DNA of 64,000 nt from Oleiharenicola lentus (GTDB lineage: Bacteria > Verrucomicrobiota > Verrucomicrobiia > Opitutales > Opitutaceae), in NCBI RefSeq assembly GCF_004118375.1, contig NZ_SDHX01000001.1, positions 248,001-312,000 on the forward strand. The letters are read 5' to 3'. This document shows, piece by piece, positions 1 through 64,000 of the stretch (position 1 is its first letter; the number at the start of each line of letters is the position of its first letter). Below the pieces are notes generated by a model, which saw nothing but the letters and a program-made list of their open reading frames with translations, was not told the origin of the DNA and did not search any database. The translations under genes were made by a program, and so were the position numbers.

Positions 1-1187
1 ACGAGCAGGCCGGTGAGGCGCTGGTCCACGAGAATGGTGCGGTTGCCGTTATTCCAGTCGAGGGCGAGGAGGCCGCTCTGGCCGGGCTTCAGCTTCGCGG
101 CCTCGGCCGTGAGCTTGGCGTGCAGCTTCACGTCCTGGAGGACGCCCTCGACGAACCACTTGAAGATGTCGCCCACGGCGCTTTGTCCGGCCTCGATGCC
201 GTAGAAGCCCGGGAGGATCGCGCCCTTGACGATGCCGCAGATACCCGGGATGTCGGGCACGGTCTTGGCGGCGGAGACGACGCCGCAGTCGCAGGTGGAG
301 GTGCCGATGACCTTGACGAGCGTGCCCTCGGCCACGCCGCAGCCGATGGCACCGTAGTGGACGTCGAACTCGCCGATCGCGATCGGGATGCCGGCAGGGA
401 GGCCGAGCTTCTTCGCCCATTCCGGCGAGAGGTGGCCGGCGGATTCGCTGGCGTCGTGGGCCTTCTCGTAGAGGCGGTCGCGCAGGTCGGCCAGTTTCGG
501 GTCGAGCAGGGCCAGGAATTCCTTGTCGGGCAGGCCGCCCCAGTCCTCGGCGTAGAGCGCCTTGTGGCCGGCCGCGCAGACGCCGCGCTTCACGGCCTTG
601 GGGTCGGTGACGCCGGCGAGCTGGGCGGGGACCCAGTCGCAGAGTTCAACCCACGAGTAGGCGGCGGAGAAAACCTTCGGGTCCACCTGGAGGCAGTGCC
701 AGAGCTTGGCCCAGAACCACTCGGAGGAATATGTGTTGCCGCACTTGGCGATGAAATGGGGGCGATGCTGCGCGGCCAGCTCGGTGATCTTCGTGGCTTC
801 GCGCCAGCTGGTGTGGTCCTTCCAGAGCCAGCACTGGGCGTTGAGGTTTTTCGCCCACTTCTTGTCGGCGGCGAGGGCGCGGTTTTGCGCGTCCACCGGG
901 ATCGGGCTCGAGCCGGTCGAGTCCACGCCGAGGCCGACGACCTTGTCCGCGCTGAAACCCGGCTGCTTGCGCGCCTGGGCGAGCGCGCCCTTCACGGCCT
1001 TCTCAAGGCCAAAGAGGTAATCGGCGGGGTGCTGGCGGGCGACGTTGTGGTCGCGCGGGTCGAGCAGCACGCCCTGATGGCCGGAGGGGTAGTTGACGAC
1101 GCTGGAGCCGAACTCCTTGCCGTCTTTGCAGCGCACGACGAGCGCGCGGACTGAGTTGGTGCCGTAATCGATGCCGAGAGTAAACAT
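1..1187 (-). CDS. araB: L-ribulokinase, C-terminus cut by window edge
   Basis: FGGY-family kinase that phosphorylates L-ribulose to L-ribulose 5-phosphate in cytoplasmic L-arabinose catabolism. Reading from the ATG at 1187, the N-terminal phosphate-binding loop GIDYGTNS lies at residues 5-12 and GVDSTGSSP at 87-95. Further on, IGTSTCDCGV and PGFYGIEAGQSAVGDIFKWF are close to the signature segments of AraB and distinguish it from xylulo- and glycerol kinases. About 395 codons are visible and no stop is reached, so the C-terminal part lies outside the window (the family is usually near 550 residues). It is divergent from a LacI regulator with a palindrome between them, suggesting sugar-responsive control. 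Arabinose would come from arabinan side chains of the pectin attacked by the rest of this locus. Confidence 0.92.
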   Translation of the reverse strand, partial: MFTLGIDYGTNSVRALVVRCKDGKEFGSSVVNYPSGHQGVLLDPRDHNVARQHPADYLFGLEKAVKGALAQARKQPGFSADKVVGLGVDSTGSSPIPVDAQNRALAADKKWAKNLNAQCWLWKDHTSWREATKITELAAQHRPHFIAKCGNTYSSEWFWAKLWHCLQVDPKVFSAAYSWVELCDWVPAQLAGVTDPKAVKRGVCAAGHKALYAEDWGGLPDKEFLALLDPKLADLRDRLYEKAHDASESAGHLSPEWAKKLGLPAGIPIAIGEFDVHYGAIGCGVAEGTLVKVIGTSTCDCGVVSAAKTVPDIPGICGIVKGAILPGFYGIEAGQSAVGDIFKWFVEGVLQDVKLHAKLTAEAAKLKPGQSGLLALDWNNGNRTILVDQRLTGLL

Positions 1188-1302
1188 GGGGGTAAGGCGT
1201 GACTTCTACGCCGCGGCGTGGGGCCGGTCAACGCGCCGGCAGGCATGACCGTAATGTGTGCTCCCGGGGGTGCCGCCGCGGATTTGCTATAGGTAGAATG
1301 CA

Positions 1303-1317
1303 CCGCCAACTTGACGG
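1303..1317. promoter_or_regulatory. Candidate LacI-type operator between araB and lacI
   Basis: The sequence CCGCCAACTTGACGG is a 15-bp palindrome centred on one base with a single mismatched pair. That is the geometry of a LacI-family site. It lies in the 172-bp divergent spacer, 43 bp upstream of the regulator start. Assignment to the adjacent regulator is inference. Confidence 0.4.
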
Positions 1318-1359
1318 TTACATGATTTCGGGCGAACACTGCCCCTTCCGCTTTCCGTG

Positions 1360-2454
1360 ATGGCCCGTCCCACTCTCAACGACATCGCCCGCCAGGTCGG
1401 CTACTCCAAAAACACCGTGTCGCTTGCGCTGCGCGGTGACCGGCAGATCCCGGAGGAAACCCGCGAGAAGATCCGCAGGGCGGCCGAGAAGCTCGGTTAC
1501 CAGCCCAACGCCGTCGTCTCGCACCTGATGGCGCAACTGCGCGCCAGCCGCTCGCTGCGGCTGCAGGCCAAGCTCGCGCTGGTGAACGCCAACCGCGATC
1601 CGCAGGCCTTCCGTTCGCATCCGACGATCCCGACCTACGTCGAGGGCTGCGAGAGCCGCGCCGCGAAGCTCGGCTACGGCTTCGACCGCTTCTGGCTGCA
1701 CGACCCCACGCTCAGCGCCCAGCGCTGGCTGCGCATCCTGCACACGCGGGGCATCAAGGGGCTCGTGCTCGTCGGCCTGATGGACACCACGCACCTGCCC
1801 GACGAACTCGCACCGGTCTGGGCGCAGCTGCCCACGGTCGTCACGGGCGTGCGCACACGCGACCCGGCGCTGTCCTTCTGCTGCGTGGACCACCACCACC
1901 TCGCGCTCAACGCCTTCGAGCGGGCGCTCGCGCTCGGTTACAAGCGCCCCGGCCTCGTGATCGACGACGTGATCGACGCGCTGGTTGAGCGGCGTTTCTC
2001 GGCCGGTTACCTGACCGGGCAGCGCATGCTGCTGCCGCGCGCGCAGCATGTGCCGATGTTCACCGAGCAGGCCGGCGCGCAGGCCGAACCCCCGGGCTTC
2101 CGCGCGTGGCTGGAGAAACACCGGCCCGACGTCATCTTCACCCTCTACAACAACGTCATCCCCTGGCTGAAAGGCGCCGGCCTGCGCGTGCCCGAGGACA
2201 TCGGCGTCATCCAACTCGAATGGCGCGCCGGCCGCCCCGAGATCGCCGGCATGAACCAGCACAACTACGTGACCGGCGAGGCGGCCGTGGACATGGTCGT
2301 GAGCCAGATCCACAACAACGAGACCGGCGTGCAGGAGTTCCCGCGCGCCACGCTCATCGGCGCGACCTGGGTGGACGGAGCGAGCGTGCGGAAGCAGACG
2401 GCGGGGGATAGCGTGGCACCGGCGGCGCCGAAGCGGCGGGCAAAGGCAAAGTAG
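1360..2454 (+). CDS. LacI-family transcriptional regulator (araB-linked)
   Basis: DNA-binding sugar-responsive regulator of about 364 residues. The helix-turn-helix is TLNDIARQVGYSKNTVSLAL at residues 5-24, followed by a hinge region and a periplasmic-binding-protein-like effector domain, with a basic Ala/Lys tail. I chose the ATG at 1360; a GTG directly in front (1357) is the only close alternative. It is divergent from the ribulokinase gene, so arabinose- or ribulose-responsive control of that gene is the natural guess. It resembles the regulator at 46057-47091 in the hinge (both have an L/M-x-QLR motif just after the DNA-binding domain), suggesting one lineage-specific subfamily. The effector is unknown. 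Confidence 0.9.
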   Translation: MARPTLNDIARQVGYSKNTVSLALRGDRQIPEETREKIRRAAEKLGYQPNAVVSHLMAQLRASRSLRLQAKLALVNANRDPQAFRSHPTIPTYVEGCESRAAKLGYGFDRFWLHDPTLSAQRWLRILHTRGIKGLVLVGLMDTTHLPDELAPVWAQLPTVVTGVRTRDPALSFCCVDHHHLALNAFERALALGYKRPGLVIDDVIDALVERRFSAGYLTGQRMLLPRAQHVPMFTEQAGAQAEPPGFRAWLEKHRPDVIFTLYNNVIPWLKGAGLRVPEDIGVIQLEWRAGRPEIAGMNQHNYVTGEAAVDMVVSQIHNNETGVQEFPRATLIGATWVDGASVRKQTAGDSVAPAAPKRRAKAK

Positions 2455-2480
2455 CCGGCCGGCCGTTCGATCGCGAACCA

Positions 2481-2564
2481 CTGGATTCTTCGCTGCGCTC
2501 AGAATGACACGCTTGGGCAATTTACACCCGTTTCTGTCATCCTGAGCGCAGCGAAGGATCCAGG
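2481..2564. repeat. REP-like palindrome (TCATCCTGAGC family), copy A
   Basis: Two arms of about 28 bases, inverted relative to each other. The left arm begins CTGGATTCTTCGC and the right ends GCGAAGGATCCAG, with a 25-base spacer. It belongs to the family seen at 25247, 35975, 42332, 47634, 57521 and 60471, but here the arm order is reversed relative to those copies. It lies in the gap between convergent genes and could act as a bidirectional stem-loop. Confidence 0.8.
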
Positions 2565-2583
2565 AGTGTTTTGAAGGGCGCTG

Positions 2584-2630
2584 TTTGCGGCGACCTCGCG
2601 CATGAGGTCGGCGCAAGCGCCGACCCTACA
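2584..2630. repeat. Palindromic repeat, GACCTC/GAGGTCGGCGC family, partial copy
   Basis: Carries GCGGCGACCTCGCGCATGAG followed by a GGCGCAAGCGCC hairpin and CGACCCTACA. The same segment recurs in the fuller 60-base copy at 45981-46040, so this is a dispersed element whose left arm is incomplete here. Confidence 0.7.
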
Positions 2631-2645
2631 TAAAATACCACCCGC

Positions 2646-4001
2646 TTACACCAACTCGCTGAGCTTCTTCGCCTCGGGGCGGAGCGGGACGAGGTCGGTG
2701 AGATTCACGGGCAGGTTGCGCTTGATGGACTCCACGCCGGCGATGCCGACGAGAATCGAGGCGGCGCCCTGCTCGTGGCCGGCGAAGCGGCCCCATTCGT
2801 CGGTTGCAGCGGCACCGGGCGTATAGAAGGAGCGGTTGAGAATCTCGTCGGCGCCGCCGTGGGCGGCCTTGATGACGGGCATGGGCACGACGTAGCCGGT
2901 CTGGAAATGCGGGAAGACCTTGATCCACTCGCCCTCGGCTTCCTGACCGGGGCGGTCGTCCTCGAGTTTGAAGTCCTTGGGCCGGACGGCGCGGTTCATG
3001 TGCGAGCCGATGAACTCGTGGTATTCGATGCGGCCGCGGTCGCCGTTGAAGGTCACGCGCATGCCCTCGCGCGGCGAGTAGCAGGTCAGCGAGTAGGTGA
3101 GCACCTCGCCGGTGCGGTAGCGGACGTTGAGTGACATCTGGTCGTAGATGTCGATGCCTTCGCGGAACACGTTTTGGTCGCGGATGTAGCCGGAGTCGGC
3201 CTCGCCCGCGCGGTAGATCTTCCGGAAGGCCTCGCTTTCGTCGAGGTCGAGGCGGAAGGGGTCGTTTTGGGCGGCGGGCTCGCCGGTGTAGCGCGGGTAT
3301 TTCGTAAGCGCGCCGTCGCCGCGGGCCTCGGCGTTCTGCTTCCCGTAGAACACGAGGTCGCCGTAGGCGAAGACCTGCGCGGGGATGGCGTCGAGCCACC
3401 AGTTGACGAGGTCGAAGTGGTGCGTGCTCTTGTGGACGAGCAGCGTGCCCGACTCGGTGGCAGAGGCGTGCCAGCGGCGGAAGTAGTCGGCGCCGTGGTT
3501 GGTATCGAGGAGGTATTCGAGGTTCACCGAGCGGACCCGGCCAATCACGCCGGTGGCGATGAGTTCCTTCACCTTCGTGCGGAACGGCGCCCAGCGGTAG
3601 TTGAAGGCCACGCGCACGCTCCGCCCGGTCGCGCGCTGGGCGTCGAGGATCGCGCGGCATTTTCCGGCGTCGATCGTCAGGGGTTTCTCGGTGATGACGT
3701 CGCAGCCGGCGTGCAGGGCGCGGATGATGTAGTCGTGGTGCGTGTCGTCCTTGGAGCAGACAAAAACAACGTCGGGCTTCGTCTCGCGCAGCATGGCGTC
3801 GAATGACGCGGCCGGGTAGGCCGGCACGGCGTGGTAGCCCCAGTCGCCGGCGAGCAGGCCGTTGTAGTAGGCCATGCGGGCCGGGCTCAGGTCGCAGAGG
3901 GCGACGAGTTCGTTGTGGTCGCGGTAGGTCGTGACCAGCGGTTCGACGAAACTGATGGCGCGGCCGCCGGTGCCGACGAAAGCGAAGCGTTTCTTGCTCA
4001 T
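2646..4001 (-). CDS. Gfo/Idh/MocA-family NAD(P)-dependent oxidoreductase
   Basis: Cytoplasmic sugar or sugar-acid dehydrogenase of about 451 residues. An N-terminal Rossmann fold has the dinucleotide loop FVGTGGRA near residues 8-15, and the family's EKP motif (ITEKPL) lies at 103-108, followed by the alpha/beta substrate domain. The start is set at the ATG giving MSKKRFAF because the Rossmann strand must begin there; the frame stays open upstream to 4085 but encodes no recognisable domain. It is divergent from the TonB-dependent receptor at 4186, sharing a 184-bp control region. The exact substrate cannot be read from sequence. Confidence 0.88.
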   Translation of the reverse strand: MSKKRFAFVGTGGRAISFVEPLVTTYRDHNELVALCDLSPARMAYYNGLLAGDWGYHAVPAYPAASFDAMLRETKPDVVFVCSKDDTHHDYIIRALHAGCDVITEKPLTIDAGKCRAILDAQRATGRSVRVAFNYRWAPFRTKVKELIATGVIGRVRSVNLEYLLDTNHGADYFRRWHASATESGTLLVHKSTHHFDLVNWWLDAIPAQVFAYGDLVFYGKQNAEARGDGALTKYPRYTGEPAAQNDPFRLDLDESEAFRKIYRAGEADSGYIRDQNVFREGIDIYDQMSLNVRYRTGEVLTYSLTCYSPREGMRVTFNGDRGRIEYHEFIGSHMNRAVRPKDFKLEDDRPGQEAEGEWIKVFPHFQTGYVVPMPVIKAAHGGADEILNRSFYTPGAAATDEWGRFAGHEQGAASILVGIAGVESIKRNLPVNLTDLVPLRPEAKKLSELV

Positions 4002-4131
4002 GGGAGAGGGGAAGGCGCAGGCTGGGGGAACGGCGGCGACGGCGCAAGCGGCGGTGTCTCGGACCGTGGGAGAATCGGCTATCAAGGCATGGTTGATAAG
4101 AATTACACCCCTACGCCCGACTAAAGCCCGC

Positions 4132-4160
4132 TTGACAAAACAAGAAACTAATAATTATCA
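4132..4160 (+). promoter_or_regulatory. Candidate promoter and operator of TonB receptor
   Basis: TTGACA (4132-4137) and TTATCA (4155-4160) are spaced 17 bp apart, fitting a sigma70-type promoter reading into the receptor gene. Overlapping it, CTAATAATTATCA (4148-4160) shares its first 11 bases with the perfect operator in front of the symporter operon at 17141-17162. Confidence 0.45.
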
Positions 4161-4185
4161 ATTGCTACACCTACCCCGGAACCCC

Positions 4186-6756
4186 ATGAAAACCTCCCCC
4201 TGCCTGACCGCGCGGCGTGCCCTGGCCGCCCTGACCGTGGGCCTCGCGGCCTCCGTGGCCCCTGCCCAGACCGCCTCCACCGCCGACACCCCGGCGCCGG
4301 CCGACGACAAGGTCGTCGTGCTCGACACCTTCCAGGTGACCACGACCCGCGACCGCGGTTACCTCGCCGGCAACTCCGTGTCGGCCACCCGCATCGACAC
4401 GCCGATCAAGGACCTGCCGTTCTCGATCAGCGCCTTCACCGAGCAGTTCATCGAGGACATCGGCGCCCTCGAGCTGCTCGACGTCGTCAACTTCGCCCCC
4501 GGTGTGACCAGCGGTGCCAAGGAGTTCACGCAGGGCAACAACCGCTACTCGATCCGCGGCTTCGACGGCGACGTCACGCCACAGCGCAACGGTTTCGTTG
4601 GCAACCGCTACGTGGACAGCGGCAACATCGCCCGCGTCGAGGTCGTCAAGGGCCCGGCGTCGCTCCTCTACGGGCAGATCACGCCCGGCGGCACCGTGAA
4701 CTACATCACCAAGCGCGCAACCGACCGGAACTTCGTGAAGATCAAGACGCAGGTCGGCACCGACGACTTCTTCCGCACCGACCTCGACGTGAACCGCACC
4801 TTCGCGGACGGCAAGGTCAGCGCCCGTTTCATCGGCGCCTACGAAAACCTCCTCGCTTGGGCCGACCCCAGCGGCGGCGACGCCCACCTGCTCGCCGGCA
4901 GCATCGTGATCAAGCCGGTCGATGCGGTCTCGCTCACGATCGACCTCGAGAGTTACACGAAGAACCAGACCCCGCTCATCGGCATGAAGCCGAACCTTCA
5001 GGTCGCGGGCTTCAACTCCGCCACGGCGGCGAATTACCCCGTCCTGACCGATCGCGCCCGGGCCCAGGCCTATATCGACGCCGGCAATCTCAACCTCGGC
5101 TTCCTCGGCTTCGCCCCGCTGCCGGCGGATTTCAATTACCCGAGCAACAACGACTATCGCATCTCCTGGTTCGACTCCGCCAACGCCGAGCTGAACGTGC
5201 GCCTCGGCGATAACTGGCGCGCCCGCGCCAACGTCGGCTGGAGCAAATTCAGAATCAGCAACAAGCTCACGGGCCTGGCCGAGTTCACCGTCACGCCTGC
5301 CGCTGGCTACCTCGCCACGGCCGGCAAGAACCGCTTCACCTTCCGCGACGAGCTCGCCGCCGACCCGCGCGCCGTGCTGACCGACCCGAGCAAGACGGCC
5401 AGCGCGCTACTCACCCGCCGCAAGCGTCTCGAGCAGTCCATGGGAGACTCGCGCGCCTACCAGGCGGAGGTCACCGGCCTGATCGAGGCCGGCTCCGTGA
5501 AGTTCCGTCCGCTCTTCGGCGCCTACCTGAACAAGATCGGCAGCGGCAGCTTCCGGCGCGAGACCGCCACCACGCCTCCGTCCACCACGCCGAACTCGGC
5601 CACCACCGGCCTGCAGCACTTCCAGCCCTGGAACTACAACGACCCGTCCACCTGGGACCGCACCAGCGACTACGACCTCGCGCTCATCCCCAACATCAAC
5701 TCCTTCAACGACGCGGAGGGCGAGGAGTCGGCCTACTACGCGCTGCTCAACACCTCCCTGCTGGAGGACCGCCTGATTCTGGTCGGCGGCGCCCGCTACA
5801 ACAAGACTTGGACCGTCAACACCAACTACCTGCGCACCGTCGTGCCCCCGCTTGGCGACCCGGTCGTGGGCGACAAGTTCGAGGCCAGCGAGACCACGCC
5901 GCAGTTCGGCGCCGGCTTCAAGGTGCGGCGCGACCTCCTGCTGTTCGCGAGCTACTCGGAGTCGTTCTTCATCGAGGACCGCTCGCTCACCGCGTGGAAT
6001 CCCGCCTACAACCCGGCGTTGCCCACCAGCTCGACCAACGCCGTCACGGTCACCACGCCCGCCAAGCCGACCACCGGCAGCGGCTACGAGTTCGGCCTCA
6101 AGACCGACTTCCTCGAGGGCCGCGTGTCGTCCACGCTCTCGTGGTTCCACCTCGAGCGCAAGGACCGCGTCCTGCGCTTCCGCCAGACCGCGCCCGACGG
6201 TTCCTTCCCGACCCTCACGTCGCAGGGCACGGTGGACCAGAGCGAGGGTTTCGAGTTCGAGGTCACCTGGTCGCCGCGCAACAACTGGCAGATCTTCGCC
6301 ACGCTGAGCCTGATGGACATCAAGACGATCAAGGCCGAGTTCGCCGCCAACCCGGTTTACAGCGGCAGCACCGATGCCGCCGCGCAGGCCGCCTACCTCG
6401 CCGCCTACAACGAGGCGAAGGGACTCATCCTCAACGCCGTGCCCGAGGGCTCGGCCGAGACGCTCGCCACGCTCTGGACGCGCTACACCTTCACCGACGG
6501 CCCGCTCAAGAACGTCTGGCTCGGCGGCGGTTTCGTGCACACGGGCGACAAGGCCCAGCGCACGGCCAACCCGACGCTCTTCCTCGAGGCCGACACGATC
6601 TTCGACGCCACCATCGGCTACGACTGGAAGGCCGCCGGCGCCAGCTGGAGCGCCACCCTCGCGTGGAAGAACATCGCCGACACCGAATACTTCAACGCCA
6701 ACCAGTCCCGCGGCAACCCCGGCCGCGTGATGCTCTCGCTCAGCTCGAAGTTCTGA
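4186..6756 (+). CDS. TonB-dependent outer-membrane receptor
   Basis: Outer-membrane active transporter of about 856 residues. A signal peptide ends near VAPAQ (about residue 28). The plug domain follows, including DTFQVTTTRDRGYLAGN, a RVEVVKGPASLLYGQ segment and GGTVNYITKRA. A long beta-barrel ends in an aromatic residue (LSLSSKF), as expected for BAM-assembled barrels. It is of the siderophore/FhuA-like type, but in this lineage such receptors commonly sit in glycan loci without SusD, and none is seen here. The start is the ATG after a pyrimidine-rich leader. An operator-like match (4148-4160) suggests coregulation with the operon starting at 17118; the transported ligand is unknown. Confidence 0.9.
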   Translation: MKTSPCLTARRALAALTVGLAASVAPAQTASTADTPAPADDKVVVLDTFQVTTTRDRGYLAGNSVSATRIDTPIKDLPFSISAFTEQFIEDIGALELLDVVNFAPGVTSGAKEFTQGNNRYSIRGFDGDVTPQRNGFVGNRYVDSGNIARVEVVKGPASLLYGQITPGGTVNYITKRATDRNFVKIKTQVGTDDFFRTDLDVNRTFADGKVSARFIGAYENLLAWADPSGGDAHLLAGSIVIKPVDAVSLTIDLESYTKNQTPLIGMKPNLQVAGFNSATAANYPVLTDRARAQAYIDAGNLNLGFLGFAPLPADFNYPSNNDYRISWFDSANAELNVRLGDNWRARANVGWSKFRISNKLTGLAEFTVTPAAGYLATAGKNRFTFRDELAADPRAVLTDPSKTASALLTRRKRLEQSMGDSRAYQAEVTGLIEAGSVKFRPLFGAYLNKIGSGSFRRETATTPPSTTPNSATTGLQHFQPWNYNDPSTWDRTSDYDLALIPNINSFNDAEGEESAYYALLNTSLLEDRLILVGGARYNKTWTVNTNYLRTVVPPLGDPVVGDKFEASETTPQFGAGFKVRRDLLLFASYSESFFIEDRSLTAWNPAYNPALPTSSTNAVTVTTPAKPTTGSGYEFGLKTDFLEGRVSSTLSWFHLERKDRVLRFRQTAPDGSFPTLTSQGTVDQSEGFEFEVTWSPRNNWQIFATLSLMDIKTIKAEFAANPVYSGSTDAAAQAAYLAAYNEAKGLILNAVPEGSAETLATLWTRYTFTDGPLKNVWLGGGFVHTGDKAQRTANPTLFLEADTIFDATIGYDWKAAGASWSATLAWKNIADTEYFNANQSRGNPGRVMLSLSSKF

Positions 6757-6777
6757 GCGGGCGGAGTGGGCAGGGCA

Positions 6778-6929
6778 CCACGAAAGACACGAAACACACG
6801 AAAGGACGAACCACCGAACCGACCACGGATTTCACGGATGCCACGGATTGATCACGGCTCCCGGCCTCGTGCATCCGTGTTCATCAGTGTAATCCGTGGC
6901 ACCAAAGTATTTCTCCGTGCCTTCGTGGT
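6778..6929. repeat. Nested imperfect palindrome of CCACGAA / CCACGGAT units
   Basis: An outer pair CCACGAAAGACACGAAA and TTTCTCCGTGCCTTCGTGG encloses an inner pair built on ACCACGGATTTCACGGATG and CATCCGTG. Related strings recur near 7985-8010, 25196-25230, 44085-44120, 57412-57440 and 57600-57650. It occupies the gap between convergent genes and no other gene is visible there. Confidence 0.6.
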
Positions 6930-6948
6930 CTAGGTATTCGAACCACCT

Positions 6949-7812
6949 TTAAGGTAGCAGCTTTAGTCGCTCCAAAAACGCCTTCGACCGCGCGGAGATG
7001 GTGGCGCGTTGCTCTGGGGTGTTCAGGTTGTGGGCGCCGCCGGGGAGGGTGACGAGTTCGCTGTCGTTGCCGGTGGCGCGTAGCTTCTCGAGGAGCGCGA
7101 CGGAATACTTGTAGGGCACGGTGGGGTCGGCGTCGCCGTGGAAGAGCAGGGTCGGCGGCATTTTGGCGTCGAGGTGCTGGGCCGGGGACAGGTCGGCGCC
7201 GTGGCCGGCGAAGCGGTTGGCGCGCTGGCCGGTTACTTCGGAGGTGTCGCTGGCGGCGCTGAGGAGGATGAGCGCGGCGGGTTTGTGCAGGGGCGCTTTG
7301 GCCGGGTCGCTCCCCCAGGGCGACGCCGTGATGCCGGTCCAGAGGGCGAGGTGGCCGCCGGCGGAGGATCCGCTGACGATGACGCGCGCGGGATCAATGC
7401 CGAGTTCAGCGGCGTGGGTCTGCACCCAGTGGAGCGCGGCGCGGGCGTCGGCGACGCAGGCCGAGGCGTCGGTGCCGTGGCGGTTCTTCACGCGGTAGTC
7501 CACGGCGATGCCGACGAGGCCGAGCTTGGCGGCGTTGCGGCCGTAGCCGGCGGATTGCAGCGGCGTGCCGTTGAGGAAGCCGCCGCCGAAGAAATGAATC
7601 CACGCGGGACGCTGGTCTGCGGCGGACCAATCCTTCGGTTTGAATACATGCAGCCGCATTGGCTCGGGCGGCAGGTCGCTGTAGATGAAGGTCTCGGCAC
7701 CCGGCAGAGTGAGCGGAGTCTCGACCTTCAGCGGACCATCGGCCTCGTCAGCCGGCTGGGCGGCGAGCGAAATCGTGAGAGAGAGAACGAGGAGCAGAGA
7801 ACGCAGGAGCAT
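6949..7812 (-). CDS. Secreted alpha/beta-hydrolase, acetylesterase-like
   Basis: Predicted exported carboxylesterase of 287 residues. After a signal peptide ending near SLAAQ it shows the oxyanion segment HFFGGGF (73-79), the nucleophile elbow GSSAG with Ser150, HGDADPTVP (225-233) supplying the acidic residue, and GGAHN with His261. This is the BD-FAE/esterase-lipase pattern of enzymes that remove acetyl or other acyl groups from polysaccharides. It is on the same strand as the lyase operon upstream but separated by 210 bp, so it may be an operon tail or a separate unit. The acyl substrate is inferred from context only. Confidence 0.85.
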   Translation of the reverse strand: MLLRSLLLVLSLTISLAAQPADEADGPLKVETPLTLPGAETFIYSDLPPEPMRLHVFKPKDWSAADQRPAWIHFFGGGFLNGTPLQSAGYGRNAAKLGLVGIAVDYRVKNRHGTDASACVADARAALHWVQTHAAELGIDPARVIVSGSSAGGHLALWTGITASPWGSDPAKAPLHKPAALILLSAASDTSEVTGQRANRFAGHGADLSPAQHLDAKMPPTLLFHGDADPTVPYKYSVALLEKLRATGNDSELVTLPGGAHNLNTPEQRATISARSKAFLERLKLLP

Positions 7813-8022
7813 GGGGGAGGCGCTTTTGAATCGAAATTATTCAGAGAGGATTACGACAAAAAGCACAGAAACGAACCCGAGCCGGTTTAACCACTCATCC
7901 ACACTGATTGGTCACTAATCCGAACCCTCTGAATGAGTGAGGTCTTAGTGTTCATTAGTGGTTAGAAATCCTAACTTCCACTTTTGTGTTCTTCGTGGCT
8001 TTTGTGGCCAATCCTTCCGAAA
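7813..8022. other. Intergenic spacer with repeat-like segments
   Basis: No gene is visible. The stretch holds an imperfect ACCACT...AGTGGT inverted pair (about 7890-7962) and a TTCGTGGC-rich segment (about 7983-8010) of the same family as the repeat at 6778-6929. No clear terminator or promoter was found. Confidence 0.5.
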
Positions 8023-9102
8023 TCAGGGTTTGGCTGTTGCGGCTTCGGCGAGGAGGTCGTCGAGGAAGCCGGGTTCGAGTTTCTCCTTCTGTGAGGTGGG
8101 CCACTTTTCGGGGGCGGCGTTGTAGGGGCGGAGGAATTCCAACGCTTGGCGCAGGCTCGCGCCGTTGGGGGCGGTGTAGTTCCAAAGGTCGAAACCCAGC
8201 CCGCGGGCGGCCCGGGCGGTGGCGGCGTAGGCTTCGAGGTTGAAGCGGCTGTAACCGAGGCCGTCCACGCGACGGATTTCCTCGGGCTGGCTGCCGTCGG
8301 GGCGGATGTGCTCCGCGATGCGGTCGCGGGCCTCGGCACTGAGTTCGCGGGCAACCTCGTCGCGGCCGGCGTAACGGGCGACCGGAATCGCGTGGGCGTA
8401 ATACCAGGTCGCGTGGTTGTTCTTGGCTGCGCGCTCGGCGACGGCGTTGGGCGCCTTGAGCAGCCAGTCGAGGTAACGGGCGAACCACGCGCGGAGGGCG
8501 GCGTGTTCGTCGGCACTCAGGGCGGGGGAGTCCTCGAGCAGGCGCAGGGCGTCGATGACCCCGGCAAAGTCGCGGGTGTCGAGCACGCCGGCGGGGTTGC
8601 CGCGGTTGCTTTTGTGGCCGAGGCGCACCTGCGCGTAGTCGAGGTTCGGGTTCATGCGCGTGGCCGGGTCGAGATACCAGGCGCGCAGCCACTCCCCCGC
8701 GCGGCGCGCGGCGGCTTCGTCGCGATGCAGATGCCACGCGGCGGCGAGGCGCGTGACGGCATGGGCGAAGGTGTTGATGCGCGAGCGGTCGCCCTTGGCG
8801 ACCTGGTCGCGGTTGTGCTCGCCGTCGCGTTGGACGAAGGGCAGGCCGTCGGGCTTTGCCGGGTCCGGCCAATAATAGCGGGCGTAGCTGATGTAGTCGT
8901 GCGGGTCGCCGCCGGGCAGGGACTCGCCATCCACGACCGTGGTGATCGGCACCGTGAGCGCGGCGGGCGCGTTTTTTGCCAGGTCGGCGAGTTCAGCGGA
9001 GGTGACCAGCCAGGGCTCCGCGGCGGGGAGGCGGGCGGCGACAAGCGCGAGCAGAAGCAGACCGAAGGTGCGGTGAGGTGCGGGAAGGGCGCCGTGATCC
9101 AA
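8023..9102 (-). CDS. Alginate-lyase-family (PF05426-like) polysaccharide lyase
   Basis: Predicted exported lyase of about 359 residues for a uronic-acid polymer. Visible family features are GGDPHDYISYARYYWPDP early in the mature protein and NNHATWYYAH about two thirds in, which matches the Asn-His catalytic region of PL5/PL38-type alpha/alpha-barrel lyases. The start is uncertain. A TTG at 9102 places a normal signal peptide (RTFGLLLLALVAARLPAAEP) at the N-terminus. An ATG at 9234 would instead add about 44 residues encoded by a repeat element, with no signal-like character. It is the last gene of the tight operon that begins with the symporter at 17118. The substrate (alginate, glucuronan or similar) is unproven. 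Confidence 0.82.
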   Translation of the reverse strand: MDHGALPAPHRTFGLLLLALVAARLPAAEPWLVTSAELADLAKNAPAALTVPITTVVDGESLPGGDPHDYISYARYYWPDPAKPDGLPFVQRDGEHNRDQVAKGDRSRINTFAHAVTRLAAAWHLHRDEAAARRAGEWLRAWYLDPATRMNPNLDYAQVRLGHKSNRGNPAGVLDTRDFAGVIDALRLLEDSPALSADEHAALRAWFARYLDWLLKAPNAVAERAAKNNHATWYYAHAIPVARYAGRDEVARELSAEARDRIAEHIRPDGSQPEEIRRVDGLGYSRFNLEAYAATARAARGLGFDLWNYTAPNGASLRQALEFLRPYNAAPEKWPTSQKEKLEPGFLDDLLAEAATAKP

Positions 9103-9117
9103 ATAATTCCCCGAACC

Positions 9118-9222
9118 ACACACCCCGCCCTGCGGGCACCCCTCTTGATAGAGGGGATCTTCGCGGCGTGGGCTTGAATCCCCTCTGGAGAGGGGTGGCG
9201 CAAAGCGACGGGGTGTGGAGTC
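9118..9222. repeat. Palindromic repeat with CCCCTCT arms at lyase 5' end
   Basis: An inverted structure with outer arms CACACCCCG and CGGGGTGTGG and inner CCCCTCTTGATAGAGGGG and CCCCTCTGGAGAGGGG hairpins. In the frame of the downstream lyase it would read as a Pro/Arg-rich peptide, which argues that the long version of that gene is an artefact of the insertion. Confidence 0.7.
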
Positions 9223-9238
9223 GCTTGGTGACATGGAT

Positions 9239-11395
9239 TCAGCGAACTTGGATCGAATCATCGGTGAGTTTCAGGCGGATCGAGGTGCCGGCGTGGGTGA
9301 TGGCGAGTTCGCCGTCGGGCGTGAGGGTGGCGTCCACGAAGGCCAGGCGCACGGCGGCGCCGTCCGGGGTGACGGTGCGGTGGGGGAAGAGCACCGCATA
9401 CACCGTGAACGACGCGGCGGGCGTCGCGCTTTCGACGGTGAGGTGGGAGTGATCTTTCCACTGGCCGGTAACATAGTCGCCGCCCACTTCGCCGCTCACG
9501 TAGCGGGCGTCAACAGGCACGGGGAAGTGATCCTTAACCTGCGCCTGCCAGGTCACGCCGGGGGCGATGAGTTTCACCTGCAGCGCGGCACGGCCGAGGT
9601 CGCCCTCGAGGAGGGCGCGGTCGTCGCCGAGCCAGCCAATGGTCTTGGTGGAGTGCAGCAACCACGAGAGCTTGCCCGGCGTCGTGAGCTCCACGCGGTC
9701 GCGCAGGACCACGTAATGCTTATCAATGAACACGAGGTCGCGGGTCACGCGTTTGACGCGGCCCTTGGGTTGGAGCGTGGCGTAGGCCTTGGTGGCGTCG
9801 CCGGTGGCGAGCACGTAGCGGTCGCCAACCTCGAAGCGCGTGATCTGTCCCGTCGCGGCCTTGCTCTGGGCCTTCTGGCCGAGGCCGTCGATGAGCAGCG
9901 CGTTTTTCGAAATCGTCTGACGCGTCCACTCGCGGTGGTGCGGGGAGTTGTGGAACTCGCGGTAGGCGGAGTTGATCGCGAGGTTTTCGCCGTAGGCGTT
10001 CAGGATGAAGGCCAGCTGGTCGGCGTGGCTGTGGCTGAAAGAGCCGAAGGGCGACGCCTTGAACGTGACGTGGATATCCTCGGCCGGCGCACCGAGCGCG
10101 CTGTGCAGCGACACCCAGCCCACGTCGGCGAAGTGGCGCTGCGGCGGCAAGTCGCTGAGCGGCCGCGCGGCCGGCATGGGCCGCCCCGAGGCGAGGAAGT
10201 TGCGCACGAGAAACTCCGCGGCGACCGGGTAGGTGCGGTTGAGGCCGGCGAGACCCTTTTCCACCGGGCGTGTGCGCTGGTCGGTGCAGAGCGCGGCGTA
10301 ACTGCGGAGGAAACCGTTCTGCTGCACGCGGGCGAGGTGTTCCATGTAGTCGGCGACGACGGGTTCGAGGTTGAAGCGACCGGCGTTGGACGCGTCGCCG
10401 AAGGTCGTGTGCAGGTAGGGCTGGACGTTGTAGAGCGCGAAGAGCGGCGAGTTTCTCCAGAACGGGTCCGCGTAGGCGGAGGGATCGCCAATGGCGAGCA
10501 AGGCGTCCTGAAAAGCGGCATGCTCGAAGGTGCCGCGCCAGTAGGCGTTGCCCTCGGCCCAGCCGCCGTCGTCGCCGCCGAAGGGAGGGAACTGGTCGCG
10601 GTAGAACTTATAAGCGTAGGCCCACCACGCGCGCGCCTCGGGCAGGTCGTCCCAGAGCGCCAGTCCCGCCAGCCCGGTCATCGGCATGAAGCGCACCGGG
10701 TGTGACGACAGGTCGGCGGCGATGGAGGTGCGCGTGATCTGCGAGATGCTGCCTTCCTCCTCGATCCACCGCGCGGAGCGGGTGCCGCGCTCGCGGAAGT
10801 GCGCGAGGATGCGCTGCTTTTCCTCAGCTGTGAGCTGCGCGCGCAGCTGGTCGTAAATCAGCGGGAGTTTGCGCCAGAGACGGAAGTGGGCCTCGTCGTT
10901 GTAGTAGATGTCGGTGGCGCCGGGGACGTCGCCGGACTTCCAGTCGGGGGCGAAGCGCCAGCCGGAGAGGCCGAGGAGCAGTTCCTTCGCCTTGGCGAGG
11001 TAACGCTCCTCCCCGGTCACGATCCAGCAGAGCGTAGCAGCCTCGGCGACGCCGGTGGCGCGGCCACAAAGGTCCTGCACGGCGCGCCAGCGGGTGGTCT
11101 TGTCGGTGTCGCGCTTGGACGGCGTGGGGTCGCCGTAGGTGACGGGATCGGCCGGCAGCGGCCAGGCCAGCCAGTCGCGGTCGAGGTCGGCCTTAAGCTT
11201 GGCAAAGGCCGCCGCGCCCTCGCCGGTGGTGCAGTAGGCGCGGAACGCCTCGTGCTGGCCGGCGATGATCCCGGTGCGCGGGGCGGTCGCCGGGACGACC
11301 GCGGCGGAATCGATAGCGGCCTGGGCATATAGGCCCCATAGGGCGTATACGGCCCACAGGCCCCATGAAAAAGCAAGGTGACGGGCTGAGCGCAT
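9239..11395 (-). CDS. Heparinase II/III-family protein (DUF4962-type N-terminus)
   Basis: Predicted exported polysaccharide lyase of 718 residues. A hydrophobic leader (about 1-27) precedes an alpha/alpha-toroid domain with a DUF4962-like beginning, an NN/His-rich middle, and a beta-sandwich introduced by GSFSHSHADQLAF (451-463), the hallmark of heparinase II/III proteins. PL15, PL17 and PL21 enzymes with this fold degrade alginate oligomers or glycosaminoglycans, so exolytic cleavage of oligouronides is likely. The stop lies 1 bp beyond the start codon region of the preceding DUF2264 gene, giving tight operon packing. It pairs naturally with the alginate-lyase-like gene downstream. Specificity is unproven. 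Confidence 0.85.
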   Translation of the reverse strand: MRSARHLAFSWGLWAVYALWGLYAQAAIDSAAVVPATAPRTGIIAGQHEAFRAYCTTGEGAAAFAKLKADLDRDWLAWPLPADPVTYGDPTPSKRDTDKTTRWRAVQDLCGRATGVAEAATLCWIVTGEERYLAKAKELLLGLSGWRFAPDWKSGDVPGATDIYYNDEAHFRLWRKLPLIYDQLRAQLTAEEKQRILAHFRERGTRSARWIEEEGSISQITRTSIAADLSSHPVRFMPMTGLAGLALWDDLPEARAWWAYAYKFYRDQFPPFGGDDGGWAEGNAYWRGTFEHAAFQDALLAIGDPSAYADPFWRNSPLFALYNVQPYLHTTFGDASNAGRFNLEPVVADYMEHLARVQQNGFLRSYAALCTDQRTRPVEKGLAGLNRTYPVAAEFLVRNFLASGRPMPAARPLSDLPPQRHFADVGWVSLHSALGAPAEDIHVTFKASPFGSFSHSHADQLAFILNAYGENLAINSAYREFHNSPHHREWTRQTISKNALLIDGLGQKAQSKAATGQITRFEVGDRYVLATGDATKAYATLQPKGRVKRVTRDLVFIDKHYVVLRDRVELTTPGKLSWLLHSTKTIGWLGDDRALLEGDLGRAALQVKLIAPGVTWQAQVKDHFPVPVDARYVSGEVGGDYVTGQWKDHSHLTVESATPAASFTVYAVLFPHRTVTPDGAAVRLAFVDATLTPDGELAITHAGTSIRLKLTDDSIQVR

Positions 11396-11396
11396 A

Positions 11397-13289
11397 TTAG
11401 GTAAAAGCCGGCAACGACCAGTGACGCACGATCCACCCTCCCAGTTTCGGATGGGCGAGGGTCCACTCGCCCGCCGCGGCGGTCACAATCACCCAGGCAT
11501 CACCCTCGGTGCGGTCGGAGCCGCTCCAGCTGAGCGCGACCAGCACGCCCGCGCCCGAGTGGCGGGGCGTGGTAAAGACGGGCGTCACATGATACGGCGC
11601 GGCGACGTGGCGGCGCTCGGTGGCGTCGTCGAGCCGCTGGTCCCAGTCGGGCGTGGCGGTGCCAGCGAGGAGTTGCAGGACGGTGCCGCGATTGTCGGGC
11701 GAGAAGAAGGCGAGCGTGGAGCCGGTGCTTCCGGCTGGATTTAAGCCCGCGCGGAGCGCGGGCTCCACCTGGGTGAGCGGCAGGGCGAAACCGCCGAGAC
11801 GGAGCACCACGGGTTGGCGGGCCTCGTAGCAGTGGACGTGCAGCAGCCAGCCGGCGCGCCAGAAGACGAAGGTCTCGACGCTGGTGTTCACCTGGCCCGT
11901 CTTGAAACCCATGTTCCAGGAATAGCCGAGGTGGTCGGCGTCCAGCTCGACCGCGACGGTTGAGTGGCGTCCGAAAACGCGGTCGTCGTCGAGCTGCTGC
12001 GTGAGCGCGCTGTCGCAGGAGACGTTCGAGATTTCCGGGAAGGCGTAGGTGAAGTGGACGCCGGTGCGGTAGCTGAGCTTGCTCCATTTCCACGCGCCGT
12101 AGCGGAGCTGGGTGTTGCCGACCATGGAGCCGGCGTTGAGGATCTCGACCTCGCCATCCGGCGTGCTGCGGGTGACGAGGCCCGGCGCGGGCATCACGCG
12201 CACAAAGCCGCGCTCCGCCGGCAGCGGTTGCTCGGGTTCCGTCCAGAACGCATGCTCCGGCGGCAGCAGGAGCGGGGTGAAACCCTTGGCCGCCCAGTAG
12301 GGCGAGGCCGGCGCGGAGTAGGGTTCGATGATTTTCGGAAAAACGTCGGTGAAACCCGAGGCGAGCGCGCCTTGGGCCGTGTAGATCGGCCGCGCGAGGA
12401 AGAAGTCGAGGTTGCGCGTGCAGAGCCGGCGCAGCAGCCCGGGCGCGAGATCGGTGCAGTTTTCCGCGAGCGCGAGGCCGAAGACGTTGAGGCCGTTGAA
12501 CCGGTAGGTGATGGAGCGGCCGAAGGCCGGGTGCTCGCCGCTGGCGGCGAAGAAGTGCGCGTAGTCGGCGACGAAGAGCCGCGCCCAGTCGCGCCAGCGT
12601 TGGGCGCGTTTCGCGTCGGTTGCTCCGTGGAGGTGGGCCCACATCAGGCCGTAGAAGTGGAAGGCGTAGGCGTTGTAGTGGTCGTAGGCCTGGTTGATGC
12701 CGTCCTCGAACCAGCCGCCGCCGCGGTGCATCGTCTCAAGCTGGTTGAGATGCGCCGTGACGACGGCGGCGTCGGTGCGGTGCGCGGCGCCCAGGGTGCG
12801 CAGGAATTCCAGGATGTGCACCGACATGAACAGGTGGTTGTTGTTGACGATGCCGCCGCCGCGGCAGGTCGCGAACCAGCGCACCACCTGCGCCTTGGTC
12901 GCGGCGGGCAATGGCTCCCACAGGTCGCGCGGAGCGAGTTGCAGCCCGATGGCCATGAGGCCCATCTCGACGTGGTGCTGGTGGTAGCTGGCGTCGGGGC
13001 CCCAGTAATGCGGCGAAGTGGGATCGGTGCCGAGGGCGAGACCGGCGCGGAACCACGCGGCGGTTTTCTCGCGCAGCGCGGCGTCCTCGGGCCGCGGGAC
13101 CGATTGCAGCCAGAAGGCGGCGAGCACGAGCGGGCGGGCGAAGGATTCCAGCCGGTCCGCCTGCGCGTCGTGGTCGGACGGCGCGCCCGCGATCGGCAGG
13201 TCCGCGCGACCGGGTTGCATCAGCGCAGCGAGCGGCTCGAGCAGCCGGCGAGCGGCGTCCTGCCAATGACGGTATGATGCAGGCAGCAT
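11397..13289 (-). CDS. DUF2264 family protein
   Basis: Protein of about 630 residues matching the DUF2264 pattern: an N-terminal alpha/alpha barrel with WFATCRGGGIVNNNHLFMSV and GGWFEDGINQAYDHYNAYAF, and a C-terminal beta-rich half. Homologues sit beside uronate-polymer enzymes and are suspected hydrolases, but no activity is assumed. The start at 13289 is 2 bp after the stop of the dehydrogenase gene. No signal peptide is evident, so it probably acts in the cytoplasm on imported oligosaccharides. A dispersed palindrome (11716-11768) lies in frame inside the gene and encodes VEPALRAGL near residues 508-516. Confidence 0.85.
   Translation of the reverse strand: MLPASYRHWQDAARRLLEPLAALMQPGRADLPIAGAPSDHDAQADRLESFARPLVLAAFWLQSVPRPEDAALREKTAAWFRAGLALGTDPTSPHYWGPDASYHQHHVEMGLMAIGLQLAPRDLWEPLPAATKAQVVRWFATCRGGGIVNNNHLFMSVHILEFLRTLGAAHRTDAAVVTAHLNQLETMHRGGGWFEDGINQAYDHYNAYAFHFYGLMWAHLHGATDAKRAQRWRDWARLFVADYAHFFAASGEHPAFGRSITYRFNGLNVFGLALAENCTDLAPGLLRRLCTRNLDFFLARPIYTAQGALASGFTDVFPKIIEPYSAPASPYWAAKGFTPLLLPPEHAFWTEPEQPLPAERGFVRVMPAPGLVTRSTPDGEVEILNAGSMVGNTQLRYGAWKWSKLSYRTGVHFTYAFPEISNVSCDSALTQQLDDDRVFGRHSTVAVELDADHLGYSWNMGFKTGQVNTSVETFVFWRAGWLLHVHCYEARQPVVLRLGGFALPLTQVEPALRAGLNPAGSTGSTLAFFSPDNRGTVLQLLAGTATPDWDQRLDDATERRHVAAPYHVTPVFTTPRHSGAGVLVALSWSGSDRTEGDAWVIVTAAAGEWTLAHPKLGGWIVRHWSLPAFT
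11716..11768. repeat. In-frame palindromic element inside DUF2264 gene
   Basis: Terminal arms GTGGAGCC and GGCTCCAC enclose two hairpins, one on GCCCGCG/CGCGGGC and one on GCCGG/CCGGC. The first half is identical to the segment inside the GH2 gene at 36939-36964 and near-identical to the intergenic copy at 54714-54756. Confidence 0.8.
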
Positions 13290-13291
13290 GG

Positions 13292-14296
13292 TCAGGTGGC
13301 TGTGTCGTAAACCTCGGGCGTGACGACGGCCTGCAAGGGCCGGCCGGTGCAATAGGCGCGCAGGTTGGCGAGGGCGAAGGCCCCGGCGTCACGGCGGCGG
13401 TCAGTGGTCGGGCCGGCGATGTGCGGCGTGAGCGTGACGTTGCGCAGGCCGCGGAACGGCGAGTCGGCGGGCAGCGGCTCGACCGTATAGACGTCGAGCC
13501 CGATCTGGATGCGTCCCTCCTGGGCCACGCGAAGCAGCGCGGCCTCGTCCACCACGGCGCCGCGGCCGACATTGACGAACACGCCGCCCGGACGGACGAG
13601 ACGCAGGTGCTCCTCGCGCACGATGCCGCGGGTGGAGTCGTTGAGGGGGGCGAGTTCCACGATGATGTCGTTCTCGGCAAAGAGTTCCTCCAGCGAACCG
13701 GCGCAGGCGAGGCCGAGGCCGGGAGCGGTGCCCGGCGTGACGTCCGGCGCGAAGGCCATGATCGGCGTGCCGAAGGGACGCAGCAGCTGCACGAGCTCGC
13801 GCGCGATCTGGCCGAAGCCGTGCAGGCCCACGCGCCGGCCGAAGAGCGAGGCGGTTTCGCTGCCGCCGTTTTTCCACGCGCCCTCGTGGTGCATCGCGAT
13901 GGTCCAGTAGGTGGCGCGCCGCAGGCAGGACAGGATGTGGAACAGCGCCCACTCGGCCACGATGCGGCTGATCGAGCCGCCCCAGTTGGTAACGGTGAGG
14001 CCCGCCTCGAGCTGCGGGCGCGTGACGAGCCGGCGCACGGAGCCGCAGAGGTAGCACACGTAGCGGAGGTTCGGCGGCAGGGTGGCGGGCAGCGCCGGGG
14101 TTTTCCAGCCGCCGACCAGCACCTCGGGATTGGCCGCGGCGAGAGCGGCATGGAAGTCTTCGACGGAGCCCGCGGTCGGGTCGCAGGCGGTGAAGCTGCC
14201 CGCGAGGGCGCGCACCTCGCCGAGCAGGGGCTCGGGCAGGAATTCGAGGAGTTCCGCGTCGGTGACGGCGGCGAAGACAGCAGGGCGGCGGTTCAT
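13292..14296 (-). CDS. D-2-hydroxyacid dehydrogenase (NAD-binding)
   Basis: Cytoplasmic oxidoreductase of about 334 residues. It has the NAD loop GLHGFGQI (157-164), VNVGRGAVVDE with Arg245, EP at 273-274 and PHIAG with His292, which together form the catalytic Arg-Glu-His set of the family. The start at MNRRPAV (14296) follows the stop of the phosphomannose isomerase gene by 1 bp. Such enzymes reduce 2-keto acids; inside a uronate operon a role in converting an unsaturated-uronate-derived keto acid is plausible but not demonstrated. Glycerate or phosphoglycerate dehydrogenase activity is the main alternative. Confidence 0.88.
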   Translation of the reverse strand: MNRRPAVFAAVTDAELLEFLPEPLLGEVRALAGSFTACDPTAGSVEDFHAALAAANPEVLVGGWKTPALPATLPPNLRYVCYLCGSVRRLVTRPQLEAGLTVTNWGGSISRIVAEWALFHILSCLRRATYWTIAMHHEGAWKNGGSETASLFGRRVGLHGFGQIARELVQLLRPFGTPIMAFAPDVTPGTAPGLGLACAGSLEELFAENDIIVELAPLNDSTRGIVREEHLRLVRPGGVFVNVGRGAVVDEAALLRVAQEGRIQIGLDVYTVEPLPADSPFRGLRNVTLTPHIAGPTTDRRRDAGAFALANLRAYCTGRPLQAVVTPEVYDTAT

Positions 14297-14297
14297 G

Positions 14298-15377
14298 TCA
14301 GGCGGGGGGAATGCATTCGAGGATCTCGGCGGTGGGCGCGGGCGAGTATTGCAGCGCACCGAGCCCGGCGGGGCAGAAAAATTTGTCGCCCGGCCGGAAA
14401 TCGTGGCGCTCTCCGCCTGCCTCCACCGTCACGCGGCCGGACGTGACAATGCCGATGTGGGGGGCGGCCTCGACCTTGGCGACGGGGCCGCGCAGCTGGC
14501 TCTGGCGGACGCGGAAGCACGGCGTGTGCGCCGGACCGATGAGATCATCCTGCCAGGAATCCGGCCCGAGCGCCCGGCGGCGCAGCGGCGAGCGCGCCGC
14601 TTCGGTCAAAACGCGCGAGAGCGGCCAAGGCGCGAGGTCGAAGACATCGAGACAAAAATCCAGCCCGCGGCCCATGAATCGTGCGCTCTCGGGCAGCACG
14701 TAGCCGCCACGCTCGAACTCAAACCGCACGACGAGGTCGCTCGGCTCCTGGATCTCGACGAGGAACACGCCCTCGCCCAGCGCATGCGGCACACCGCCGG
14801 GCACGAGGTAGGTGTCGCCGGGTTTGACCGGAATCTTGTCGAAGCAGGCCTCGAGCGCCGCGATGTCCTGCGTCTCGATCATGCGGCGGAGCTCGGTCCG
14901 TGAGGGCGGACGCTGGAAACCAAGATAGATGTAGGGCGACGCGACTTCGGGACGCGTGGCGACGACATGATAGGCCTCGGTCTTGCCGCTGGGCGAGCCG
15001 AGGAAGCGCCGGGCGAAGTCCGCCGTCGGGTGGACCTGGAAGTGCAGGCGGATGGACGGATCGAGGAGCTTGACCAGCAGGTGCGGCTGCGCGCCGTGTT
15101 TCGCGACATGGGCCGCGCCGAGAAAGTACTCCGGGGCGGAGGCGAGCAGCGCGGCAAAGTCGTGGGTTTCGCCCCCGACGACGACTTGGGAAACGCCTTC
15201 GCGGAGGTGCTCGCGACCGGCGTTGATGGCGCGCGTGGTCGAGGCGATCCAGTCCTCGGGAAAATGGCCGTCCGCCGGGGCGGCCGTCCCCGCGAGGCGG
15301 TCCAGCTCCCGCCCGCCCTGGTAGGTGCGCCAGACGCGGTTGGGCGGAAGGAGGACGAGTTTGCCGCGGAGTGCCAT
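14298..15377 (-). CDS. manA: Class I mannose-6-phosphate isomerase
   Basis: Cupin-fold metal-dependent isomerase of 359 residues that interconverts mannose 6-phosphate and fructose 6-phosphate. The metal and active-site segments are visible: QVHP (114-117), KTEAYHV (132-138), GGVPHALGEG (194-203) and EIQEPSD (208-214). A C-terminal cupin follows. It starts 7 bp after the symporter stop in the same operon. Membership of a polysaccharide operon suggests that mannose or a structurally related sugar is a product, or that the enzyme acts on another ketose/aldose pair. The family assignment is firm; the physiological substrate is not. Confidence 0.88.
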   Translation of the reverse strand: MALRGKLVLLPPNRVWRTYQGGRELDRLAGTAAPADGHFPEDWIASTTRAINAGREHLREGVSQVVVGGETHDFAALLASAPEYFLGAAHVAKHGAQPHLLVKLLDPSIRLHFQVHPTADFARRFLGSPSGKTEAYHVVATRPEVASPYIYLGFQRPPSRTELRRMIETQDIAALEACFDKIPVKPGDTYLVPGGVPHALGEGVFLVEIQEPSDLVVRFEFERGGYVLPESARFMGRGLDFCLDVFDLAPWPLSRVLTEAARSPLRRRALGPDSWQDDLIGPAHTPCFRVRQSQLRGPVAKVEAAPHIGIVTSGRVTVEAGGERHDFRPGDKFFCPAGLGALQYSPAPTAEILECIPPA

Positions 15378-15384
15378 GAGGCGT

Positions 15385-17118
15385 TCAGCCGGAGGGGCGG
15401 GTGCGCCGCAGCGCCCAGCCGATGAGGATCAGCACGGCGCCGCAGAACACGAAGCCGAGGCGGCCGGCCGGCGGATTGGGGATGAGGGCGAGCAGGGTGA
15501 TGAACCCGCCATAGCAGAGGCTGAGCAGGCCGAGCACCCGGCCCTGCTGGTGGTCGGAGGCCTCGCCGATCTCCTTCTGAAAATCGATGGGCGTGCGCAG
15601 ATCATGGAAGAACCGGCCGACGCGCTCGCGATACTCGGGCGAACTGGAGTTCCAGAAGGCACAGGTGCCGAAAAACCAGAGGCAGCCGGCGGTGACGTTG
15701 AGGAACAGACCCGCGGAAACGGTCCAGTAGTTGCGCTCCGCCGGGCTCAGCGGGCCGGTGGAGAAGGTCTCTTGCAGCCACGCGAGGTCGAAGACGTAGG
15801 TTGCGACCAGCGAGCCGACGAAGGACGCCACCATGGTGGACCAGCCGGCCCAGGGCGGCGTGCGCTGCACGATGATGCAGAGCACGAGCGGGATCGTCAG
15901 CGGCACGGCAACGAGCGTGCCGAACTGCTGCATCAGCTCGAAGAGGCCGAGGTCCTTCATGCGGCTGAAATTCAGCGCCGCGAGAACGACCAGCACGCCC
16001 ATGACCGTCGTGGTGATGCGGCCGGTCACGACGAGTTCGCGGTCGGTGGCCTGCGGGCGCAGCACGGGTTGGTAGAAGCTTTTCACGAAGATGCCCACGT
16101 TGCGGTTCAGCCCGCTGTCCATGGACGACATGGTCGCCGCGAAGATGCCGCTGAGGAGCAGGCCGAGCATGCCGGCGGGCATGGTGTGCAGGCACATGGC
16201 GAGGAACGCGCCCTCGGCGGGGTTGCCAAGTCCCGGGAACACCGCGGAAAGATCCGGGTGGAGGATGCGCGCGGCCATGGGCGGGATGAACCAGATGATC
16301 GGGCCGACGATGAACAGCGCGGCGCCGAGCAGCGCAGCCTTGCGGGCGTGCGTGCCGTCCTTGACGCAGAGGTAGCGCGACGAATCGAGAATGTTGTTCG
16401 CGGAGATGAACTGCTTGATGAGCACCGCCACGCCCCAGAGGAGAAGCAGCTTGGAGTCGAGCAGTCGGCCGAGGTCGAGGTGGCCGGCCGGCAAACGCTC
16501 GACAAAGGCCGACGGACCGCCGACCGCCTGCACCGAGAGGAAGGCTGCGACGACCGAGACCGGCATGAGGATGAGCACCTGGATGAAGTCGCCCGCCACC
16601 GCGGCCCAGCTCCCGGCGAAGATCGTCATCAGCACGACGACCGCGCCCGTGACGATGATGGTGAATTCCAGGTCGAAGCCGAAGGCCGCGGTCAGGAACA
16701 CGCAGAGCCCGTTCAGCCAGATGCCGGCGTAGAGCGTGCTCAGCGGCACCTGCAGCCAGGTGAACACCTGCTCGTTGGCCGGACTGAACCGGATCCGCAC
16801 GGCCTCGATCACGGTGATCACGCGCATCTGGCGGGAGCGCGCGGCGAAGTAGAGCCAGTTGAAGACGAAGCCGACGGCGTTGGCGAAGTAGAGCAGCAGG
16901 ATGGGCCAGCCCTCGGTGTAGGCCATGCTCGCCGCGCCGGTGAAGGTCCACGCGCTGAACTGCGTCATGAACGCCGAGCTGCCCACCAGCCACCACAGCA
17001 TCTGGCCGCCCCCGCGGAAGTAGTCGCTGGTGTTGCGGACAAAACGCGCCACCAGCCAGCCCATGCCCAGCATGAAGGCGAAGTAGAACGCGATGACGGC
17101 GTGGTCGTAGAAAGTCAT
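15385..17118 (-). CDS. Sodium/solute symporter (SSS family)
   Basis: Inner-membrane Na+-coupled transporter of 577 residues with about 13-14 hydrophobic segments. It starts with MTFYDHAVIAFYFAFMLGMG and has the conserved early region GSSAFMTQFSAWTFTGAAS. A hydrophilic insert of about 50 residues precedes the last helices. It is the first gene of a tightly packed operon encoding a sugar isomerase, a dehydrogenase and lyases, so it probably imports a mono- or oligouronide. A perfect palindromic operator lies 23-44 bp upstream of its start, pointing to control by the LacI regulator just upstream. Confidence 0.9.
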   Translation of the reverse strand: MTFYDHAVIAFYFAFMLGMGWLVARFVRNTSDYFRGGGQMLWWLVGSSAFMTQFSAWTFTGAASMAYTEGWPILLLYFANAVGFVFNWLYFAARSRQMRVITVIEAVRIRFSPANEQVFTWLQVPLSTLYAGIWLNGLCVFLTAAFGFDLEFTIIVTGAVVVLMTIFAGSWAAVAGDFIQVLILMPVSVVAAFLSVQAVGGPSAFVERLPAGHLDLGRLLDSKLLLLWGVAVLIKQFISANNILDSSRYLCVKDGTHARKAALLGAALFIVGPIIWFIPPMAARILHPDLSAVFPGLGNPAEGAFLAMCLHTMPAGMLGLLLSGIFAATMSSMDSGLNRNVGIFVKSFYQPVLRPQATDRELVVTGRITTTVMGVLVVLAALNFSRMKDLGLFELMQQFGTLVAVPLTIPLVLCIIVQRTPPWAGWSTMVASFVGSLVATYVFDLAWLQETFSTGPLSPAERNYWTVSAGLFLNVTAGCLWFFGTCAFWNSSSPEYRERVGRFFHDLRTPIDFQKEIGEASDHQQGRVLGLLSLCYGGFITLLALIPNPPAGRLGFVFCGAVLILIGWALRRTRPSG

Positions 17119-17140
17119 GGGGTGGGGCGGAGGGGTACGC

Positions 17141-17162
17141 TTGCCTAATAATTATTAGGCAA
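17141..17162. promoter_or_regulatory. Perfect palindromic operator of symporter operon
   Basis: A 22-bp perfect palindrome with core GCCTAATAATTATTAGGC sits between the LacI gene stop (17197) and the symporter start (17118). A related, less symmetric site overlaps the upstream edge of the LacI gene itself (18254-18271). Its AT content stands out sharply in a high-GC background. Confidence 0.8.
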
Positions 17163-17196
17163 CAAGCCCAAAGTGCGCCGGCCGGGCGGACCGGAT

Positions 17197-18252
17197 TCAG
17201 GCCGGCGCGGGGCCGGTGGTGCCGCCGGGCACGAGCTGGGCGGGGAGGATGAGGTCGTTGATGCTCTCTTCATCATCGCCGGTGGCGTCGAGGAGGAGGC
17301 GGGCGGCGGCGGCGCCGAGTTTCTCGGCGTCGGAACCGGCCACGGTGATCTGGGGCGACTCGGCGGCGGCGAGGCGCGAGTTGTCGGCGCCCGCGATGCT
17401 CACGTCGGCCGGCACGCGCCAGCCCTCGTGGACGAAGGCCTTGACCGCGCCGGCGGCCATGAGGGTGTTGTAGCAGAGGAAGGCGGTGGGGAAATCCTTG
17501 CGGCGGAGATGCGGCCGCAGGGACAGCACGGCCTCGAAGCCCTCGGCGCGGTCGCCCTGGGCGAGGCGCACGCAGTAGCGCTCCTCGGCGGCGAGACCGT
17601 GCGCCCGGAGCGCGTCGTGAAAGGCGTCGAACCGCATCTGGTGGCGGTTGAGGCCCACGTTGCCGCCAATCCAGCCGAAGCGCCGGTGGCCGAGCTCGTG
17701 CAGGTGTCGCACGAGCAGGTCGAGGGCCTGGGCTTCGTTGCCGATGACGGAGTGGCACTGGCCGGGGTGGCGGGCGGACACGGCGACGAGGCGGGTCTCG
17801 TGGCGGCGGAGCGACTTCAGGAACGGCGCGGCGACCTCGCCGAGCAGCACGACGCCGCGCATCGAGTGGCCGGAGGGGAAGAGTTCCGCGAGGCGGGCCG
17901 GTTCCAGCGTGTCCTCGGCGCCGAGAAAAACCGCGGTGTGGCCGCGCGCCGCCAGCGCGGTGTGCAGGCCGTGCAGCACGAGGCTGAAATAGGAGCCCTG
18001 GTTGTGGATGGAGAGACCGGAGCGCAGGATGAAGCCAACCTGCCGCTGCCGCACGCCGGCGGGCGACTGCGCGGGGTTCATGCCTTTGGGCTGGTAGCCG
18101 AGGCGCGAGGCGTGATCCCAGATGGTCTTGTAGGTCTCCGGGTTGATGCCCTCCTTGCGGCCGTTCAGGGCCAGGGAGACGAGCGCCTGGGAAATGCCCA
18201 GGTCACGGGCGATGGACTGTTGGGAGACCCGGCGCTTCGGACGCATGCTCAT
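17197..18252 (-). CDS. LacI-family transcriptional regulator of lyase operon
   Basis: Regulator of 351 residues. The helix-turn-helix QQSIARDLGISQALVSLALN is at residues 11-30, followed by a sugar-binding-protein-like effector domain with the usual ADNSRLAAAESPQITV region late in the protein. It lies directly upstream of the symporter operon on the same strand. Candidate operators are found both in front of that operon and 2 bp upstream of its own start codon, so autorepression plus operon repression relieved by an oligouronide is the simplest model. MRPKRR (18246) is an alternative start two codons downstream. Confidence 0.92.
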   Translation of the reverse strand: MSMRPKRRVSQQSIARDLGISQALVSLALNGRKEGINPETYKTIWDHASRLGYQPKGMNPAQSPAGVRQRQVGFILRSGLSIHNQGSYFSLVLHGLHTALAARGHTAVFLGAEDTLEPARLAELFPSGHSMRGVVLLGEVAAPFLKSLRRHETRLVAVSARHPGQCHSVIGNEAQALDLLVRHLHELGHRRFGWIGGNVGLNRHQMRFDAFHDALRAHGLAAEERYCVRLAQGDRAEGFEAVLSLRPHLRRKDFPTAFLCYNTLMAAGAVKAFVHEGWRVPADVSIAGADNSRLAAAESPQITVAGSDAEKLGAAAARLLLDATGDDEESINDLILPAQLVPGGTTGPAPA

Positions 18253-18253
18253 G

Positions 18254-18271
18254 GCCTAATTTTCATCAGGC
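18254..18271. promoter_or_regulatory. Candidate autoregulatory LacI operator
   Basis: GCCTAATTTTCATCAGGC shares both outer halves (GCCTAAT and AGGC) with the perfect operator at 17141-17162. It ends 2 bp before the regulator's start codon, where binding would block transcription or initiation. Confidence 0.6.
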
Positions 18272-18313
18272 GCACGGCAACGGAATTGTGCGTGGGGTGG
18301 GCGGCCTGCTTGC

Positions 18314-18351
18314 CCGTTCGATGGGCTCAGGGCCTTGAGCCTGCCGAACGG
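18314..18351. repeat. CCGTTCG...CGAACGG palindrome
   Basis: Inverted repeat with outer arms CCGTTCG and CGAACGG and inner GGGCTCAGGGCCTTGAGCC. It lies between the GH106 stop and the LacI start on the same strand. A fragment resembling one half occurs inside the exolyase gene at 48423-48445. Confidence 0.65.
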
Positions 18352-18412
18352 CTGGCGCCACGGCTGCGACAGCATTTTTGTGGCGAGAGCAGGCTCACCA
18401 CCCACGGCAAAG

Positions 18413-21274
18413 TTACCTGGGGTCCAGCCGGCGCAAGGGCGTGAGCGTGACGGGTCCGAGCAGACCGGAGGGTCGCGGGGCCCACTGGGCGGCGCTGAAC
18501 AGGCCGTCGGGGCCGGTGTTTTCGCGGAACCGGGCCGGCATGTTGGCGTTGTAGAATTTTTTCCAGTTCACGCCGCGCCGGTCGAGGTCGGCGATGCGGT
18601 TGGCGGCGAGGTTGGCGACGCTGATCTCCAACGTGTTCTCCGCGGCGAGGAACCCGGCGGGGATTACGACCGCATAGGGTGTCTGCCAAAGCGTGGCGAT
18701 CTCGCGGCCATTCAGGGACACGCGGGCGCTTTCGGCGACGCGGCCGAGGTCGAGCCGCCATGCCGGGGCCGGGCCGGCCGGTTTCGCAAATCTCAGGGTG
18801 TAGGCGGCGTGGCCGGAAAAGCGCTTCAGTTCGTCGCCGCCGAAATCCGTCCAGGATTTCAGCGCCGGCACGGTGGTGGCGGGGGGCAGGGTGGGGCCGC
18901 CGTCGGCGAACCGGACACCCCATGTGCCGGCCAGCGGCTGGGTTTCTCCGGCATCCTGCCAGTAGGCCCAGGCCGGGCCGGTGAGTTCGCGGTTCTCGAG
19001 CGTGACGATCACCGACTCGCCGGGGGGGAGCTGCAGGTAAACCTGGCTCGGTTGGGCGGGGATCAGCCGTGCGGCGGCGCGGCCGAGGCGGCCGGTCGCG
19101 GGATCGAAGAGCGCGGCGGTTTGGCCGTGCGCCTGCAGCGGCACCCAGCCGTTCACCGGGCGGTCGCTGCGGTTCGCAATGAAATAAAGGAAACCGTGGT
19201 CGGTGCGCCGGCGCACGAACTCCAGGCCATGGTCGGTGAGCGACTCGCGCGGAATGCCGGGCCGGATTGCGAGCAGCTGCGTCGCGTCCGGGCCGACGAT
19301 GAACTCGCCCTTGCCGACGGGCAGCCGGGTGATGCCTCCGGTGGGCAGCGCCCGGGCGGTGAGGCGGGCGAGCAGCTGGTCGAATTCCTTTTGCTGAAGC
19401 CGGCCGGAGTGGCCGGGGGCGCTCGTGGGGAGAGCCTGCTCGACGAGGATGGTGGCGCCGCGTTCGGCGAGCGCGACCAGGTGAGCGAGCGTGGCGAGCG
19501 GCATGAACTTGGTCGGTGGCACGAGCACGGCGTGGTAACCCTGGCGTCCGCTTTCGATCAGCTTGCCGCGATATTCGAGTCCTTGGATCTGCCGGTCGGA
19601 GATGTAGTCGAAGCCCACGCCGGTATCGACGAGACGCGTCGCGGTCTCACGGAGGCTGTCGACGCCCAGCGGGTCGCGGCCGTGGCCGAAGTGCGGCATC
19701 TCACCCGTGCCGCGGACAGCCCAGCGGTCGTGGATGTTGTAATAGAGAAGTAGGTCCTCGTCGGGCTGACCGGACTGGAGGAAGGACTGGGCGCGGGCGA
19801 CGTAGGCGTTGACGGCGGCGAAGTCGCGCCAGATGGGATTGACGGGGCTTAGCTCGACGGAGGCGTAGAAATGGTAGCCGGGCCACGGCTCGTCGGGCGG
19901 GGAAAACGGCGTGCCGTGGTAGCAGTTGTGGTTAATGCCCGCGAGGAGGAAGCCGTCCACCGTGGCCTTGAGCTCGGCGAGGGTGGAGAGGAAATGCTCG
20001 TTCAGCCAGGTGGCGGTCTCGGCGGAGGCGAGGGGCTTGCCGGTGACGTGGGCGACGGACGACGCCATTTTCATCGCGAGGTGGCCGTTGCCCTCCTGCT
20101 CGGGGATGTCGCTGGCGGCGTAGAGGTCGAGGATGTTGGCGGGCGCGTTGTGGGCTTGGTTGCGGATCAGCGCGCCGTGGCGGTTCGCCCACTCGCGCCA
20201 GGGGACGGTGAACTGTTCCAGCAGCAGGTCCGAAACGGTCTCGCGGTAGTCGGCCAGCACGCGGCTGTCGGCCGGGTCGAAGAGCGCGGGGAGCTGCGTG
20301 CGCAGGTCGTAGCCACGGAGCCGCGTGAACTCGGCGAAGAAGCGCGGCGTGAAGTCGGACTCTCCCTCGCCGTCGTCCACCTCGTAGGAGTCGTTGAACC
20401 AGGCGCGAATCCCTTTCGTGGCGCGGCCGGTCAGCGCCCGGTCGAACTCCGCGAGGTAGCGCGCGAGCGCCCGGGAGGAAAGATGGTCGAGCGCGTAGCC
20501 CTCCGCGGCGGGCGCGGCGCGTTCCACCATTTTGCCGTGCTGGCCTTGGAAGAGCGCGTAGAGCGTCCAGGTGCCGCGGTCCGCGGGCGCGGTCCAGTCG
20601 AGGCGTCCGTCCGCCGCCACGCGCGACGTGAGATCAAGCGGCGCGCGGTCGGCGCCTGCGCCCGGGTAGGCCATCAGCGAGACCAGCGGCAGCGGCCGGG
20701 GGAAGCGGACCTGGTCAATGGCGAGTTCCTGCAGGTTGGCGTTGGCGGTAACGGGTTCGCGCAGGTCGGCGATGGGCACACGCGTGCGGCCGGCGAAACG
20801 CAGCAGCGGCTTCTGCACGAGTTGCACCGGTTCGCCCAGCGTGCCGCCGGAGGCGACGGTGAAAGTCCGGTGCGCAAGGTAGTGCGCGGCATCCTCGCCC
20901 TCGATCCAGGGTCCGCCGAAGGGCCAGCCGGTGCCGGTGGCGAGATCGATGCCGAGATCGAGCCGGCGGCCCTCTTTCAGGACGTGCTCCAGATTACCCA
21001 CCCAGCGATCGGACAGAAACGGCACGAAGCGGTCCTCCGCGCCGCGCACGCCGTAGATGGGGGTGATTTCCAGGCCGCCGAGGCCGGCCGCGGCGTATTT
21101 CTCCATCTCAGAGGTGAACGAATGGGCGTCGCCGATGTTGCCGAGCCACCACCAGCGCGTCCACGGCTTGTGGTCGCGGGTGATCGCCGGCCAGGCAAGC
21201 TCCGCCGGCTCGGCGGCGGACAGGGGCAGGACGAAGGCAAGCAGCAGCAACGGCAGAACGGGGCGGTTTCTCAT
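18413..21274 (-). CDS. GH106-family alpha-L-rhamnosidase
   Basis: Predicted exported glycoside hydrolase of 953 residues that removes terminal alpha-L-rhamnose. After a signal peptide (ends near LSAAEP) comes KPWTRWWWLGN, typical of the family's N-terminus. The central catalytic barrel carries WFNDSYEVDDGEGE and KPLASAETATWLNEH, and the C-terminal beta-sandwich includes the galactose-binding-like region with RVSLNGREIATLW. Length and order fit bacterial GH106 enzymes that act on rhamnogalacturonan oligomers. It is divergent from an oxidoreductase and ABC importer; a candidate LacI site (21336-21345) lies between them. Confidence 0.88.
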   Translation of the reverse strand: MRNRPVLPLLLLAFVLPLSAAEPAELAWPAITRDHKPWTRWWWLGNIGDAHSFTSEMEKYAAAGLGGLEITPIYGVRGAEDRFVPFLSDRWVGNLEHVLKEGRRLDLGIDLATGTGWPFGGPWIEGEDAAHYLAHRTFTVASGGTLGEPVQLVQKPLLRFAGRTRVPIADLREPVTANANLQELAIDQVRFPRPLPLVSLMAYPGAGADRAPLDLTSRVAADGRLDWTAPADRGTWTLYALFQGQHGKMVERAAPAAEGYALDHLSSRALARYLAEFDRALTGRATKGIRAWFNDSYEVDDGEGESDFTPRFFAEFTRLRGYDLRTQLPALFDPADSRVLADYRETVSDLLLEQFTVPWREWANRHGALIRNQAHNAPANILDLYAASDIPEQEGNGHLAMKMASSVAHVTGKPLASAETATWLNEHFLSTLAELKATVDGFLLAGINHNCYHGTPFSPPDEPWPGYHFYASVELSPVNPIWRDFAAVNAYVARAQSFLQSGQPDEDLLLYYNIHDRWAVRGTGEMPHFGHGRDPLGVDSLRETATRLVDTGVGFDYISDRQIQGLEYRGKLIESGRQGYHAVLVPPTKFMPLATLAHLVALAERGATILVEQALPTSAPGHSGRLQQKEFDQLLARLTARALPTGGITRLPVGKGEFIVGPDATQLLAIRPGIPRESLTDHGLEFVRRRTDHGFLYFIANRSDRPVNGWVPLQAHGQTAALFDPATGRLGRAAARLIPAQPSQVYLQLPPGESVIVTLENRELTGPAWAYWQDAGETQPLAGTWGVRFADGGPTLPPATTVPALKSWTDFGGDELKRFSGHAAYTLRFAKPAGPAPAWRLDLGRVAESARVSLNGREIATLWQTPYAVVIPAGFLAAENTLEISVANLAANRIADLDRRGVNWKKFYNANMPARFRENTGPDGLFSAAQWAPRPSGLLGPVTLTPLRRLDPR

Positions 21275-21334
21275 GGGGTGGCCAACCAGTAGTTCCGCCC
21301 CGGCGCCATTTCAAGCGAGCCGGTCCGCAATCTG

Positions 21335-21348
21335 CTCGGACTGTCAAG
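21335..21348. promoter_or_regulatory. Candidate operator CTCGGACTGTC, GH106 / oxidoreductase
   Basis: CTCGGACTGTCAAG shares TCGGACTGTC with sites at 27490-27504 (second TonB receptor) and 47180-47191 (rhamnose mutarotase). It is in the 224-bp divergent region, 61 bp from the rhamnosidase start. Confidence 0.5.
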
Positions 21349-21498
21349 ACCGCGGAAACAATGACGCATTTTGCGGACGCGGTAGCGTCCATGACTCGCA
21401 ACCCCAGATTCTACCCCTTGCACAGCAGGAGCCGCCCAGCCGGTTGACCCGCGCTGGCTGCTCCCGATGGCGGCCGGTAGCCCCCACTTTTTCGTCTC

Positions 21499-22665
21499 AT
21501 GACCGCTCCCTCCCAACCTGCCCGCCTCGCCATCATCGGCGTATCCGGCTATGGCAGCATCCATCTGCAGCTTGCCCGGGAGAGCCGGCAGCGCGGCGAG
21601 GCGCAGATCACCGCGGCGGCCATCATCAATCCCGACCAGGAGGCGGCCAACATCGCGGAACTGCGCAGCCACGGCGCGGAGATTTTCACCGACTACACCG
21701 AGATGCTGCGGGCCCACGCCGGGCGCATTGACCTCTGCCTGATTCCCACCGGCATCCACTGGCACGCGCGCATGACGATCGCCGCGCTTGAGGCGGGCGC
21801 CAACGTGCTGGTGGAGAAACCGCTGGCGGGTTCGCTCACCGAGGTGGCGGCGGTCCGCGCGGCGGAGCAGCGCACCGGCCGCTTCGTGGCGGTGGGTTTC
21901 CAGGATTTCTACGAGCCCGGCACAACCTGGCTGAAGGAGGAGCTGGATCGCGGCGTGATCGGCGAGATCAGGTCCGTGCGCTTCCTCGGCGTCTGGCCGC
22001 GCACGCGCGGCTACTTCACGCGCAACGACTGGGCCGGCCGCCTCGCGGTCAACGGCATGCCGGTGATGGATTCGCCGCTCAACAACGCCTTCGCCCACTT
22101 CGTCATGCTGAGCCTGTTCTTCGTCGGCGGGCAGGACCTGGTGCTCGAGGGCGCCGAGTTGATGCGCGCGCACGCCATCGAGAGCTTCGACACCGCGGTC
22201 GTCCGCTCGCGCACCCCCAGCGGCGTCAAACTCTGGTTCGGCACCAGCCACGCCTGCGCGGACACCGTCGAGCCGGAGATCGTCATCACCGGCAGCCGCG
22301 GCCAGGCCGCCTGGCGCTACGAATCCGAGGCCTGGTGGCGGGCTGCCGACGGCCGGACCGAGCGGCGTGCCCTGCTCGACATCACCGGGGCCCGCCGCGC
22401 GATGTTCGCCGCCGCGCTGGCGCGCCTGCGCGACCCGGCCGCCCGCATTTGCACGACCGAACTCGCCGGCCGCCACACGGCGCTCATCGAGTCCATCCAC
22501 CGGCAGGGGCGCATCGGCGTCGTGCCGACGGCCGAAGTGAACTGGACCGGCGCAAACGGCATGACCACGCAGGTCCCGGACATCCGCGGCCTGGGCGAGG
22601 CCCTGCGGCGTTCCTATGCCGCTGAGCAGTCGCTGGCCGAGGCGGGATTCCGGCTCGGCACCTGA
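21499..22665 (+). CDS. Gfo/Idh/MocA-family oxidoreductase
   Basis: NAD(P)-dependent dehydrogenase of 388 residues. The Rossmann loop is IIGVSGYGSIH near residues 12-22 and the EKP motif occurs in VLVEKPLAGS, followed by a C-terminal beta-sheet domain. It is divergent from the GH106 rhamnosidase and is followed by the ABC importer operon after 90 bp. Oxidation of a rhamnose- or galacturonate-derived sugar is suggested by position only. It is distinct from the oxidoreductase at 2646-4001, which is longer and has a different substrate domain. Confidence 0.86.
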   Translation: MTAPSQPARLAIIGVSGYGSIHLQLARESRQRGEAQITAAAIINPDQEAANIAELRSHGAEIFTDYTEMLRAHAGRIDLCLIPTGIHWHARMTIAALEAGANVLVEKPLAGSLTEVAAVRAAEQRTGRFVAVGFQDFYEPGTTWLKEELDRGVIGEIRSVRFLGVWPRTRGYFTRNDWAGRLAVNGMPVMDSPLNNAFAHFVMLSLFFVGGQDLVLEGAELMRAHAIESFDTAVVRSRTPSGVKLWFGTSHACADTVEPEIVITGSRGQAAWRYESEAWWRAADGRTERRALLDITGARRAMFAAALARLRDPAARICTTELAGRHTALIESIHRQGRIGVVPTAEVNWTGANGMTTQVPDIRGLGEALRRSYAAEQSLAEAGFRLGT

Positions 22666-22704
22666 GGCCGGGCCGAGGGGGCCGCCGCGGCCCCGCGCAC
22701 CGGG

Positions 22705-22737
22705 GATATGATTGACTCCAATCATATCAGATTGGAG
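22705..22737. promoter_or_regulatory. Overlapping palindromes upstream of ABC importer
   Basis: GATATGATTG and CAATCATATC form a perfect 10-bp-arm palindrome with a 4-base loop (22705-22728). Overlapping it, CTCCAATC and GATTGGAG form a second (22716-22737). Three GATTG half-sites in alternating orientation suggest cooperative regulator binding, or a hairpin in the 5' leader, 19 bp before the ATPase start. Confidence 0.6.
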
Positions 22738-22755
22738 CGTCGCGATTCCCCACGC

Positions 22756-24279
22756 ATGACCCCTGTCACGGAATCTCCGTCTCCGCTGCTGAGCCTGCAC
22801 GGCATCCGCAAAAGCTACGGGGCGGTGCGTGCGCTGCAGGGGGTGGATTTTGAACTGCGCGCCGGCGAGGTGCACGCCCTGCTGGGCGAGAACGGCGCGG
22901 GCAAGTCCACCCTCATCAAGGTCGTCACCGGCGCCCACCGGCCCGATGCGGGCGAGATCCGCGTGGCCGGGGAGTCTTTGGCCGGCCTGACGACCGGTTC
23001 CGCCCGGGCGCGCGGCATCGCCTGCATCTACCAGCAGCCCGCGTTGTTCGCCGAGCTCGACGTGGCCGAGAACATCGGCCTGCGCCTGGAGGCGGGCGGG
23101 GTGTGGCGGAAGGTGGACTGGCGCCGGCGCGCGGCGCAGGCGGAGGAGTTGCTGCGGCGGATCGGCGCGGAATTTCCCGCCTCCCGCACCGTGCGCGAAC
23201 TCTCCATGCCCGAGCAGCAGCTGGTGGAAATCGCCTGCGCGCTCGGCGCGGGCGCGCGCATCGTCATCATGGACGAGCCCACCGCCTCGCTCACGCGGCG
23301 CGAGCAGGAGAAGCTCTACGGGATCGTCCGCGGGCTGCGCGCCGCGGGGGTCGGCGTGATCTACATTTCCCACCGCCTCGAGGAAATCCGGGCGCTGGCC
23401 GACCGCGTGACCGTGCTGCGCGACGGCGTGAGCGTGGGCACGCGCGACGTGGCCGGTGTCACCGAGCCCGAGCTGATCAAGCTCATGGTCGGCCGCGAGG
23501 TGTCGCTCACGGAGCGCACCGCCGGCGTCACGCCCGGGGCCGTGCGCCTCGCGGTGGAGCAACTGGCCTGCGCCGAGGGCGGCGTGAACGGGGTTTCATT
23601 CGAGATCCGGGCCGGCGAAATCCTCGGCCTGGCCGGGCTCGTCGGCGCGGGCCGCACCGAGCTGGCGCGCACGCTCTTCGGCCTGACACCGGCCGACGCC
23701 GGCCGCATCCTCGTGGACGGTGAAGAGCGCCGCATCCGCAGCCCGCGCGAGGCCATCGCCGCCGGCCTGGCCTACGTGCCGGAGGACCGCCGCCGGCACG
23801 GCGTGATCCTCGAGATGCCGATCGCGCAGAACATGACGATGGCCGTGCACGGCCGCGTGTTTCCCGGCGGGTGGCTGAGGTCCGGCCCGGAGCTGGCGCT
23901 CGCGGCCGACTACATCCGCGAGCTGGCGGTCAAGACCGCCGGCCCGCTCGCCCCGGGCGCCAGCCTGAGCGGCGGCAACCAGCAGAAGGTTGCGCTCGCC
24001 CGCTGGCTCGCGACCAAGCCGCGCGTGCTCATCCTTGACGAGCCGACGCAGGGCGTGGACGTCGGCGCGAAGGGCGAGATTCACCGCATCATCCGGCGGC
24101 TCGCGTCCGACGGGCTCGCGGTGCTCCTGATTTCCAGCGACCTGCCTGAGGTGCTGGCCATGAGCGACCGCATCGGCGTGATGCGCGGCGGCCGGCTGGT
24201 GGAGACTTTGCCGGGCGGAACCGGGGCACCGGCGGTCATGGCGGCCGCGCTGGGCCAGACGAAGGAGGCCGTCGCATGA
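22756..24279 (+). CDS. Sugar ABC transporter, duplicated ATP-binding protein
   Basis: Cytoplasmic ATPase of about 507 residues with two nucleotide-binding domains, as in RbsA, MglA, LsrA and RhaT. The first domain has Walker A GENGAGKST and Walker B IVIMDEPTASLT. The second carries VPEDRRRHGVI, the signature LSGGNQQKVALARWL and Walker B VLILDEPTQGVDVGAKGE. The second Walker A region is degenerate, as usual in this family. The ATG at 22756 is chosen because an upstream start at 22708 would place the overlapping palindromes in the coding region. Its stop overlaps the start of the first permease gene. Confidence 0.93.
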   Translation: MTPVTESPSPLLSLHGIRKSYGAVRALQGVDFELRAGEVHALLGENGAGKSTLIKVVTGAHRPDAGEIRVAGESLAGLTTGSARARGIACIYQQPALFAELDVAENIGLRLEAGGVWRKVDWRRRAAQAEELLRRIGAEFPASRTVRELSMPEQQLVEIACALGAGARIVIMDEPTASLTRREQEKLYGIVRGLRAAGVGVIYISHRLEEIRALADRVTVLRDGVSVGTRDVAGVTEPELIKLMVGREVSLTERTAGVTPGAVRLAVEQLACAEGGVNGVSFEIRAGEILGLAGLVGAGRTELARTLFGLTPADAGRILVDGEERRIRSPREAIAAGLAYVPEDRRRHGVILEMPIAQNMTMAVHGRVFPGGWLRSGPELALAADYIRELAVKTAGPLAPGASLSGGNQQKVALARWLATKPRVLILDEPTQGVDVGAKGEIHRIIRRLASDGLAVLLISSDLPEVLAMSDRIGVMRGGRLVETLPGGTGAPAVMAAALGQTKEAVA

Positions 24280-25208
24280 GGCGCCACCCGCGCGAACTTT
24301 CCGTGGCCGGAGTGCTGGCCCTGCTGCTGGTGGCGCTGGCCATCGTCGCCCCGGCGTTCTTCTCGCCGCAACCGCTGCGCTCGCTGCTCGTGCGCGAGAT
24401 GCCCGCGCTCATCGTGGCCTGCGGCATGGCGTTCGTGATCGTCGCGCGCGAGATCGACATCTCGGTCGGGTCACAGTTCTCCCTCTGCAGCGTGCTGGCG
24501 GGCCTGCTCGCCGCCGCCGGCTGGCCGCTGCCGCTCGTGCTGCTGGCGGCGCTGGGCGCCGGCGCGCTCATGGGCCTCGCCAACGGTGCGCTGGTCGCGC
24601 TCGCCGGGCTGCCCTCCATCGTGGTCACGCTCGCGACGATGGTGACCCTCCGCCAGGGCCTGAACCTGGCGCGGCAGGGCGAATTCGTGAACCTGCCCGA
24701 CGGCGTGCAATGGTTCGGCCTGAGCCAGACGGCCGGCCAGTGGCTCGTGCTCGCGGTGGCGGCGGGCGTGCTCGCCGCGCTGGCGTGGGCCTCGCGGCAC
24801 CTCGCCGCCGGGCGGTTTGTCTATGCGGTGGGCAGCGATGCCGCCGCGGCGCGGCTGGCGGGCGTGAATCCCGTTCGCGTCACGCTGGGAGTTTTTGTGT
24901 TCATGGGCGCGCTCACCGGTTTTGCGGCGGTGCTGAATCTCATCCAGTCGCCGCAGGTGCAGCCGCTCGTGGGCAGCGGTCTTGAGCTGAAGGTCATCGC
25001 CGCCGCCGTCGTGGGCGGCGTGGCCATCTCGGGCGGACGCGGCAGCCTGTGGGGCGTGCTGGCGGGTTTGCTGCTGCTCGCGACGATCCCGCCCGCGCTC
25101 ACGCACTTGCACATCGAGGCGTATTGGGAAAAGGCGATCCAGGGCGCGATCATCCTCCTGGCGGCGGCGTCGGACGGCCTCGGACGGAAGAGGAGCAACC
25201 ACGGATGA
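24276..25208 (+). CDS. Sugar ABC transporter permease 1
   Basis: Inner-membrane permease of 310 residues of the RbsC/LsrC/RhaP type. About eight to ten hydrophobic helices are visible, with the family segment IVAREIDISVGSQFSLCSV and the C-terminal GVAISGGRGSLWGVLAG. Its ATG overlaps the ATPase stop (ATGA), indicating translational coupling. The second permease follows only after a 169-bp gap filled by a palindromic repeat. Two different permeases per importer is the arrangement of rhamnose and autoinducer-2 importers rather than ribose. Confidence 0.92.
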   Translation: MRRHPRELSVAGVLALLLVALAIVAPAFFSPQPLRSLLVREMPALIVACGMAFVIVAREIDISVGSQFSLCSVLAGLLAAAGWPLPLVLLAALGAGALMGLANGALVALAGLPSIVVTLATMVTLRQGLNLARQGEFVNLPDGVQWFGLSQTAGQWLVLAVAAGVLAALAWASRHLAAGRFVYAVGSDAAAARLAGVNPVRVTLGVFVFMGALTGFAAVLNLIQSPQVQPLVGSGLELKVIAAAVVGGVAISGGRGSLWGVLAGLLLLATIPPALTHLHIEAYWEKAIQGAIILLAAASDGLGRKRSNHG

Positions 25209-25246
25209 CACGGATGAACCCGGATAACCAGAACAGCACAGATTCC

Positions 25247-25329
25247 TGTCATCCTGAGCGAAGCGAAGGATCCAGGGGTACGGCCGCTCGCGGACAAAAG
25301 CTTGGATCCTTCGCTTCGCTCAGGATGAC
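25247..25329. repeat. REP-like palindrome copy B, inside the ABC operon
   Basis: Arms TCATCCTGAGCGAAGCGAAG and CTTCGCTTCGCTCAGGATGA are perfectly complementary around a 30-base spacer. The copy separates the two permease genes of one operon, so it may act as an mRNA stabiliser or attenuator. CCACGGATG-type repeat remnants lie just upstream (about 25196-25230). Confidence 0.85.
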
Positions 25330-25377
25330 GGTTTTGGGTAATGACGGGGCTTTCGGGAAATTTCTCCGGCCACGAAC

Positions 25378-26397
25378 ATGAGCACTTCCGCCGACAACCA
25401 GCCCGCCTGGAAGGCCCTGCTCCTGCGGCACGAGACGCTGCTGCTCGCGCTGCTCGTCGTCGAGTGGCTGCTGTTCTGGCATTTTGGCACGACGGTGAAC
25501 CGTCGTGGCGTGACGGTCGGCTTCGGCACGATCGACCGGCAGATGGACATCCTGCGCCACTCCTGCGAAATCGGCCTGCTCGCGCTCGCGCTCACGCCGG
25601 TGATCATCACGGCGGGCATCGACCTGTCGGTCGGTTCGCTGCTCGGCTTGTGCGCGGTGATCTTTGGCCTGCTTTCGCACGACGCGCAGCTGGGCCTGCC
25701 GCTGGCGGCCGCCCTGACGCTCGGCGCCGGCGCCCTGGCCGGCGGGCTCAACGCCGGGCTCATCACGAAGCTCCGGCTGCCGCCGCTGATCGTGACGCTT
25801 GGCACCTATTCGCTGTTCCGGGGCTTGGCCGAGGCCTTCACGAAGGGTTCGGTCACCTACACGGATTTCCCGGCGTCTTTCCTGTTTCTCGGTCAGGAGC
25901 GCTGGCTCGGGCTGCCGGCGCAGGCGTGGATTTTCCTGCTCGTCGCGCTGCTCGTGTGGGTGCTGGTGCACGCCACGACGGTCGGACGCTCGCTGCGGGC
26001 CATCGGCTTTTCCCCGGAAGGCGCGCGCTTCGCCGGGCTGCCGGCCGACCGGCGGGTCGCGCTGGTCTATGTGCTGGCCGGCGTCATCGCCGCCGCCGCC
26101 GCGCTCATCTACACGGCGCGCCTCGGCCAGGCCAAGGCCGATGCCGGCACCGGCTACGAGCTCTACGCCATCACCGCCGTCGTGCTCGGCGGCACGAGCA
26201 TCTTCGGCGGGCGCGGCAGCGTCACGGGCACGCTGCTGGGCGTCGCGGCCATCGCGGTGCTGAAGAGCGGGCTTGCCACGCTGCCGGTTGTGATTCGGTT
26301 GAATGCCGCCGAGGAGATCGCCGGCCTTGCCACCGGCGCGCTCCTCCTCCTGGCCCTGGGCCTCGGTGCCTGGTCCGCCCGCCGTGCCCCGCATTAA
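25378..26397 (+). CDS. Sugar ABC transporter permease 2
   Basis: Inner-membrane permease of 339 residues, partner of the preceding permease. It has the same family segment VIITAGIDLSVGSLLGLCAV and the C-terminal GGTSIFGGRGSVTGTLLG. The N-terminus is longer and includes a first helix (LLLALLVVEWLLFW). It starts after the repeat-filled gap and ends 10 bp before the binding-protein gene, which is consistent with one operon. The two permeases are clearly different proteins, not a recent duplication. Confidence 0.92.
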   Translation: MSTSADNQPAWKALLLRHETLLLALLVVEWLLFWHFGTTVNRRGVTVGFGTIDRQMDILRHSCEIGLLALALTPVIITAGIDLSVGSLLGLCAVIFGLLSHDAQLGLPLAAALTLGAGALAGGLNAGLITKLRLPPLIVTLGTYSLFRGLAEAFTKGSVTYTDFPASFLFLGQERWLGLPAQAWIFLLVALLVWVLVHATTVGRSLRAIGFSPEGARFAGLPADRRVALVYVLAGVIAAAAALIYTARLGQAKADAGTGYELYAITAVVLGGTSIFGGRGSVTGTLLGVAAIAVLKSGLATLPVVIRLNAAEEIAGLATGALLLLALGLGAWSARRAPH

Positions 26398-26407
26398 AAA
26401 TTTCCCC

Positions 26408-27376
26408 ATGAAAACCCCGCGCCTGCTCGCCCTCTTCCTCGCCACCGCCGTCGCCGCGCTCGCGGCCGACGCCAAGCTGATGTTCGCCCTCATGCCCAAG
26501 GCCAAGGGCAACGCCTACTTCCTCTCCGTGAAGGCCGGAGCCGAAAAGGCCGCCAAGGAGCTGAACGTCGAGCTGCTCTTCGACGGCCCCACCGACACCA
26601 ACGCCGCCAAGCAGAACGAGATTGTCGAGAACTGGATCACGCTCGGCGTGGACGTGATCGCCGTGGCCGCCGAGAACCGCGACGGCATCTCCACCGCGCT
26701 GCGCAAGGCGCGCGCGCAGGGCATCACGGTGCTGACCTACGACGCCGACGCCCAGGCCGCCGCGCGCAGTTTTTTCGTGAACCAGGCCACGCCGCAGGGC
26801 ATCGGTTACACGCTGATGGACGAGGCCGCGCGGCTGACCGGCGGGGAAGGGGAGTTTGCCATCATCACCGCCACGCTCACCGCCGCCAACCAGCGCGAGT
26901 GGCAGAAACACATTGAGGCGCGCCTCGCCGAGAAATATCCGAAGATGAAGCTCGTGGCCGTGCGCCCCTGCGACGATCTCAAGGACCGCGCGCAATCCGA
27001 GGCCACCGCGCTCATGAGCGCGCACCAGAACCTGAAGCTCATCATGGCCATCTGCTCGCCGGGCGTCCCCGGCGCCGCCGAGGCCGTGAAGCAGGCCGGC
27101 CGCGCGGGCGCGGTGAAGGTCATCGGCCTGGGCCTGCCCAACGAAAACAAGCGCTACGTCCACGAGGGCGTGACCGACGCCGTCATCCTCTGGGACACCG
27201 GTGACCTGGGCTACCTCACCGTGCAGGCCGGCGTCGCGCTGGCCGACGGCAAGCTCAAGGCCGGCGACCAGCAGTTCAAGGTCGGCAACCGCACCTTCGC
27301 CATCGAGGGCGACAACATTCTGCTCGGCTCGCCCTTCGTGTTCACGCGCGAGAACATTGACCGCTTCGATTTCTGA
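26408..27376 (+). CDS. Sugar ABC transporter substrate-binding protein (RhaS/LsrB-like)
   Basis: Periplasmic binding protein of 322 residues. A signal peptide (MKTPRLLALFLATAVAALAA) precedes a type I periplasmic-binding fold with KLMFALMPKAKGNAYFLSVK, QNEIVENWITLGVDVIAVAA and a C-terminal VQAGVALADGKLKAG. The order ATPase, permease, permease, binding protein and the overall pattern fit rhamnose or autoinducer-2 importers. L-rhamnose is favoured by the adjacent rhamnosidase and by the rhamnose mutarotase elsewhere in the locus, but ligand binding cannot be read from sequence. A strong intrinsic terminator follows. Confidence 0.88.
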   Translation: MKTPRLLALFLATAVAALAADAKLMFALMPKAKGNAYFLSVKAGAEKAAKELNVELLFDGPTDTNAAKQNEIVENWITLGVDVIAVAAENRDGISTALRKARAQGITVLTYDADAQAAARSFFVNQATPQGIGYTLMDEAARLTGGEGEFAIITATLTAANQREWQKHIEARLAEKYPKMKLVAVRPCDDLKDRAQSEATALMSAHQNLKLIMAICSPGVPGAAEAVKQAGRAGAVKVIGLGLPNENKRYVHEGVTDAVILWDTGDLGYLTVQAGVALADGKLKAGDQQFKVGNRTFAIEGDNILLGSPFVFTRENIDRFDF

Positions 27377-27400
27377 GCGACCCCGGTTGTGACGCCGGCC

Positions 27401-27433
27401 GCGACGCCCCGCCCGGGCGTCGCTTTTATTTTT
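27401..27433 (+). terminator. Intrinsic terminator of the ABC operon
   Basis: A perfect 9-bp stem, GCGACGCCC paired with GGGCGTCGC around a 5-base loop, is followed by TTTTATTTTT. It lies 24 bp after the binding-protein stop. Confidence 0.9.
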
Positions 27434-27489
27434 GCTGCACCCAGGGCGGCGCGCGGATTCGCCCTCGGGCCGTGGCGGGCCGGGATTGC

Positions 27490-27504
27490 TCGGACTGTCT
27501 GAAA
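27490..27504. promoter_or_regulatory. Candidate operator CTCGGACTGTCTGAA, TonB receptor 2
   Basis: An imperfect palindrome TC-G-GAC-T-GTC-T-GA matching the TTCGGAnnnTCCGAA site near the LacI gene at 46057-47091. It lies 153 bp upstream of the receptor start, in an intergenic stretch with no other gene. Confidence 0.55.
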
Positions 27505-27657
27505 CAAGCCCCGATTGTCACTGGCGCGGCCGGGGTGTCTGGTGCATGGTAGTAGTTGCACCCCGCACCCCTCCACCCCTGAAACCGGCCCGTGCCGTTC
27601 TGCCTGCCTTCGCGCATGCGCACGTCCGTCCGTCCCTTCACTGACCCCAACCCAACC

Positions 27658-30600
27658 ATGACACCGCAATCCAAACCCAATCTGGATCGAGTCCGGCGTT
27701 ACCTGACGCCGTTGCTGGCCCTGTCGGTGGCCCTGCCTGCCTTCGCGCAGGTGGCCAACAACCCCCAGCCCCCGCCCCCCGCTGAACAGAAACCCGTTCC
27801 GGTCACGCAGACGCCGGCGGCCAACGCTGGCGCCGGTGACAAGGGTGTGCTCGAGCTCTCGCCCTTCGTCGTCACGACCAGCAAGGACCAGGGCTATTTC
27901 GCGGAGAACACGCTCGCGGGCAGCCGCCTGAATTCCAATCTCGCCGATCTCGCCGCCTCCATCACCGTCGTCACCAAGCAGCAGCTCGATGACACGGCGT
28001 CCCTCGATATCAACGACGTGTTCCGCTATGAGGCGGGCACCGAAGGTTCGAGCACCTACACCCCGCAGGTCACCGACCGCGGCACCCTGAAGGACACCGT
28101 GGGTGGCTACTCCTTTGGTAACAACGGCGACACCACGACCAATTCCCAGTCCAACCGCGTGCGCGGCCTGGCGGCGCCCGACGCCTCGATCAACTACCAC
28201 CCCTCGAACAGCCGCGTTCCGTTCGACAGCTACAACATCCAGTCGGTGGAAATCAGCCGTGGTCCGAATTCGCTGCTTTTCGGCCTTGGCAGCCCTTCCG
28301 GCATCGTGAACCAGTCCTCGGCCCAGGCGGTCATCAACCGGAACTCCAACACCCTGAGCCTGCGCACCGACCACCTCGGCTCGGCCCGCGCCTCGTTCGC
28401 CCTCAACCGCTCGCTCATCGAGGACAAGCTCGCGATCTATGTCGCCGGCCTCTACAATGACCAGCAGTTCGAGCGCAAACCCTCCTACGACCTGACCAAG
28501 CGCCAGTTCGGCGCCATCACCTTCCGTCCCTTCCCGAAGACCGTCATCCGGGCCTTCGCCGAGAACTTCGACAACAAATCCAACCGCCCGAACTTCATCA
28601 CGCCGCGCGACATGGTCACGCCCTGGCTGAAGGCCGGTCGTCCCTCCTATGATCCGGTCACCCGCACCATCAAGTTCATGGATGCGACCAGCTATCCCAA
28701 GGTCTTCAACCAGCCTTGGACCGGTGCAAACATGCAGACGCGTACGGCCGGCGAGGTCATCGGACCGATCTACTTTGACACCCGCTCCCCGGGCTCCGTT
28801 GCCACCATTGTGGCGGCCAACGGCCAGCGCCTCACCGGCGCGGCCCTGCTGACCAACAGCCTCTCGCCCTACTATCTGCCGGCCGGCCTTGCTTTCGACA
28901 CCGGCAACACCAACACGCTGGAGCGCTTCGACAACGGCACCCAGATCGACTACATCACGCGCAGTATCGGCTTCTTCGCACCCGCCCACACCAACCCGGC
29001 GACCGCCACCCCGACCAACGGCTCGTGGCTGGCCGGTGATCAGCGCTTCCTCACCACCGACCGCAACTGGACGAGCTCGACCACGGGCATCGCCCCGGTG
29101 CTCGAGCAAAACGGCACCATCTACACCTACGCCTCCTACCAGGCGCCCGGCGTGACCGACCCGTCGATCTACGACTGGACCACCCACAACCTGAACCAGC
29201 CGAACTTCGGCCTGCTCAAGGCCGGCAACTACAACATCGAGATCGAGCAGCAGATCGGTGACAATCTCTTCCTCAGCGCCGGCTGGTATCGCCAGCAGAT
29301 CGACGCCGCGGAGAACTACATCCTCTCGCAGCTCCAGGGCAACACCCTCCAGGTTGACACGAACATCAACAAGCTCGATGGCACGCCCAACCCCTACTAC
29401 GGGCTCGCCTTCGTTCCGCTCGGCCTCGGTGGCGGCGTGGACACGTTCTTCTCGCCCGAGACCAACGACAGCACCCGCCTGATGGCCGCCTACAACCTCG
29501 ACTTCTCCAAGAACGCCGGCTGGACGAAGTGGTTCGGTCGCCACCGGCTGCTCGGCCTGGCCGCGCAGCACGACGTGCGGCGCAACCGCGAGCGCTGGCG
29601 CCTCACCTACACCGACGGCGACGTTGAGGGCAAGCTGCGCTACACCCGCAATCTCACGCTGGACGGTCAGTCCCACTGGAATTCCACGGCCATCCGCAAG
29701 GCCTACTACGCCGCGAGCCCGGGCGATCCGCAGGCCACGGTCACCCAGTCCCTCGGCTTCTACGGCAACCCCGGCTGGGAAACACCCTACGTTTCGCAGG
29801 TCCGCGTCTTCAACATCGCCGAGAACGCCTGGAAGAATGTGACCACCTCCGAGCGGATCTCCTTTGCGGACAACGGCAGCGCGAACTTCCAGCGCGAGGT
29901 CAGCAGCTGGACCCTCGCCACCCAGAGCTACCTCTGGAACGACCGCCTCGTGCTGACGCTCGGCATGCGCAACGACCAGTATCGCGCCCGCAACACCACC
30001 GGCGGCACGCTCAACGCCCTCGATGGCACCGTGATTGCGCCCGCCCTCACCGCGAACCAGATCTACCCCTACAAGAACGGCGAAGCGAATTATGACCTGG
30101 TCATGAACCGCTGGAACGTTTGGGACGAACTCGAGGGCGACACCAAGACCGTCGGCGCCGCCTTCCGTCCGCTCACCGGCTGGAACCGCATCGAGAACAG
30201 CGCCAACAACGGCAACATCTTGAGCGACTTCCTCCGCGGCCTGACGCTCTACTACAACCAGTCCGACAACTTCAACCCGCCCCCGGGCAAGCAGACGGAC
30301 TACTTCAAGCGGCAGCTGCCCAAGCCGACCGGCGACGGCAAGGACGGTGGCTTCGGCTTCAACCTGTTCGACAACAAGCTCGTCGCCCGCGTGAACTGGT
30401 TCCAGACCGAGAACCAGAACGAGCGCACCAGCGCGGCCGGCACCCTGCTGACCCGCCTGGCCTACTCGGATACCACCACGGGTTATGCCTGGGCCAGCGC
30501 CGTCCAGCGTCTGCGCGTCGGCATGGCCGCCGGCCGCACCATCGCCGACATCACGGCTGATCCGGACTGGAATTCGGACAACGTGGCCGCCGGTGGCATC

Positions 30601-31449
30601 GACGTCAGCGACGCCGCCAACCAGCAGAAGATCTACGACACGCTCAAGCTGCCGCTCAACTACTACAGCGGCATCCAGCTGGCGGCCACGCAGCAGAGCA
30701 TCGCGAAGGGCGTGGAGGTGCAGCTCACCTACAATCCCACCCGCAACTGGACCATGAAGTTCACGGGCACGAAGACGAAGAGCACCTACACCGACGTCGC
30801 TCCGCAGTATGACGACTGGCTCGCCGAGCGTCTCCCGGTCTGGCAGTCGCTCACCGCGTCCGACATTCCCGACTTCATCGCCAGCAACGGTCGCGAATGG
30901 TCGCTCAAGAACTTCTGGACCGGCTACGGCTTCCACTCCTCCGCCCTCAAGGAAAACCTCAACGGGCAGACGAGCCCGCAGGCCTACCATCAACAGGTGG
31001 TCGAGTCCGAGGTGGCCCTGGCCAAGGCGTTGGAAGGCGCCGTCTCGCCCAACCAGCGCATCTACCGCGCCTCGTTCCTGACGAACTACAACATCACGGA
31101 AGGCCGCTTCAAGGGCTTCGCCGTGGGTGGCGCCCAGCGCTGGGAGTCCAAGGCCGCCGTGGGTTACTACGGCAAGGCCGCCAACCCGCTCCTGCCGACG
31201 GTCATCAACGCCTCCGACATCACCCGCCCGGTGTATCTCGACAACGGCAACTTCTACACCGACCTCTGGGCCTCCTACACGCGCCGCATCTTCAACGACA
31301 AGGTGCGCATGAAGGTCCAGCTGAACGTCAACAACGTGATGGAAGACGGCGGACTCCGCCCGGTGGCGGTCAACTGGGACGGCAAGCCCTGGGGCTTCCG
31401 CATCATCGATCCGCGCCAGTTCATCCTGACGACGACCTTCGATTTCTGA
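27658..31449 (+). CDS. Large TonB-dependent outer-membrane receptor
   Basis: Outer-membrane transporter of about 1263 residues, about 400 longer than the receptor at 4186. A signal peptide ends near ALPAFAQ, then a proline-rich linker and LSPFVVTTSKDQGYFAEN precede the plug, with VEISRGPNSLLFGLGSPSG as the plug-end signature. The barrel ends in FILTTTFDF with a terminal Phe. No SusD-like lipoprotein gene is nearby. Verrucomicrobial glycan loci often contain such receptors; uptake of rhamnogalacturonan oligosaccharides is inferred from location and from a shared candidate operator. The ATG at 27658 is preferred over an in-frame ATG 66 bp upstream because it gives a clean signal peptide. Confidence 0.9.
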   Translation: MTPQSKPNLDRVRRYLTPLLALSVALPAFAQVANNPQPPPPAEQKPVPVTQTPAANAGAGDKGVLELSPFVVTTSKDQGYFAENTLAGSRLNSNLADLAASITVVTKQQLDDTASLDINDVFRYEAGTEGSSTYTPQVTDRGTLKDTVGGYSFGNNGDTTTNSQSNRVRGLAAPDASINYHPSNSRVPFDSYNIQSVEISRGPNSLLFGLGSPSGIVNQSSAQAVINRNSNTLSLRTDHLGSARASFALNRSLIEDKLAIYVAGLYNDQQFERKPSYDLTKRQFGAITFRPFPKTVIRAFAENFDNKSNRPNFITPRDMVTPWLKAGRPSYDPVTRTIKFMDATSYPKVFNQPWTGANMQTRTAGEVIGPIYFDTRSPGSVATIVAANGQRLTGAALLTNSLSPYYLPAGLAFDTGNTNTLERFDNGTQIDYITRSIGFFAPAHTNPATATPTNGSWLAGDQRFLTTDRNWTSSTTGIAPVLEQNGTIYTYASYQAPGVTDPSIYDWTTHNLNQPNFGLLKAGNYNIEIEQQIGDNLFLSAGWYRQQIDAAENYILSQLQGNTLQVDTNINKLDGTPNPYYGLAFVPLGLGGGVDTFFSPETNDSTRLMAAYNLDFSKNAGWTKWFGRHRLLGLAAQHDVRRNRERWRLTYTDGDVEGKLRYTRNLTLDGQSHWNSTAIRKAYYAASPGDPQATVTQSLGFYGNPGWETPYVSQVRVFNIAENAWKNVTTSERISFADNGSANFQREVSSWTLATQSYLWNDRLVLTLGMRNDQYRARNTTGGTLNALDGTVIAPALTANQIYPYKNGEANYDLVMNRWNVWDELEGDTKTVGAAFRPLTGWNRIENSANNGNILSDFLRGLTLYYNQSDNFNPPPGKQTDYFKRQLPKPTGDGKDGGFGFNLFDNKLVARVNWFQTENQNERTSAAGTLLTRLAYSDTTTGYAWASAVQRLRVGMAAGRTIADITADPDWNSDNVAAGGIDVSDAANQQKIYDTLKLPLNYYSGIQLAATQQSIAKGVEVQLTYNPTRNWTMKFTGTKTKSTYTDVAPQYDDWLAERLPVWQSLTASDIPDFIASNGREWSLKNFWTGYGFHSSALKENLNGQTSPQAYHQQVVESEVALAKALEGAVSPNQRIYRASFLTNYNITEGRFKGFAVGGAQRWESKAAVGYYGKAANPLLPTVINASDITRPVYLDNGNFYTDLWASYTRRIFNDKVRMKVQLNVNNVMEDGGLRPVAVNWDGKPWGFRIIDPRQFILTTTFDF

Positions 31450-31473
31450 GTCTGTCTGTCTGGGTAAATTACG

Positions 31474-31506
31474 AGCTCCCCGGTGCAAGCCGGGGAGCTT
31501 TTTTGT
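31474..31506 (+). terminator. Intrinsic terminator of TonB receptor gene
   Basis: A perfect 10-bp stem AGCTCCCCGG/CCGGGGAGCT with a 6-base loop, followed by TTTTTT, 25 bp after the receptor stop. Confidence 0.95.
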
Positions 31507-31517
31507 TGGGGCGTTCT

Positions 31518-31695
31518 GCAGGGGCGGGGTCTCCGAACCCCGCCTCTTCAGGATGAGGTTGCTGCACCTTACGCGGGAGTTGTTTCGCCATCTACGCCGA
31601 GCCTCCGTCGGAGACCCCGACCTACAGCTGGAGGCGTCGCTGGCGCCCGAACCGCCTCGTGGCCGCGCTTGAGCCCGGGGCGAAAGCGTGGTTCC
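31518..31695. repeat. Cluster of degenerate palindromic repeats
   Basis: Contains GGGCGGGGTCTCCGAACCCC (as in the perfect palindrome at 52821-52902), a diverged mirror arm near 31601-31627, and GCCGCGCTTGAGCCCGGGGC plus GAAAGCGTGGTTCC (as at 33676, 44172 and 52721). No gene is seen before the ATG at 31709. Confidence 0.65.
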
Positions 31696-31708
31696 TCTGA
31701 TCCGCCGC

Positions 31709-33667
31709 ATGCCATCGCCCGTGCCCGCCCGCTTCACCGTCGCCGCCCTTGGGCCGGCCGTGCTCGTCGTCGCCGCGGTCATCGCGGTCTATGCGGGCAC
31801 CCTGCGCGCGCCGCTGCTCTTCGACGACCGCGGAGCCATCACGGAGAACACCAGCATCCGGAGCCTCGCCACGGCGTGGTTCCCGCCGGCTGACGGCAGC
31901 ACCACCACCGCCCGGCCGGTGCTAAACTTCAGCTTTGCCCTGACCTACAAGCTCAGCGGCGCGGAGCCGTGGGGCCACCGGGCCGGCAACATCGCTTTCC
32001 ATGCCGCCGCCGCGCTCGCGTTGCTCGGCGTGGCCCGGCGGTTGTTCCAGCGCGTCGTGCCCGAGGCGGCTCCATCACTCGCGCTGGGTCTGGCCCTGCT
32101 GTGGGCGCTGCACCCGCTCCAGACCGAGTCCGTGACCTGCGTGGCCCAGCGCACCGAGGTGCTCTGCGGGTTTTTCCTGCTGGGCACGCTCTACGCCTTC
32201 CTGCGCGGCACGGATTGTAGCGGCGGTCTGCGACCGCCCGGGGTGGGAGATTCGGCGGTCATAGACCGCCGCTACAGCCAAACCCATAGGCCATGGCTGG
32301 TGGTTTCCGTCGTCACCTGCCTGCTCGGCATGGGCAGCAAGGAGGTGATGGTGTCGGCACCGCTGCTCGTGCTGCTCGCGGACCGCACCTTCGTGGCCGG
32401 ATCTTTCGTGGGTGCGTGGCGGGCGCGGCGGTCCTATTATCTGGCGCTCGCCGCCACCTGGCTGCTGCTCGTGATCCTCGTGCTCGGCGCCGGCGGCACG
32501 CGCGGCTCGGCGGCGGGGCTTGGCCTCGGAGTCTCGGGGTGGACCTACCTGCTCAAGCAGGCCGAGGCGCTCGTGCTCTACCTGAAGCTCTCGTTCTGGC
32601 CGCACCCGCTGGTCCTCGACTACGGCACCGCCGTGGCGGCTTCACCGGCCGAGGTCTGGTGGCAGGGGCTGGTCGTGTGGACGCTGGTGGGCGGCACGCT
32701 CTGGGCGCTCTGGCGCCGCCCGGCGCTCGGTTTTGCGGGGGTGGTATTCTTTGCGATCCTCGCGCCGAGTTCCAGCGTCGTGCCGCTCGTCACGCAGACC
32801 ATGGCCGAGCACCGCATGTATCTGCCCCTGGCGGCCGTGCTCGCGCTGGCGCTTATCGGTTTGCACCGGCTGACCGGGCCGCGGGCATGGCCGGGGTGGG
32901 GTGCGCTCGCGCTGGTTTTCGCCGGGCTGACGGTCGCGCGCAACCACGACTACCGCGATGCCCTCGTCATCTGGAGCGATTCCGTCGCGAAGTATCCGAC
33001 CAGCGCCCGGGCCCAGCACAATCTCGCGGTCGAGTTGCTCAACCGCGGACGCGCCGGGGAGGCGCTCACCCACGCGGAGAACGCCCGGACGCTTTCGCCG
33101 GACTATTTGCCGGCGCACTACACGGGTGGACTTGCCTTGCTGGAGCTGGGGCGCGCTCCGGAGGCCGTCATCCGGTTGGAGCAGGCGGTGAAGCTCGGTC
33201 CCGCCCACGCCGACGCCCATCTGGCGCTCGGCAACGCGCTCATGCGCGCCGGCCGCGCGGCCGACGCCGTGGCGGCTTTTCGCACCTCGCTCGAGCTGAA
33301 GCCCGCCGCCGATGCCCAGCACAATCTCGCGGTGGTGCTTTTGGAACTCGGACGTCCGGCTGAGGCCGAGCAGGCCTGGCGCTCCGCCTTGACGCTCGAC
33401 CCCGGTCTGGTGCCCGCGCGCCGCCGCCTCGGCCTCCTGCTGGCGCAGGCGGGTCGCCTGCCCGAGGCGGGGGAACAGTTCCGCGTTTTGGTCGAATGGC
33501 AGCCCGATGACCCCGATGCGCGGGCCAACTACGGCAACGTGCTCCTGCTCACCCGCCGGCCCGCCGAAGCCGCCGCCCAATACGAGGCCGCCCTGCGTCT
33601 GCGCCCCGGCGACACCCGCGTGCAGGAAAACCTGCGCCTCGCCCGCGAGGCCTTGGCTGGGCGCTAG
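31709..33667 (+). CDS. Membrane protein with C-terminal TPR repeats (TMTC-like)
   Basis: Integral membrane protein of about 652 residues. The N-terminal two thirds hold about ten hydrophobic helices with PLLFDDRGAITEN and RPVLNFSFALTYKLSG in the first loop, a pattern of bacterial and eukaryotic TMTC or GT-C-like mannosyltransferase relatives. The C-terminal third has six tetratricopeptide repeats (for example AQHNLAVELLNRGRAGEALT). A transfer or assembly role at the inner membrane is plausible; no activity is claimed. A 61-bp palindromic repeat (32216-32276) is inserted in frame. The ATG at 31709 is chosen over a GTG at 31688 that lies in a repeat. Confidence 0.82.
   Translation: MPSPVPARFTVAALGPAVLVVAAVIAVYAGTLRAPLLFDDRGAITENTSIRSLATAWFPPADGSTTTARPVLNFSFALTYKLSGAEPWGHRAGNIAFHAAAALALLGVARRLFQRVVPEAAPSLALGLALLWALHPLQTESVTCVAQRTEVLCGFFLLGTLYAFLRGTDCSGGLRPPGVGDSAVIDRRYSQTHRPWLVVSVVTCLLGMGSKEVMVSAPLLVLLADRTFVAGSFVGAWRARRSYYLALAATWLLLVILVLGAGGTRGSAAGLGLGVSGWTYLLKQAEALVLYLKLSFWPHPLVLDYGTAVAASPAEVWWQGLVVWTLVGGTLWALWRRPALGFAGVVFFAILAPSSSVVPLVTQTMAEHRMYLPLAAVLALALIGLHRLTGPRAWPGWGALALVFAGLTVARNHDYRDALVIWSDSVAKYPTSARAQHNLAVELLNRGRAGEALTHAENARTLSPDYLPAHYTGGLALLELGRAPEAVIRLEQAVKLGPAHADAHLALGNALMRAGRAADAVAAFRTSLELKPAADAQHNLAVVLLELGRPAEAEQAWRSALTLDPGLVPARRRLGLLLAQAGRLPEAGEQFRVLVEWQPDDPDARANYGNVLLLTRRPAEAAAQYEAALRLRPGDTRVQENLRLAREALAGR
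32216..32276. repeat. In-frame palindrome inside the membrane TPR gene
   Basis: Arms of 23 bases beginning TGTAGCGGCGGTCT and ending AGACCGCCGCTACA pair with only two mismatches around a 15-base loop. The element is read in frame without a stop and encodes about 20 residues (CSGGLRPPGVGDSAVIDRRY) in a hydrophilic loop. Confidence 0.9.
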
Positions 33668-33675
33668 GCACCGGG

Positions 33676-33760
33676 AAGTAGCCGCGCTGGAGCAGAGCGA
33701 CAGCGTGGTCGGTTAGCGGCCACGCTTTCGTCCCGCGGTGGCGGGACTCAGGCGCGGTTC
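33676..33760. repeat. GTAGCCGCGC / AAGCGTGG palindromic repeat
   Basis: Begins GTAGCCGCGCTGGAG and contains GGCCACGCTTTCGTCCCGC in inverted order, plus a GTGGCGGGACTCAGGCGCGG arm. It belongs to the family at 31659, 44172 and 52721. The rest of the gap to 33914 holds only a weak operator-like string (GCGAACTGTCAGAG, 33789-33802). Confidence 0.6.
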
Positions 33761-33914
33761 CCCCTCGGCCCGATCCACGCCCCCTTTCGCGAACTGTCAG
33801 AGCCGGGTCCGGTTGCGAGGCCGGGACCACGGCCAAGCTTTGGTTCTTCCCCGGCGTCTGGTTTCTTGGTCCACTCCTGCTTGCGGCTCGGCGTCCGTCC
33901 AACCCCACCTCCCC

Positions 33915-35951
33915 ATGCGTTTTGGCAGCCTGCACTTTCTCGATATTCTCGTGGTCCTGGCCTACCTGGCGGCCGTCATCTGGATCGGCCGTCGTGCCGC
34001 CGCCGGCACCAACAGCGAGGAGGGTTTCTTCCTCGCGGGCCGCAAACTCGGCAAGCTCTACCAGTTCTTCCTGAACTTCGGCAACGCCACCGAGCCGCAG
34101 GGCGCCGTGAGCACGGCCAGCTTCGTTTACCAGCAAGGTGCGCCGGGGGCGTGGCTCTCGTTCCAGACCGTCTTCATGAACCCTTACTTCTGGTTCATGA
34201 ACGTCTGGTTCCGCCGCGTGCGCCTCACCACGGTCTCCGACCTCTTCGAGGACCGCTACGCCAGCAAGGGCCTCAGCCTCTTCTACGCCATCTTCCAGAT
34301 CCTCGTGGCCTGTGTCTTCCTGGGCTTCGGCAACGTCACCGCCTACAAGATCGCCTCCTCGCTCGTCGTGAAGCAGGAGGTCCAGTGGACGGCCCCCGAG
34401 CGCGCCGCGGTCGAGGGCTACCGCGAGATGAAGGCCCTGGAGAAACAGGCCGCCGTCACGCCGCTCGCTCCCGAGGCGAAGCTCAAGCTCGACACGCTGC
34501 GCGACCGCAACGCCCGCGGCGAACTCCGCAGCTACGTGACGGTGCTCAACGACATCCTCTTCTACACCATCTTCACGATCGTGGTCGGCACCTACATCGT
34601 GCTCGGCGGCATGGCGGCCGCCGCGCTCAACGAGGGCCTGCAGAGCGTGCTCATCATCGTCTTCTCCCTCCTGCTCATTCCCACCGGCTTGCACGCCATC
34701 GGCGGCTGGGGCGCCCTGGCCCAGAAGGTGCCGCAGGAGATGTTCAACCTCTTCGGCTCGGCGGGCGGCGCCCAGTTCACCGCCTGGAGCCTGGGCGGCA
34801 TCCTGCTCGTCAGCATCGTGCAGAACGGCGGCCTCAGCCACAACATGGGCATCTGCGGCTCCGCCAAGAACGAGATGGCCGCCCGCTCCGGCGTCTCCGG
34901 CACCTACCTGAAGCGCCTCATGATCATCCTCTGGGCCTTCGCCGGACTCATCGCGGTGGCCATGTTCGGCGCCGGCGGGCTCTCCGACCCCGATGCGGTC
35001 TGGGGCACCATGTCCAACCAGCTGCTCGGCACCGGTCTCGTCGGCCTCATGCTCGCCGGCGTGATCGCGGGCACCATGTCCACGCTTGCCGCCAAGGCCC
35101 TCGCCATCTCCTCGCTCTTCGTCCGCAACGTCTATCGCCAGATCTGGCCCGATATTTCGCAGGAGCAGGGCGTCTTCTACGCCCGGTGCACCATCGTCGT
35201 CGTCCTCATCCTCGGCACCGTCGCGGCCACGCTGATGGGCAGCTTCTACGACATCGTGAACATCGTGCTCACGGTGAACATCCCCTTTGGCGCCGCCGTC
35301 CTCCTCACCTACTGGTGGCGCCGCGTCACCGGCCCCGCCGTCTGGGCCTGCGTGATCCTGTCCACGCTCGTGATCCTCGTCGTGCCGTGGACCGCCTCGA
35401 AGTTTGACGCCGTTGCGCATAGCGCCGAGCTGGCCCAGCCCAGCACCAAACCCGGCACCGGCGTCTATTTCTCCAAGGTCGTCCACTCCGACCCCAACGA
35501 TCTCACGAGCCCCTACATCGCTGCTCCGGCCCGCACCAACCGCTTCAACTTCGAGGTCTGGCTGCTCGGCCAGGCCGGGGTGGACGTGGTCGCGCTCACG
35601 CCCACGCAGCGGTTCACCGCCCAGTTCTTCTTCGACGGCCTGTTCCCCTTCGCCGTGCTGATCGTGGTCAGCCTGCTGACGAAGCCCACCGACCCCGCGC
35701 GCGTGGCCTTATTCTACGGCAAGATGAAGACCCCCGTCGGCGACACGCCCGAGCTCGAAGCTGCCGCCATGGAAGAGACGCGACGCAACCCCGGTCGCTT
35801 TGACGACACTAAGCTCCTCGGCCGGAACTCGTGGTGGGAATTCTGCCGCTGGGACAAGACCGACACCATCGGCTTCCTCGCCTGCTGCGCCCTCTCCGGC
35901 TCCATCGTCGGCCTGTTCCTTTTCCTGCTCAATCTCGCCAGCGGGGCGTGA
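33915..35951 (+). CDS. Sodium/solute symporter (SSS family) 2
   Basis: Inner-membrane Na+-coupled transporter of about 678 residues. The N-terminal helix is FLDILVVLAYLAAVIWIGRRAA, with the SSS segment EEGFFLAGRKLGKLYQFFLNFGNATEPQ. It has two long hydrophilic loops, one around VEGYREMKALEKQAAV and one late (residues about 500-560). It differs clearly from the symporter at 15385. It is followed on the same strand by GH2, DUF4450 and GH43 genes, so import of a galactoside or related product is likely. The ATG gives a normal first helix; the frame is open upstream only through repeats. Confidence 0.9.
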   Translation: MRFGSLHFLDILVVLAYLAAVIWIGRRAAAGTNSEEGFFLAGRKLGKLYQFFLNFGNATEPQGAVSTASFVYQQGAPGAWLSFQTVFMNPYFWFMNVWFRRVRLTTVSDLFEDRYASKGLSLFYAIFQILVACVFLGFGNVTAYKIASSLVVKQEVQWTAPERAAVEGYREMKALEKQAAVTPLAPEAKLKLDTLRDRNARGELRSYVTVLNDILFYTIFTIVVGTYIVLGGMAAAALNEGLQSVLIIVFSLLLIPTGLHAIGGWGALAQKVPQEMFNLFGSAGGAQFTAWSLGGILLVSIVQNGGLSHNMGICGSAKNEMAARSGVSGTYLKRLMIILWAFAGLIAVAMFGAGGLSDPDAVWGTMSNQLLGTGLVGLMLAGVIAGTMSTLAAKALAISSLFVRNVYRQIWPDISQEQGVFYARCTIVVVLILGTVAATLMGSFYDIVNIVLTVNIPFGAAVLLTYWWRRVTGPAVWACVILSTLVILVVPWTASKFDAVAHSAELAQPSTKPGTGVYFSKVVHSDPNDLTSPYIAAPARTNRFNFEVWLLGQAGVDVVALTPTQRFTAQFFFDGLFPFAVLIVVSLLTKPTDPARVALFYGKMKTPVGDTPELEAAAMEETRRNPGRFDDTKLLGRNSWWEFCRWDKTDTIGFLACCALSGSIVGLFLFLLNLASGA

Positions 35952-35974
35952 AGCCCCAATCTCCTCCCGACACC

Positions 35975-36066
35975 TGTCATTCTGAGCCCAGCGAAGAATC
36001 CAGCGCGTTGCCCGCTGCCGGGTGCATGCCGGATTCTTCTTCCGCGGGCGTGGGATCAGGATGACA
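35975..36066. repeat. REP-like palindrome copy C (diverged)
   Basis: Starts TGTCATTCTGAGCCCAGCGA and ends GGGATCAGGATGACA. The right arm is interrupted by extra bases (TTCCGCGGGCGTG), so pairing is weaker than in other copies. It lies between the symporter and GH2 genes. Confidence 0.7.
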
Positions 36067-36080
36067 ACAGCGATGACCCC

Positions 36081-38978
36081 ATGAAATCTTTCCGCCAGCT
36101 TTGCCTGTTGTGGCCGCTGCTTCTCGCCTCGCTCGCCGCCCGCGAGACCGAAATCCGTCATCTCTCGGGCACCGGCCCGGAGAACGCCGTCAAATGGGAA
36201 TTCCTCTGCACGGGCGGACGCAACAGCGGCACCTGGACCACCATCCCCGTGCCTTCGTGCTGGGAGCAGCAGGGCTTTGGCACCTACAACTACGGCGTCA
36301 ATCACCGGCCGGGGCGCGACAAGCCCAACCCGCCGCCGCTCGCCGACGAGGAGGGCCACTACCGCCACACCTTTCGCGTGCCGGCGGAATGGCGCGACCG
36401 CGCCGTGCGCATTGTGTTCGACGGCGTGATGACCGACGCCGAGGTGAAGATCAACGGGCGCTCCGCCGGCCCTGTCCACCAGGGCTCGTTCTACCGCTTC
36501 CATCACGACATCACCGCGCTGCTGGATTTCGCCGGCGACAACCGCCTCGAAGTCGTCGTCCGCAAAAAATCCGCCAACGAGAGCGTCAACCGCGCCGAGC
36601 GCCTCGGCGACTACTGGCTCTTCGGCGGCATCTTCCGCCCGGTGTGGCTCGAGGCCCGTCCGCGCGACGCCATCGAGTGGACCGGCATCGATGCGCGGGC
36701 CGACGGCACGTTCACGGCCGACATCCACCTCGGCGCACCTGCCGCGAAAGCCGGGCGCGTGACCGCCGTCGTCACCGACCTCGCCGGACGTGAGTTGGGG
36801 TCTCCGCTTACCGCTGACTTTGCCGCTGGAGCGACCAAGGCCACCGTCACCGGTCGCTTTGCCAACCCCGCGCTCTGGACCGCCGAGACGCCGAACCTGC
36901 ACCGCGCGAAATTCACGCTGGCGCTTGAGTCCGCCAAGGTGGAGCCCGCGCTCCGCGCGGGCTTGGTCGATAACCACACCGTCACCGAACGCTTCGGCTT
37001 CCGCACTTTCGAGGTTCGGCCCAATGACGGCCTCTACCTCAACGGCGCGAAGATCATCCTCAAGGGCGTCAACCGCCACTGCTTCAATCCCGACACCGGC
37101 CGCACCATTTCCCGTGCCCAGAGCTACGCCGATGCGCGCCTGATCAGGGAGATGAACATGAACGCCGTGCGGATGTCGCACTACCAGCCCGACAAGCACT
37201 TCCTCGAGGCCTGCGACGAGCTCGGCCTCTACGTGCTGAACGAGCTCGCCGGCTGGCAGGGCTTCTACGACACGCCGACCGGCACGCGCCTCATCGGCCA
37301 GCTCGTGCGCCGCGACGTAAACCACCCGAGCATTCTGTTTTGGGACAACGGCAACGAGGGCGGCTGGAATACCGAGGTGGACGGAGAGTTTGCGAAATGG
37401 GACATCCAGCGGCGCCCCGTGCTGCACCCGTGGGCGAAGTTCAGCGACGTGGACACCGACCACTACGAGCCGTGGGACTCGCACGTGAAGAAGAGCGCCG
37501 GCCCGATGATTTATCTGCCCACGGAGTTCCTGCACGGCCTCTACGACGGCGGCATCGGCGCCGGCCTGCGCGACTACTGGGACGAGATGATGAAGCACCC
37601 GACCGTCGCCGGCGGTTTCTTCTGGGTCTTCGCCGACGAAGGCGTCGCCCGCGCCGACCAGGGCGGTCGCATCGACAACGCCGGCAACTACGCCCCCGAC
37701 GGCATCGTCGGCCCCCACGGCGAGAGGGAAGGCAGCTTCTACACCGTGAAGGAAATCTGGTCGCCGGTTCAGGTCGAGATGCAGGGGAGTAACTTCGAGG
37801 CCATCACCTTGAAGCTGAAGAACGATTACGCCTTCACCAACCTCAAGGACTGCACGTTCATCTGGAAACACGTGCGCCTGCCGACAGCGGGCGAGCCGGG
37901 AGAGGGGAGGACCTTCACGCAAGGAGCGCAGAAAGGACCGGACGTGCCACCCGGCGGCACCGGGGAGCTGACCATCTCCTTCGAGCACGAGGATCTTGAT
38001 CGAAACAACCGGCTGTATGTTACCCTGGTCGATCCGAAGGGCCGTGAAGTGCTCACAGTTTCGGGATTCACCGGCCTCCGTGCGTTCCATTCGCTGCCCC
38101 AGCCCCGCGCAAATTGGGCTGCCATGATGCGCGTTCCGGAGGAGAGCCTTCCTCCCGATCCGGTGAAGGAAACTCCGCGGGTCGAGGAGACGGCCGATGC
38201 CCTGATCGTGCAGGCGCGTGCGTCGCAGTTCACGTTCTCGAAGACCACGGGTCGCCTGGTTGCTACCACCGTAGACGGTCATGACTGGTCGTTCCTCACC
38301 GGCCCGACCTTGCTGGGGTTGAAGCGCCAGGACCGTTCGTTCGTTCCCATCGCTCCCGAGCCGACACTGATGTCCGTCAAACATGATCTGAGCACCTTTT
38401 ACGGAACCGCGAGCATCACGGCCACCTACGAGAATCCCCGGATGACCTTGCACTGGTTTGTCGGTCTCGAGGGGAAGGTAACGCTGAATTATTGGATGAA
38501 TGTCCAGGGTGAGCTCGACGTCCTCGGCTTGCGCTTCGACCTGCCTGAGCACGTTCTGAAATCCAAACGCTGGCTTGGCTACGGGCCCTATCGCGTCTGG
38601 CGCAACCGGATGGAAGGCGGGCAATACGGCGTGCACGAGGTGGCCTTCAACGACGCAACACCGGGCGAGAGCTACGCCTACCCGGAGTTCAAGGGCTACT
38701 TCCGCGACTGGGAATGGATCACTCTGGAGACGAGCGCTGGGCGACTATCCGTTTCTCATGAGAACAGTGAATCGTCCCCCTTCTTCGGCCTCGGCAAACC
38801 GCGCGACGGCGTGAACGGCCTGCTCAACCTGCCCGATGTCGGGCTCAGCTTCCTCGAGATCATCCCCGCCATGCGGAACAAATTCCACACCACCGACCAG
38901 CTCGGCCCGCAGTCGGCCACCCCGGTGGTGAAAGACAGCCACTCCGGCACCGTAATCTTCCGCTTCAGTCCCCCGTGA
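36081..38978 (+). CDS. Glycoside hydrolase family 2 (beta-galactosidase-like)
   Basis: Predicted exported retaining glycosidase of 965 residues. A signal peptide (ends near LASLAAR) precedes a sugar-binding jelly roll (DGVMTDAEVKINGRSAG), an immunoglobulin-like domain and a TIM barrel with NRHCFNPDTGRTISRAQSYA. The catalytic acid/base is Glu426 in DNGNEGGWN and the likely nucleophile is Glu482 in LPTEFLHG. A long C-terminal extension follows. Activity on beta-galactosides or beta-glucuronides is possible; galactan side chains fit the locus. The dispersed VEPALRAGL element lies in frame near residues 287-295. The stop overlaps the GTG start of the next gene. Confidence 0.88.
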   Translation: MKSFRQLCLLWPLLLASLAARETEIRHLSGTGPENAVKWEFLCTGGRNSGTWTTIPVPSCWEQQGFGTYNYGVNHRPGRDKPNPPPLADEEGHYRHTFRVPAEWRDRAVRIVFDGVMTDAEVKINGRSAGPVHQGSFYRFHHDITALLDFAGDNRLEVVVRKKSANESVNRAERLGDYWLFGGIFRPVWLEARPRDAIEWTGIDARADGTFTADIHLGAPAAKAGRVTAVVTDLAGRELGSPLTADFAAGATKATVTGRFANPALWTAETPNLHRAKFTLALESAKVEPALRAGLVDNHTVTERFGFRTFEVRPNDGLYLNGAKIILKGVNRHCFNPDTGRTISRAQSYADARLIREMNMNAVRMSHYQPDKHFLEACDELGLYVLNELAGWQGFYDTPTGTRLIGQLVRRDVNHPSILFWDNGNEGGWNTEVDGEFAKWDIQRRPVLHPWAKFSDVDTDHYEPWDSHVKKSAGPMIYLPTEFLHGLYDGGIGAGLRDYWDEMMKHPTVAGGFFWVFADEGVARADQGGRIDNAGNYAPDGIVGPHGEREGSFYTVKEIWSPVQVEMQGSNFEAITLKLKNDYAFTNLKDCTFIWKHVRLPTAGEPGEGRTFTQGAQKGPDVPPGGTGELTISFEHEDLDRNNRLYVTLVDPKGREVLTVSGFTGLRAFHSLPQPRANWAAMMRVPEESLPPDPVKETPRVEETADALIVQARASQFTFSKTTGRLVATTVDGHDWSFLTGPTLLGLKRQDRSFVPIAPEPTLMSVKHDLSTFYGTASITATYENPRMTLHWFVGLEGKVTLNYWMNVQGELDVLGLRFDLPEHVLKSKRWLGYGPYRVWRNRMEGGQYGVHEVAFNDATPGESYAYPEFKGYFRDWEWITLETSAGRLSVSHENSESSPFFGLGKPRDGVNGLLNLPDVGLSFLEIIPAMRNKFHTTDQLGPQSATPVVKDSHSGTVIFRFSPP
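36939..36964. repeat. In-frame VEPALRAGL element inside GH2 gene
   Basis: The hairpin AGCCCGCGCTCCGCGCGGGC is identical to part of the element inside the DUF2264 gene (11716-11768) and is read in the same frame, giving the same nonapeptide in an unrelated protein. Confidence 0.8.
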
Positions 38979-41900
38979 CCGTGCCCCGAGCCAGTTGTAA
39001 CGTATTATATTACAAACCGGCTTGGGTGCTGGTGCTGGGGTTGCTGGTCCTCTCTCCGTTGCCGGCCCAAATCCCCTCGGCGCAGACGCTGTGGCCGAAT
39101 CTGACGGACAACATCGAGCGCCCGCTGCGCTACACGCCGGACGGGGAGGACTTCGTCATCACCAACGGCGGCGAGTTTTTCAACCGCCCGCTCTACGGCG
39201 GCAACACGGCCTTCCGTGTGGACGCGGGCGACCGCCCGGAGTTCGTCCTCTACCTGCCCGGCCGCGGCGGGAACCTGCGCCTCGGCCTGCATTCCGCTTC
39301 CGGCACGAAATGGTTGCACGACGCCGCGGCCATCGAGGCGCGCTACCGACCCGGCGGCATGCTCTACACCATCCGCGATCCGCTCCTCGGCGACGGCACG
39401 CTGCATGTGGCCGCCTACGCCACCGTGGCGACCGAAGCCCTGATCCTGCGCGCCGAAGCTGTGGACGTTCCCGCGGGGCTCGAACTCATCTGGGCCTACG
39501 GTGGCGTGAACGGCCAGCGCGGCCGGCGCGACGGCGACATCGGCACCGAAACTGTGCCCATCTCCGAGTGGTTCCAGCTCAAGCCGGAGTTCTGCGCGGG
39601 CAACCGTTTCCAAACGGATGGCGACGGCTTCATCCTTGTGGCCGGGCTGCCGCGCAACCAGACGGCCACCATCCGCGGCGTCGTGCCCGCGGGCACCGCG
39701 ATGCGGACGGGCGATGCCGCCCTCTGGGACGCCCCCGGTTCCTTGCTGACGGCCGTCCACGCCCGCGCCCCGGACCATGAGGTTCTCACCGGTCGCGTTG
39801 CCCTCGTCGCCGGCACGCCTCTCTACCTCGCCCTCCAGCGCACGGATGCCGCATCCGCGACCGAACTCGACACCTACCGTGAAGTCCGGGTGGAGCGTGC
39901 TGACCCCGGTGAACCACGTTCGGAGCAACGCGCCGCAAGCACGGCGCTTCAGCGTGACGACCTGCCGGCTCTCTTTGCCGCCACCGAGGCGCATTTCGCC
40001 CAGCTCCGCGGCCAGGTGAAGGTCGTCACGCCCGATCCCTATCTCAACGCCGCCGTCGGCGCGCTCAACGTCGCCGCCGACGCCGTGTGGGACGAGCTGC
40101 AGGGCGCCGTGATGCACGGCGCCATCGCCTGGCGCTCCAAGCTCCTTGGCTGGCGCGGTCCCTATGCGATGGACGCCCTCGGCTGGCACGACCGCGCGCG
40201 CCGGCACCTCGCCTATTGGGCGACGCGCCAGAACACCGACCCGATTCCCGACAAATTCCCGCCGCCCGAACCGGAGACCAACCTCGCCCGCAGCCGGCGC
40301 GCCCTCCACAGCAACGGCAATCTCTCCGCCAGCCACTACGACATGAACCTCGTCTATATTGACGCGCTGTTCCGTCACCTGCTGTGGACCGGCGACCTCG
40401 CCTTCGCTCGCGAGGTCTGGCCCGTGATCGAGCGCCACCTCGCGTGGGAGCGCCGCCTGTTCCGGCGCGAGTTCGAGGTGAACGGCGAGAAGCTCCCGCT
40501 CTACGAGGCCTACGCCGCCATCTGGGCGAGCGACGACCTGCAATACCACGGCGGCGGCACAGCCCACGCCTCGGCCTATAATTACTGGCACAATTATATG
40601 GCCTCACGCTTGGCACGGAAACTCGGCTTGGATTCCACTCCCTATGAACGCGAAGCTTATCTCATCGCTCGCGGCATGCGCGAGCTGCTCTGGACCGGCA
40701 CGCATTTTGCGGAATTCAAGGACTACCTAGGTCGTCAGCTTGTGCATCCGAGCGCGGGCCTGTGGACCTTCTATCACACGATGGATGCCGGAATTCCCAG
40801 CGAAGAATGGGCGTCGCTCATGGCTGGTCAGTTGCCGCCTGCAATCCCAGTGCGTGGTCCTGCGGTGCCGACGGATCGTGCCTATGCCGTCCATGCATCG
40901 AGCGATTGGTTGCCCTACACGTGGTCGCTCAACAACGTGGTCATGGGCGAAAATATCCACACCGCCCTCGGACTCTGGCGGGCGGGAAAGCCGGAAGAAG
41001 CCTTCACCCTCGCCAAAGGCGCGCTCCTCGTCTCGATGTTCATGGGCGTCTGCCCGGGCAACGTCGGCTCGATGAACTATCTCGATGTCTATCGTCGTGA
41101 GTCCCAGCGCGATTTCGCAGACGGAAACGGAGTAACCGCGCGAGCGATCATAGAGGGCTTGTTCGGTCTCCGACCAGACGGGTTGGCCCGGCGCTTGCTG
41201 ATTACGCCAGGGTTTCCGGAAGCATGGGACCAAGCTGTGATCAACCATCCGGCCGCGAGCATAACATTTGCCAGACATGGAGCTAAGGACGTCTATGAAA
41301 TCAAGGTAGCCGCAGAGCAATTCGACCAATGGATGCTGGAGTTACCTTCTCGAGGACAGTCGTGTCGATTGACAGTTGAAGGTGGAAATTCAGAACGGCC
41401 TTTCAGTTACACACCTCCTGAAATGCCGAAGGTCCTTTCGTTGGGTGCTTCGACACGGCTGCCTGCCCGAGTGACGATCGAATGGATAGGCACGAATGGC
41501 GGCTTGGCTCATATGGTCCAGGCGAACGCCGGCCGGCTAAAAAATCTGCCCGTGTCCGATTCTGCTGCTGGAAAATACATTGGGGAACCGTATAGCTTGT
41601 CTGACTTTTTCAACGACCGCGTCACCGAGATATTCAGGTCCGGCAAATACGTCTCGCCGCGCTCGCCTTTCGTGTCGCTGGCGATTCCATCGCAGGGCAT
41701 CGGGGCGTGGGCGGGGCACGTCAACGCCACCGCCGAGATCGACGACACCGGGCTGCGCGCGGCGTCCGCGGCCGGTGGCGGGAAGATTACGCTGCCCAAC
41801 GGCGTGCCCTTCGCCACGCCCGGCCCGGGTGATGCGGCCAACATTCTCTTCGTTTCGCAGTGGGACAACTATCCCGATGAAGCCACGGTGCCGCTTTCCG

Positions 41901-42301
41901 GCAAGGCCCGGCAGGTGCAGCTGCTCATGGCGGGTTCGACCAACGCCATGCAGAGCCGCCTCGACAACGGCGAGGTCGTCGTGACCTACACCGACGGGAC
42001 GACCACGCGTCTCGCCCTGCGCAACCCCGAGACCTGGTGGCCGATCGAGCAGGACTATTTCATCGACGATTACCAGTTCCGCGTGGCCGCGCCGCTGCCG
42101 ACGCGCGTAAACCTCAAGACCGGCGAGGTGCGCGTGCTCGACCACCAAACGTTCAAGGGCCAGGGCAGGGTGATTCCCGGCGGCGCGGCTACGGTGTTGG
42201 CACTCGAACTTGATCCCAACAAAGAGCTGCATTCACTCACCGTGCGCGCCCTCGCCAACGAGGTCGTCATCGGTCTGATGGCTGCCACGCTGGTGCGATG
42301 A
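38975..42301 (+). CDS. DUF4450-containing six-hairpin glycosidase-like protein
   Basis: Predicted exported protein of 1108 residues. After a hydrophobic leader (WVLVLGLLVLSPLPA) the N-terminal beta region contains RPLRYTPDGEDFVITNGGEF, typical of DUF4450. The middle has an alpha/alpha six-hairpin barrel pattern (GWRGPYAMDALGWHDRARRH, LYEAYAAIWASDDLQYHGGG). The C-terminus is beta-rich. Homologues occur in pectin loci; no activity has been assigned here. The GTG start overlaps the GH2 stop by 4 bp, indicating coupling. The segment 41221-41640 has markedly lower G+C (about half, hand count) than its flanks, suggesting local recombination. Confidence 0.8.
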   Translation: MTVPRASCNVLYYKPAWVLVLGLLVLSPLPAQIPSAQTLWPNLTDNIERPLRYTPDGEDFVITNGGEFFNRPLYGGNTAFRVDAGDRPEFVLYLPGRGGNLRLGLHSASGTKWLHDAAAIEARYRPGGMLYTIRDPLLGDGTLHVAAYATVATEALILRAEAVDVPAGLELIWAYGGVNGQRGRRDGDIGTETVPISEWFQLKPEFCAGNRFQTDGDGFILVAGLPRNQTATIRGVVPAGTAMRTGDAALWDAPGSLLTAVHARAPDHEVLTGRVALVAGTPLYLALQRTDAASATELDTYREVRVERADPGEPRSEQRAASTALQRDDLPALFAATEAHFAQLRGQVKVVTPDPYLNAAVGALNVAADAVWDELQGAVMHGAIAWRSKLLGWRGPYAMDALGWHDRARRHLAYWATRQNTDPIPDKFPPPEPETNLARSRRALHSNGNLSASHYDMNLVYIDALFRHLLWTGDLAFAREVWPVIERHLAWERRLFRREFEVNGEKLPLYEAYAAIWASDDLQYHGGGTAHASAYNYWHNYMASRLARKLGLDSTPYEREAYLIARGMRELLWTGTHFAEFKDYLGRQLVHPSAGLWTFYHTMDAGIPSEEWASLMAGQLPPAIPVRGPAVPTDRAYAVHASSDWLPYTWSLNNVVMGENIHTALGLWRAGKPEEAFTLAKGALLVSMFMGVCPGNVGSMNYLDVYRRESQRDFADGNGVTARAIIEGLFGLRPDGLARRLLITPGFPEAWDQAVINHPAASITFARHGAKDVYEIKVAAEQFDQWMLELPSRGQSCRLTVEGGNSERPFSYTPPEMPKVLSLGASTRLPARVTIEWIGTNGGLAHMVQANAGRLKNLPVSDSAAGKYIGEPYSLSDFFNDRVTEIFRSGKYVSPRSPFVSLAIPSQGIGAWAGHVNATAEIDDTGLRAASAAGGGKITLPNGVPFATPGPGDAANILFVSQWDNYPDEATVPLSGKARQVQLLMAGSTNAMQSRLDNGEVVVTYTDGTTTRLALRNPETWWPIEQDYFIDDYQFRVAAPLPTRVNLKTGEVRVLDHQTFKGQGRVIPGGAATVLALELDPNKELHSLTVRALANEVVIGLMAATLVR

Positions 42302-42331
42302 GCCGAACGATGAACATGAAATACCCTATAC

Positions 42332-42455
42332 CTGTCATCCTGAGCGGAGCGAAGGATCCAAGGGAAGCGACGCTCCCCCTGTTTGCTACGAACATCCTGC
42401 TGGATTTGAGCCCTGTCGCCTTCGGCTCGGTAACTTCGCTGCGCTCAGAATGACA
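42332..42455. repeat. REP-like palindrome copy D with long spacer
   Basis: The left arm TCATCCTGAGCGGAGCGAAG and right arm CTTCGCTGCGCTCAGAATGA are separated by about 77 bases, much longer than in the other copies. It fills the gap between the DUF4450 and GH43 genes; nothing else is seen there. Confidence 0.75.
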
Positions 42456-42466
42456 CGCCACTAAAC

Positions 42467-43444
42467 ATGAGAACTTCACGTTTCCTTGTCCTCCTCCTCA
42501 CACTCACCGGTTCCGCCTTGGCGTCGGACACCGCCTACCTCTTCACGTATTTCACGCGCAACGGCCAGGACGGTCTGCACCTCGCCTGGTCGGAGGACGG
42601 CTACAAGTGGGAGTTGCTGAACGAGGGCCGCAGCTTCCTTGCGCCCAAGATCGGCTCGAAGGAGCAGCTCATGCGCGACCCCTGCGTGGTGCGCGGGCCC
42701 GACGGCACTTACCACATGGTGTGGACCTCCGGCTGGTGGGAAAAGGGCATCGGCTACGCCTCGACCAAGGATTTCATCACCTGGTCCGAACAGAAGGAAA
42801 TCCCCGTCATGGCCCACGAGCCCACCGCGCGGAACAGCTGGGCGCCGGAGGTCATCTGGGACGACAAGCGGGGCGAGTTCGTCATCTTCTGGGCCACGAC
42901 CATTCCCGGCCGCTTTCCCCATTCGCTCGAGACCTCGGAGGACCAGCTTAACCACCGCATGTATTGCACGACGACGAAGGACTTCGTGACCTTCACGCCA
43001 ACGGAACTCTTCTACGACGCCGGCTTCAACTGCATCGACGCCACCTTCCTGCAGGCGGACGGCAAGCAGTGGATCATCATCAAGGACGAGACCAAGTTCC
43101 CGGCGCCCGCCAAAAACCTCCGTCTCGCCACCGCCGAAAGCGTGCGCGGTCCCTTCGGTCACCTGGCCGCGCCCTTCACCCCGCCCGGTCTCTGGGTCGA
43201 GGGACCCACGGCCCTCAAGATTGGCGGGGACTATCTGGTCTATTTCGACGCCTACACGACCAAGCACTACCGCGTGATGCGCTCCCGCGACCTGCACACC
43301 TGGGAGGATGTGACCGCCCAGGCCAGTTTCCCCAACGAAGGCACGTCCGAGCGCATACGCCACGGCACCATCATCGCGGTGCCGCGCGCGCTTATCGAGA
43401 AACTGCGCTCGGCGGCACGCCCCGATGCACCCGGAAAGCCCTGA
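42467..43444 (+). CDS. GH43-like five-bladed beta-propeller glycosidase
   Basis: Predicted exported protein of 325 residues with a signal peptide ending near GSALAS. The propeller motifs are HLAWSEDGYKWELL, RDPCVVRGPDGTYHMVWTSG (70-89), NSWAPEVIWDD (123-133) and VEGPTALKIGGDYLVYFDAY. Conserved Asp and Glu in these blades fit the GH43/GH32 clan of arabinofuranosidases, xylosidases and galactosidases. Likely removes arabinose or galactose side groups from rhamnogalacturonan, but the exact subfamily is not certain. Its 3' end overlaps the convergent DUF6250 gene by 53 bp. Confidence 0.82.
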   Translation: MRTSRFLVLLLTLTGSALASDTAYLFTYFTRNGQDGLHLAWSEDGYKWELLNEGRSFLAPKIGSKEQLMRDPCVVRGPDGTYHMVWTSGWWEKGIGYASTKDFITWSEQKEIPVMAHEPTARNSWAPEVIWDDKRGEFVIFWATTIPGRFPHSLETSEDQLNHRMYCTTTKDFVTFTPTELFYDAGFNCIDATFLQADGKQWIIIKDETKFPAPAKNLRLATAESVRGPFGHLAAPFTPPGLWVEGPTALKIGGDYLVYFDAYTTKHYRVMRSRDLHTWEDVTAQASFPNEGTSERIRHGTIIAVPRALIEKLRSAARPDAPGKP

Positions 43445-44078
43445 TCTCGATCCGGCTGTCCACCGTGCGCAGGCCGAACCAGCCGCTGCGCAGCGGCTGG
43501 GGATCCGTCCAGTCGAACACCACCTCGCCATCGCGGATGAACTGCACGCGACCGTCCGCCCCGGCCACGAGGGTGATCTCATAGACGTGGTCCGGCTTCA
43601 GCAGGAATTCCGGTGCGGTGCGGTCGTGCTCGGGCAGCAGCGGCCTCGCTCCTGTACCAGCGTAGCGGCGGAAGCGCGTCGTCGAGTTCGTGTTGCCGCC
43701 GTAGCCCACGTAGTAGGTGCGCAGGCTGTCGTAGGTGGCGAATTTCCCCGTGCGCGTATGACCGGGACCGAACAGGTCGTCGGGTCGCGTGGGGTCGCTC
43801 GCCATCCAGAAACAGTTCAGGTCCGACACCCGCGCGGCCGACGAAACCTTCGCCCGGTAGCGGATCGTCACGGGAGCGGTCAGTGCCTCGCGGAACCACA
43901 CGGTGCAACCGCCTTTGTCCGCGATGGTGAGCACGCCGTCCGTCACGGTCACGCTGCCGCCGGGTTGCTGTTCGACGACCCACGCGGCGAGGCCGTTGCG
44001 GAAATCATCGCGAGGCAGCGGGTCCTCCGCTTGGAGGCAGCAGGGCAGCAGAGCGAGACAAACGAGCCATTTCCTCAT
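43392..44078 (-). CDS. DUF6250-family secreted protein
   Basis: Predicted exported protein of 228 residues with a signal peptide MRKWLVCLALLPCCLQA, possibly a lipoprotein-like leader given the paired Cys. The beta-sandwich body contains CFWMASDPTRPDDLFG, YYVGYGGNTNSTTRFRRY and FLLKPDHVYEITLVAG, the concanavalin-like pattern of DUF6250. Such proteins occur in pectin and rhamnogalacturonan loci with unknown function; a binding or hydrolase role is possible. It reads against the GH43 gene with overlapping 3' ends and is divergent from the tandem esterase. The ATG at 44078 is chosen for the signal peptide. Confidence 0.8.
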   Translation of the reverse strand: MRKWLVCLALLPCCLQAEDPLPRDDFRNGLAAWVVEQQPGGSVTVTDGVLTIADKGGCTVWFREALTAPVTIRYRAKVSSAARVSDLNCFWMASDPTRPDDLFGPGHTRTGKFATYDSLRTYYVGYGGNTNSTTRFRRYAGTGARPLLPEHDRTAPEFLLKPDHVYEITLVAGADGRVQFIRDGEVVFDWTDPQPLRSGWFGLRTVDSRIEIRAFRVHRGVPPSAVSR

Positions 44079-44171
44079 GCCAAAAGAGTGGCCACAAAAA
44101 GGCGCAAAAACACACAAAAAGAATGCGGATCGTTTTTGTGGTTGGGCGGGCGACGCCGTTCCACGACCGGA

Positions 44172-44247
44172 GTAGCCGCGCTTGAGCCGCAGGCGAAAGC
44201 GCGGTCCGTGAGACACCACGTTGTCGCTACGCTCCAACCCGGCTACA
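44172..44247. repeat. GTAGCCGCGCTTGAGCC palindromic repeat
   Basis: Arms GTAGCCGCGC and CGGCTAC with inner GAAAGCGCGG and CACGTTGTCGC. It matches the copy at 52721-52806 over most of its length and lies in the divergent gap between DUF6250 and the esterase. Confidence 0.7.
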
Positions 44248-44277
44248 GTTATTAAGAAACAATCTCCGACCCCTCCG

Positions 44278-45909
44278 ATGAACCCTCCCCTTGTCCGCAT
44301 TGCCGCGTTTCTCCTGCCCCTGCTCGCCTTCGCCCAGACACCGCCCTTCGCTCCGGACGCGCCCATGGCCCCCGACCAGCCGCCCGTCCCGCCGCTTGAA
44401 ACCCCGGCGCTCAATCCCGCCCTGCCCACGCTCTTCATCGCGGGCGATTCCACCGCCGAGCACAACCGCGGCGGCAAGATCCAGGGCTGGGGCGTGCCGT
44501 TTGCCGAGTATTTCGATCCCACGAAAATCAATGTCGCGAACCACGCTGTCGGCGGCCGCAGCACCCGCACCTTCATCAGCGGCGGACGCTGGGAAAAGCT
44601 CCTCGCCGGCCTGAAGCAGGGCGACTTCGTCATCATCCAGTTCGGCCACAACGACGGTGACGACATCAACGAGCGTCCCCCCGGCTCGACCATGCCGCTC
44701 CGCGCCCGCGGCACGCTGCCGGGCACAGGCAGCGACTCGCGTGACATTGTCAACGCCCTCACCCAGCAGCCCGAGACGGTGCACTCGTTCGGCTGGTATC
44801 TCCGCAAAATGGTCGCCGACGTGAAGGCGAAGGGCGCCACCCCCATCCTGGCCTCTCCGACCCTCCGCAACCTCTGGCCTGACGGCCGGCTGGATCGCGG
44901 CATCGGCCGGCATCGCGACTGGTCCCGGGACCTCGCCCGCGAGGCCGGCGTGGCGTTTGTGGATCACAGCCGGATCATCGCCGATTCCTACCAGGTGCTC
45001 GGCAAGGAGGCGGTGAACGGTTACTTCGGCGGCGACCACACGCACACCAACGCTGCGGGCGCCGACTTCAACGCCTCAGCCATGGTCGCCGGCCTCAAGG
45101 GGCTGCGTCCCGCGCTGTTCAAGGATGTCTTTTCCGCCAAGGGTGCGGCCGTGAAGGCCGACGAGATCGGCTGGCTCGCCTTGCCCGAGCCGGCCGACCC
45201 GAAGCTGCCGAGCCTGTTTTTTATCGGCGACTCGACCGTCCGCAACGGCGGGGGTGACGGCAAGGGCGGCCAGTGGGGCTGGGGTGACTTCATGGGCGCT
45301 CACTTGGATTTCGCGAAGCTCAACCTCGTCAACCGCGCCATCGGCGGGCTCACCGGCCGCAGCTTCGTCAACCAAGGCCATTGGGCTCGGGCTCTCCTCT
45401 TGATGAAGCCCGGCGATTTCGTCGTCATCCAGTTTGGCCACAATGACGGCGGCTCGCTGGACAAGGATCCGCGCGCCCGCGTGTCGCTGCCGGGCACGGG
45501 CGAGGAAACCCAGGAGGTGGACAACGCCGCCACCGGCCAGAAGGAAACCGTGCACACCAACGGCTGGTATCTGCGCAAGTTCGTGCGCGAGGCCCGCGCC
45601 GCCGGCGTCACACCCGTGCTGTGTTCGCTCGTGCCGCGGAAGATCTGGAAGGACGGCAAGATGACGCGCGCCACCGCCGGTTCCGCCGTCTGGGCGAGGG
45701 AAGTGGCCGCCCAGGAAGGCGTGGCCTTCGTGGACCTCAACGGCCTCGTGGCGGACCGCTACGACGAACTCGGCTGGGATAAAACCAACCTGTTGTTCGC
45801 CGATGAGCACACCCACACCAGCCGCGAAGGGGCGATCGAAAACGCCCTGATCGTGGCCCGCGCCCTGCGCGCGCTGCCGGGGGACCCGCTGGCTAAGTTC
45901 GCGCGGTGA
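44278..45909 (+). CDS. Tandem SGNH (CE12-type) rhamnogalacturonan acetylesterase
   Basis: Predicted exported esterase of 543 residues with two complete SGNH hydrolase domains. Domain 1 has FIAGDSTAEHN with Ser58, QFGHNDGDD and GDHTHTNAAG. Domain 2, starting near residue 312, has FFIGDSTVRNGGG, QFGHNDGGS and DEHTHTSREG. Each carries Ser, Gly, Asn and an Asp-x-x-His, so both look active. CE12 enzymes remove acetyl groups from galacturonate in rhamnogalacturonan-I. Family members usually have one domain; the duplication is unusual. The ATG at 44278 gives a signal peptide ending near LLAFAQ. Confidence 0.9.
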   Translation: MNPPLVRIAAFLLPLLAFAQTPPFAPDAPMAPDQPPVPPLETPALNPALPTLFIAGDSTAEHNRGGKIQGWGVPFAEYFDPTKINVANHAVGGRSTRTFISGGRWEKLLAGLKQGDFVIIQFGHNDGDDINERPPGSTMPLRARGTLPGTGSDSRDIVNALTQQPETVHSFGWYLRKMVADVKAKGATPILASPTLRNLWPDGRLDRGIGRHRDWSRDLAREAGVAFVDHSRIIADSYQVLGKEAVNGYFGGDHTHTNAAGADFNASAMVAGLKGLRPALFKDVFSAKGAAVKADEIGWLALPEPADPKLPSLFFIGDSTVRNGGGDGKGGQWGWGDFMGAHLDFAKLNLVNRAIGGLTGRSFVNQGHWARALLLMKPGDFVVIQFGHNDGGSLDKDPRARVSLPGTGEETQEVDNAATGQKETVHTNGWYLRKFVREARAAGVTPVLCSLVPRKIWKDGKMTRATAGSAVWAREVAAQEGVAFVDLNGLVADRYDELGWDKTNLLFADEHTHTSREGAIENALIVARALRALPGDPLAKFAR

Positions 45910-45929
45910 GGTGGAGTGCGAAGTCCCGT

Positions 45930-46040
45930 GGAGGGCCGGTCTCCGCACCGGCCGGGGTCGATAACACCACGGTCTTTCCCTGTAGGGACGCCGCAAGCGG
46001 CGACCTCGCGCCTGAGGTCGGCGCAAGCGCCGACCCTACA
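45930..46040. repeat. Palindromic repeats after the tandem esterase
   Basis: A GGGCCGGTCTCCGCACCGGC hairpin is followed by a 60-base palindrome (45981-46040) with TGTAGGG and CCCTACA ends and nested GCCGCAAGCGGC and GGCGCAAGCGCC hairpins. The segment fills the space between convergent genes and could end transcription from both sides. Confidence 0.75.
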
Positions 46041-46056
46041 CCAGAGCAGTCTTGCC

Positions 46057-47091
46057 TCACCCCACCGTCGCCGCCGCGCGGAGGGTGGGGCCTTCCATGA
46101 AGCGCGCGGGGATGGTCGTGAGCGAGGGCTGCACCGGGATGCCCAGCTCGTTGTGCAGGAGCTGGCCGATCACGAGTTCCGCGGCGCGCGCGCCGATCAG
46201 CGCAGGTTGGAAGTCGAGCGCGGCGCAGGGCTCGGCGTTCACGCGCAGGGAGTTCAGGCACACATAGCCGTGAGTCTTGGGCAGGCGTGCGCCGCAGCTG
46301 CGCATCCACTCCATCGCCTCGGGATAGTGGCCGAGCACGACGTCGGGCTTGTGCTTGCGGAACCACGGCACGAAGTCCTCGCGCGAGAGGTTGTGCGCGC
46401 GCAGGGCCGGCACCTCGGTGATGTTGGGCAGGTATTTCTGGAGCGCGAGGAAAGCGCCTTCCCAGCGGTATTGCAGGCGCTCATCGAGGGAGATTTCCAT
46501 GAACAGCCCGGGCCGGCGGTAGCCGCGTTCGTGCAATTCGCGCAGGAGCATCAGCATCGAGCGGTAGTGGTCGAGGCACACGCAGTGCAGCGGCGGGTGG
46601 TTGATGAAGAGGTCCGCATAGACCGCCGTGTAGCGCTCCCAGTTCAGCCCCGAGAGGTCGGGCAGGCCCGAGGCCGGCAGCACCACGAGGCCCTGGATGT
46701 TCCGCGTGTGCAGGATGGTGTCGAGGCGGTTGAGCCGCATGCCCTCGGAACCGAGTTCGAAGCGCTCCATCTTGAAACCCAGCTCGCTGGCGCGCTCGGC
46801 GATGCCCTTCAGCACCGTCTCGTTGTAGCGCACGGCGTGGGCCGGGCGGTTCGCGTCCACGATCTCTAGCGCCGCCAGCACGCCGCGGAACTGCTGGCCG
46901 CGCGAGCGCCGCAGCTGCGACATGACGGCGCCGGTGAGCGGGTTGTGCTCGTAGCCGGCCTCCTTGGCGGCCGCGCGCACGCGCTCCACGGTCTCGGCCT
47001 TCACGCGCGGCGAACCGCGCAGGGCGTCGGAAATGGTGGTGCGGGAAAGGCCGAGCGACTTGGCCAGCGTGCGCAGGGTGGGGGCGGACAT
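46057..47091 (-). CDS. LacI-family regulator (rhamnose/rhamnogalacturonan)
   Basis: Regulator of 344 residues with the helix-turn-helix [20 protein letters not shown] at 5-24, a hinge near [19 protein letters not shown], and an effector domain containing [20 protein letters not shown] and a C-terminal [12 protein letters not shown]. It is divergent from rhamnose mutarotase, with two candidate operators in between (47146-47160 and 47180-47191), so its effector is probably rhamnose or a rhamnogalacturonan product. Similar sites occur upstream of the second TonB receptor and the GH106 gene. The ATG at 47091 gives the canonical N-terminus; an in-frame start at 47136 adds nothing recognisable. Confidence 0.92.
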
Positions 47092-47145
47092 GGGGCGGTG
47101 GGGTCCGTCGAAAATCGCCCGTCCGGTCCAAAGCACAACGCCAAT

Positions 47146-47160
47146 TTCGGAGCGTCCGAA
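47146..47160. promoter_or_regulatory. Palindromic operator TTCGGAGCGTCCGAA
   Basis: Perfect 6-bp arms around GCG, 55 bp upstream of the LacI gene start and 130 bp from rhamnose mutarotase. It is the best-formed member of the TTCGGAnnnTCC site family in this window. Confidence 0.7.
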
Positions 47161-47179
47161 TTTTTCGCGCCACGGCGGC

Positions 47180-47191
47180 TTCGGACTGTCC
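47180..47191. promoter_or_regulatory. Second operator-like site TTCGGACTGTCC
   Basis: Contains the palindrome GGAC-T-GTCC and shares TCGGACTGTC with 21336-21345 and 27491-27500. It lies 34 bp (centre to centre) from the site at 47146, a spacing that would allow binding on the same DNA face or looping. Confidence 0.6.
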
Positions 47192-47289
47192 CTGCGGGCC
47201 GCGCTGGTGTTAGCTTCCGTCCTGCCAACGGTATTGCAACCCCCTCGAGCCTCCGGGCCTCCGTGCCCGGCCGCCTCACTTCATCGCCT

Positions 47290-47604
47290 ATGATTCGCAA
47301 AGCCTTCGTCATGTCCGTCCATGCCGGCCACGAGGCCGAATACGAGCGCCGCCACCGGCCCATCTGGCCGGAGCTGGAAAAGGTCCTCAAGGATCACGGC
47401 GTCCACAACTATTCCATCTTCCTGCACGCGGAAACGCGCCAGCTCTTCGCCTACGCCGAGATCGAGGACGAAGCCCGCTGGGCCGCCATCGCCGCGACCC
47501 CCGAGTGCCAGCGCTGGTGGAAGCACATGGGCGACGTCATGCCCTCGAATCCCGACCACAGCCCTGTCGCCACCGGCCTGCGGGAAGTTTTTCACCTTGA
47601 TTGA
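47290..47604 (+). CDS. rhaM: L-rhamnose mutarotase
   Basis: Small cytoplasmic enzyme of 104 residues that interconverts the alpha and beta anomers of L-rhamnose before isomerisation. The family residues Tyr18 and His22 (YERRH) are present, as are the RPIWPEL segment and the [11 protein letters not shown]-terminal motif. The length equals that of characterised RhaM proteins. It is the first gene of a unit with the exolyase and GH105 genes, divergent from a LacI regulator. It is the most direct evidence that rhamnose is a product metabolised by this locus. Confidence 0.95.
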
Positions 47605-47633
47605 CGGCACAACCCCTTCCCTTCACCGCAACC

Positions 47634-47714
47634 TGTCATTCTGAGCGAAGCGAAGAATCCAGCATGATGACCGCAGCGCTTGTCCCGCTGGATCCTTCGC
47701 TGCGCTCAGGATGA
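47634..47714. repeat. REP-like palindrome copy E
   Basis: Arms TCATTCTGAGCGAAGCGAAG and CTTCGCTGCGCTCAGGATGA differ at a few positions. The copy lies between rhaM and the exolyase gene, whose start is 26 bp downstream. Confidence 0.8.
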
Positions 47715-47739
47715 CGGTTCTAAAATCTGTCCTCTCTCC

Positions 47740-50535
47740 ATGTCCTCCCTCACCCGTCGCGAATTCGTCCAAAAAACCACCCTCGTGGCTGCCGTTGCCC
47801 AGATGGCTACTTCCCTGCGCGCGGCTGATGCGCCCGCGACCTCCGCTGCGGCTGGCGCTCCGGCGTCCGCCAACCCCGACGCGCTCCGCTGGCTGGAGGG
47901 TCAGACGCCTGCTCTCCTGCCCGGCACCTCGTGGGGTCGCTCGTGGCCGCGTGGTCAGCACGGCCGCGACACCGCCTTTGCCCTGCAGACAGCCGACGGC
48001 ACTGCCGTGCCGGTGCAAAGCTGGCCGCTGGCCACCTGGCCCGACGGTTCGCTGAAGTGGACCGCGCACGCCATCCCGGCCAACGCGCCTGCCGCCGCCG
48101 AGTATCGCCTTGCCGCCGGCACGCCCGCGGCCCCGGCACAACCGGTGACCGTGGTCGAAAGCTCCGACACCCTCACCGTGGACACCGGCGTGATCCGCGC
48201 CGTGCTCGGACGCAAAGGCGCGGCGCTCATCCGCTCCATCATGCGCGCCGGCACGGAGGTTGCCCGCGAGGGCCGGCTGGTCTGCCGCCTCGAGAACCGC
48301 CACGAACCCGGCGTCACGCGCACCGAGGCCTTTACCGGCGAAATCTCCGCCGTGACCGTCGAACAGGCCGGTCCGGTGCGTGCGGTCGTGAAGATCGAGG
48401 GCAAACACCGCGCGGATAAGGCGGGCCCTTCGACCAGCCCAGGGCAATCGGCCTCCCGGCCCGATTGGCTGCCGTTCACCGTGCGGCTCTATTTCCATGC
48501 CGGCGGCGACATGGTGCGCCTGATGCATACCATCCTCTTCGACGGCGACGCGTCCAAGGATTTCATCAGCGGCCTCGGCGTCTCGCTCACCGTGCCCCTG
48601 CGCGGGGAACTGCACGACCGGCATGTGCGTTTCGGCGGACCGGAGGACGGCGTTTTCGGCGAGGCCGTGCGCGGCATCACCGGCCTGCGCCGCAATCCCG
48701 GCCCCGAGGCCTGCACCGCCCAGGTCGCGGGCCGCGCCACCCCGCCGGTCTCGGCCTGGCGCCCCGGCGTGGCGGACAAGCTCCAATACGTGCCCGCCTA
48801 TGACGACTGGTCGCTCATCCAGTCCACCTGCGACGGCTTTGAGATCCGCAAGCGCACGAAGGAAGGCCACACCTGGCTGGAGGCCGCGCGTGGTCAGCGG
48901 GCCGGCGGCCTCGGCTACGTGGGCACGCCGCAGGGCGGCGTGGCCTTCGGCCTGCGCAATTTCTGGCAGAGTTATCCCGCCCAGCTCGACGTGCGCGGCG
49001 CCACGGGCGAGGAGGCGGAGGTCACCGTCTGGATGTGGGCGCCGGGTGCGGACGCCATGGACTTGCGGCCCTACCACGACGGAATGGGCATGGACACCTA
49101 CGACAAGCAATACAACGGCGGCCTCGACATCACCTACGAGGACTACGAGCCGGGCTTCAACTCTCCGGAAGGCGTCGGTCGCACCAGCGAGGTTCATCTG
49201 TGGTGCCTGGCCGCCACGCCGGCGCGCGAAACGCACGCCGCGATGCAGCGCGTGCTGCAGACCCCGCCGCTGCTGGCCAGTTCGCCGCAATGGCTGCACC
49301 GCTGCGGCGTGTTCGGTGATCTCTGGTCACCCGAGAGCCGGGCGACACCCGCGCGCACCGCCGTTGCGCAGCGGCTGGACGACCTGTTCAACTTCTACGT
49401 CGGGCAGCAGGACCAGCGGCGCTGGTATGGTTTCTGGAACTATGGCGACGTCATGCACACCTACGATCCCGACCGCCACGAGTGGCGCTACGACATCGGC
49501 GGTTTCGCTTGGGACAACTCCGAGCTCTCCACGGACCTCTGGTTGTGGCTCTACTACCTCTCGACCGGCCGGGCCGACGTCTTCCGCTTCGCCGAGGCCA
49601 TGACGCGCCACACCGGCGAGGTGGATGTCCACCACCTCGGCCGCTTTGCCCCGCTCGGCTCGCGACACAACGTCCAGCATTGGGGTTGCAGCGCGAAACA
49701 GCTGCGCATCAGCACGGCCATCAACCGGCGTTACTACTACTATCTGACCGGCGACGAGCGGGTGGGCGACCTCCTGCGCGAGCAGGTCGAGGCCGGCCGC
49801 GCGCTCCTGAAGTTCCCGCCCGGCCGCAAGCTGGCCTTCGCCAATGAGCAGGGCGACCAGTCGCGGGGCACGCCGAACGCCCCCGACAGCGTCGGTGCCA
49901 GCATGGGCACCGACTGGGGCTCGCTCGCCGGGGCCTGGCTCACGGAATGGGAGCGCACGGGCAGCGCCAAGATGCGCGACCGGCTTCTCGCCAGCATGAA
50001 GACGCTCGGCGCCCAGCCCAAGGGACTCTTCAGCACCGGCCTGATCCTGAATGTCGAGACCGGCGCCTTCGAGATCACAAAGAGCGAAAAGATCTCCGTA
50101 TCGCACCTCAACGCGGTCTTTGGCCTGGTCGAGATCTGCGCCGAGCTGATCCAGCTGCTCGACGTGCCGGAGTTCCGGCAGGTGTGGCTCGACTACTGCG
50201 AACTCTACAACGCCGGCGCCGAGGCGCAGAAGGCCCGGCTCGGCGACTCCGCCCGCAACGTCGGCCTGCCGCAGGGTCACTCGCGCCTCACCGCCTACGC
50301 CGCGAAGCAGAAGGGTGATGCCGCGCTCGCGGCCCGCGCCTGGAAGGAGTTCTCCCGCAACTGGCGCGGCCAGCAGGACGTGCTCACGCCTCTGCCGGTG
50401 CAGACGGTCCGCGGTCCCGCCGTGCTCCGCCCGGTGGACGAGGCGCGCGGGGTCTCGACCAACGACACCGCCCAGTGGGGCCTTGCCGCCATCCAGTGCC
50501 TCGCCCTCGTCGGCGAACACCAGCCGGCGGGCTGA
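47740..50535 (+). CDS. Rhamnogalacturonan exolyase-like protein (PL26/YetA)
   Basis: Predicted exported protein of about 931 residues. A twin-arginine-type leader begins MSSLTRREFVQKTTLV. The N-terminal beta domain has PVQSWPLATWPDGSLKWTA, followed by a domain with FNSPEGVGRTSEVHLW and an alpha/alpha barrel with WGCSAKQLRISTAINRRYYY and DSVGASMGTDWGSLAGAWLT. This matches the three-part PcRGLX/YetA architecture (PL26), exolyases of rhamnogalacturonan. Placement after rhaM and before GH105 supports this. A short repeat-like segment (48423-48445) adds a Ser/Pro-rich insert near residue 230. Confidence 0.82.
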   Translation: MSSLTRREFVQKTTLVAAVAQMATSLRAADAPATSAAAGAPASANPDALRWLEGQTPALLPGTSWGRSWPRGQHGRDTAFALQTADGTAVPVQSWPLATWPDGSLKWTAHAIPANAPAAAEYRLAAGTPAAPAQPVTVVESSDTLTVDTGVIRAVLGRKGAALIRSIMRAGTEVAREGRLVCRLENRHEPGVTRTEAFTGEISAVTVEQAGPVRAVVKIEGKHRADKAGPSTSPGQSASRPDWLPFTVRLYFHAGGDMVRLMHTILFDGDASKDFISGLGVSLTVPLRGELHDRHVRFGGPEDGVFGEAVRGITGLRRNPGPEACTAQVAGRATPPVSAWRPGVADKLQYVPAYDDWSLIQSTCDGFEIRKRTKEGHTWLEAARGQRAGGLGYVGTPQGGVAFGLRNFWQSYPAQLDVRGATGEEAEVTVWMWAPGADAMDLRPYHDGMGMDTYDKQYNGGLDITYEDYEPGFNSPEGVGRTSEVHLWCLAATPARETHAAMQRVLQTPPLLASSPQWLHRCGVFGDLWSPESRATPARTAVAQRLDDLFNFYVGQQDQRRWYGFWNYGDVMHTYDPDRHEWRYDIGGFAWDNSELSTDLWLWLYYLSTGRADVFRFAEAMTRHTGEVDVHHLGRFAPLGSRHNVQHWGCSAKQLRISTAINRRYYYYLTGDERVGDLLREQVEAGRALLKFPPGRKLAFANEQGDQSRGTPNAPDSVGASMGTDWGSLAGAWLTEWERTGSAKMRDRLLASMKTLGAQPKGLFSTGLILNVETGAFEITKSEKISVSHLNAVFGLVEICAELIQLLDVPEFRQVWLDYCELYNAGAEAQKARLGDSARNVGLPQGHSRLTAYAAKQKGDAALAARAWKEFSRNWRGQQDVLTPLPVQTVRGPAVLRPVDEARGVSTNDTAQWGLAAIQCLALVGEHQPAG
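48423..48445. repeat. Repeat-like fragment in frame within exolyase gene
   Basis: GGGCCCTTCGACCAGCCCAG resembles one arm of the CCGTTCGATGGGCTCAGGGC palindrome at 18314-18351. It encodes AGPSTSPGQS between two ordered segments. The match is partial. Confidence 0.4.
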
Positions 50536-50584
50536 GTGAGCCTGTCCCATGAAGTCGAACCCGGAACAACCACCCCGTAGGATC

Positions 50585-50664
50585 AGGGTGGAACGCGCTG
50601 ACCCAGCGCGTTGTGGCGGAGCCGCTCCAATCCAGCGCCTTGGGGTCAAGTCGCTCCACCCTCA
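50585..50664. repeat. AGGGTGGA...TCCACCCT palindrome
   Basis: Outer arms CAGGGTGGA and TCCACCCTC with inner AACGCGCTGACCCAGCGCGT and GCGGAGCCGCTCCAATCC hairpins. It is a distinct repeat family and lies between the exolyase and GH105 genes. Confidence 0.65.
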
Positions 50665-50688
50665 GCAAACCTTCATCGCTTACCTTTC

Positions 50689-51828
50689 ATGAACCTGTCC
50701 CGCTCCCTCCTTTCCGTCCTCGCCGGAATGCTGCTCGCCGCCGGCTCCGTCGGCGCGGCACCCACCGCCGCCATTCCGGAATTCGCCGACTGGCCGGCCG
50801 GCACCTCGCCCGCCGAAGTCGGCAAGCGCATCGCCGAGAACTTCGCCGCCCGTAATTTCCAGTGGCAGACCGAGACCCGCCGCCGCTACGTCATTTATCC
50901 CGAGATCTGCGCCTGGTATGGCTCGCTCACCGTGGCCGGCCTGATCGGCGATGCGGATCTCCGTGACCGGCTCTACGCCAAATACGACATCCTGCTCACG
51001 CCTGAGGGCGCGGCCCGCGTCTCGCCCGACGCGCATGTGGACTACCGCATCTTCGGCGTCGTGCCGCTTGAATTTTCCCTCCAGGGCCGCGGCGACGCGT
51101 GGCGCGCGATCGGCCTCACCTACGCCGACGCCCAGTGGGGCAACCCCGTGATCGTCGAGGGTGTCTCCGCCGAGGCGCGCTGGTGGATTGATGACATGTA
51201 TATGCTGCCCATTTTGCAGGTGCAGGCCTACCGCGCCTCGAAACAGGCCAAATACCTCGACCGTGCCGCGCTCACGATGGCGGCCTACCTCGACAAGCTG
51301 CAGCAACCGACCGGCCTCTTCCTGCACGCGCCCGACTCGCCCTTCTACTGGGGCCGCGGCAACGGCTGGGTGGCCGCCGGCATGGCCGAACTGCTGCGCG
51401 ATCTGCCGGAATCGCATCCGCACCACGCGCGCATCCTCGCCGGTTACCGGGCGATGATGGCCGCGCTGCTCCAGGCCCAGGGCACGGACGGACTCTGGAA
51501 GCAGCTCGTGGACAAACCCGAGAGCTGGGGCGAGACCTCCGGCTCCGCCATGTTTGCCTTCGCCATCGTCACCGGCGTGAAACACGGCTGGCTCGACACC
51601 AAGGCCTACGCTCCCGCCGCGCGCCGCGCCTGGCTCGCCCTCGTGGCGCACCTCGACGCCGACGCCAACCTCGGCGAGGTCTGCATTGGCACCGACAAGG
51701 CCCAGAAAGCGACCAAGAGCGAGGACCTGAAGGTCCAATACGACTTCTATCAGGCGCGCCCGCGCCGCAGCGGTGATCTGCACGGCCAGTCGCCGATGCT
51801 CTGGACGGCCAGCGCGCTCCTGCGCTAG
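50689..51828 (+). CDS. GH105 unsaturated rhamnogalacturonyl hydrolase
   Basis: Predicted exported or periplasmic enzyme of 379 residues that cleaves the unsaturated galacturonate left by rhamnogalacturonan lyases, releasing rhamnose-ended product. An alpha/alpha six-hairpin barrel shows ARWWIDDMYMLPILQVQAYR (164-183), whose Asp168/169 correspond to the catalytic Asp of YteR-like enzymes, and FYWGRGNGWVAAGMAE (219-234). The signal peptide ends near SVGAAP. It follows the PL26-like exolyase, its logical supplier. The ATG at 50689 gives the clean signal peptide. Confidence 0.92.
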   Translation: MNLSRSLLSVLAGMLLAAGSVGAAPTAAIPEFADWPAGTSPAEVGKRIAENFAARNFQWQTETRRRYVIYPEICAWYGSLTVAGLIGDADLRDRLYAKYDILLTPEGAARVSPDAHVDYRIFGVVPLEFSLQGRGDAWRAIGLTYADAQWGNPVIVEGVSAEARWWIDDMYMLPILQVQAYRASKQAKYLDRAALTMAAYLDKLQQPTGLFLHAPDSPFYWGRGNGWVAAGMAELLRDLPESHPHHARILAGYRAMMAALLQAQGTDGLWKQLVDKPESWGETSGSAMFAFAIVTGVKHGWLDTKAYAPAARRAWLALVAHLDADANLGEVCIGTDKAQKATKSEDLKVQYDFYQARPRRSGDLHGQSPMLWTASALLR

Positions 51829-51837
51829 ACTGCAGGC

Positions 51838-52704
51838 ATGGCTTTCATAGCGCTCATCGGTCCCGGTGCCGTCGGCGGCGTCATCTCCGCCACGCTCACG
51901 GCGCGCGGCGGCCATGTGCTCACCCTTTGCGCCCGCCGGGCCGTGGGCGAACTCGACGTGGATCTGCTGGGGCGCCCGGTGCGGTTCGCGCCCGCGGTCT
52001 TCACCGATCCGGCGCAGGGCCGTCCCGCGGACTGGGTGCTCGTCTGCACCAAGGCCTACGACTGCGCCGGTGCGGCAACGTGGTTCCCCGGGCTCGTCGG
52101 CCCGCAAACGCGCGTGGCGATCCTGCAGAACGGCGTCGAACACCGCGAGCGCTTCGCGGCGTGGCTGCCGGCCGAGCAGATTCTGCCCGTGATGGTGGAC
52201 ATCCCCGCCGAGCGGCCCGCGCCCGGACGCATTGCGCAGCGCGGGGCCGGGAAGATGATTGTACCCGCGGGGGTAGCCGGCGCTGAGTTCGTCGGCCTCT
52301 TCGCGGGCTCGCACCTGGATGTCGCTACGACGCCAGATTTCACGAGCGCCGTCTGGCGCAAGCTCTGCCTGAACGCGCCCGGCGCCATCAATGCGCTGCT
52401 GCTCAAGCCTGCCGGTGTATTCCGCGACAATGCCGTGGGTGAACTGGCCAAGGCCATGGCGCGCGAGTGCTTGCTGGTCGGCCGCGCCGAGGGCGCGGTG
52501 CTGGAAGACGACCTGCCGGAGAAAATCCTGGCCAACTGCCGCGCCGCGCCGCCCGATTCGATGAATTCCCTGCACGCCGACCGCGCCGCCGGCCGCCCGA
52601 TGGAAGTGGACGCCCGCAACGGCGCCGTCGTCCGCTTCGGCCGCAAGCACGGCATCGCGACGCCGCTCAACGAAATGGCCGCGACGCTGCTCGCGGCGGG
52701 GTGA
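51838..52704 (+). CDS. Ketopantoate reductase-family (PanE/ApbA-like) dehydrogenase
   Basis: Cytoplasmic NAD(P)-dependent reductase of 288 residues. The Rossmann loop is IGPGAVGGVISA at 7-18, followed by VLVCTKAYD and the C-terminal domain with WRKLCLNAPGAINALL and DARNGAVVRFGRKHGIATPLN, the conserved Lys and Asn/Gly regions of 2-dehydropantoate 2-reductases. It starts 9 bp after GH105, so it is probably cotranscribed. In this setting it may reduce a keto acid formed from unsaturated uronate or rhamnonate rather than ketopantoate; this is inference. Confidence 0.85.
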   Translation: MAFIALIGPGAVGGVISATLTARGGHVLTLCARRAVGELDVDLLGRPVRFAPAVFTDPAQGRPADWVLVCTKAYDCAGAATWFPGLVGPQTRVAILQNGVEHRERFAAWLPAEQILPVMVDIPAERPAPGRIAQRGAGKMIVPAGVAGAEFVGLFAGSHLDVATTPDFTSAVWRKLCLNAPGAINALLLKPAGVFRDNAVGELAKAMARECLLVGRAEGAVLEDDLPEKILANCRAAPPDSMNSLHADRAAGRPMEVDARNGAVVRFGRKHGIATPLNEMAATLLAAG

Positions 52705-52720
52705 GGTATCTTCGAACGTG

Positions 52721-52902
52721 TAGCCGCGCTTGAGTCCCGCGGACGCGGGATGAAAGCGTGGTTCAGTAACAACCACGTTGTCGCTTTGCTCCAACGCGGT
52801 TACTTGTCAGCTGCGTCGGGTGTAGGGCGGGGTCTCCGAACCCCGCCTTTGATTCGATGTCGTCACCCTGTTCGAGGCGGGGTTCGGAGACCCCGCCCTA
52901 CA
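52721..52902. repeat. Two adjacent palindromes ending convergent operons
   Basis: The first (52721-52806) is of the GTAGCCGCGCTTGAG family. The second (52821-52902) has perfectly complementary 28-base arms, beginning TGTAGGGCGGGGTCTCCG and ending CGGAGACCCCGCCCTACA, around a 26-base loop. The 204-bp gap between convergent genes holds nothing else; the long stem may serve as a bidirectional terminator although it lacks a T tract. Confidence 0.85.
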
Positions 52903-52908
52903 ATTAAT

Positions 52909-54603
52909 TCACTCGCTCCAGTCGAGCGTGAGCAGCGAGACGCCCTGGCGGGGCAGCGTGAACTTCAACTCGGCCTTGCCGCCGGTGACGGCCACCGTGG
53001 CGGGGGCGTCGGCGAGGGTGGCCAGGTTGCTCGCGGCGAGGAGTTGGTCGTATTGCTTCCGGTTGGGCGCGAGGGGAGAGCCGAGGCGCTTCCATTCGCC
53101 GTAGGCGTTGGAGTGAAACTCGTCCACGCGGTGGTGGCTCAGCTGCGCGGATTTCAGTCCGGCGGGCAGGCCGTCCACGGCGAGGGCGACCTCGGCGGCG
53201 GGGCCGGCGACATCGTCGTCGTGGTAGTGCCAGACCATGATCGTCGTGCGGTGGCCGGAGCGCGCGGCGATCACGCCGACGTCAGGGGCGCCGCGCACTC
53301 CCTCCTTCACGATGGTGTCGAGCGGGATCTGGGCAGAACTGGTGGCGGCGAGACGGTCGCCCTCCATGCGGCCCATCATGCGGAAGACGTTGAGCACGGC
53401 GAGGGGCAGGCCGCTGCTGGCGAGCTGGCGGAAGCCGGCGAAATACGGCTGGTCCTCAAAGGTGAAGGCCCAGGTGAGCGCGCCCTCGAAGTTCACGCCG
53501 TGCTTGTCGGCGAGGTCGAGTTTCCGCGCGAAGCTCGCAGCCGTGTAGCTCGAATAGACGGTGCCGTTGCGGTAGGAGAACGACGGTCCCTGGCAGGCGG
53601 CGCAGCCCTCGGGGTCGGACTCGCCGATGATGATGGGCGTGTTTTTCGTCTCGGGATAGGAGGCGACGATCTGGAAGCCGCCGTCGATGACCCGGAGGTG
53701 ATTGGCGATGCCCATGCGGATGTGGCCGTCCACGAAGGTCGGCTGGCCCTTGGCGTGGAAGGCGATGAAGTCGAGCGGCGTGCCCTTCTGGCCGGTGGCG
53801 TGGTTGGTGCCGCGCAGGCAGTGCTCGATGAAGTCGTGCATCCACTCGCCGCCGTGACCCGCGCTGTCGGGTCCGCCGACGCGCGCGGTGGGCAGGGCGC
53901 GCTTCACGCCCGCGATGGCGAAGTCGTGCGTCTTGCGGAATTCCTCGGGCGTGCCCTTCCAGTAGCCGATGTTGGCCTCGTTCCACGTTTCCCAATACCA
54001 CGACTCGACCTCGGCCTTCCCGTAGCGCTCCACGCAGTGCTTCACCCACTGGTAGCAAAGTTCCTCCCATTTCTTGTAGTCTTTCGGCGGGTAGGCCCAG
54101 CCGGTGTAGATCTCGTTGTAAGGCAGGCCGGGGCGCCACTCGTGCTGGTAGGGCTCGGGGTGGGTCGAGAGGGCCTTGGGCATGAAACCGATCTGGGCGT
54201 AGGGCTTGATCCCGCGCGCGAGGTAGGTGTCGAAGATGTGGTCCACGATCGTCCAGTCATAGACCGGGTTGCCCGCGGCGTCCTCGGTGTAGGCGTTGGT
54301 CGAGCCCCACTTGAGCGCGGGCGTGCCGTCGCCGGTTGAGAGCAGGTTGTGGGCACGGAAATAGACCTGCGGTTTCCCGAGCTTGCCGAGCTCGGTGAGC
54401 AGCTTGCGGCCGTCTTTCATCGTCGCGTAGTTAGGCTCGTCGGCGCCGAAGAACCGCCAGACGGGCCGGAGCGGACCGGTGGGCTTGGCGGCGTCCACGG
54501 AGATGCTGACGGAGAAGGCGGCCTCCGCGGACGGAGTCGGCGGAGGCTGGGCGATAGCCGGCAGCGCGAGCGCGGCGAGGAGAAACGCGTGGGGTAGTTT
54601 CAT
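52909..54603 (-). CDS. GH39-like beta-xylosidase
   Basis: Predicted exported retaining glycosidase of 564 residues, with a signal peptide ending near ALPAIAQ. The TIM barrel carries YWETWNEANIGYW with acid/base Glu209 and TPIIIGESDPEG with nucleophile Glu328; both fit GH39 xylosidases. The C-terminal beta domain includes RTTIMVWHYHDDDVAG. Removal of xylose from xylogalacturonan or of alpha-arabinose are the likely options. It is the last gene of the minus-strand pectin cluster and ends 7 bp from the perfect palindrome at 52821-52902. The ATG at 54603 is selected for the signal peptide. Confidence 0.86.
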   Translation of the reverse strand: MKLPHAFLLAALALPAIAQPPPTPSAEAAFSVSISVDAAKPTGPLRPVWRFFGADEPNYATMKDGRKLLTELGKLGKPQVYFRAHNLLSTGDGTPALKWGSTNAYTEDAAGNPVYDWTIVDHIFDTYLARGIKPYAQIGFMPKALSTHPEPYQHEWRPGLPYNEIYTGWAYPPKDYKKWEELCYQWVKHCVERYGKAEVESWYWETWNEANIGYWKGTPEEFRKTHDFAIAGVKRALPTARVGGPDSAGHGGEWMHDFIEHCLRGTNHATGQKGTPLDFIAFHAKGQPTFVDGHIRMGIANHLRVIDGGFQIVASYPETKNTPIIIGESDPEGCAACQGPSFSYRNGTVYSSYTAASFARKLDLADKHGVNFEGALTWAFTFEDQPYFAGFRQLASSGLPLAVLNVFRMMGRMEGDRLAATSSAQIPLDTIVKEGVRGAPDVGVIAARSGHRTTIMVWHYHDDDVAGPAAEVALAVDGLPAGLKSAQLSHHRVDEFHSNAYGEWKRLGSPLAPNRKQYDQLLAASNLATLADAPATVAVTGGKAELKFTLPRQGVSLLTLDWSE

Positions 54604-54713
54604 AGGGGTAATTCGGAGAACGGAGAACGGATCGGCGGGGTGCGCACATTCTGCCTGGGATTCGGGAAATCGGAAACCCAGCCGCTCAGGACAGTCATAT
54701 GGGTGGGCTTTGA

Positions 54714-54756
54714 GGTGGAACCTGCGCTCCGCGCGGGTTGGCTTGCGGGCTCTACC
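54714..54756. repeat. Intergenic copy of VEPALRAG palindrome
   Basis: GTGGAACCTGCGCTCCGCGC followed by a GGGCTCTACC arm, 2 bp beyond the GH43 stop. It is the same family as the in-frame copies at 11716-11768 and 36939-36964, here outside a gene and slightly diverged. Confidence 0.75.
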
Positions 54757-54757
54757 T

Positions 54758-56128
54758 TCAACGCCCGAAGGCCGCGAACTCCCACACGCCCGGCGCCTCG
54801 GCGTCGGCGGGGAAGACGAGTCGCAGGTGTCGCGCGGTCGTCGGTCCGGTGTGCGTGAAGGGCGAGCCTTGGAACGCGGTGTCGCTGTGGTCGGCGAGCG
54901 TGGTCCAGGTGTGGCCATCCGGGGAAGCTTCGAGCCGGAAACGCACCGGTTTCCACGCGTATTCGAAGCGAACCTCGATGCGGGCGGTGGTTTGCGCCGT
55001 GCCGAGATCGAGCTGCAGCCAGCCGCCCTTTGCCTCCTTGGCGGGGGCCCAGCGCGTGGCGTAGTTGTCGTCGAGGACGGCGGCCGCGCCGTGGTCGGCA
55101 CCGAGTTCCGACGAGGCCGTGGCCGTGGCGGCGAGCCGGCCGGCGTCGCGGCCCTGCCCGAGCGCGGGGCCGCTGTGCGTGGGCGTCACCTTTTCCATCA
55201 GACCGTCGGCGGTGAAATGCAGTTCGTCCACGCAAGTCTGCCGGTAGGCGGTGTCGGCCACGTAGGGCACGCGGTGACGGTGGTAGAGGATATGCGGCCG
55301 GCCCTTTAGGAGGTAGATCGAATGGTGGCCGGGGCTGACGATGTTGCGCGCGTGGTCGGTTACGAGGATCGGGCTGTTGGACGCCTCGGTGAACGGCCCG
55401 AGCGGCGAGTCGCCGATCGCGTAGTGGACCTGGTAGGTGTCGGTGACGGTCTTGCCCTGCGAGTAGGTGAGGTAGTAACGGCCGGCGTGCTTGAACAGGA
55501 ACGGGCCCTCAAAGTAGTTCGTGGGCGTGACATCCACCGGTTCGCCAGCGAAGGCGTTGAGGTCGGGCGTGAGTTTTACCGCGAAGCAGCGGCCGTTTTT
55601 CCAGCCCCAGCCGGAGCCCCAGTAAAGCCAGCCCGTGCCGTCGTCGTCCACGAAGGCCTCGGCATCAATCATGTGGTAACCCGGCCGATAGGTCTCGGGG
55701 ATGAGCGGCTTTCCCCCGTGCGCATCCGTCCACGGGCCGATCGGATGATCGGCCGTGCCGACCCACACCTCGTTGCCGACGGAGATGAACATGACGAATT
55801 TCCCGCCCGGAGCGCGCACCACGGACGGCGCCCAGACCATCGCGCCCTTCGAGGTCGGGCTGGTGCAGGCCTCCTTGGTCGGCCAGTTGAGGGCGCGGTA
55901 GGTCCAGTGCTTGAAGTCCGCCGACTCCCAGCACCCGAGCGTCCGCCCGCCCCAGGGATCGAGCGTGGCGTAGAGGTAATACTTCCCTTCGTGCTGCACG
56001 AGCGACGGATCGGCGAAGTAACCCGGCAGAATCGGATTGGCCGCGTGCGGGGTGTTCCAGGTGTCGGCGGCGGGAGCGGGGCCGGCGGCGAGAAGGAGAC
56101 AGGGCAGGAGTAGTCGGAGCAGAGACAT
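54758..56128 (-). CDS. GH43 glycosidase with C-terminal F5/8-type binding domain
   Basis: Predicted exported enzyme of 456 residues. After a signal peptide (ends near GPAPAA) the five-bladed propeller has GYFADPSLVQHEGKYYLYA with the base Asp40, MVWAPSVVRAPGGKFVMF, HMIDAEAFVDDDGTGWLYWG and TNYFEGPFLFKHAGRYYLTY with the likely acid Glu. From about residue 340 a discoidin-like carbohydrate-binding domain follows (ASSELGADHGAAAVLDDNYA, WLQLDLG). It probably removes arabinose or galactose from pectin side chains. It is in the minus-strand cluster between the GDSL esterase and GH39. Confidence 0.9.
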   Translation of the reverse strand: MSLLRLLLPCLLLAAGPAPAADTWNTPHAANPILPGYFADPSLVQHEGKYYLYATLDPWGGRTLGCWESADFKHWTYRALNWPTKEACTSPTSKGAMVWAPSVVRAPGGKFVMFISVGNEVWVGTADHPIGPWTDAHGGKPLIPETYRPGYHMIDAEAFVDDDGTGWLYWGSGWGWKNGRCFAVKLTPDLNAFAGEPVDVTPTNYFEGPFLFKHAGRYYLTYSQGKTVTDTYQVHYAIGDSPLGPFTEASNSPILVTDHARNIVSPGHHSIYLLKGRPHILYHRHRVPYVADTAYRQTCVDELHFTADGLMEKVTPTHSGPALGQGRDAGRLAATATASSELGADHGAAAVLDDNYATRWAPAKEAKGGWLQLDLGTAQTTARIEVRFEYAWKPVRFRLEASPDGHTWTTLADHSDTAFQGSPFTHTGPTTARHLRLVFPADAEAPGVWEFAAFGR

Positions 56129-56207
56129 GGGAACGGGGAGAATATGCTCGGGCCGAAGCGCGACGGCAGGCCGCCCCGGTCGGACCGTTAGAACGCGGGT
56201 TGCAGGC

Positions 56208-57524
56208 TCAGTTGCCACGCGGTCGCAGGTCGCTGCGTTGCGGGCTGGCCGGAAGCGTGAACGTGGTCGGGTCGTCGGGTTTCGCGGGGTCGTAGCCGGG
56301 GAAGTCGTCGGCGAGGAAGGCGGCGAGCTTGGTGAGAGACGGCGTGGCGCGGATGCCCTGGGCGACGGCCTGGGCGAGCTGGTAGGCGCCGTAGTTGTTG
56401 TGGTGCGTGGCGTCCTTGCCGCCGTTGCTGAAGGCGAGGGGGGACTTTTCGGGGCCGAGGCCTTCGTAGAGGGCACGGCTGGCGGCCTCGAGGTCCACGA
56501 GCGCGACCTGTTCCTCGGCGGCGACAGCGCGCACGGCGGCGGGGTAGTCGCCGTGGGTATTGCGAATTATTCCGTCGGGCGTGAAGTTCCGGCGCTGGGG
56601 CGAGGTGACGAGCACGGGCGTGGCGCCGCGTAGGCGGATCTCCGCGAGGTAGGCGCGCAGCCACGCGCGGTAGGTCGTGCCGGCCTCGACGTAGGTCTGC
56701 GGCCAATTCTTCTTCTGGTCGTTGTGGCCGAACTGGAGAAACACCCAGTCGCCTTCCTTGAGCTGCGAGAGGACCTTGGCGAAGCGCAGGCCCGTGACGA
56801 AGGACTTCAGCGTCTCGCCCGACTCGGCGTGGTTGGCCATGGCGATCGCCGGCTTGAAGAAACGCGACAGCATCTGGCCCCAGCTCGCACCGTCTTCCCA
56901 GCGTTGGTCGGTGACGGTGGAGTCGCCGAGAAGGAAGATCGTGGGCGTGTGCACCTTCGCCACGGAGACGGAATGGACCTGGGGCGCCGGGCCGCCAAAT
57001 TCGAGGGTGAGCTTGGTGTCCCAGGTGAAGGAGCCCTGTTCGCGGTCGTTGAGGACGACAGCGCTGCCACCGGGCGCGTTCTTTTCAGGTGCAGGCACAG
57101 AGGCGTTCCGGACGTTGACGATGAATTGGCGACGGACCTGTTCGCCCGGGGCGGTCTTGACGGACTCGAGCATCAGCCGTCGCGACTCGGCCTTCACCGT
57201 GGTGTCACCCGCGGCCGCACCGCCAAGGGTGACCTCGACCAGCCAGTTGCCTTCGTCCACGGCGATGGAGAAATACCATGGGCGTCCTTCCGTATTGCGG
57301 GCCGTGCCCAATTCGTAGCCGTAGCCGCGTTCGGGGGTGAACGGCTCGGGGGAGGTCAGATCGTAGGTGGTCCAGCGCAGCACCTCGGCCGGGGCCAAGG
57401 CAGGGATGGCCACGAAAAACACGAGAAGCGCGAAAAGGTGGGACGCGAAATCCCGATGCCGATCAGACCGGCAGAGACCGGCTAATGTTGGGGTGCGACC
57501 ACCTATGAATGTCCTTACCGTCAT
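56208..57524 (-). CDS. GDSL-type rhamnogalacturonan acetylesterase
   Basis: Predicted exported esterase of up to 438 residues. An N-terminal beta domain (RWTTYDLTSPEPFTPERGYG) precedes the SGNH domain with TIFLLGDSTVTDQRWEDGAS, FLQFGHNDQKKN and a C-terminal DATHHNNYGA carrying the Asp-x-x-His. This arrangement matches CE12 enzymes with a fused N-terminal binding module. The start is uncertain: the only in-frame ATG (57524) lies in a REP-like repeat, and the hydrophobic signal segment LFALLVFFVAI is encoded by a TTTTCGTGG-type repeat. An alternative GTG start lies inside that segment. Confidence 0.85.
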   Translation of the reverse strand: MTVRTFIGGRTPTLAGLCRSDRHRDFASHLFALLVFFVAIPALAPAEVLRWTTYDLTSPEPFTPERGYGYELGTARNTEGRPWYFSIAVDEGNWLVEVTLGGAAAGDTTVKAESRRLMLESVKTAPGEQVRRQFIVNVRNASVPAPEKNAPGGSAVVLNDREQGSFTWDTKLTLEFGGPAPQVHSVSVAKVHTPTIFLLGDSTVTDQRWEDGASWGQMLSRFFKPAIAMANHAESGETLKSFVTGLRFAKVLSQLKEGDWVFLQFGHNDQKKNWPQTYVEAGTTYRAWLRAYLAEIRLRGATPVLVTSPQRRNFTPDGIIRNTHGDYPAAVRAVAAEEQVALVDLEAASRALYEGLGPEKSPLAFSNGGKDATHHNNYGAYQLAQAVAQGIRATPSLTKLAAFLADDFPGYDPAKPDDPTTFTLPASPQRSDLRPRGN

Positions 57525-57598
57525 CCTGAGCAGCGCGAAGGATCCAAGCCGTTTACGCGCGTTCTTTCCCTTGGATCCTTCGCTACGCTCAGGATGAC
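57521..57598. repeat. REP-like palindrome copy F at esterase start
   Basis: Arms TCATCCTGAGCAGCGCGAAG and CTTCGCTACGCTCAGGATGA. The left arm contains the only in-frame ATG of the downstream GDSL gene (on the minus strand). The following bases up to 57660 are TTTTCGTGCC-type repeats. Confidence 0.8.
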
Positions 57599-57670
57599 AA
57601 GTTTCGTGGGATATTACCTTTTCGTGCATTTTCGTGCCTCTTCGTGGCCAAAACCGGTTTGGGAAATCGC

Positions 57671-59080
57671 TCAGTGAAACTTCATCGCCGGCAGGCGGGC
57701 GGGGAAGGCGGATTCGCCGCGCAGGCTGGCGGCGTCCACGCCGGTGGCATCCACGGTTTCCAGCGCGTGGGTGAAATACTCCGGACGATTCGGGCCCCAG
57801 TCCACACGACAGTCGCGGAACGCCACGCCGTCGGCATGGCGCACATGGATCGCGGGCGTGGCATGCGGCTCGAGGGCGTGCATCGCGGTGGTCGGACGGT
57901 TGTCCCAGACACCGCCGGGATACTTGGTCCACCGGTCGAGGGAGAGCGCGACGTTCTGGAAGCGCACGTTGCGGATCCGGCTGCCGGGCGAGCCGCTGAT
58001 CCGCATCGTATTCTCGGCGCGGCCGGTCACATCGGTCACGCGCACATCGCTGAGGATGCCGACCTTGGTTTCCGGCGTGCGCGGGATCGCTGTGAACGAG
58101 ATGCCCTCGCCGCGGCCCCACCACGGTGCCGAGTGATAACGGGCGGTGAAGCGGATGTCCTTGAACTCGATATCAGAGACGTTGCCTTCGTCGCGCAGCT
58201 GGATGGTGAGGCCCCGGCAACCGGACTTGATCTCGCAGCGCTCGAAGCGGATGCGGCGGATGTCGGCCACGGTTTCGGTGCCGATCTTCAGGCCGGAGTC
58301 CTGCGTCTCGAGGACGCAGTCCTTCACGACGATGTTCTCGCTGCCGCCGTAGGCCGCGCCGGCGCGCGTGGCCTTGATAACGATCGCGTCGTCACCGCAA
58401 CGGATGTCGCAGTTCCGGATCTCCATGTCGTGGCAGTGGTCGGGATCAATGCCGTCGCAATTGGGCACGTCCAGCTGGTTGCGGATCTTCACGCCGTCCA
58501 CGAGGGTGCTGCAGCAGCCGACGAGGTGCAGCGTCCAGCTCGGGGCCTCGAAAAACGTGACGTCGCGCACCTCCAGCCCCTGGCAGCCGGTGAGCACGGC
58601 GAGGCGCGGGCGGAATTCCTTGGGCCGCCACCACTCGTCCTTTTCGTCAAAGTGGGTCATGAACTCGCGCGAGCGGCCGTTGATGCGGCCGGTGCCGGTG
58701 AGGCGCAGGCCGAAGGCGTCGGTGGCGGCCAGCAGCGCGCGGTTGGGGTAGTGCGCGGGGTCGGTGCTGGCGAGCAGCTCGGCGTCGTCGGCGAGGTGGA
58801 ACTCAATCCCGGAGCGGAGCTGCAGGCTGCCGCACAGGTAGCGTTTGCCTCCGGGCAGGAGCACGCGGGCGCGGCCACCGGCGGCCGCGGCGGTATCGAT
58901 CACCCGCTGAATGACCGCGGTGTCGAGGGTGCGGCTGTCGCCCAGTGCGCCGTAGTCGCGCACGTTGAAGTCGCGGATGACACGCGTGCCCTGGCCGCGG
59001 ACGAGCGGACCGGCCAGCAGCGAGGCAGTCAGCATGGCGCCGGCGCGGAGCGCCTCGCGGCGGTTGGGAGGGTTTTTCAT
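57671..59080 (-). CDS. GH28-type polygalacturonase-like protein
   Basis: Predicted Tat-exported right-handed beta-helix protein of 469 residues: a twin-arginine leader (NRREALRAG), then FNVRDYGALGDSRTLDTAVI typical of the family's start. Catalytic-region motifs are NCDGIDPD (207-214) and CGDDAI (228-233). The later GHG motif of classic polygalacturonases is not evident; instead SGLKIGTET follows (262-270). It may act on rhamnogalacturonan or unsaturated ends. Its start overlaps the BNR gene stop (ATGA), indicating coupling. Confidence 0.85.
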   Translation of the reverse strand: MKNPPNRREALRAGAMLTASLLAGPLVRGQGTRVIRDFNVRDYGALGDSRTLDTAVIQRVIDTAAAAGGRARVLLPGGKRYLCGSLQLRSGIEFHLADDAELLASTDPAHYPNRALLAATDAFGLRLTGTGRINGRSREFMTHFDEKDEWWRPKEFRPRLAVLTGCQGLEVRDVTFFEAPSWTLHLVGCCSTLVDGVKIRNQLDVPNCDGIDPDHCHDMEIRNCDIRCGDDAIVIKATRAGAAYGGSENIVVKDCVLETQDSGLKIGTETVADIRRIRFERCEIKSGCRGLTIQLRDEGNVSDIEFKDIRFTARYHSAPWWGRGEGISFTAIPRTPETKVGILSDVRVTDVTGRAENTMRISGSPGSRIRNVRFQNVALSLDRWTKYPGGVWDNRPTTAMHALEPHATPAIHVRHADGVAFRDCRVDWGPNRPEYFTHALETVDATGVDAASLRGESAFPARLPAMKFH

Positions 59081-60423
59081 GGGGCGGGCGGCTGCCAGAG
59101 GAGAACCGAAACCGGCGTGGGCGCAACGGCGGCGGCCTCGCGGTCGTTGCCGTCGCGCTGGGTGACGGCCTGCACGAGCAGGTGAAGCTCGCGGTTGCGG
59201 GCCCAAGCCACGGGATCGTAGGACGGCTCCCATGCGCCGACCGAACCCGCCGTGAGCGCGGTGAAGCGCCAGCCCGTCTTCCGCAGATCCTCGCACGTGG
59301 CGGCTATGATGCGGCCTTCCTTCTCGTCGTCGCGATAAACCAGCACGACTTCGCGGCCTTCGTCTTCGGCGGCGCGCACGGCGAGCACGGCGCGCGAGAT
59401 CGGCGGGTTCTTCGTGCCGCCGCCGGCGAGCGTGAAGGGCGTGGTGCGCGCCGTCACCGGGGTGACCCGCCACTTGAAGCCGTCATGGCGCACCACATGG
59501 AACTGCGGCACGTCGCTGCCCTCGGGCGTCCAGTAGTTGGCGAGCAGCGGGCGGCCGAGACTGTCGGCGGCGAGGCTGGGCGGGTTCATCAGCGAGCGGT
59601 TGGGCCCGACGCGCAGCGCGTAGTCGGCGTTGGCGGCGGTGAAGGGCACCGTGAGCGGGCGTCCGTCCGCGGCGCTCCAAGTGACGCCGCCGTCCAGCGA
59701 GCGCGCGTAGGCGATGTCCTGGTTGGTGGCGACGTCGGGCGTGGCGCGCCAGACCCAGGCGAGGTGGAGCGTGCCGCGCGCGTCCACGGTGTAAGCCGGG
59801 TAGGCGCTGCGCGCGCCTTCGCCGTTGATCAGGCTGGCGTGGAGCTGCGACCAGCGGCGGGCGCGCAGGTCGTAGCGGCTGAGCACGAGATTGCCGCGGC
59901 CGGAACCGCCGTCGCGGTGAAAGAACAGCAGGTCGCCGCCGGGCAACGGCAGGAAGGCCGGATACGTGACGCGGTTCTCATGCGCGCCGGTCATGGCCTC
60001 GCGCGGACCGAGTTCGAGCGAACCCGGCGCGGTGCCGCGCGCGTAGTTGAGCGGGTTGTTGTGGTGGTCCCACGCCACGTGGAGGAAGCCGTCGCCGTCC
60101 ACGCCGAGGGCGATGCTGTTGTGGGCGTCGGCCGTGCGGCCCTTGAACGCGGTGCGCTGCGTGGTCCAGGTGTCGTTGCCGTGGACGCGCTTCGCGAGCA
60201 CGAGGGTCGAGTCGGCGGCGTAGAAGGCGGCGAACTGCGTGTCGCCGTGCGTGAGGAGCGTGTGCTGGGAGTTGGCGAGGACGTTGACCGAGCTGCCGGC
60301 GAAGGCGTCGTCGGCAATCTTTAGGAGCCGCGCGCCGCCGGCGGGGGCGAGGTCGGCGGCCAGCGCAGGCGAACCAAGGGCGACGATCGCCAGGAAAATG
60401 AAAGGGAGAAGGCGTAAGGGCAT
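59077..60423 (-). CDS. BNR_4-type beta-propeller protein, possible lyase
   Basis: Predicted exported protein of 448 residues with a signal peptide ending near SPALAAD. Propeller blades with Asp-box-like repeats are visible (VDGDGFLHVAWDHHNNPLNY 108-127, ARSLDGGVTW). The fold and the DHHNNP and HENRVTYP segments resemble BNR_4 proteins, which include ulvan lyases of PL24/PL25 that use a His in this region. No sulfatase gene is nearby, so a pectin or rhamnose-rich glycan is more likely than ulvan. Activity is unproven. Confidence 0.78.
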   Translation of the reverse strand: MPLRLLPFIFLAIVALGSPALAADLAPAGGARLLKIADDAFAGSSVNVLANSQHTLLTHGDTQFAAFYAADSTLVLAKRVHGNDTWTTQRTAFKGRTADAHNSIALGVDGDGFLHVAWDHHNNPLNYARGTAPGSLELGPREAMTGAHENRVTYPAFLPLPGGDLLFFHRDGGSGRGNLVLSRYDLRARRWSQLHASLINGEGARSAYPAYTVDARGTLHLAWVWRATPDVATNQDIAYARSLDGGVTWSAADGRPLTVPFTAANADYALRVGPNRSLMNPPSLAADSLGRPLLANYWTPEGSDVPQFHVVRHDGFKWRVTPVTARTTPFTLAGGGTKNPPISRAVLAVRAAEDEGREVVLVYRDDEKEGRIIAATCEDLRKTGWRFTALTAGSVGAWEPSYDPVAWARNRELHLLVQAVTQRDGNDREAAAVAPTPVSVLLWQPPAP

Positions 60424-60470
60424 ACGGAGATCGGACAAATTCCACGGATGAGAGAAGACCCGCGCTTCCG

Positions 60471-60549
60471 TCATCCTGAGCCGTGCGAAGGATCCAAGGA
60501 GAAGGACGCACGTGCGCCGGGCTTGGATCCTTCGCACGGCTCAGGATGA
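60471..60549. repeat. REP-like palindrome copy G, perfect arms
   Basis: The 28-base arms are perfectly complementary (starting TCATCCTGAGCCGTGCGAAG) around a 23-base loop. The central CCGTGC differs from other copies (GAAGC, GCAGC), with matching changes in the opposite arm. It lies between the CBM9-like and BNR genes inside the operon. Confidence 0.88.
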
Positions 60550-60562
60550 CGGAGGTAGAAAG

Positions 60563-61447
60563 TCATGGGACGGGTTTCGCCTCGAGCGGCATCAGCCGGA
60601 AGGCGCAGAGGAGGGACGCGTGGCCGAAGGCGGAGCGCTGCGGCGAGAGGCACCAGAACCCGCGCGGGGTTGGGCCATCGTAGTCGATCACGATCCAGGA
60701 GAGGCCGATGATCTTGTTTTCCGTAAGAAGGGAGGTGACCGAGCGCTCCGGCCCCTCGGCCCCCGCGTAGTCGAAGGGCGTGATATAGAACTCGACCGTG
60801 ACCTTTCCGCTCTCGCCGGGTTTCACGGTGAAGCGTTGCGCGGATTTCGCCCACGGGGCGTCCTTGATCCAGGTGCCGGCGCCGAGGATGAATGCCCAGT
60901 CCTTGTTCACCGCGGGGGTGAAGACGTGGTAGTTTTGCGCATGCACGCCGTGAATGGCGCGGCGCGAGCCCTCGGCGTCGATGCGCGGCTCGGGGCGCAG
61001 GTCGGCGGGGGCGATGAGCTCAGGCGTCCACACGCTTTTCTGGTCGCGCGCGACGAAGGGACCGCCGGAGGCATCGCCGTCCACCATGATCTCGAAGGTG
61101 TCGTTGCGCAGGCCGGGCTGCGCGAAGTCCCAGTAGTCGTCCTCGGCCTCGTAGAGGAAGTAGAGCCGGTTCTCGCCCTTGACCCAGCCGACCTTGACGC
61201 GGCACGCGAGCGTCTTGTCCCCCGCGGCCGGCGGGGGCGTGGCCGTGTTGTGCAGGTGCGAGCGGTCCACCACGTAGCTTTCGGGCACCTGCGCCCAGTC
61301 GGAAGCATCGCCGTCAATCACCGGCGCCCGGTCCACCGGGAACTGGAAGACCTGGTAAGTGATGTCGGGTTTTTCGAGGGCGTGCAGGCCGGCCGCCCCG
61401 ACCAGCGGCGCAACGAGCAAGAACAGTGTGGGACGGGAAAGGATCAT
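60563..61447 (-). CDS. CBM9-like carbohydrate-binding protein
   Basis: Predicted exported protein of 294 residues, with a signal peptide ending near LHALEKP. The body is a single DOMON/CBM9-like beta-sandwich: PVIDGDASDWAQVPESYVVD, NRLYFLYEAEDDYWDF, DTFEIMVDGDASGG and a C-terminal SWIVIDYDGPTPRGFWCLSP. Such proteins bind plant polysaccharides or heme; in this operon a glycan-binding role at the cell surface or in the periplasm is likely. No catalytic domain is attached. Its start overlaps the stop of the unknown gene upstream (ATGA). Confidence 0.85.
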   Translation of the reverse strand: MILSRPTLFLLVAPLVGAAGLHALEKPDITYQVFQFPVDRAPVIDGDASDWAQVPESYVVDRSHLHNTATPPPAAGDKTLACRVKVGWVKGENRLYFLYEAEDDYWDFAQPGLRNDTFEIMVDGDASGGPFVARDQKSVWTPELIAPADLRPEPRIDAEGSRRAIHGVHAQNYHVFTPAVNKDWAFILGAGTWIKDAPWAKSAQRFTVKPGESGKVTVEFYITPFDYAGAEGPERSVTSLLTENKIIGLSWIVIDYDGPTPRGFWCLSPQRSAFGHASLLCAFRLMPLEAKPVP

Positions 61448-62328
61448 TTCGTTGGCGCAGGCTCCGGATCGGGAAGAGCCGTTCCGATGATGATAAGCGG
61501 ACCAAGGGTGACGGAGCCGCGGTTGATCCGGCGCTGGAGGGCGAGCGACTCGCCCGTATCCCGGCCAAAGAAGTCCATGGCGCTGATGATCAGCGGTGGC
61601 AGCGTCTCCCGCATGGAGACGCCTTGGTCGTTGACCGTGAGGGTCGTGCGCCAGGCCAGCTTGCGCTCGCCCCGGGTGAGGGCGGCGAAATCGTAGGCGG
61701 ACACCACGACGTAGTAGAGGTCGTGTGCGGCCTGATATTGAAGATGCTGTTCGCGGGCCATGCGTTCGTGAATCGGGATGCCTTCGTCCATCTGCCGCGC
61801 CATCTTCTGGACGTTGTCCAGTCCGCCCACGAGCCGGGCCCGTTCCAGGATGTCGCGGCGGCGGAGGGAGATCAGTTCGGGCGACGCCATGACATCCCGC
61901 ACATCGAGGCCCGAGTGGGAACCCCAGTAATAGAAAAGCGCCAGCGCGGGCGGATGGGAGATTTCCCGGGCGGGGAGAAAGCTGCGTTTCGCCAACACCC
62001 CCTGGAGCAGCGCATCGATCTTTTCCTGAGCCGGCGGATTCTCCCTGATCGGACTGGATCCCATGGGCTTGTAACCCTCGCTATGCGCGACGTAATAGAC
62101 CGGATGCTCGGGGGAGGGATCGCGCAGCGTGCGGCCATAGGCGGTTCGTTCGCTGTAAACGGTCATTTCAATCCGCGGGTTCGACGCGAAGGCCTTGGGC
62201 AGCAGTTCCAGGTTGAATCCGCCCGGCTTTCTCAGGCGGGGTTGCCCGGATTCGGGGATCAGGTTCGGTTCGTCGGCTGGGAGAAACACCGCGGCGAGGC
62301 AGTACAGGAGCAGGTGGGCAGTTTTCAT
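61444..62328 (-). CDS. Secreted protein of unknown function
   Basis: I do not recognise the family. Predicted product of 294 residues with a signal peptide (MKTAHLLLYCLAAVFLPADE). Features are NPRIEMTVYSERTAYGRTL, a central PVYYVAHSEGYKPMGSS, HPPALALFYYWGSHSGLDV, a helical stretch with ERMAREQHLQYQAAHDLYY, and a C-terminal LPPLIISAMDFFGRDTG. It is embedded between rhamnogalacturonan lyase and CBM9-like genes with 4-bp overlaps on both sides, so it is surely cotranscribed with them. No catalytic motif is obvious. Confidence 0.75.
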   Translation of the reverse strand: MKTAHLLLYCLAAVFLPADEPNLIPESGQPRLRKPGGFNLELLPKAFASNPRIEMTVYSERTAYGRTLRDPSPEHPVYYVAHSEGYKPMGSSPIRENPPAQEKIDALLQGVLAKRSFLPAREISHPPALALFYYWGSHSGLDVRDVMASPELISLRRRDILERARLVGGLDNVQKMARQMDEGIPIHERMAREQHLQYQAAHDLYYVVVSAYDFAALTRGERKLAWRTTLTVNDQGVSMRETLPPLIISAMDFFGRDTGESLALQRRINRGSVTLGPLIIIGTALPDPEPAPTK

Positions 62329-64000
62329 GGCACAGTTGGGGAGTGAGGGAACTCCACGACCGGCGGTGGCGGCAGCGGAAGGGATTCGTCGAGGGCGAAA
62401 CTGGGATGTGGCGGCTGGTTGTAGGCGGTGTTCTGCCAGGCGATGGCGGCGCGGTATTGCGGGTCGTGCATGAGCGTCACGAGGCGGTGCTTGGTCGGGA
62501 TCGTGCTGGTGTAGATGCGCAGCTCCTGCTTGTCGCGCGTAGCCCACACGACTTCCTCGCGCCAGTCGCCGAAGAGGTCGGCGCAGAGCGCGGGCGTGGC
62601 CTTGGTGCCGTTGGCCGAGGTGCATTCGGGATCGGTGAGCAGCAGGTTGAGCGACTCCGTGTCCCAGTTCCATTTCACGATGCGGTTCTGGTCGAGGAGC
62701 TCGTTGAGCAGGTCGCCGTCCCAGTAGATGCCGAAGTTCACCGGCATGCCGCGCGGACGTTTTTCCACGACTTTCCGGCCGGTGGCGTCGTGGATGCCGT
62801 CCAGGCCTGCGCCGGCGGCCCAGGACTCGGCGCCGGGGAATCGCGGGTCGATGTTGAAGGTGTTGCCGCGGCCCGGGCCCTCGCCCTTGTCGCCGCCCTC
62901 GGTGGCGGCCTGGACGGACGGGATGGTGAAGATCGGTTCGCCGGTGCGCGCGTCGCGCAGGCTCAGACCCTGGGCATCGAAACGTTCCTGGATGGCGCCG
63001 ATCTCGAGGCCAGGACGGTCGGGCACGAAGTCGCCCACGTGCAGCGCGTCGCCGTGGCCCCAGCCGGTCGAGTAAAGGCCGGTGCCGTCGTCGTCCACGA
63101 CCATGGCGCCGTAGATGATCTCCTGTTTGCCGTCGCCGTCCACGTCGGCGACGGAGAGCTGGTGGTTGCCCTGGCCGCGCCACTTGTTGGTGCGGTCGGG
63201 CGGGCCGACCTTGTCGCTGTCGAAAACCCAGCGCGAGGTGAGCTTGCCGCCGCGCCAATCCCACGCGGCGATGACGCTGCGCGTGTAGTAGCCGCGGCAC
63301 ATGACGAGGCTCGGCAGGCGGCCGTCGAGCCAGGCGACGCCGGCGAGGTAACGCTCGGAGCGGTTGGCATTCCCGTCGCCCCAGACGGCTTTCATCTGAT
63401 CGGGCGTGGGGTTCTGGGTCTCGGGATGACGACCGGGCAGGTAGTCCGTCGTGGCGAGCGCGGCGCCGGTGCGTCCGTCGAACACCGTGAGGAACTCCGG
63501 TCCGCGCACGATGTGGCCGCGCTCATCGCGGTGGTTGGCGGCCGGGTCGCCGATGATTTTGCCCCGGCCGTCCACGGTGCCGTCGGCGGTCTTGCCGGCG
63601 ACTTCGGCGCGGCCGTCTCCGTCGAGGTCCGCGACCATGAACTGCGTGTAATGCGCGCCCTCGCGGATGTTTTTGCCGAGGTTGATCGTCCAGAGGGGGG
63701 TGCCGTCGAAGCGATAGGCTTGGAGGAGCGTCTCGCCGGTGAGGCCGGGGCGGGAGTTGTCCTGCGGGTTCTGCTCCTGCTTCAGGATGATCTCGTAGTT
63801 GCCGTCGCCGTCGAGATCGCCCACGGAAGCGTCGCCGGGCGTGTAGCCGGCGGGGGTCTGGATGGGCACAGCATGATACGGGCGCGGATCGGAGAGCGCC
63901 GGCATAACAAACGGTTTGGACGGCTCGCCCTCGCGGCCGTTCACGACGACACGAACGAAGTAAGCGGTCTCGCGATCGAGTTGTGGCGCCGGGTCAAGCA
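62325..64000 (-). CDS. PL11 rhamnogalacturonan lyase, N-terminus cut by window edge
   Basis: Endo- or exolyase of the rhamnogalacturonan-I backbone, eight-bladed beta-propeller family (YesW/YesX type). Repeated calcium-binding DxDxDG units are visible: GDLDGDGNYEIILK, VADLDGDGRAEVAGK, VADVDGDGKQEIIYGA. Other family strings are GHIVRGPEFLTVFDGRTGAA, GYYTRSVIAAWDWRGG and a C-terminal AYNQPPHPSF. About 558 codons are visible; the frame continues past the window edge through PAPQLDRETAYFVRVVVNG, part of the N-terminal beta domain. It is the first visible gene of the minus-strand operon and the best evidence for rhamnogalacturonan-I as substrate. Confidence 0.94.
   Translation of the reverse strand, partial: LDPAPQLDRETAYFVRVVVNGREGEPSKPFVMPALSDPRPYHAVPIQTPAGYTPGDASVGDLDGDGNYEIILKQEQNPQDNSRPGLTGETLLQAYRFDGTPLWTINLGKNIREGAHYTQFMVADLDGDGRAEVAGKTADGTVDGRGKIIGDPAANHRDERGHIVRGPEFLTVFDGRTGAALATTDYLPGRHPETQNPTPDQMKAVWGDGNANRSERYLAGVAWLDGRLPSLVMCRGYYTRSVIAAWDWRGGKLTSRWVFDSDKVGPPDRTNKWRGQGNHQLSVADVDGDGKQEIIYGAMVVDDDGTGLYSTGWGHGDALHVGDFVPDRPGLEIGAIQERFDAQGLSLRDARTGEPIFTIPSVQAATEGGDKGEGPGRGNTFNIDPRFPGAESWAAGAGLDGIHDATGRKVVEKRPRGMPVNFGIYWDGDLLNELLDQNRIVKWNWDTESLNLLLTDPECTSANGTKATPALCADLFGDWREEVVWATRDKQELRIYTSTIPTKHRLVTLMHDPQYRAAIAWQNTAYNQPPHPSFALDESLPLPPPPVVEFPHSPTVP

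Follow-up and report, generated by a model that had tools for sequence, protein, structure and literature searches.

REPINs form a named system alongside RAYT-REP units, and the head-to-head dimers described below can be likened to them. For the RAYT-REP units of gamma-proteobacteria, the parts of the literature used here describe a GT(A/G)G head and a RAYT gene flanked by two inverted REPs (PMC2817692, PMC3686654). For Verrucomicrobia, the sections of PMC3733652 on which we draw report GTAG repeats, with Opitutus terrae as the species with the most intragenic GTAG repeats and with a GTGG head in the majority of its GTAG-20 elements. The intragenic hosts named in those sections for O. terrae are uvrA, DNA ligase and RNA helicases; inserts are suggested to be possibly neutral in linkers or loops; recB of two Xanthomonas species holds different REPs at about the same site; and the intragenic CGTC-type repeats of R. 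conorii are equated with RPE-4 and RPE-6 (PMC3733652).

The repeat family analysed here belongs to the GTAG/GTRG REP superfamily. Like GTAG-17, -19 and -20 of O. terrae, it consists of verrucomicrobial REPs that form dimers, and its GTGG head agrees with that of GTAG-20, a comparison made by the published description of the head and not by consensus. Of its hosts, the DUF2264, GH2, U32 peptidase and FAD/Fe-S oxidase genes are not among the O. terrae hosts named in the portion of PMC3733652 cited above. With the gamma-proteobacterial units, as those partial sources present them, it shares the GT(A/G)G head, a short palindrome, many copies and inverted REPs flanking a RAYT; it differs in phylum, and in that the probable cognate RAYT was found in a genome of the same genus rather than in the genome with most copies. 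The original prediction compared the element in concept with Rickettsia palindromic elements. That likeness holds, at the level of the sources used, in so far as both are palindromes in frame inside ORFs; kinship is not claimed, and the GTGG head and the RAYT relatives set the present element apart, by head type and RAYT link rather than by sequence comparison. Given the published GTGG heads and intragenic GTAG REPs of O. terrae, neither the element nor its translation is new in kind. What is newer is that a given protein loop can hold a different repeat from one relative to the next.

A GTGG-headed hairpin in the window and the genome

Three copies lie in the window (the whole 64,000-nt stretch of the Oleiharenicola lentus genome that was analysed). 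The first, at 11716..11768 on the minus strand (GTGGAGCCCGCGCTCCGCGCGGGCTTAAATCCAGCCGGAAGCACCGGCTCCAC, running from GTGG to CCAC), is a 53-nt head-to-head REP dimer in frame in a DUF2264 gene (11397..13292, minus strand), where it encodes VEPALRAGLNPAGSTGST. Its conserved arm (11744..11768, minus strand) has a GTGG head, a 9-bp stem and a TCC loop; the diverged partner arm (11716..11736, plus strand) has its own GTGG head and a 6-bp stem. The REP starts at residue 509 of the protein, outside the PF10022 match (residues 8-356). The second, a single REP of 26 bases at 36939..36964 on the plus strand (GTGGAGCCCGCGCTCCGCGCGGGCTT), is in frame in a GH2 gene (36081..38978, plus strand; PF02836, PF02837 and PF00703) and begins at residue 287, just past the PF00703 match (to 286) and ahead of the barrel match (from 316). 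As originally noted, the two copies share the same 26 bases, lie in frame in long ORFs and both encode VEPALRAGL; with the AG that precedes each, 28 bases are identical. The third had been placed outside the GH43 gene, starting at 54714 and potentially encoding VEPALRAGW. It is an intergenic dimer between two minus-strand genes and would indeed read VEPALRAGW, but it starts at 54715 (54715..54755, plus strand). Its second head, GTAG, lies on the minus strand from 54755 and, by direct reading, begins two bases past the stop codon of GH43. Folded as single-stranded DNA, the DUF2264 and GH2 copies beat 200 of 200 dinucleotide shuffles (z -5.5 and -4.2, respectively); the 54715 copy folds weakly (z -1.6, with 12 of 200 shuffles equally good).

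The repeat unit is a dispersed hairpin, GTGG-AGCCCGCGC-TCC-GCGCGGGCT. At 25 nt, with a 9-bp stem and a TCC loop, it is a palindrome within the 20-40 bp range and has a short loop. A profile of 49 sites with ≤2 mismatches gives (A)G-GTGG-AGCCCGCGC-TCC-GCGCGGGCT as the unit with its preferred preceding context. Each base of the unpaired GTGG head is present in 92-100% of these copies, a conservation that arises partly by construction because GTGG was in the search pattern; outside the searched 23-mer, G is found at -1 in 98%, A at -2 in 63% and T at +24 in 96%. Stem pair 5/23 shows compensatory change: of 59 copies, 41 have G-C there, 11 have A-T and 7 have some other pair or a broken one, after exclusion of five matches at three places (L063, L065 and L072) that carry the loop in reverse complement. 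In these variants the loop downstream of the GTGG head reads GGA and not TCC, which would fit an inversion between the arms of the hairpin.

With ≤3 mismatches the 4.71-Mb genome contains 64 sites, and the reversed pattern has none. By itself the 11-base core does not exceed chance (19 in the window versus 20.2 in shuffles); the signal lies in the full element. The sites are many, dispersed and mostly intergenic: a purpose-made Markov gene caller trained on 29 window ORFs places 56 of the 64 between genes and 8 (7 elements) inside them. A head-to-head partner (≤6 mismatches) is present at 25/64 sites, compared with 2/64 on the upstream side. The element is very probably a GTGG-headed REP, often a REPIN-like head-to-head dimer, and a non-autonomous hairpin that a RAYT (Y1 tyrosine transposase) probably mobilised.

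The positions of the intergenic sites bear on another explanation, that the hairpins are maintained because they act in transcription termination, in mRNA stability or as gyrase-type sites, with the intragenic copies as by-products. Thirteen of the 56 follow the stop codon of the upstream gene at a distance of 0-2 nt, and the sections of PMC3733652 used here place REPs mainly downstream of coding regions and suggest roles in RNA. Such placement may equally be just the sites that selection leaves, and a function of this sort leaves the RAYT flanks and the intragenic dimers unexplained. We consider it unlikely as the explanation of the family, and it is compatible with the RAYT-REP explanation.

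Intragenic copies and the shared nonapeptide

Besides the DUF2264 and GH2 genes, the intragenic hosts are a gene with Pfam matches to DUF3418, OB_NTP_bind and HA2_C (L036), which we take to be an HrpA-like helicase, a U32 peptidase (L052), an FAD/Fe-S oxidoreductase (L065), a gene without a Pfam match (L067) and an acyltransferase (L070). The last two, still counted among the seven, are doubtful as elements: each has 3 mismatches, the G113 relative of L067 has part of the peptide too, and L070 was compared with one relative. In L065, at about 1000-1100, the GTGG REP adjoins a GTAG REP dimer (GTAGGGTCGGCCCTTGGGCCGACC); a GTAG dimer also lies in the same loop of the FAD/Fe-S oxidoreductase of G071, a genome of the same genus.

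To compare the two window genes with their homologues, 30 DUF2264 and 30 GH2 sequences, own copies included, were aligned (identity classes 43-100% and 40-100%, respectively). The original prediction would have been undermined by conservation of the peptide in homologues that lack the repeat. Instead, none of the remaining homologues in the alignments, 29 for DUF2264 and 29 for GH2, has the nonapeptide at the REP position. An extra loop had also been anticipated, and the own DUF2264 and GH2 loops are each 33 bases longer than those of the syntenic genes of same-genus genome G113. Among the other hosts, the loop is short both in the HrpA-like gene of G113 and G037, where the insert is lacking, and in the FAD/Fe-S gene of G093 and G133. 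G113 was rejected as a clean empty site for DUF2264, since its loop holds a copy of a second GTGG family (G113:C1:1481240, 2 mismatches, one of 24 such sites in that genome). Judged by sequence comparison, VEPALRAGL is common to unrelated proteins by REP insertion and not by ancestry. The proposal that a dispersed palindrome accounts for the shared peptide is thereby upheld, by the 64 sites against none in the control and by the lack of the peptide from the aligned homologues.

The reading frame of the intragenic copies gives some colour to the opposite view, that VEPALRAGL is a selected protein motif or tag and that the identity of the DNA follows from the peptide. The four copies nearest the consensus read GTG-GAG in the same frame and orientation; the other three are in another frame, among them the good copy in L065, which encodes GGARAERGL. 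The frame is largely expected from codon phase: copies mostly follow AG, and in 11 window genes the A of a sense AG is at codon position 2 in 471 of 639 cases, so that, given the orientation, the GTG-GAG (VEPAL...) reading is the expected one. The frame need not, then, reflect selection on the peptide. A selected motif would also have to contend with bases that are identical between DUF2264 and GH2 and not merely synonymous, with 56 of 64 sites that the gene caller leaves untranslated and with the absence of the peptide from the aligned homologues; we regard it as extremely improbable.

Under RAYT-driven insertion, a RAYT would mobilise the non-autonomous GTGG hairpin into new sites, an insertion that keeps the host frame would add a short peptide, and the peptide would survive where a loop tolerates the addition. 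By direct reading the GTGG unit has no stop codon in any of six frames, which is why a frame-keeping insertion would add a short peptide; a GTAG head instead of GTGG would put TAG in one frame. A puzzling peptide shared by unrelated enzymes can in this way be explained as translated repeat DNA, and VEPALRAGL-like motifs should not be taken for homology.

Relatives and candidate transposases

A search of the genome and of Opitutaceae had been suggested for the element. The pattern matches in 47 of 150 sampled family genomes; 39 of these have one or two sites, and so does the reversed control in a number of genomes. Within the genus, the counts are 64 in the own genome (G000), 19 in G113, 14 in G071, 6 in G037, 1 in G093 and 0 in both G130 and G147; matches in G071, G113 and G037 are partly of variant stem, with 6 of the 14 in G071 having the variant stem GACCTCCGGGC at 3 mismatches. 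In other genera, G054 (10 sites), G142 (8) and G043 (5) have matches that are all at 2-3 mismatches and with their own stems, and G031 has 3. A stricter pattern, run against named GTDB genomes among which the own genome may be absent, returned 30 stretches: 21 from one Verrucomicrobiota MAG, 8 from MAGs that bear the names Opitutus sp., Opitutaceae bacterium or Candidatus Didemnitutus, and 1 from a Gemmatimonadetes MAG.

G071 carries a RAYT-type gene at C1:854124-854621 on the minus strand, with the Pfam domain at 854313-854507; the match is weak (E 4.7e-4, 21.9 bits; 23.4 with neighbours against a cut-off of 23). The gene is flanked by two inverted copies of the element, at 854132 (+) and 854710 (-) (span C1:854132-854732), with a dimer on the 5' side. 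The ORF runs into the 3' copy, so that its last residues are encoded by the REP (L193, 2122-2160). Among 30 loci of this RAYT subgroup, own included, GTRG hairpins occur on both sides in 25, on one side as scanned in 4 and on neither in 1; about a dozen loci have CGCGTTG-like stems, and the other stems differ. At L375 (G054:C6:53196-53612), a RAYT reading frame has an in-frame TGA and REP dimers on both sides.

In the own genome, no copy of the 64-site family was found beside the four Pfam Y1_Tnp hits, in 3-11 kb around each. A fifth RAYT (L206, G000:C1:567360-567821), a 51% identical relative missed by the Pfam Y1_Tnp search, is the nearest found there, and it is flanked by the second GTGG family, GTGGAGCGCGTTGCCCTCAACGCGCT. 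That family has 7 sites in the own genome, 73 in G093, 36 in G071 and 24 in G113 (≤3 mismatches). One of the Pfam hits (L011/L073, G000:C1:1716818-1717325) lies between two hairpins GGCGCGGACTCCGTTCCGCGCC: upstream is a GTGG-headed hairpin that differs in sequence from the 64-site element, and a near copy of it lies on the opposite side; no further copies occur in the own genome at ≤3 mismatches. Own-genome RAYT genes were accordingly ruled out as the source at the sites examined (the four hits and C1:567360, with two further weak matches outside this set), and among these RAYTs the genome with most copies has no cognate. With no own RAYT beside the 64-site family, and the nearest one beside another family, the family may have outlived its transposase here. 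Copies were presumably moved by a G071-type RAYT, or by one since lost from the own genome. As for the palindrome being mobile, dispersal is directly seen, and we infer movement from presence and absence among relatives and from the RAYT flanks.

Protein loops that hold hairpins in several relatives

The HrpA-like helicase, matched in 132 of 150 genomes, gave the widest comparison: 111 homologues were fetched, and all 111 spanned the loop. Loop length ranges from 9 to 137 residues. At least one GTRG hairpin is present in 15 of the 111 (11 genera) and none in 96 by the same detector, where any GTRG-headed hairpin is counted as a hairpin and is not proof of a REP. Over 9.6 kb of loop sequence the detector finds 22 hairpins, compared with 2 over the 54.8 kb of coding sequence that flanks the loops, and codon-shuffled loops give a mean of 0.95 and a maximum of 4 over 100 rounds. 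Hairpins lie on both strands in 5 of the 15 (in G125 the two overlap). Several of the long loops (50-137 residues; L363, L340, L351 and others) have no GTRG hairpin by the detector.

In G043, G133 and G020 the DUF2264 loop is occupied by GTGG/GTAG hairpins of other sequence, and in G113 by a copy of the second GTGG family. A single detector finds hairpins in 5 of 30 DUF2264 loops, 6 in 1.87 kb versus 3 in 54.7 kb elsewhere in the genes. For GH2 the figures are 1 of 30 loops, and 1 hairpin in 1.57 kb versus 9 in 76.6 kb elsewhere; the one loop is the own copy, and there is thus no support for reuse of the GH2 loop.

We tentatively propose, as possible rather than probable, that certain loops are standing REP landing sites across the family, into which each lineage's RAYT-REP system would repeatedly write its own peptide, a recurrent source of loop evolution. 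The shared occupancy could also be inherited, with an ancient REP entry later overwritten or converted by newer REP families in place of independent hits. As inheritance would predict, G000 and G071 have related GTGG elements at matching positions of the HrpA-like gene, and the same FAD/Fe-S oxidoreductase loop contains GTAG dimers in both. Short loops of 9 residues without a hairpin, in same-genus G113 and G037 and in other genera, argue against it, as do hairpin stems and spacers that differ between genomes, and we hold an inherited origin to be doubtful. Loop occupancy bears on the question of RAYT-REP influence on coding sequence as well as on spacers, and its repetition is a natural experiment on the tolerance of proteins for inserted DNA. 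If the landing-site reading is true, a domesticated transposase system would be a recurrent source of loop evolution. Among the open-licence papers listed, titles and the starts of abstracts gave nothing on REPs using one protein loop repeatedly in a family, and no open-licence paper joined the phrase repetitive extragenic palindromic with Opitutaceae; both are weak negatives.

Inserts were also compared with the hairpins of fetched RAYT stretches, using all hairpins in each stretch and not just the immediate flanks, with incomplete RAYT sampling per genome. Of 18 loop inserts, most did not match the genome that carries them best: that genome gave the best match for 4, shared the top rank for 1 and came second for 1. 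It ranked lower for 9, among them the three G000 inserts, and 3 were from genomes without hairpins for comparison. A hairpin next to a G043 RAYT has exactly the sequence of the HrpA-like insert of that genome, and the two inserts of G071 are nearest to hairpins around that genome's own RAYTs.
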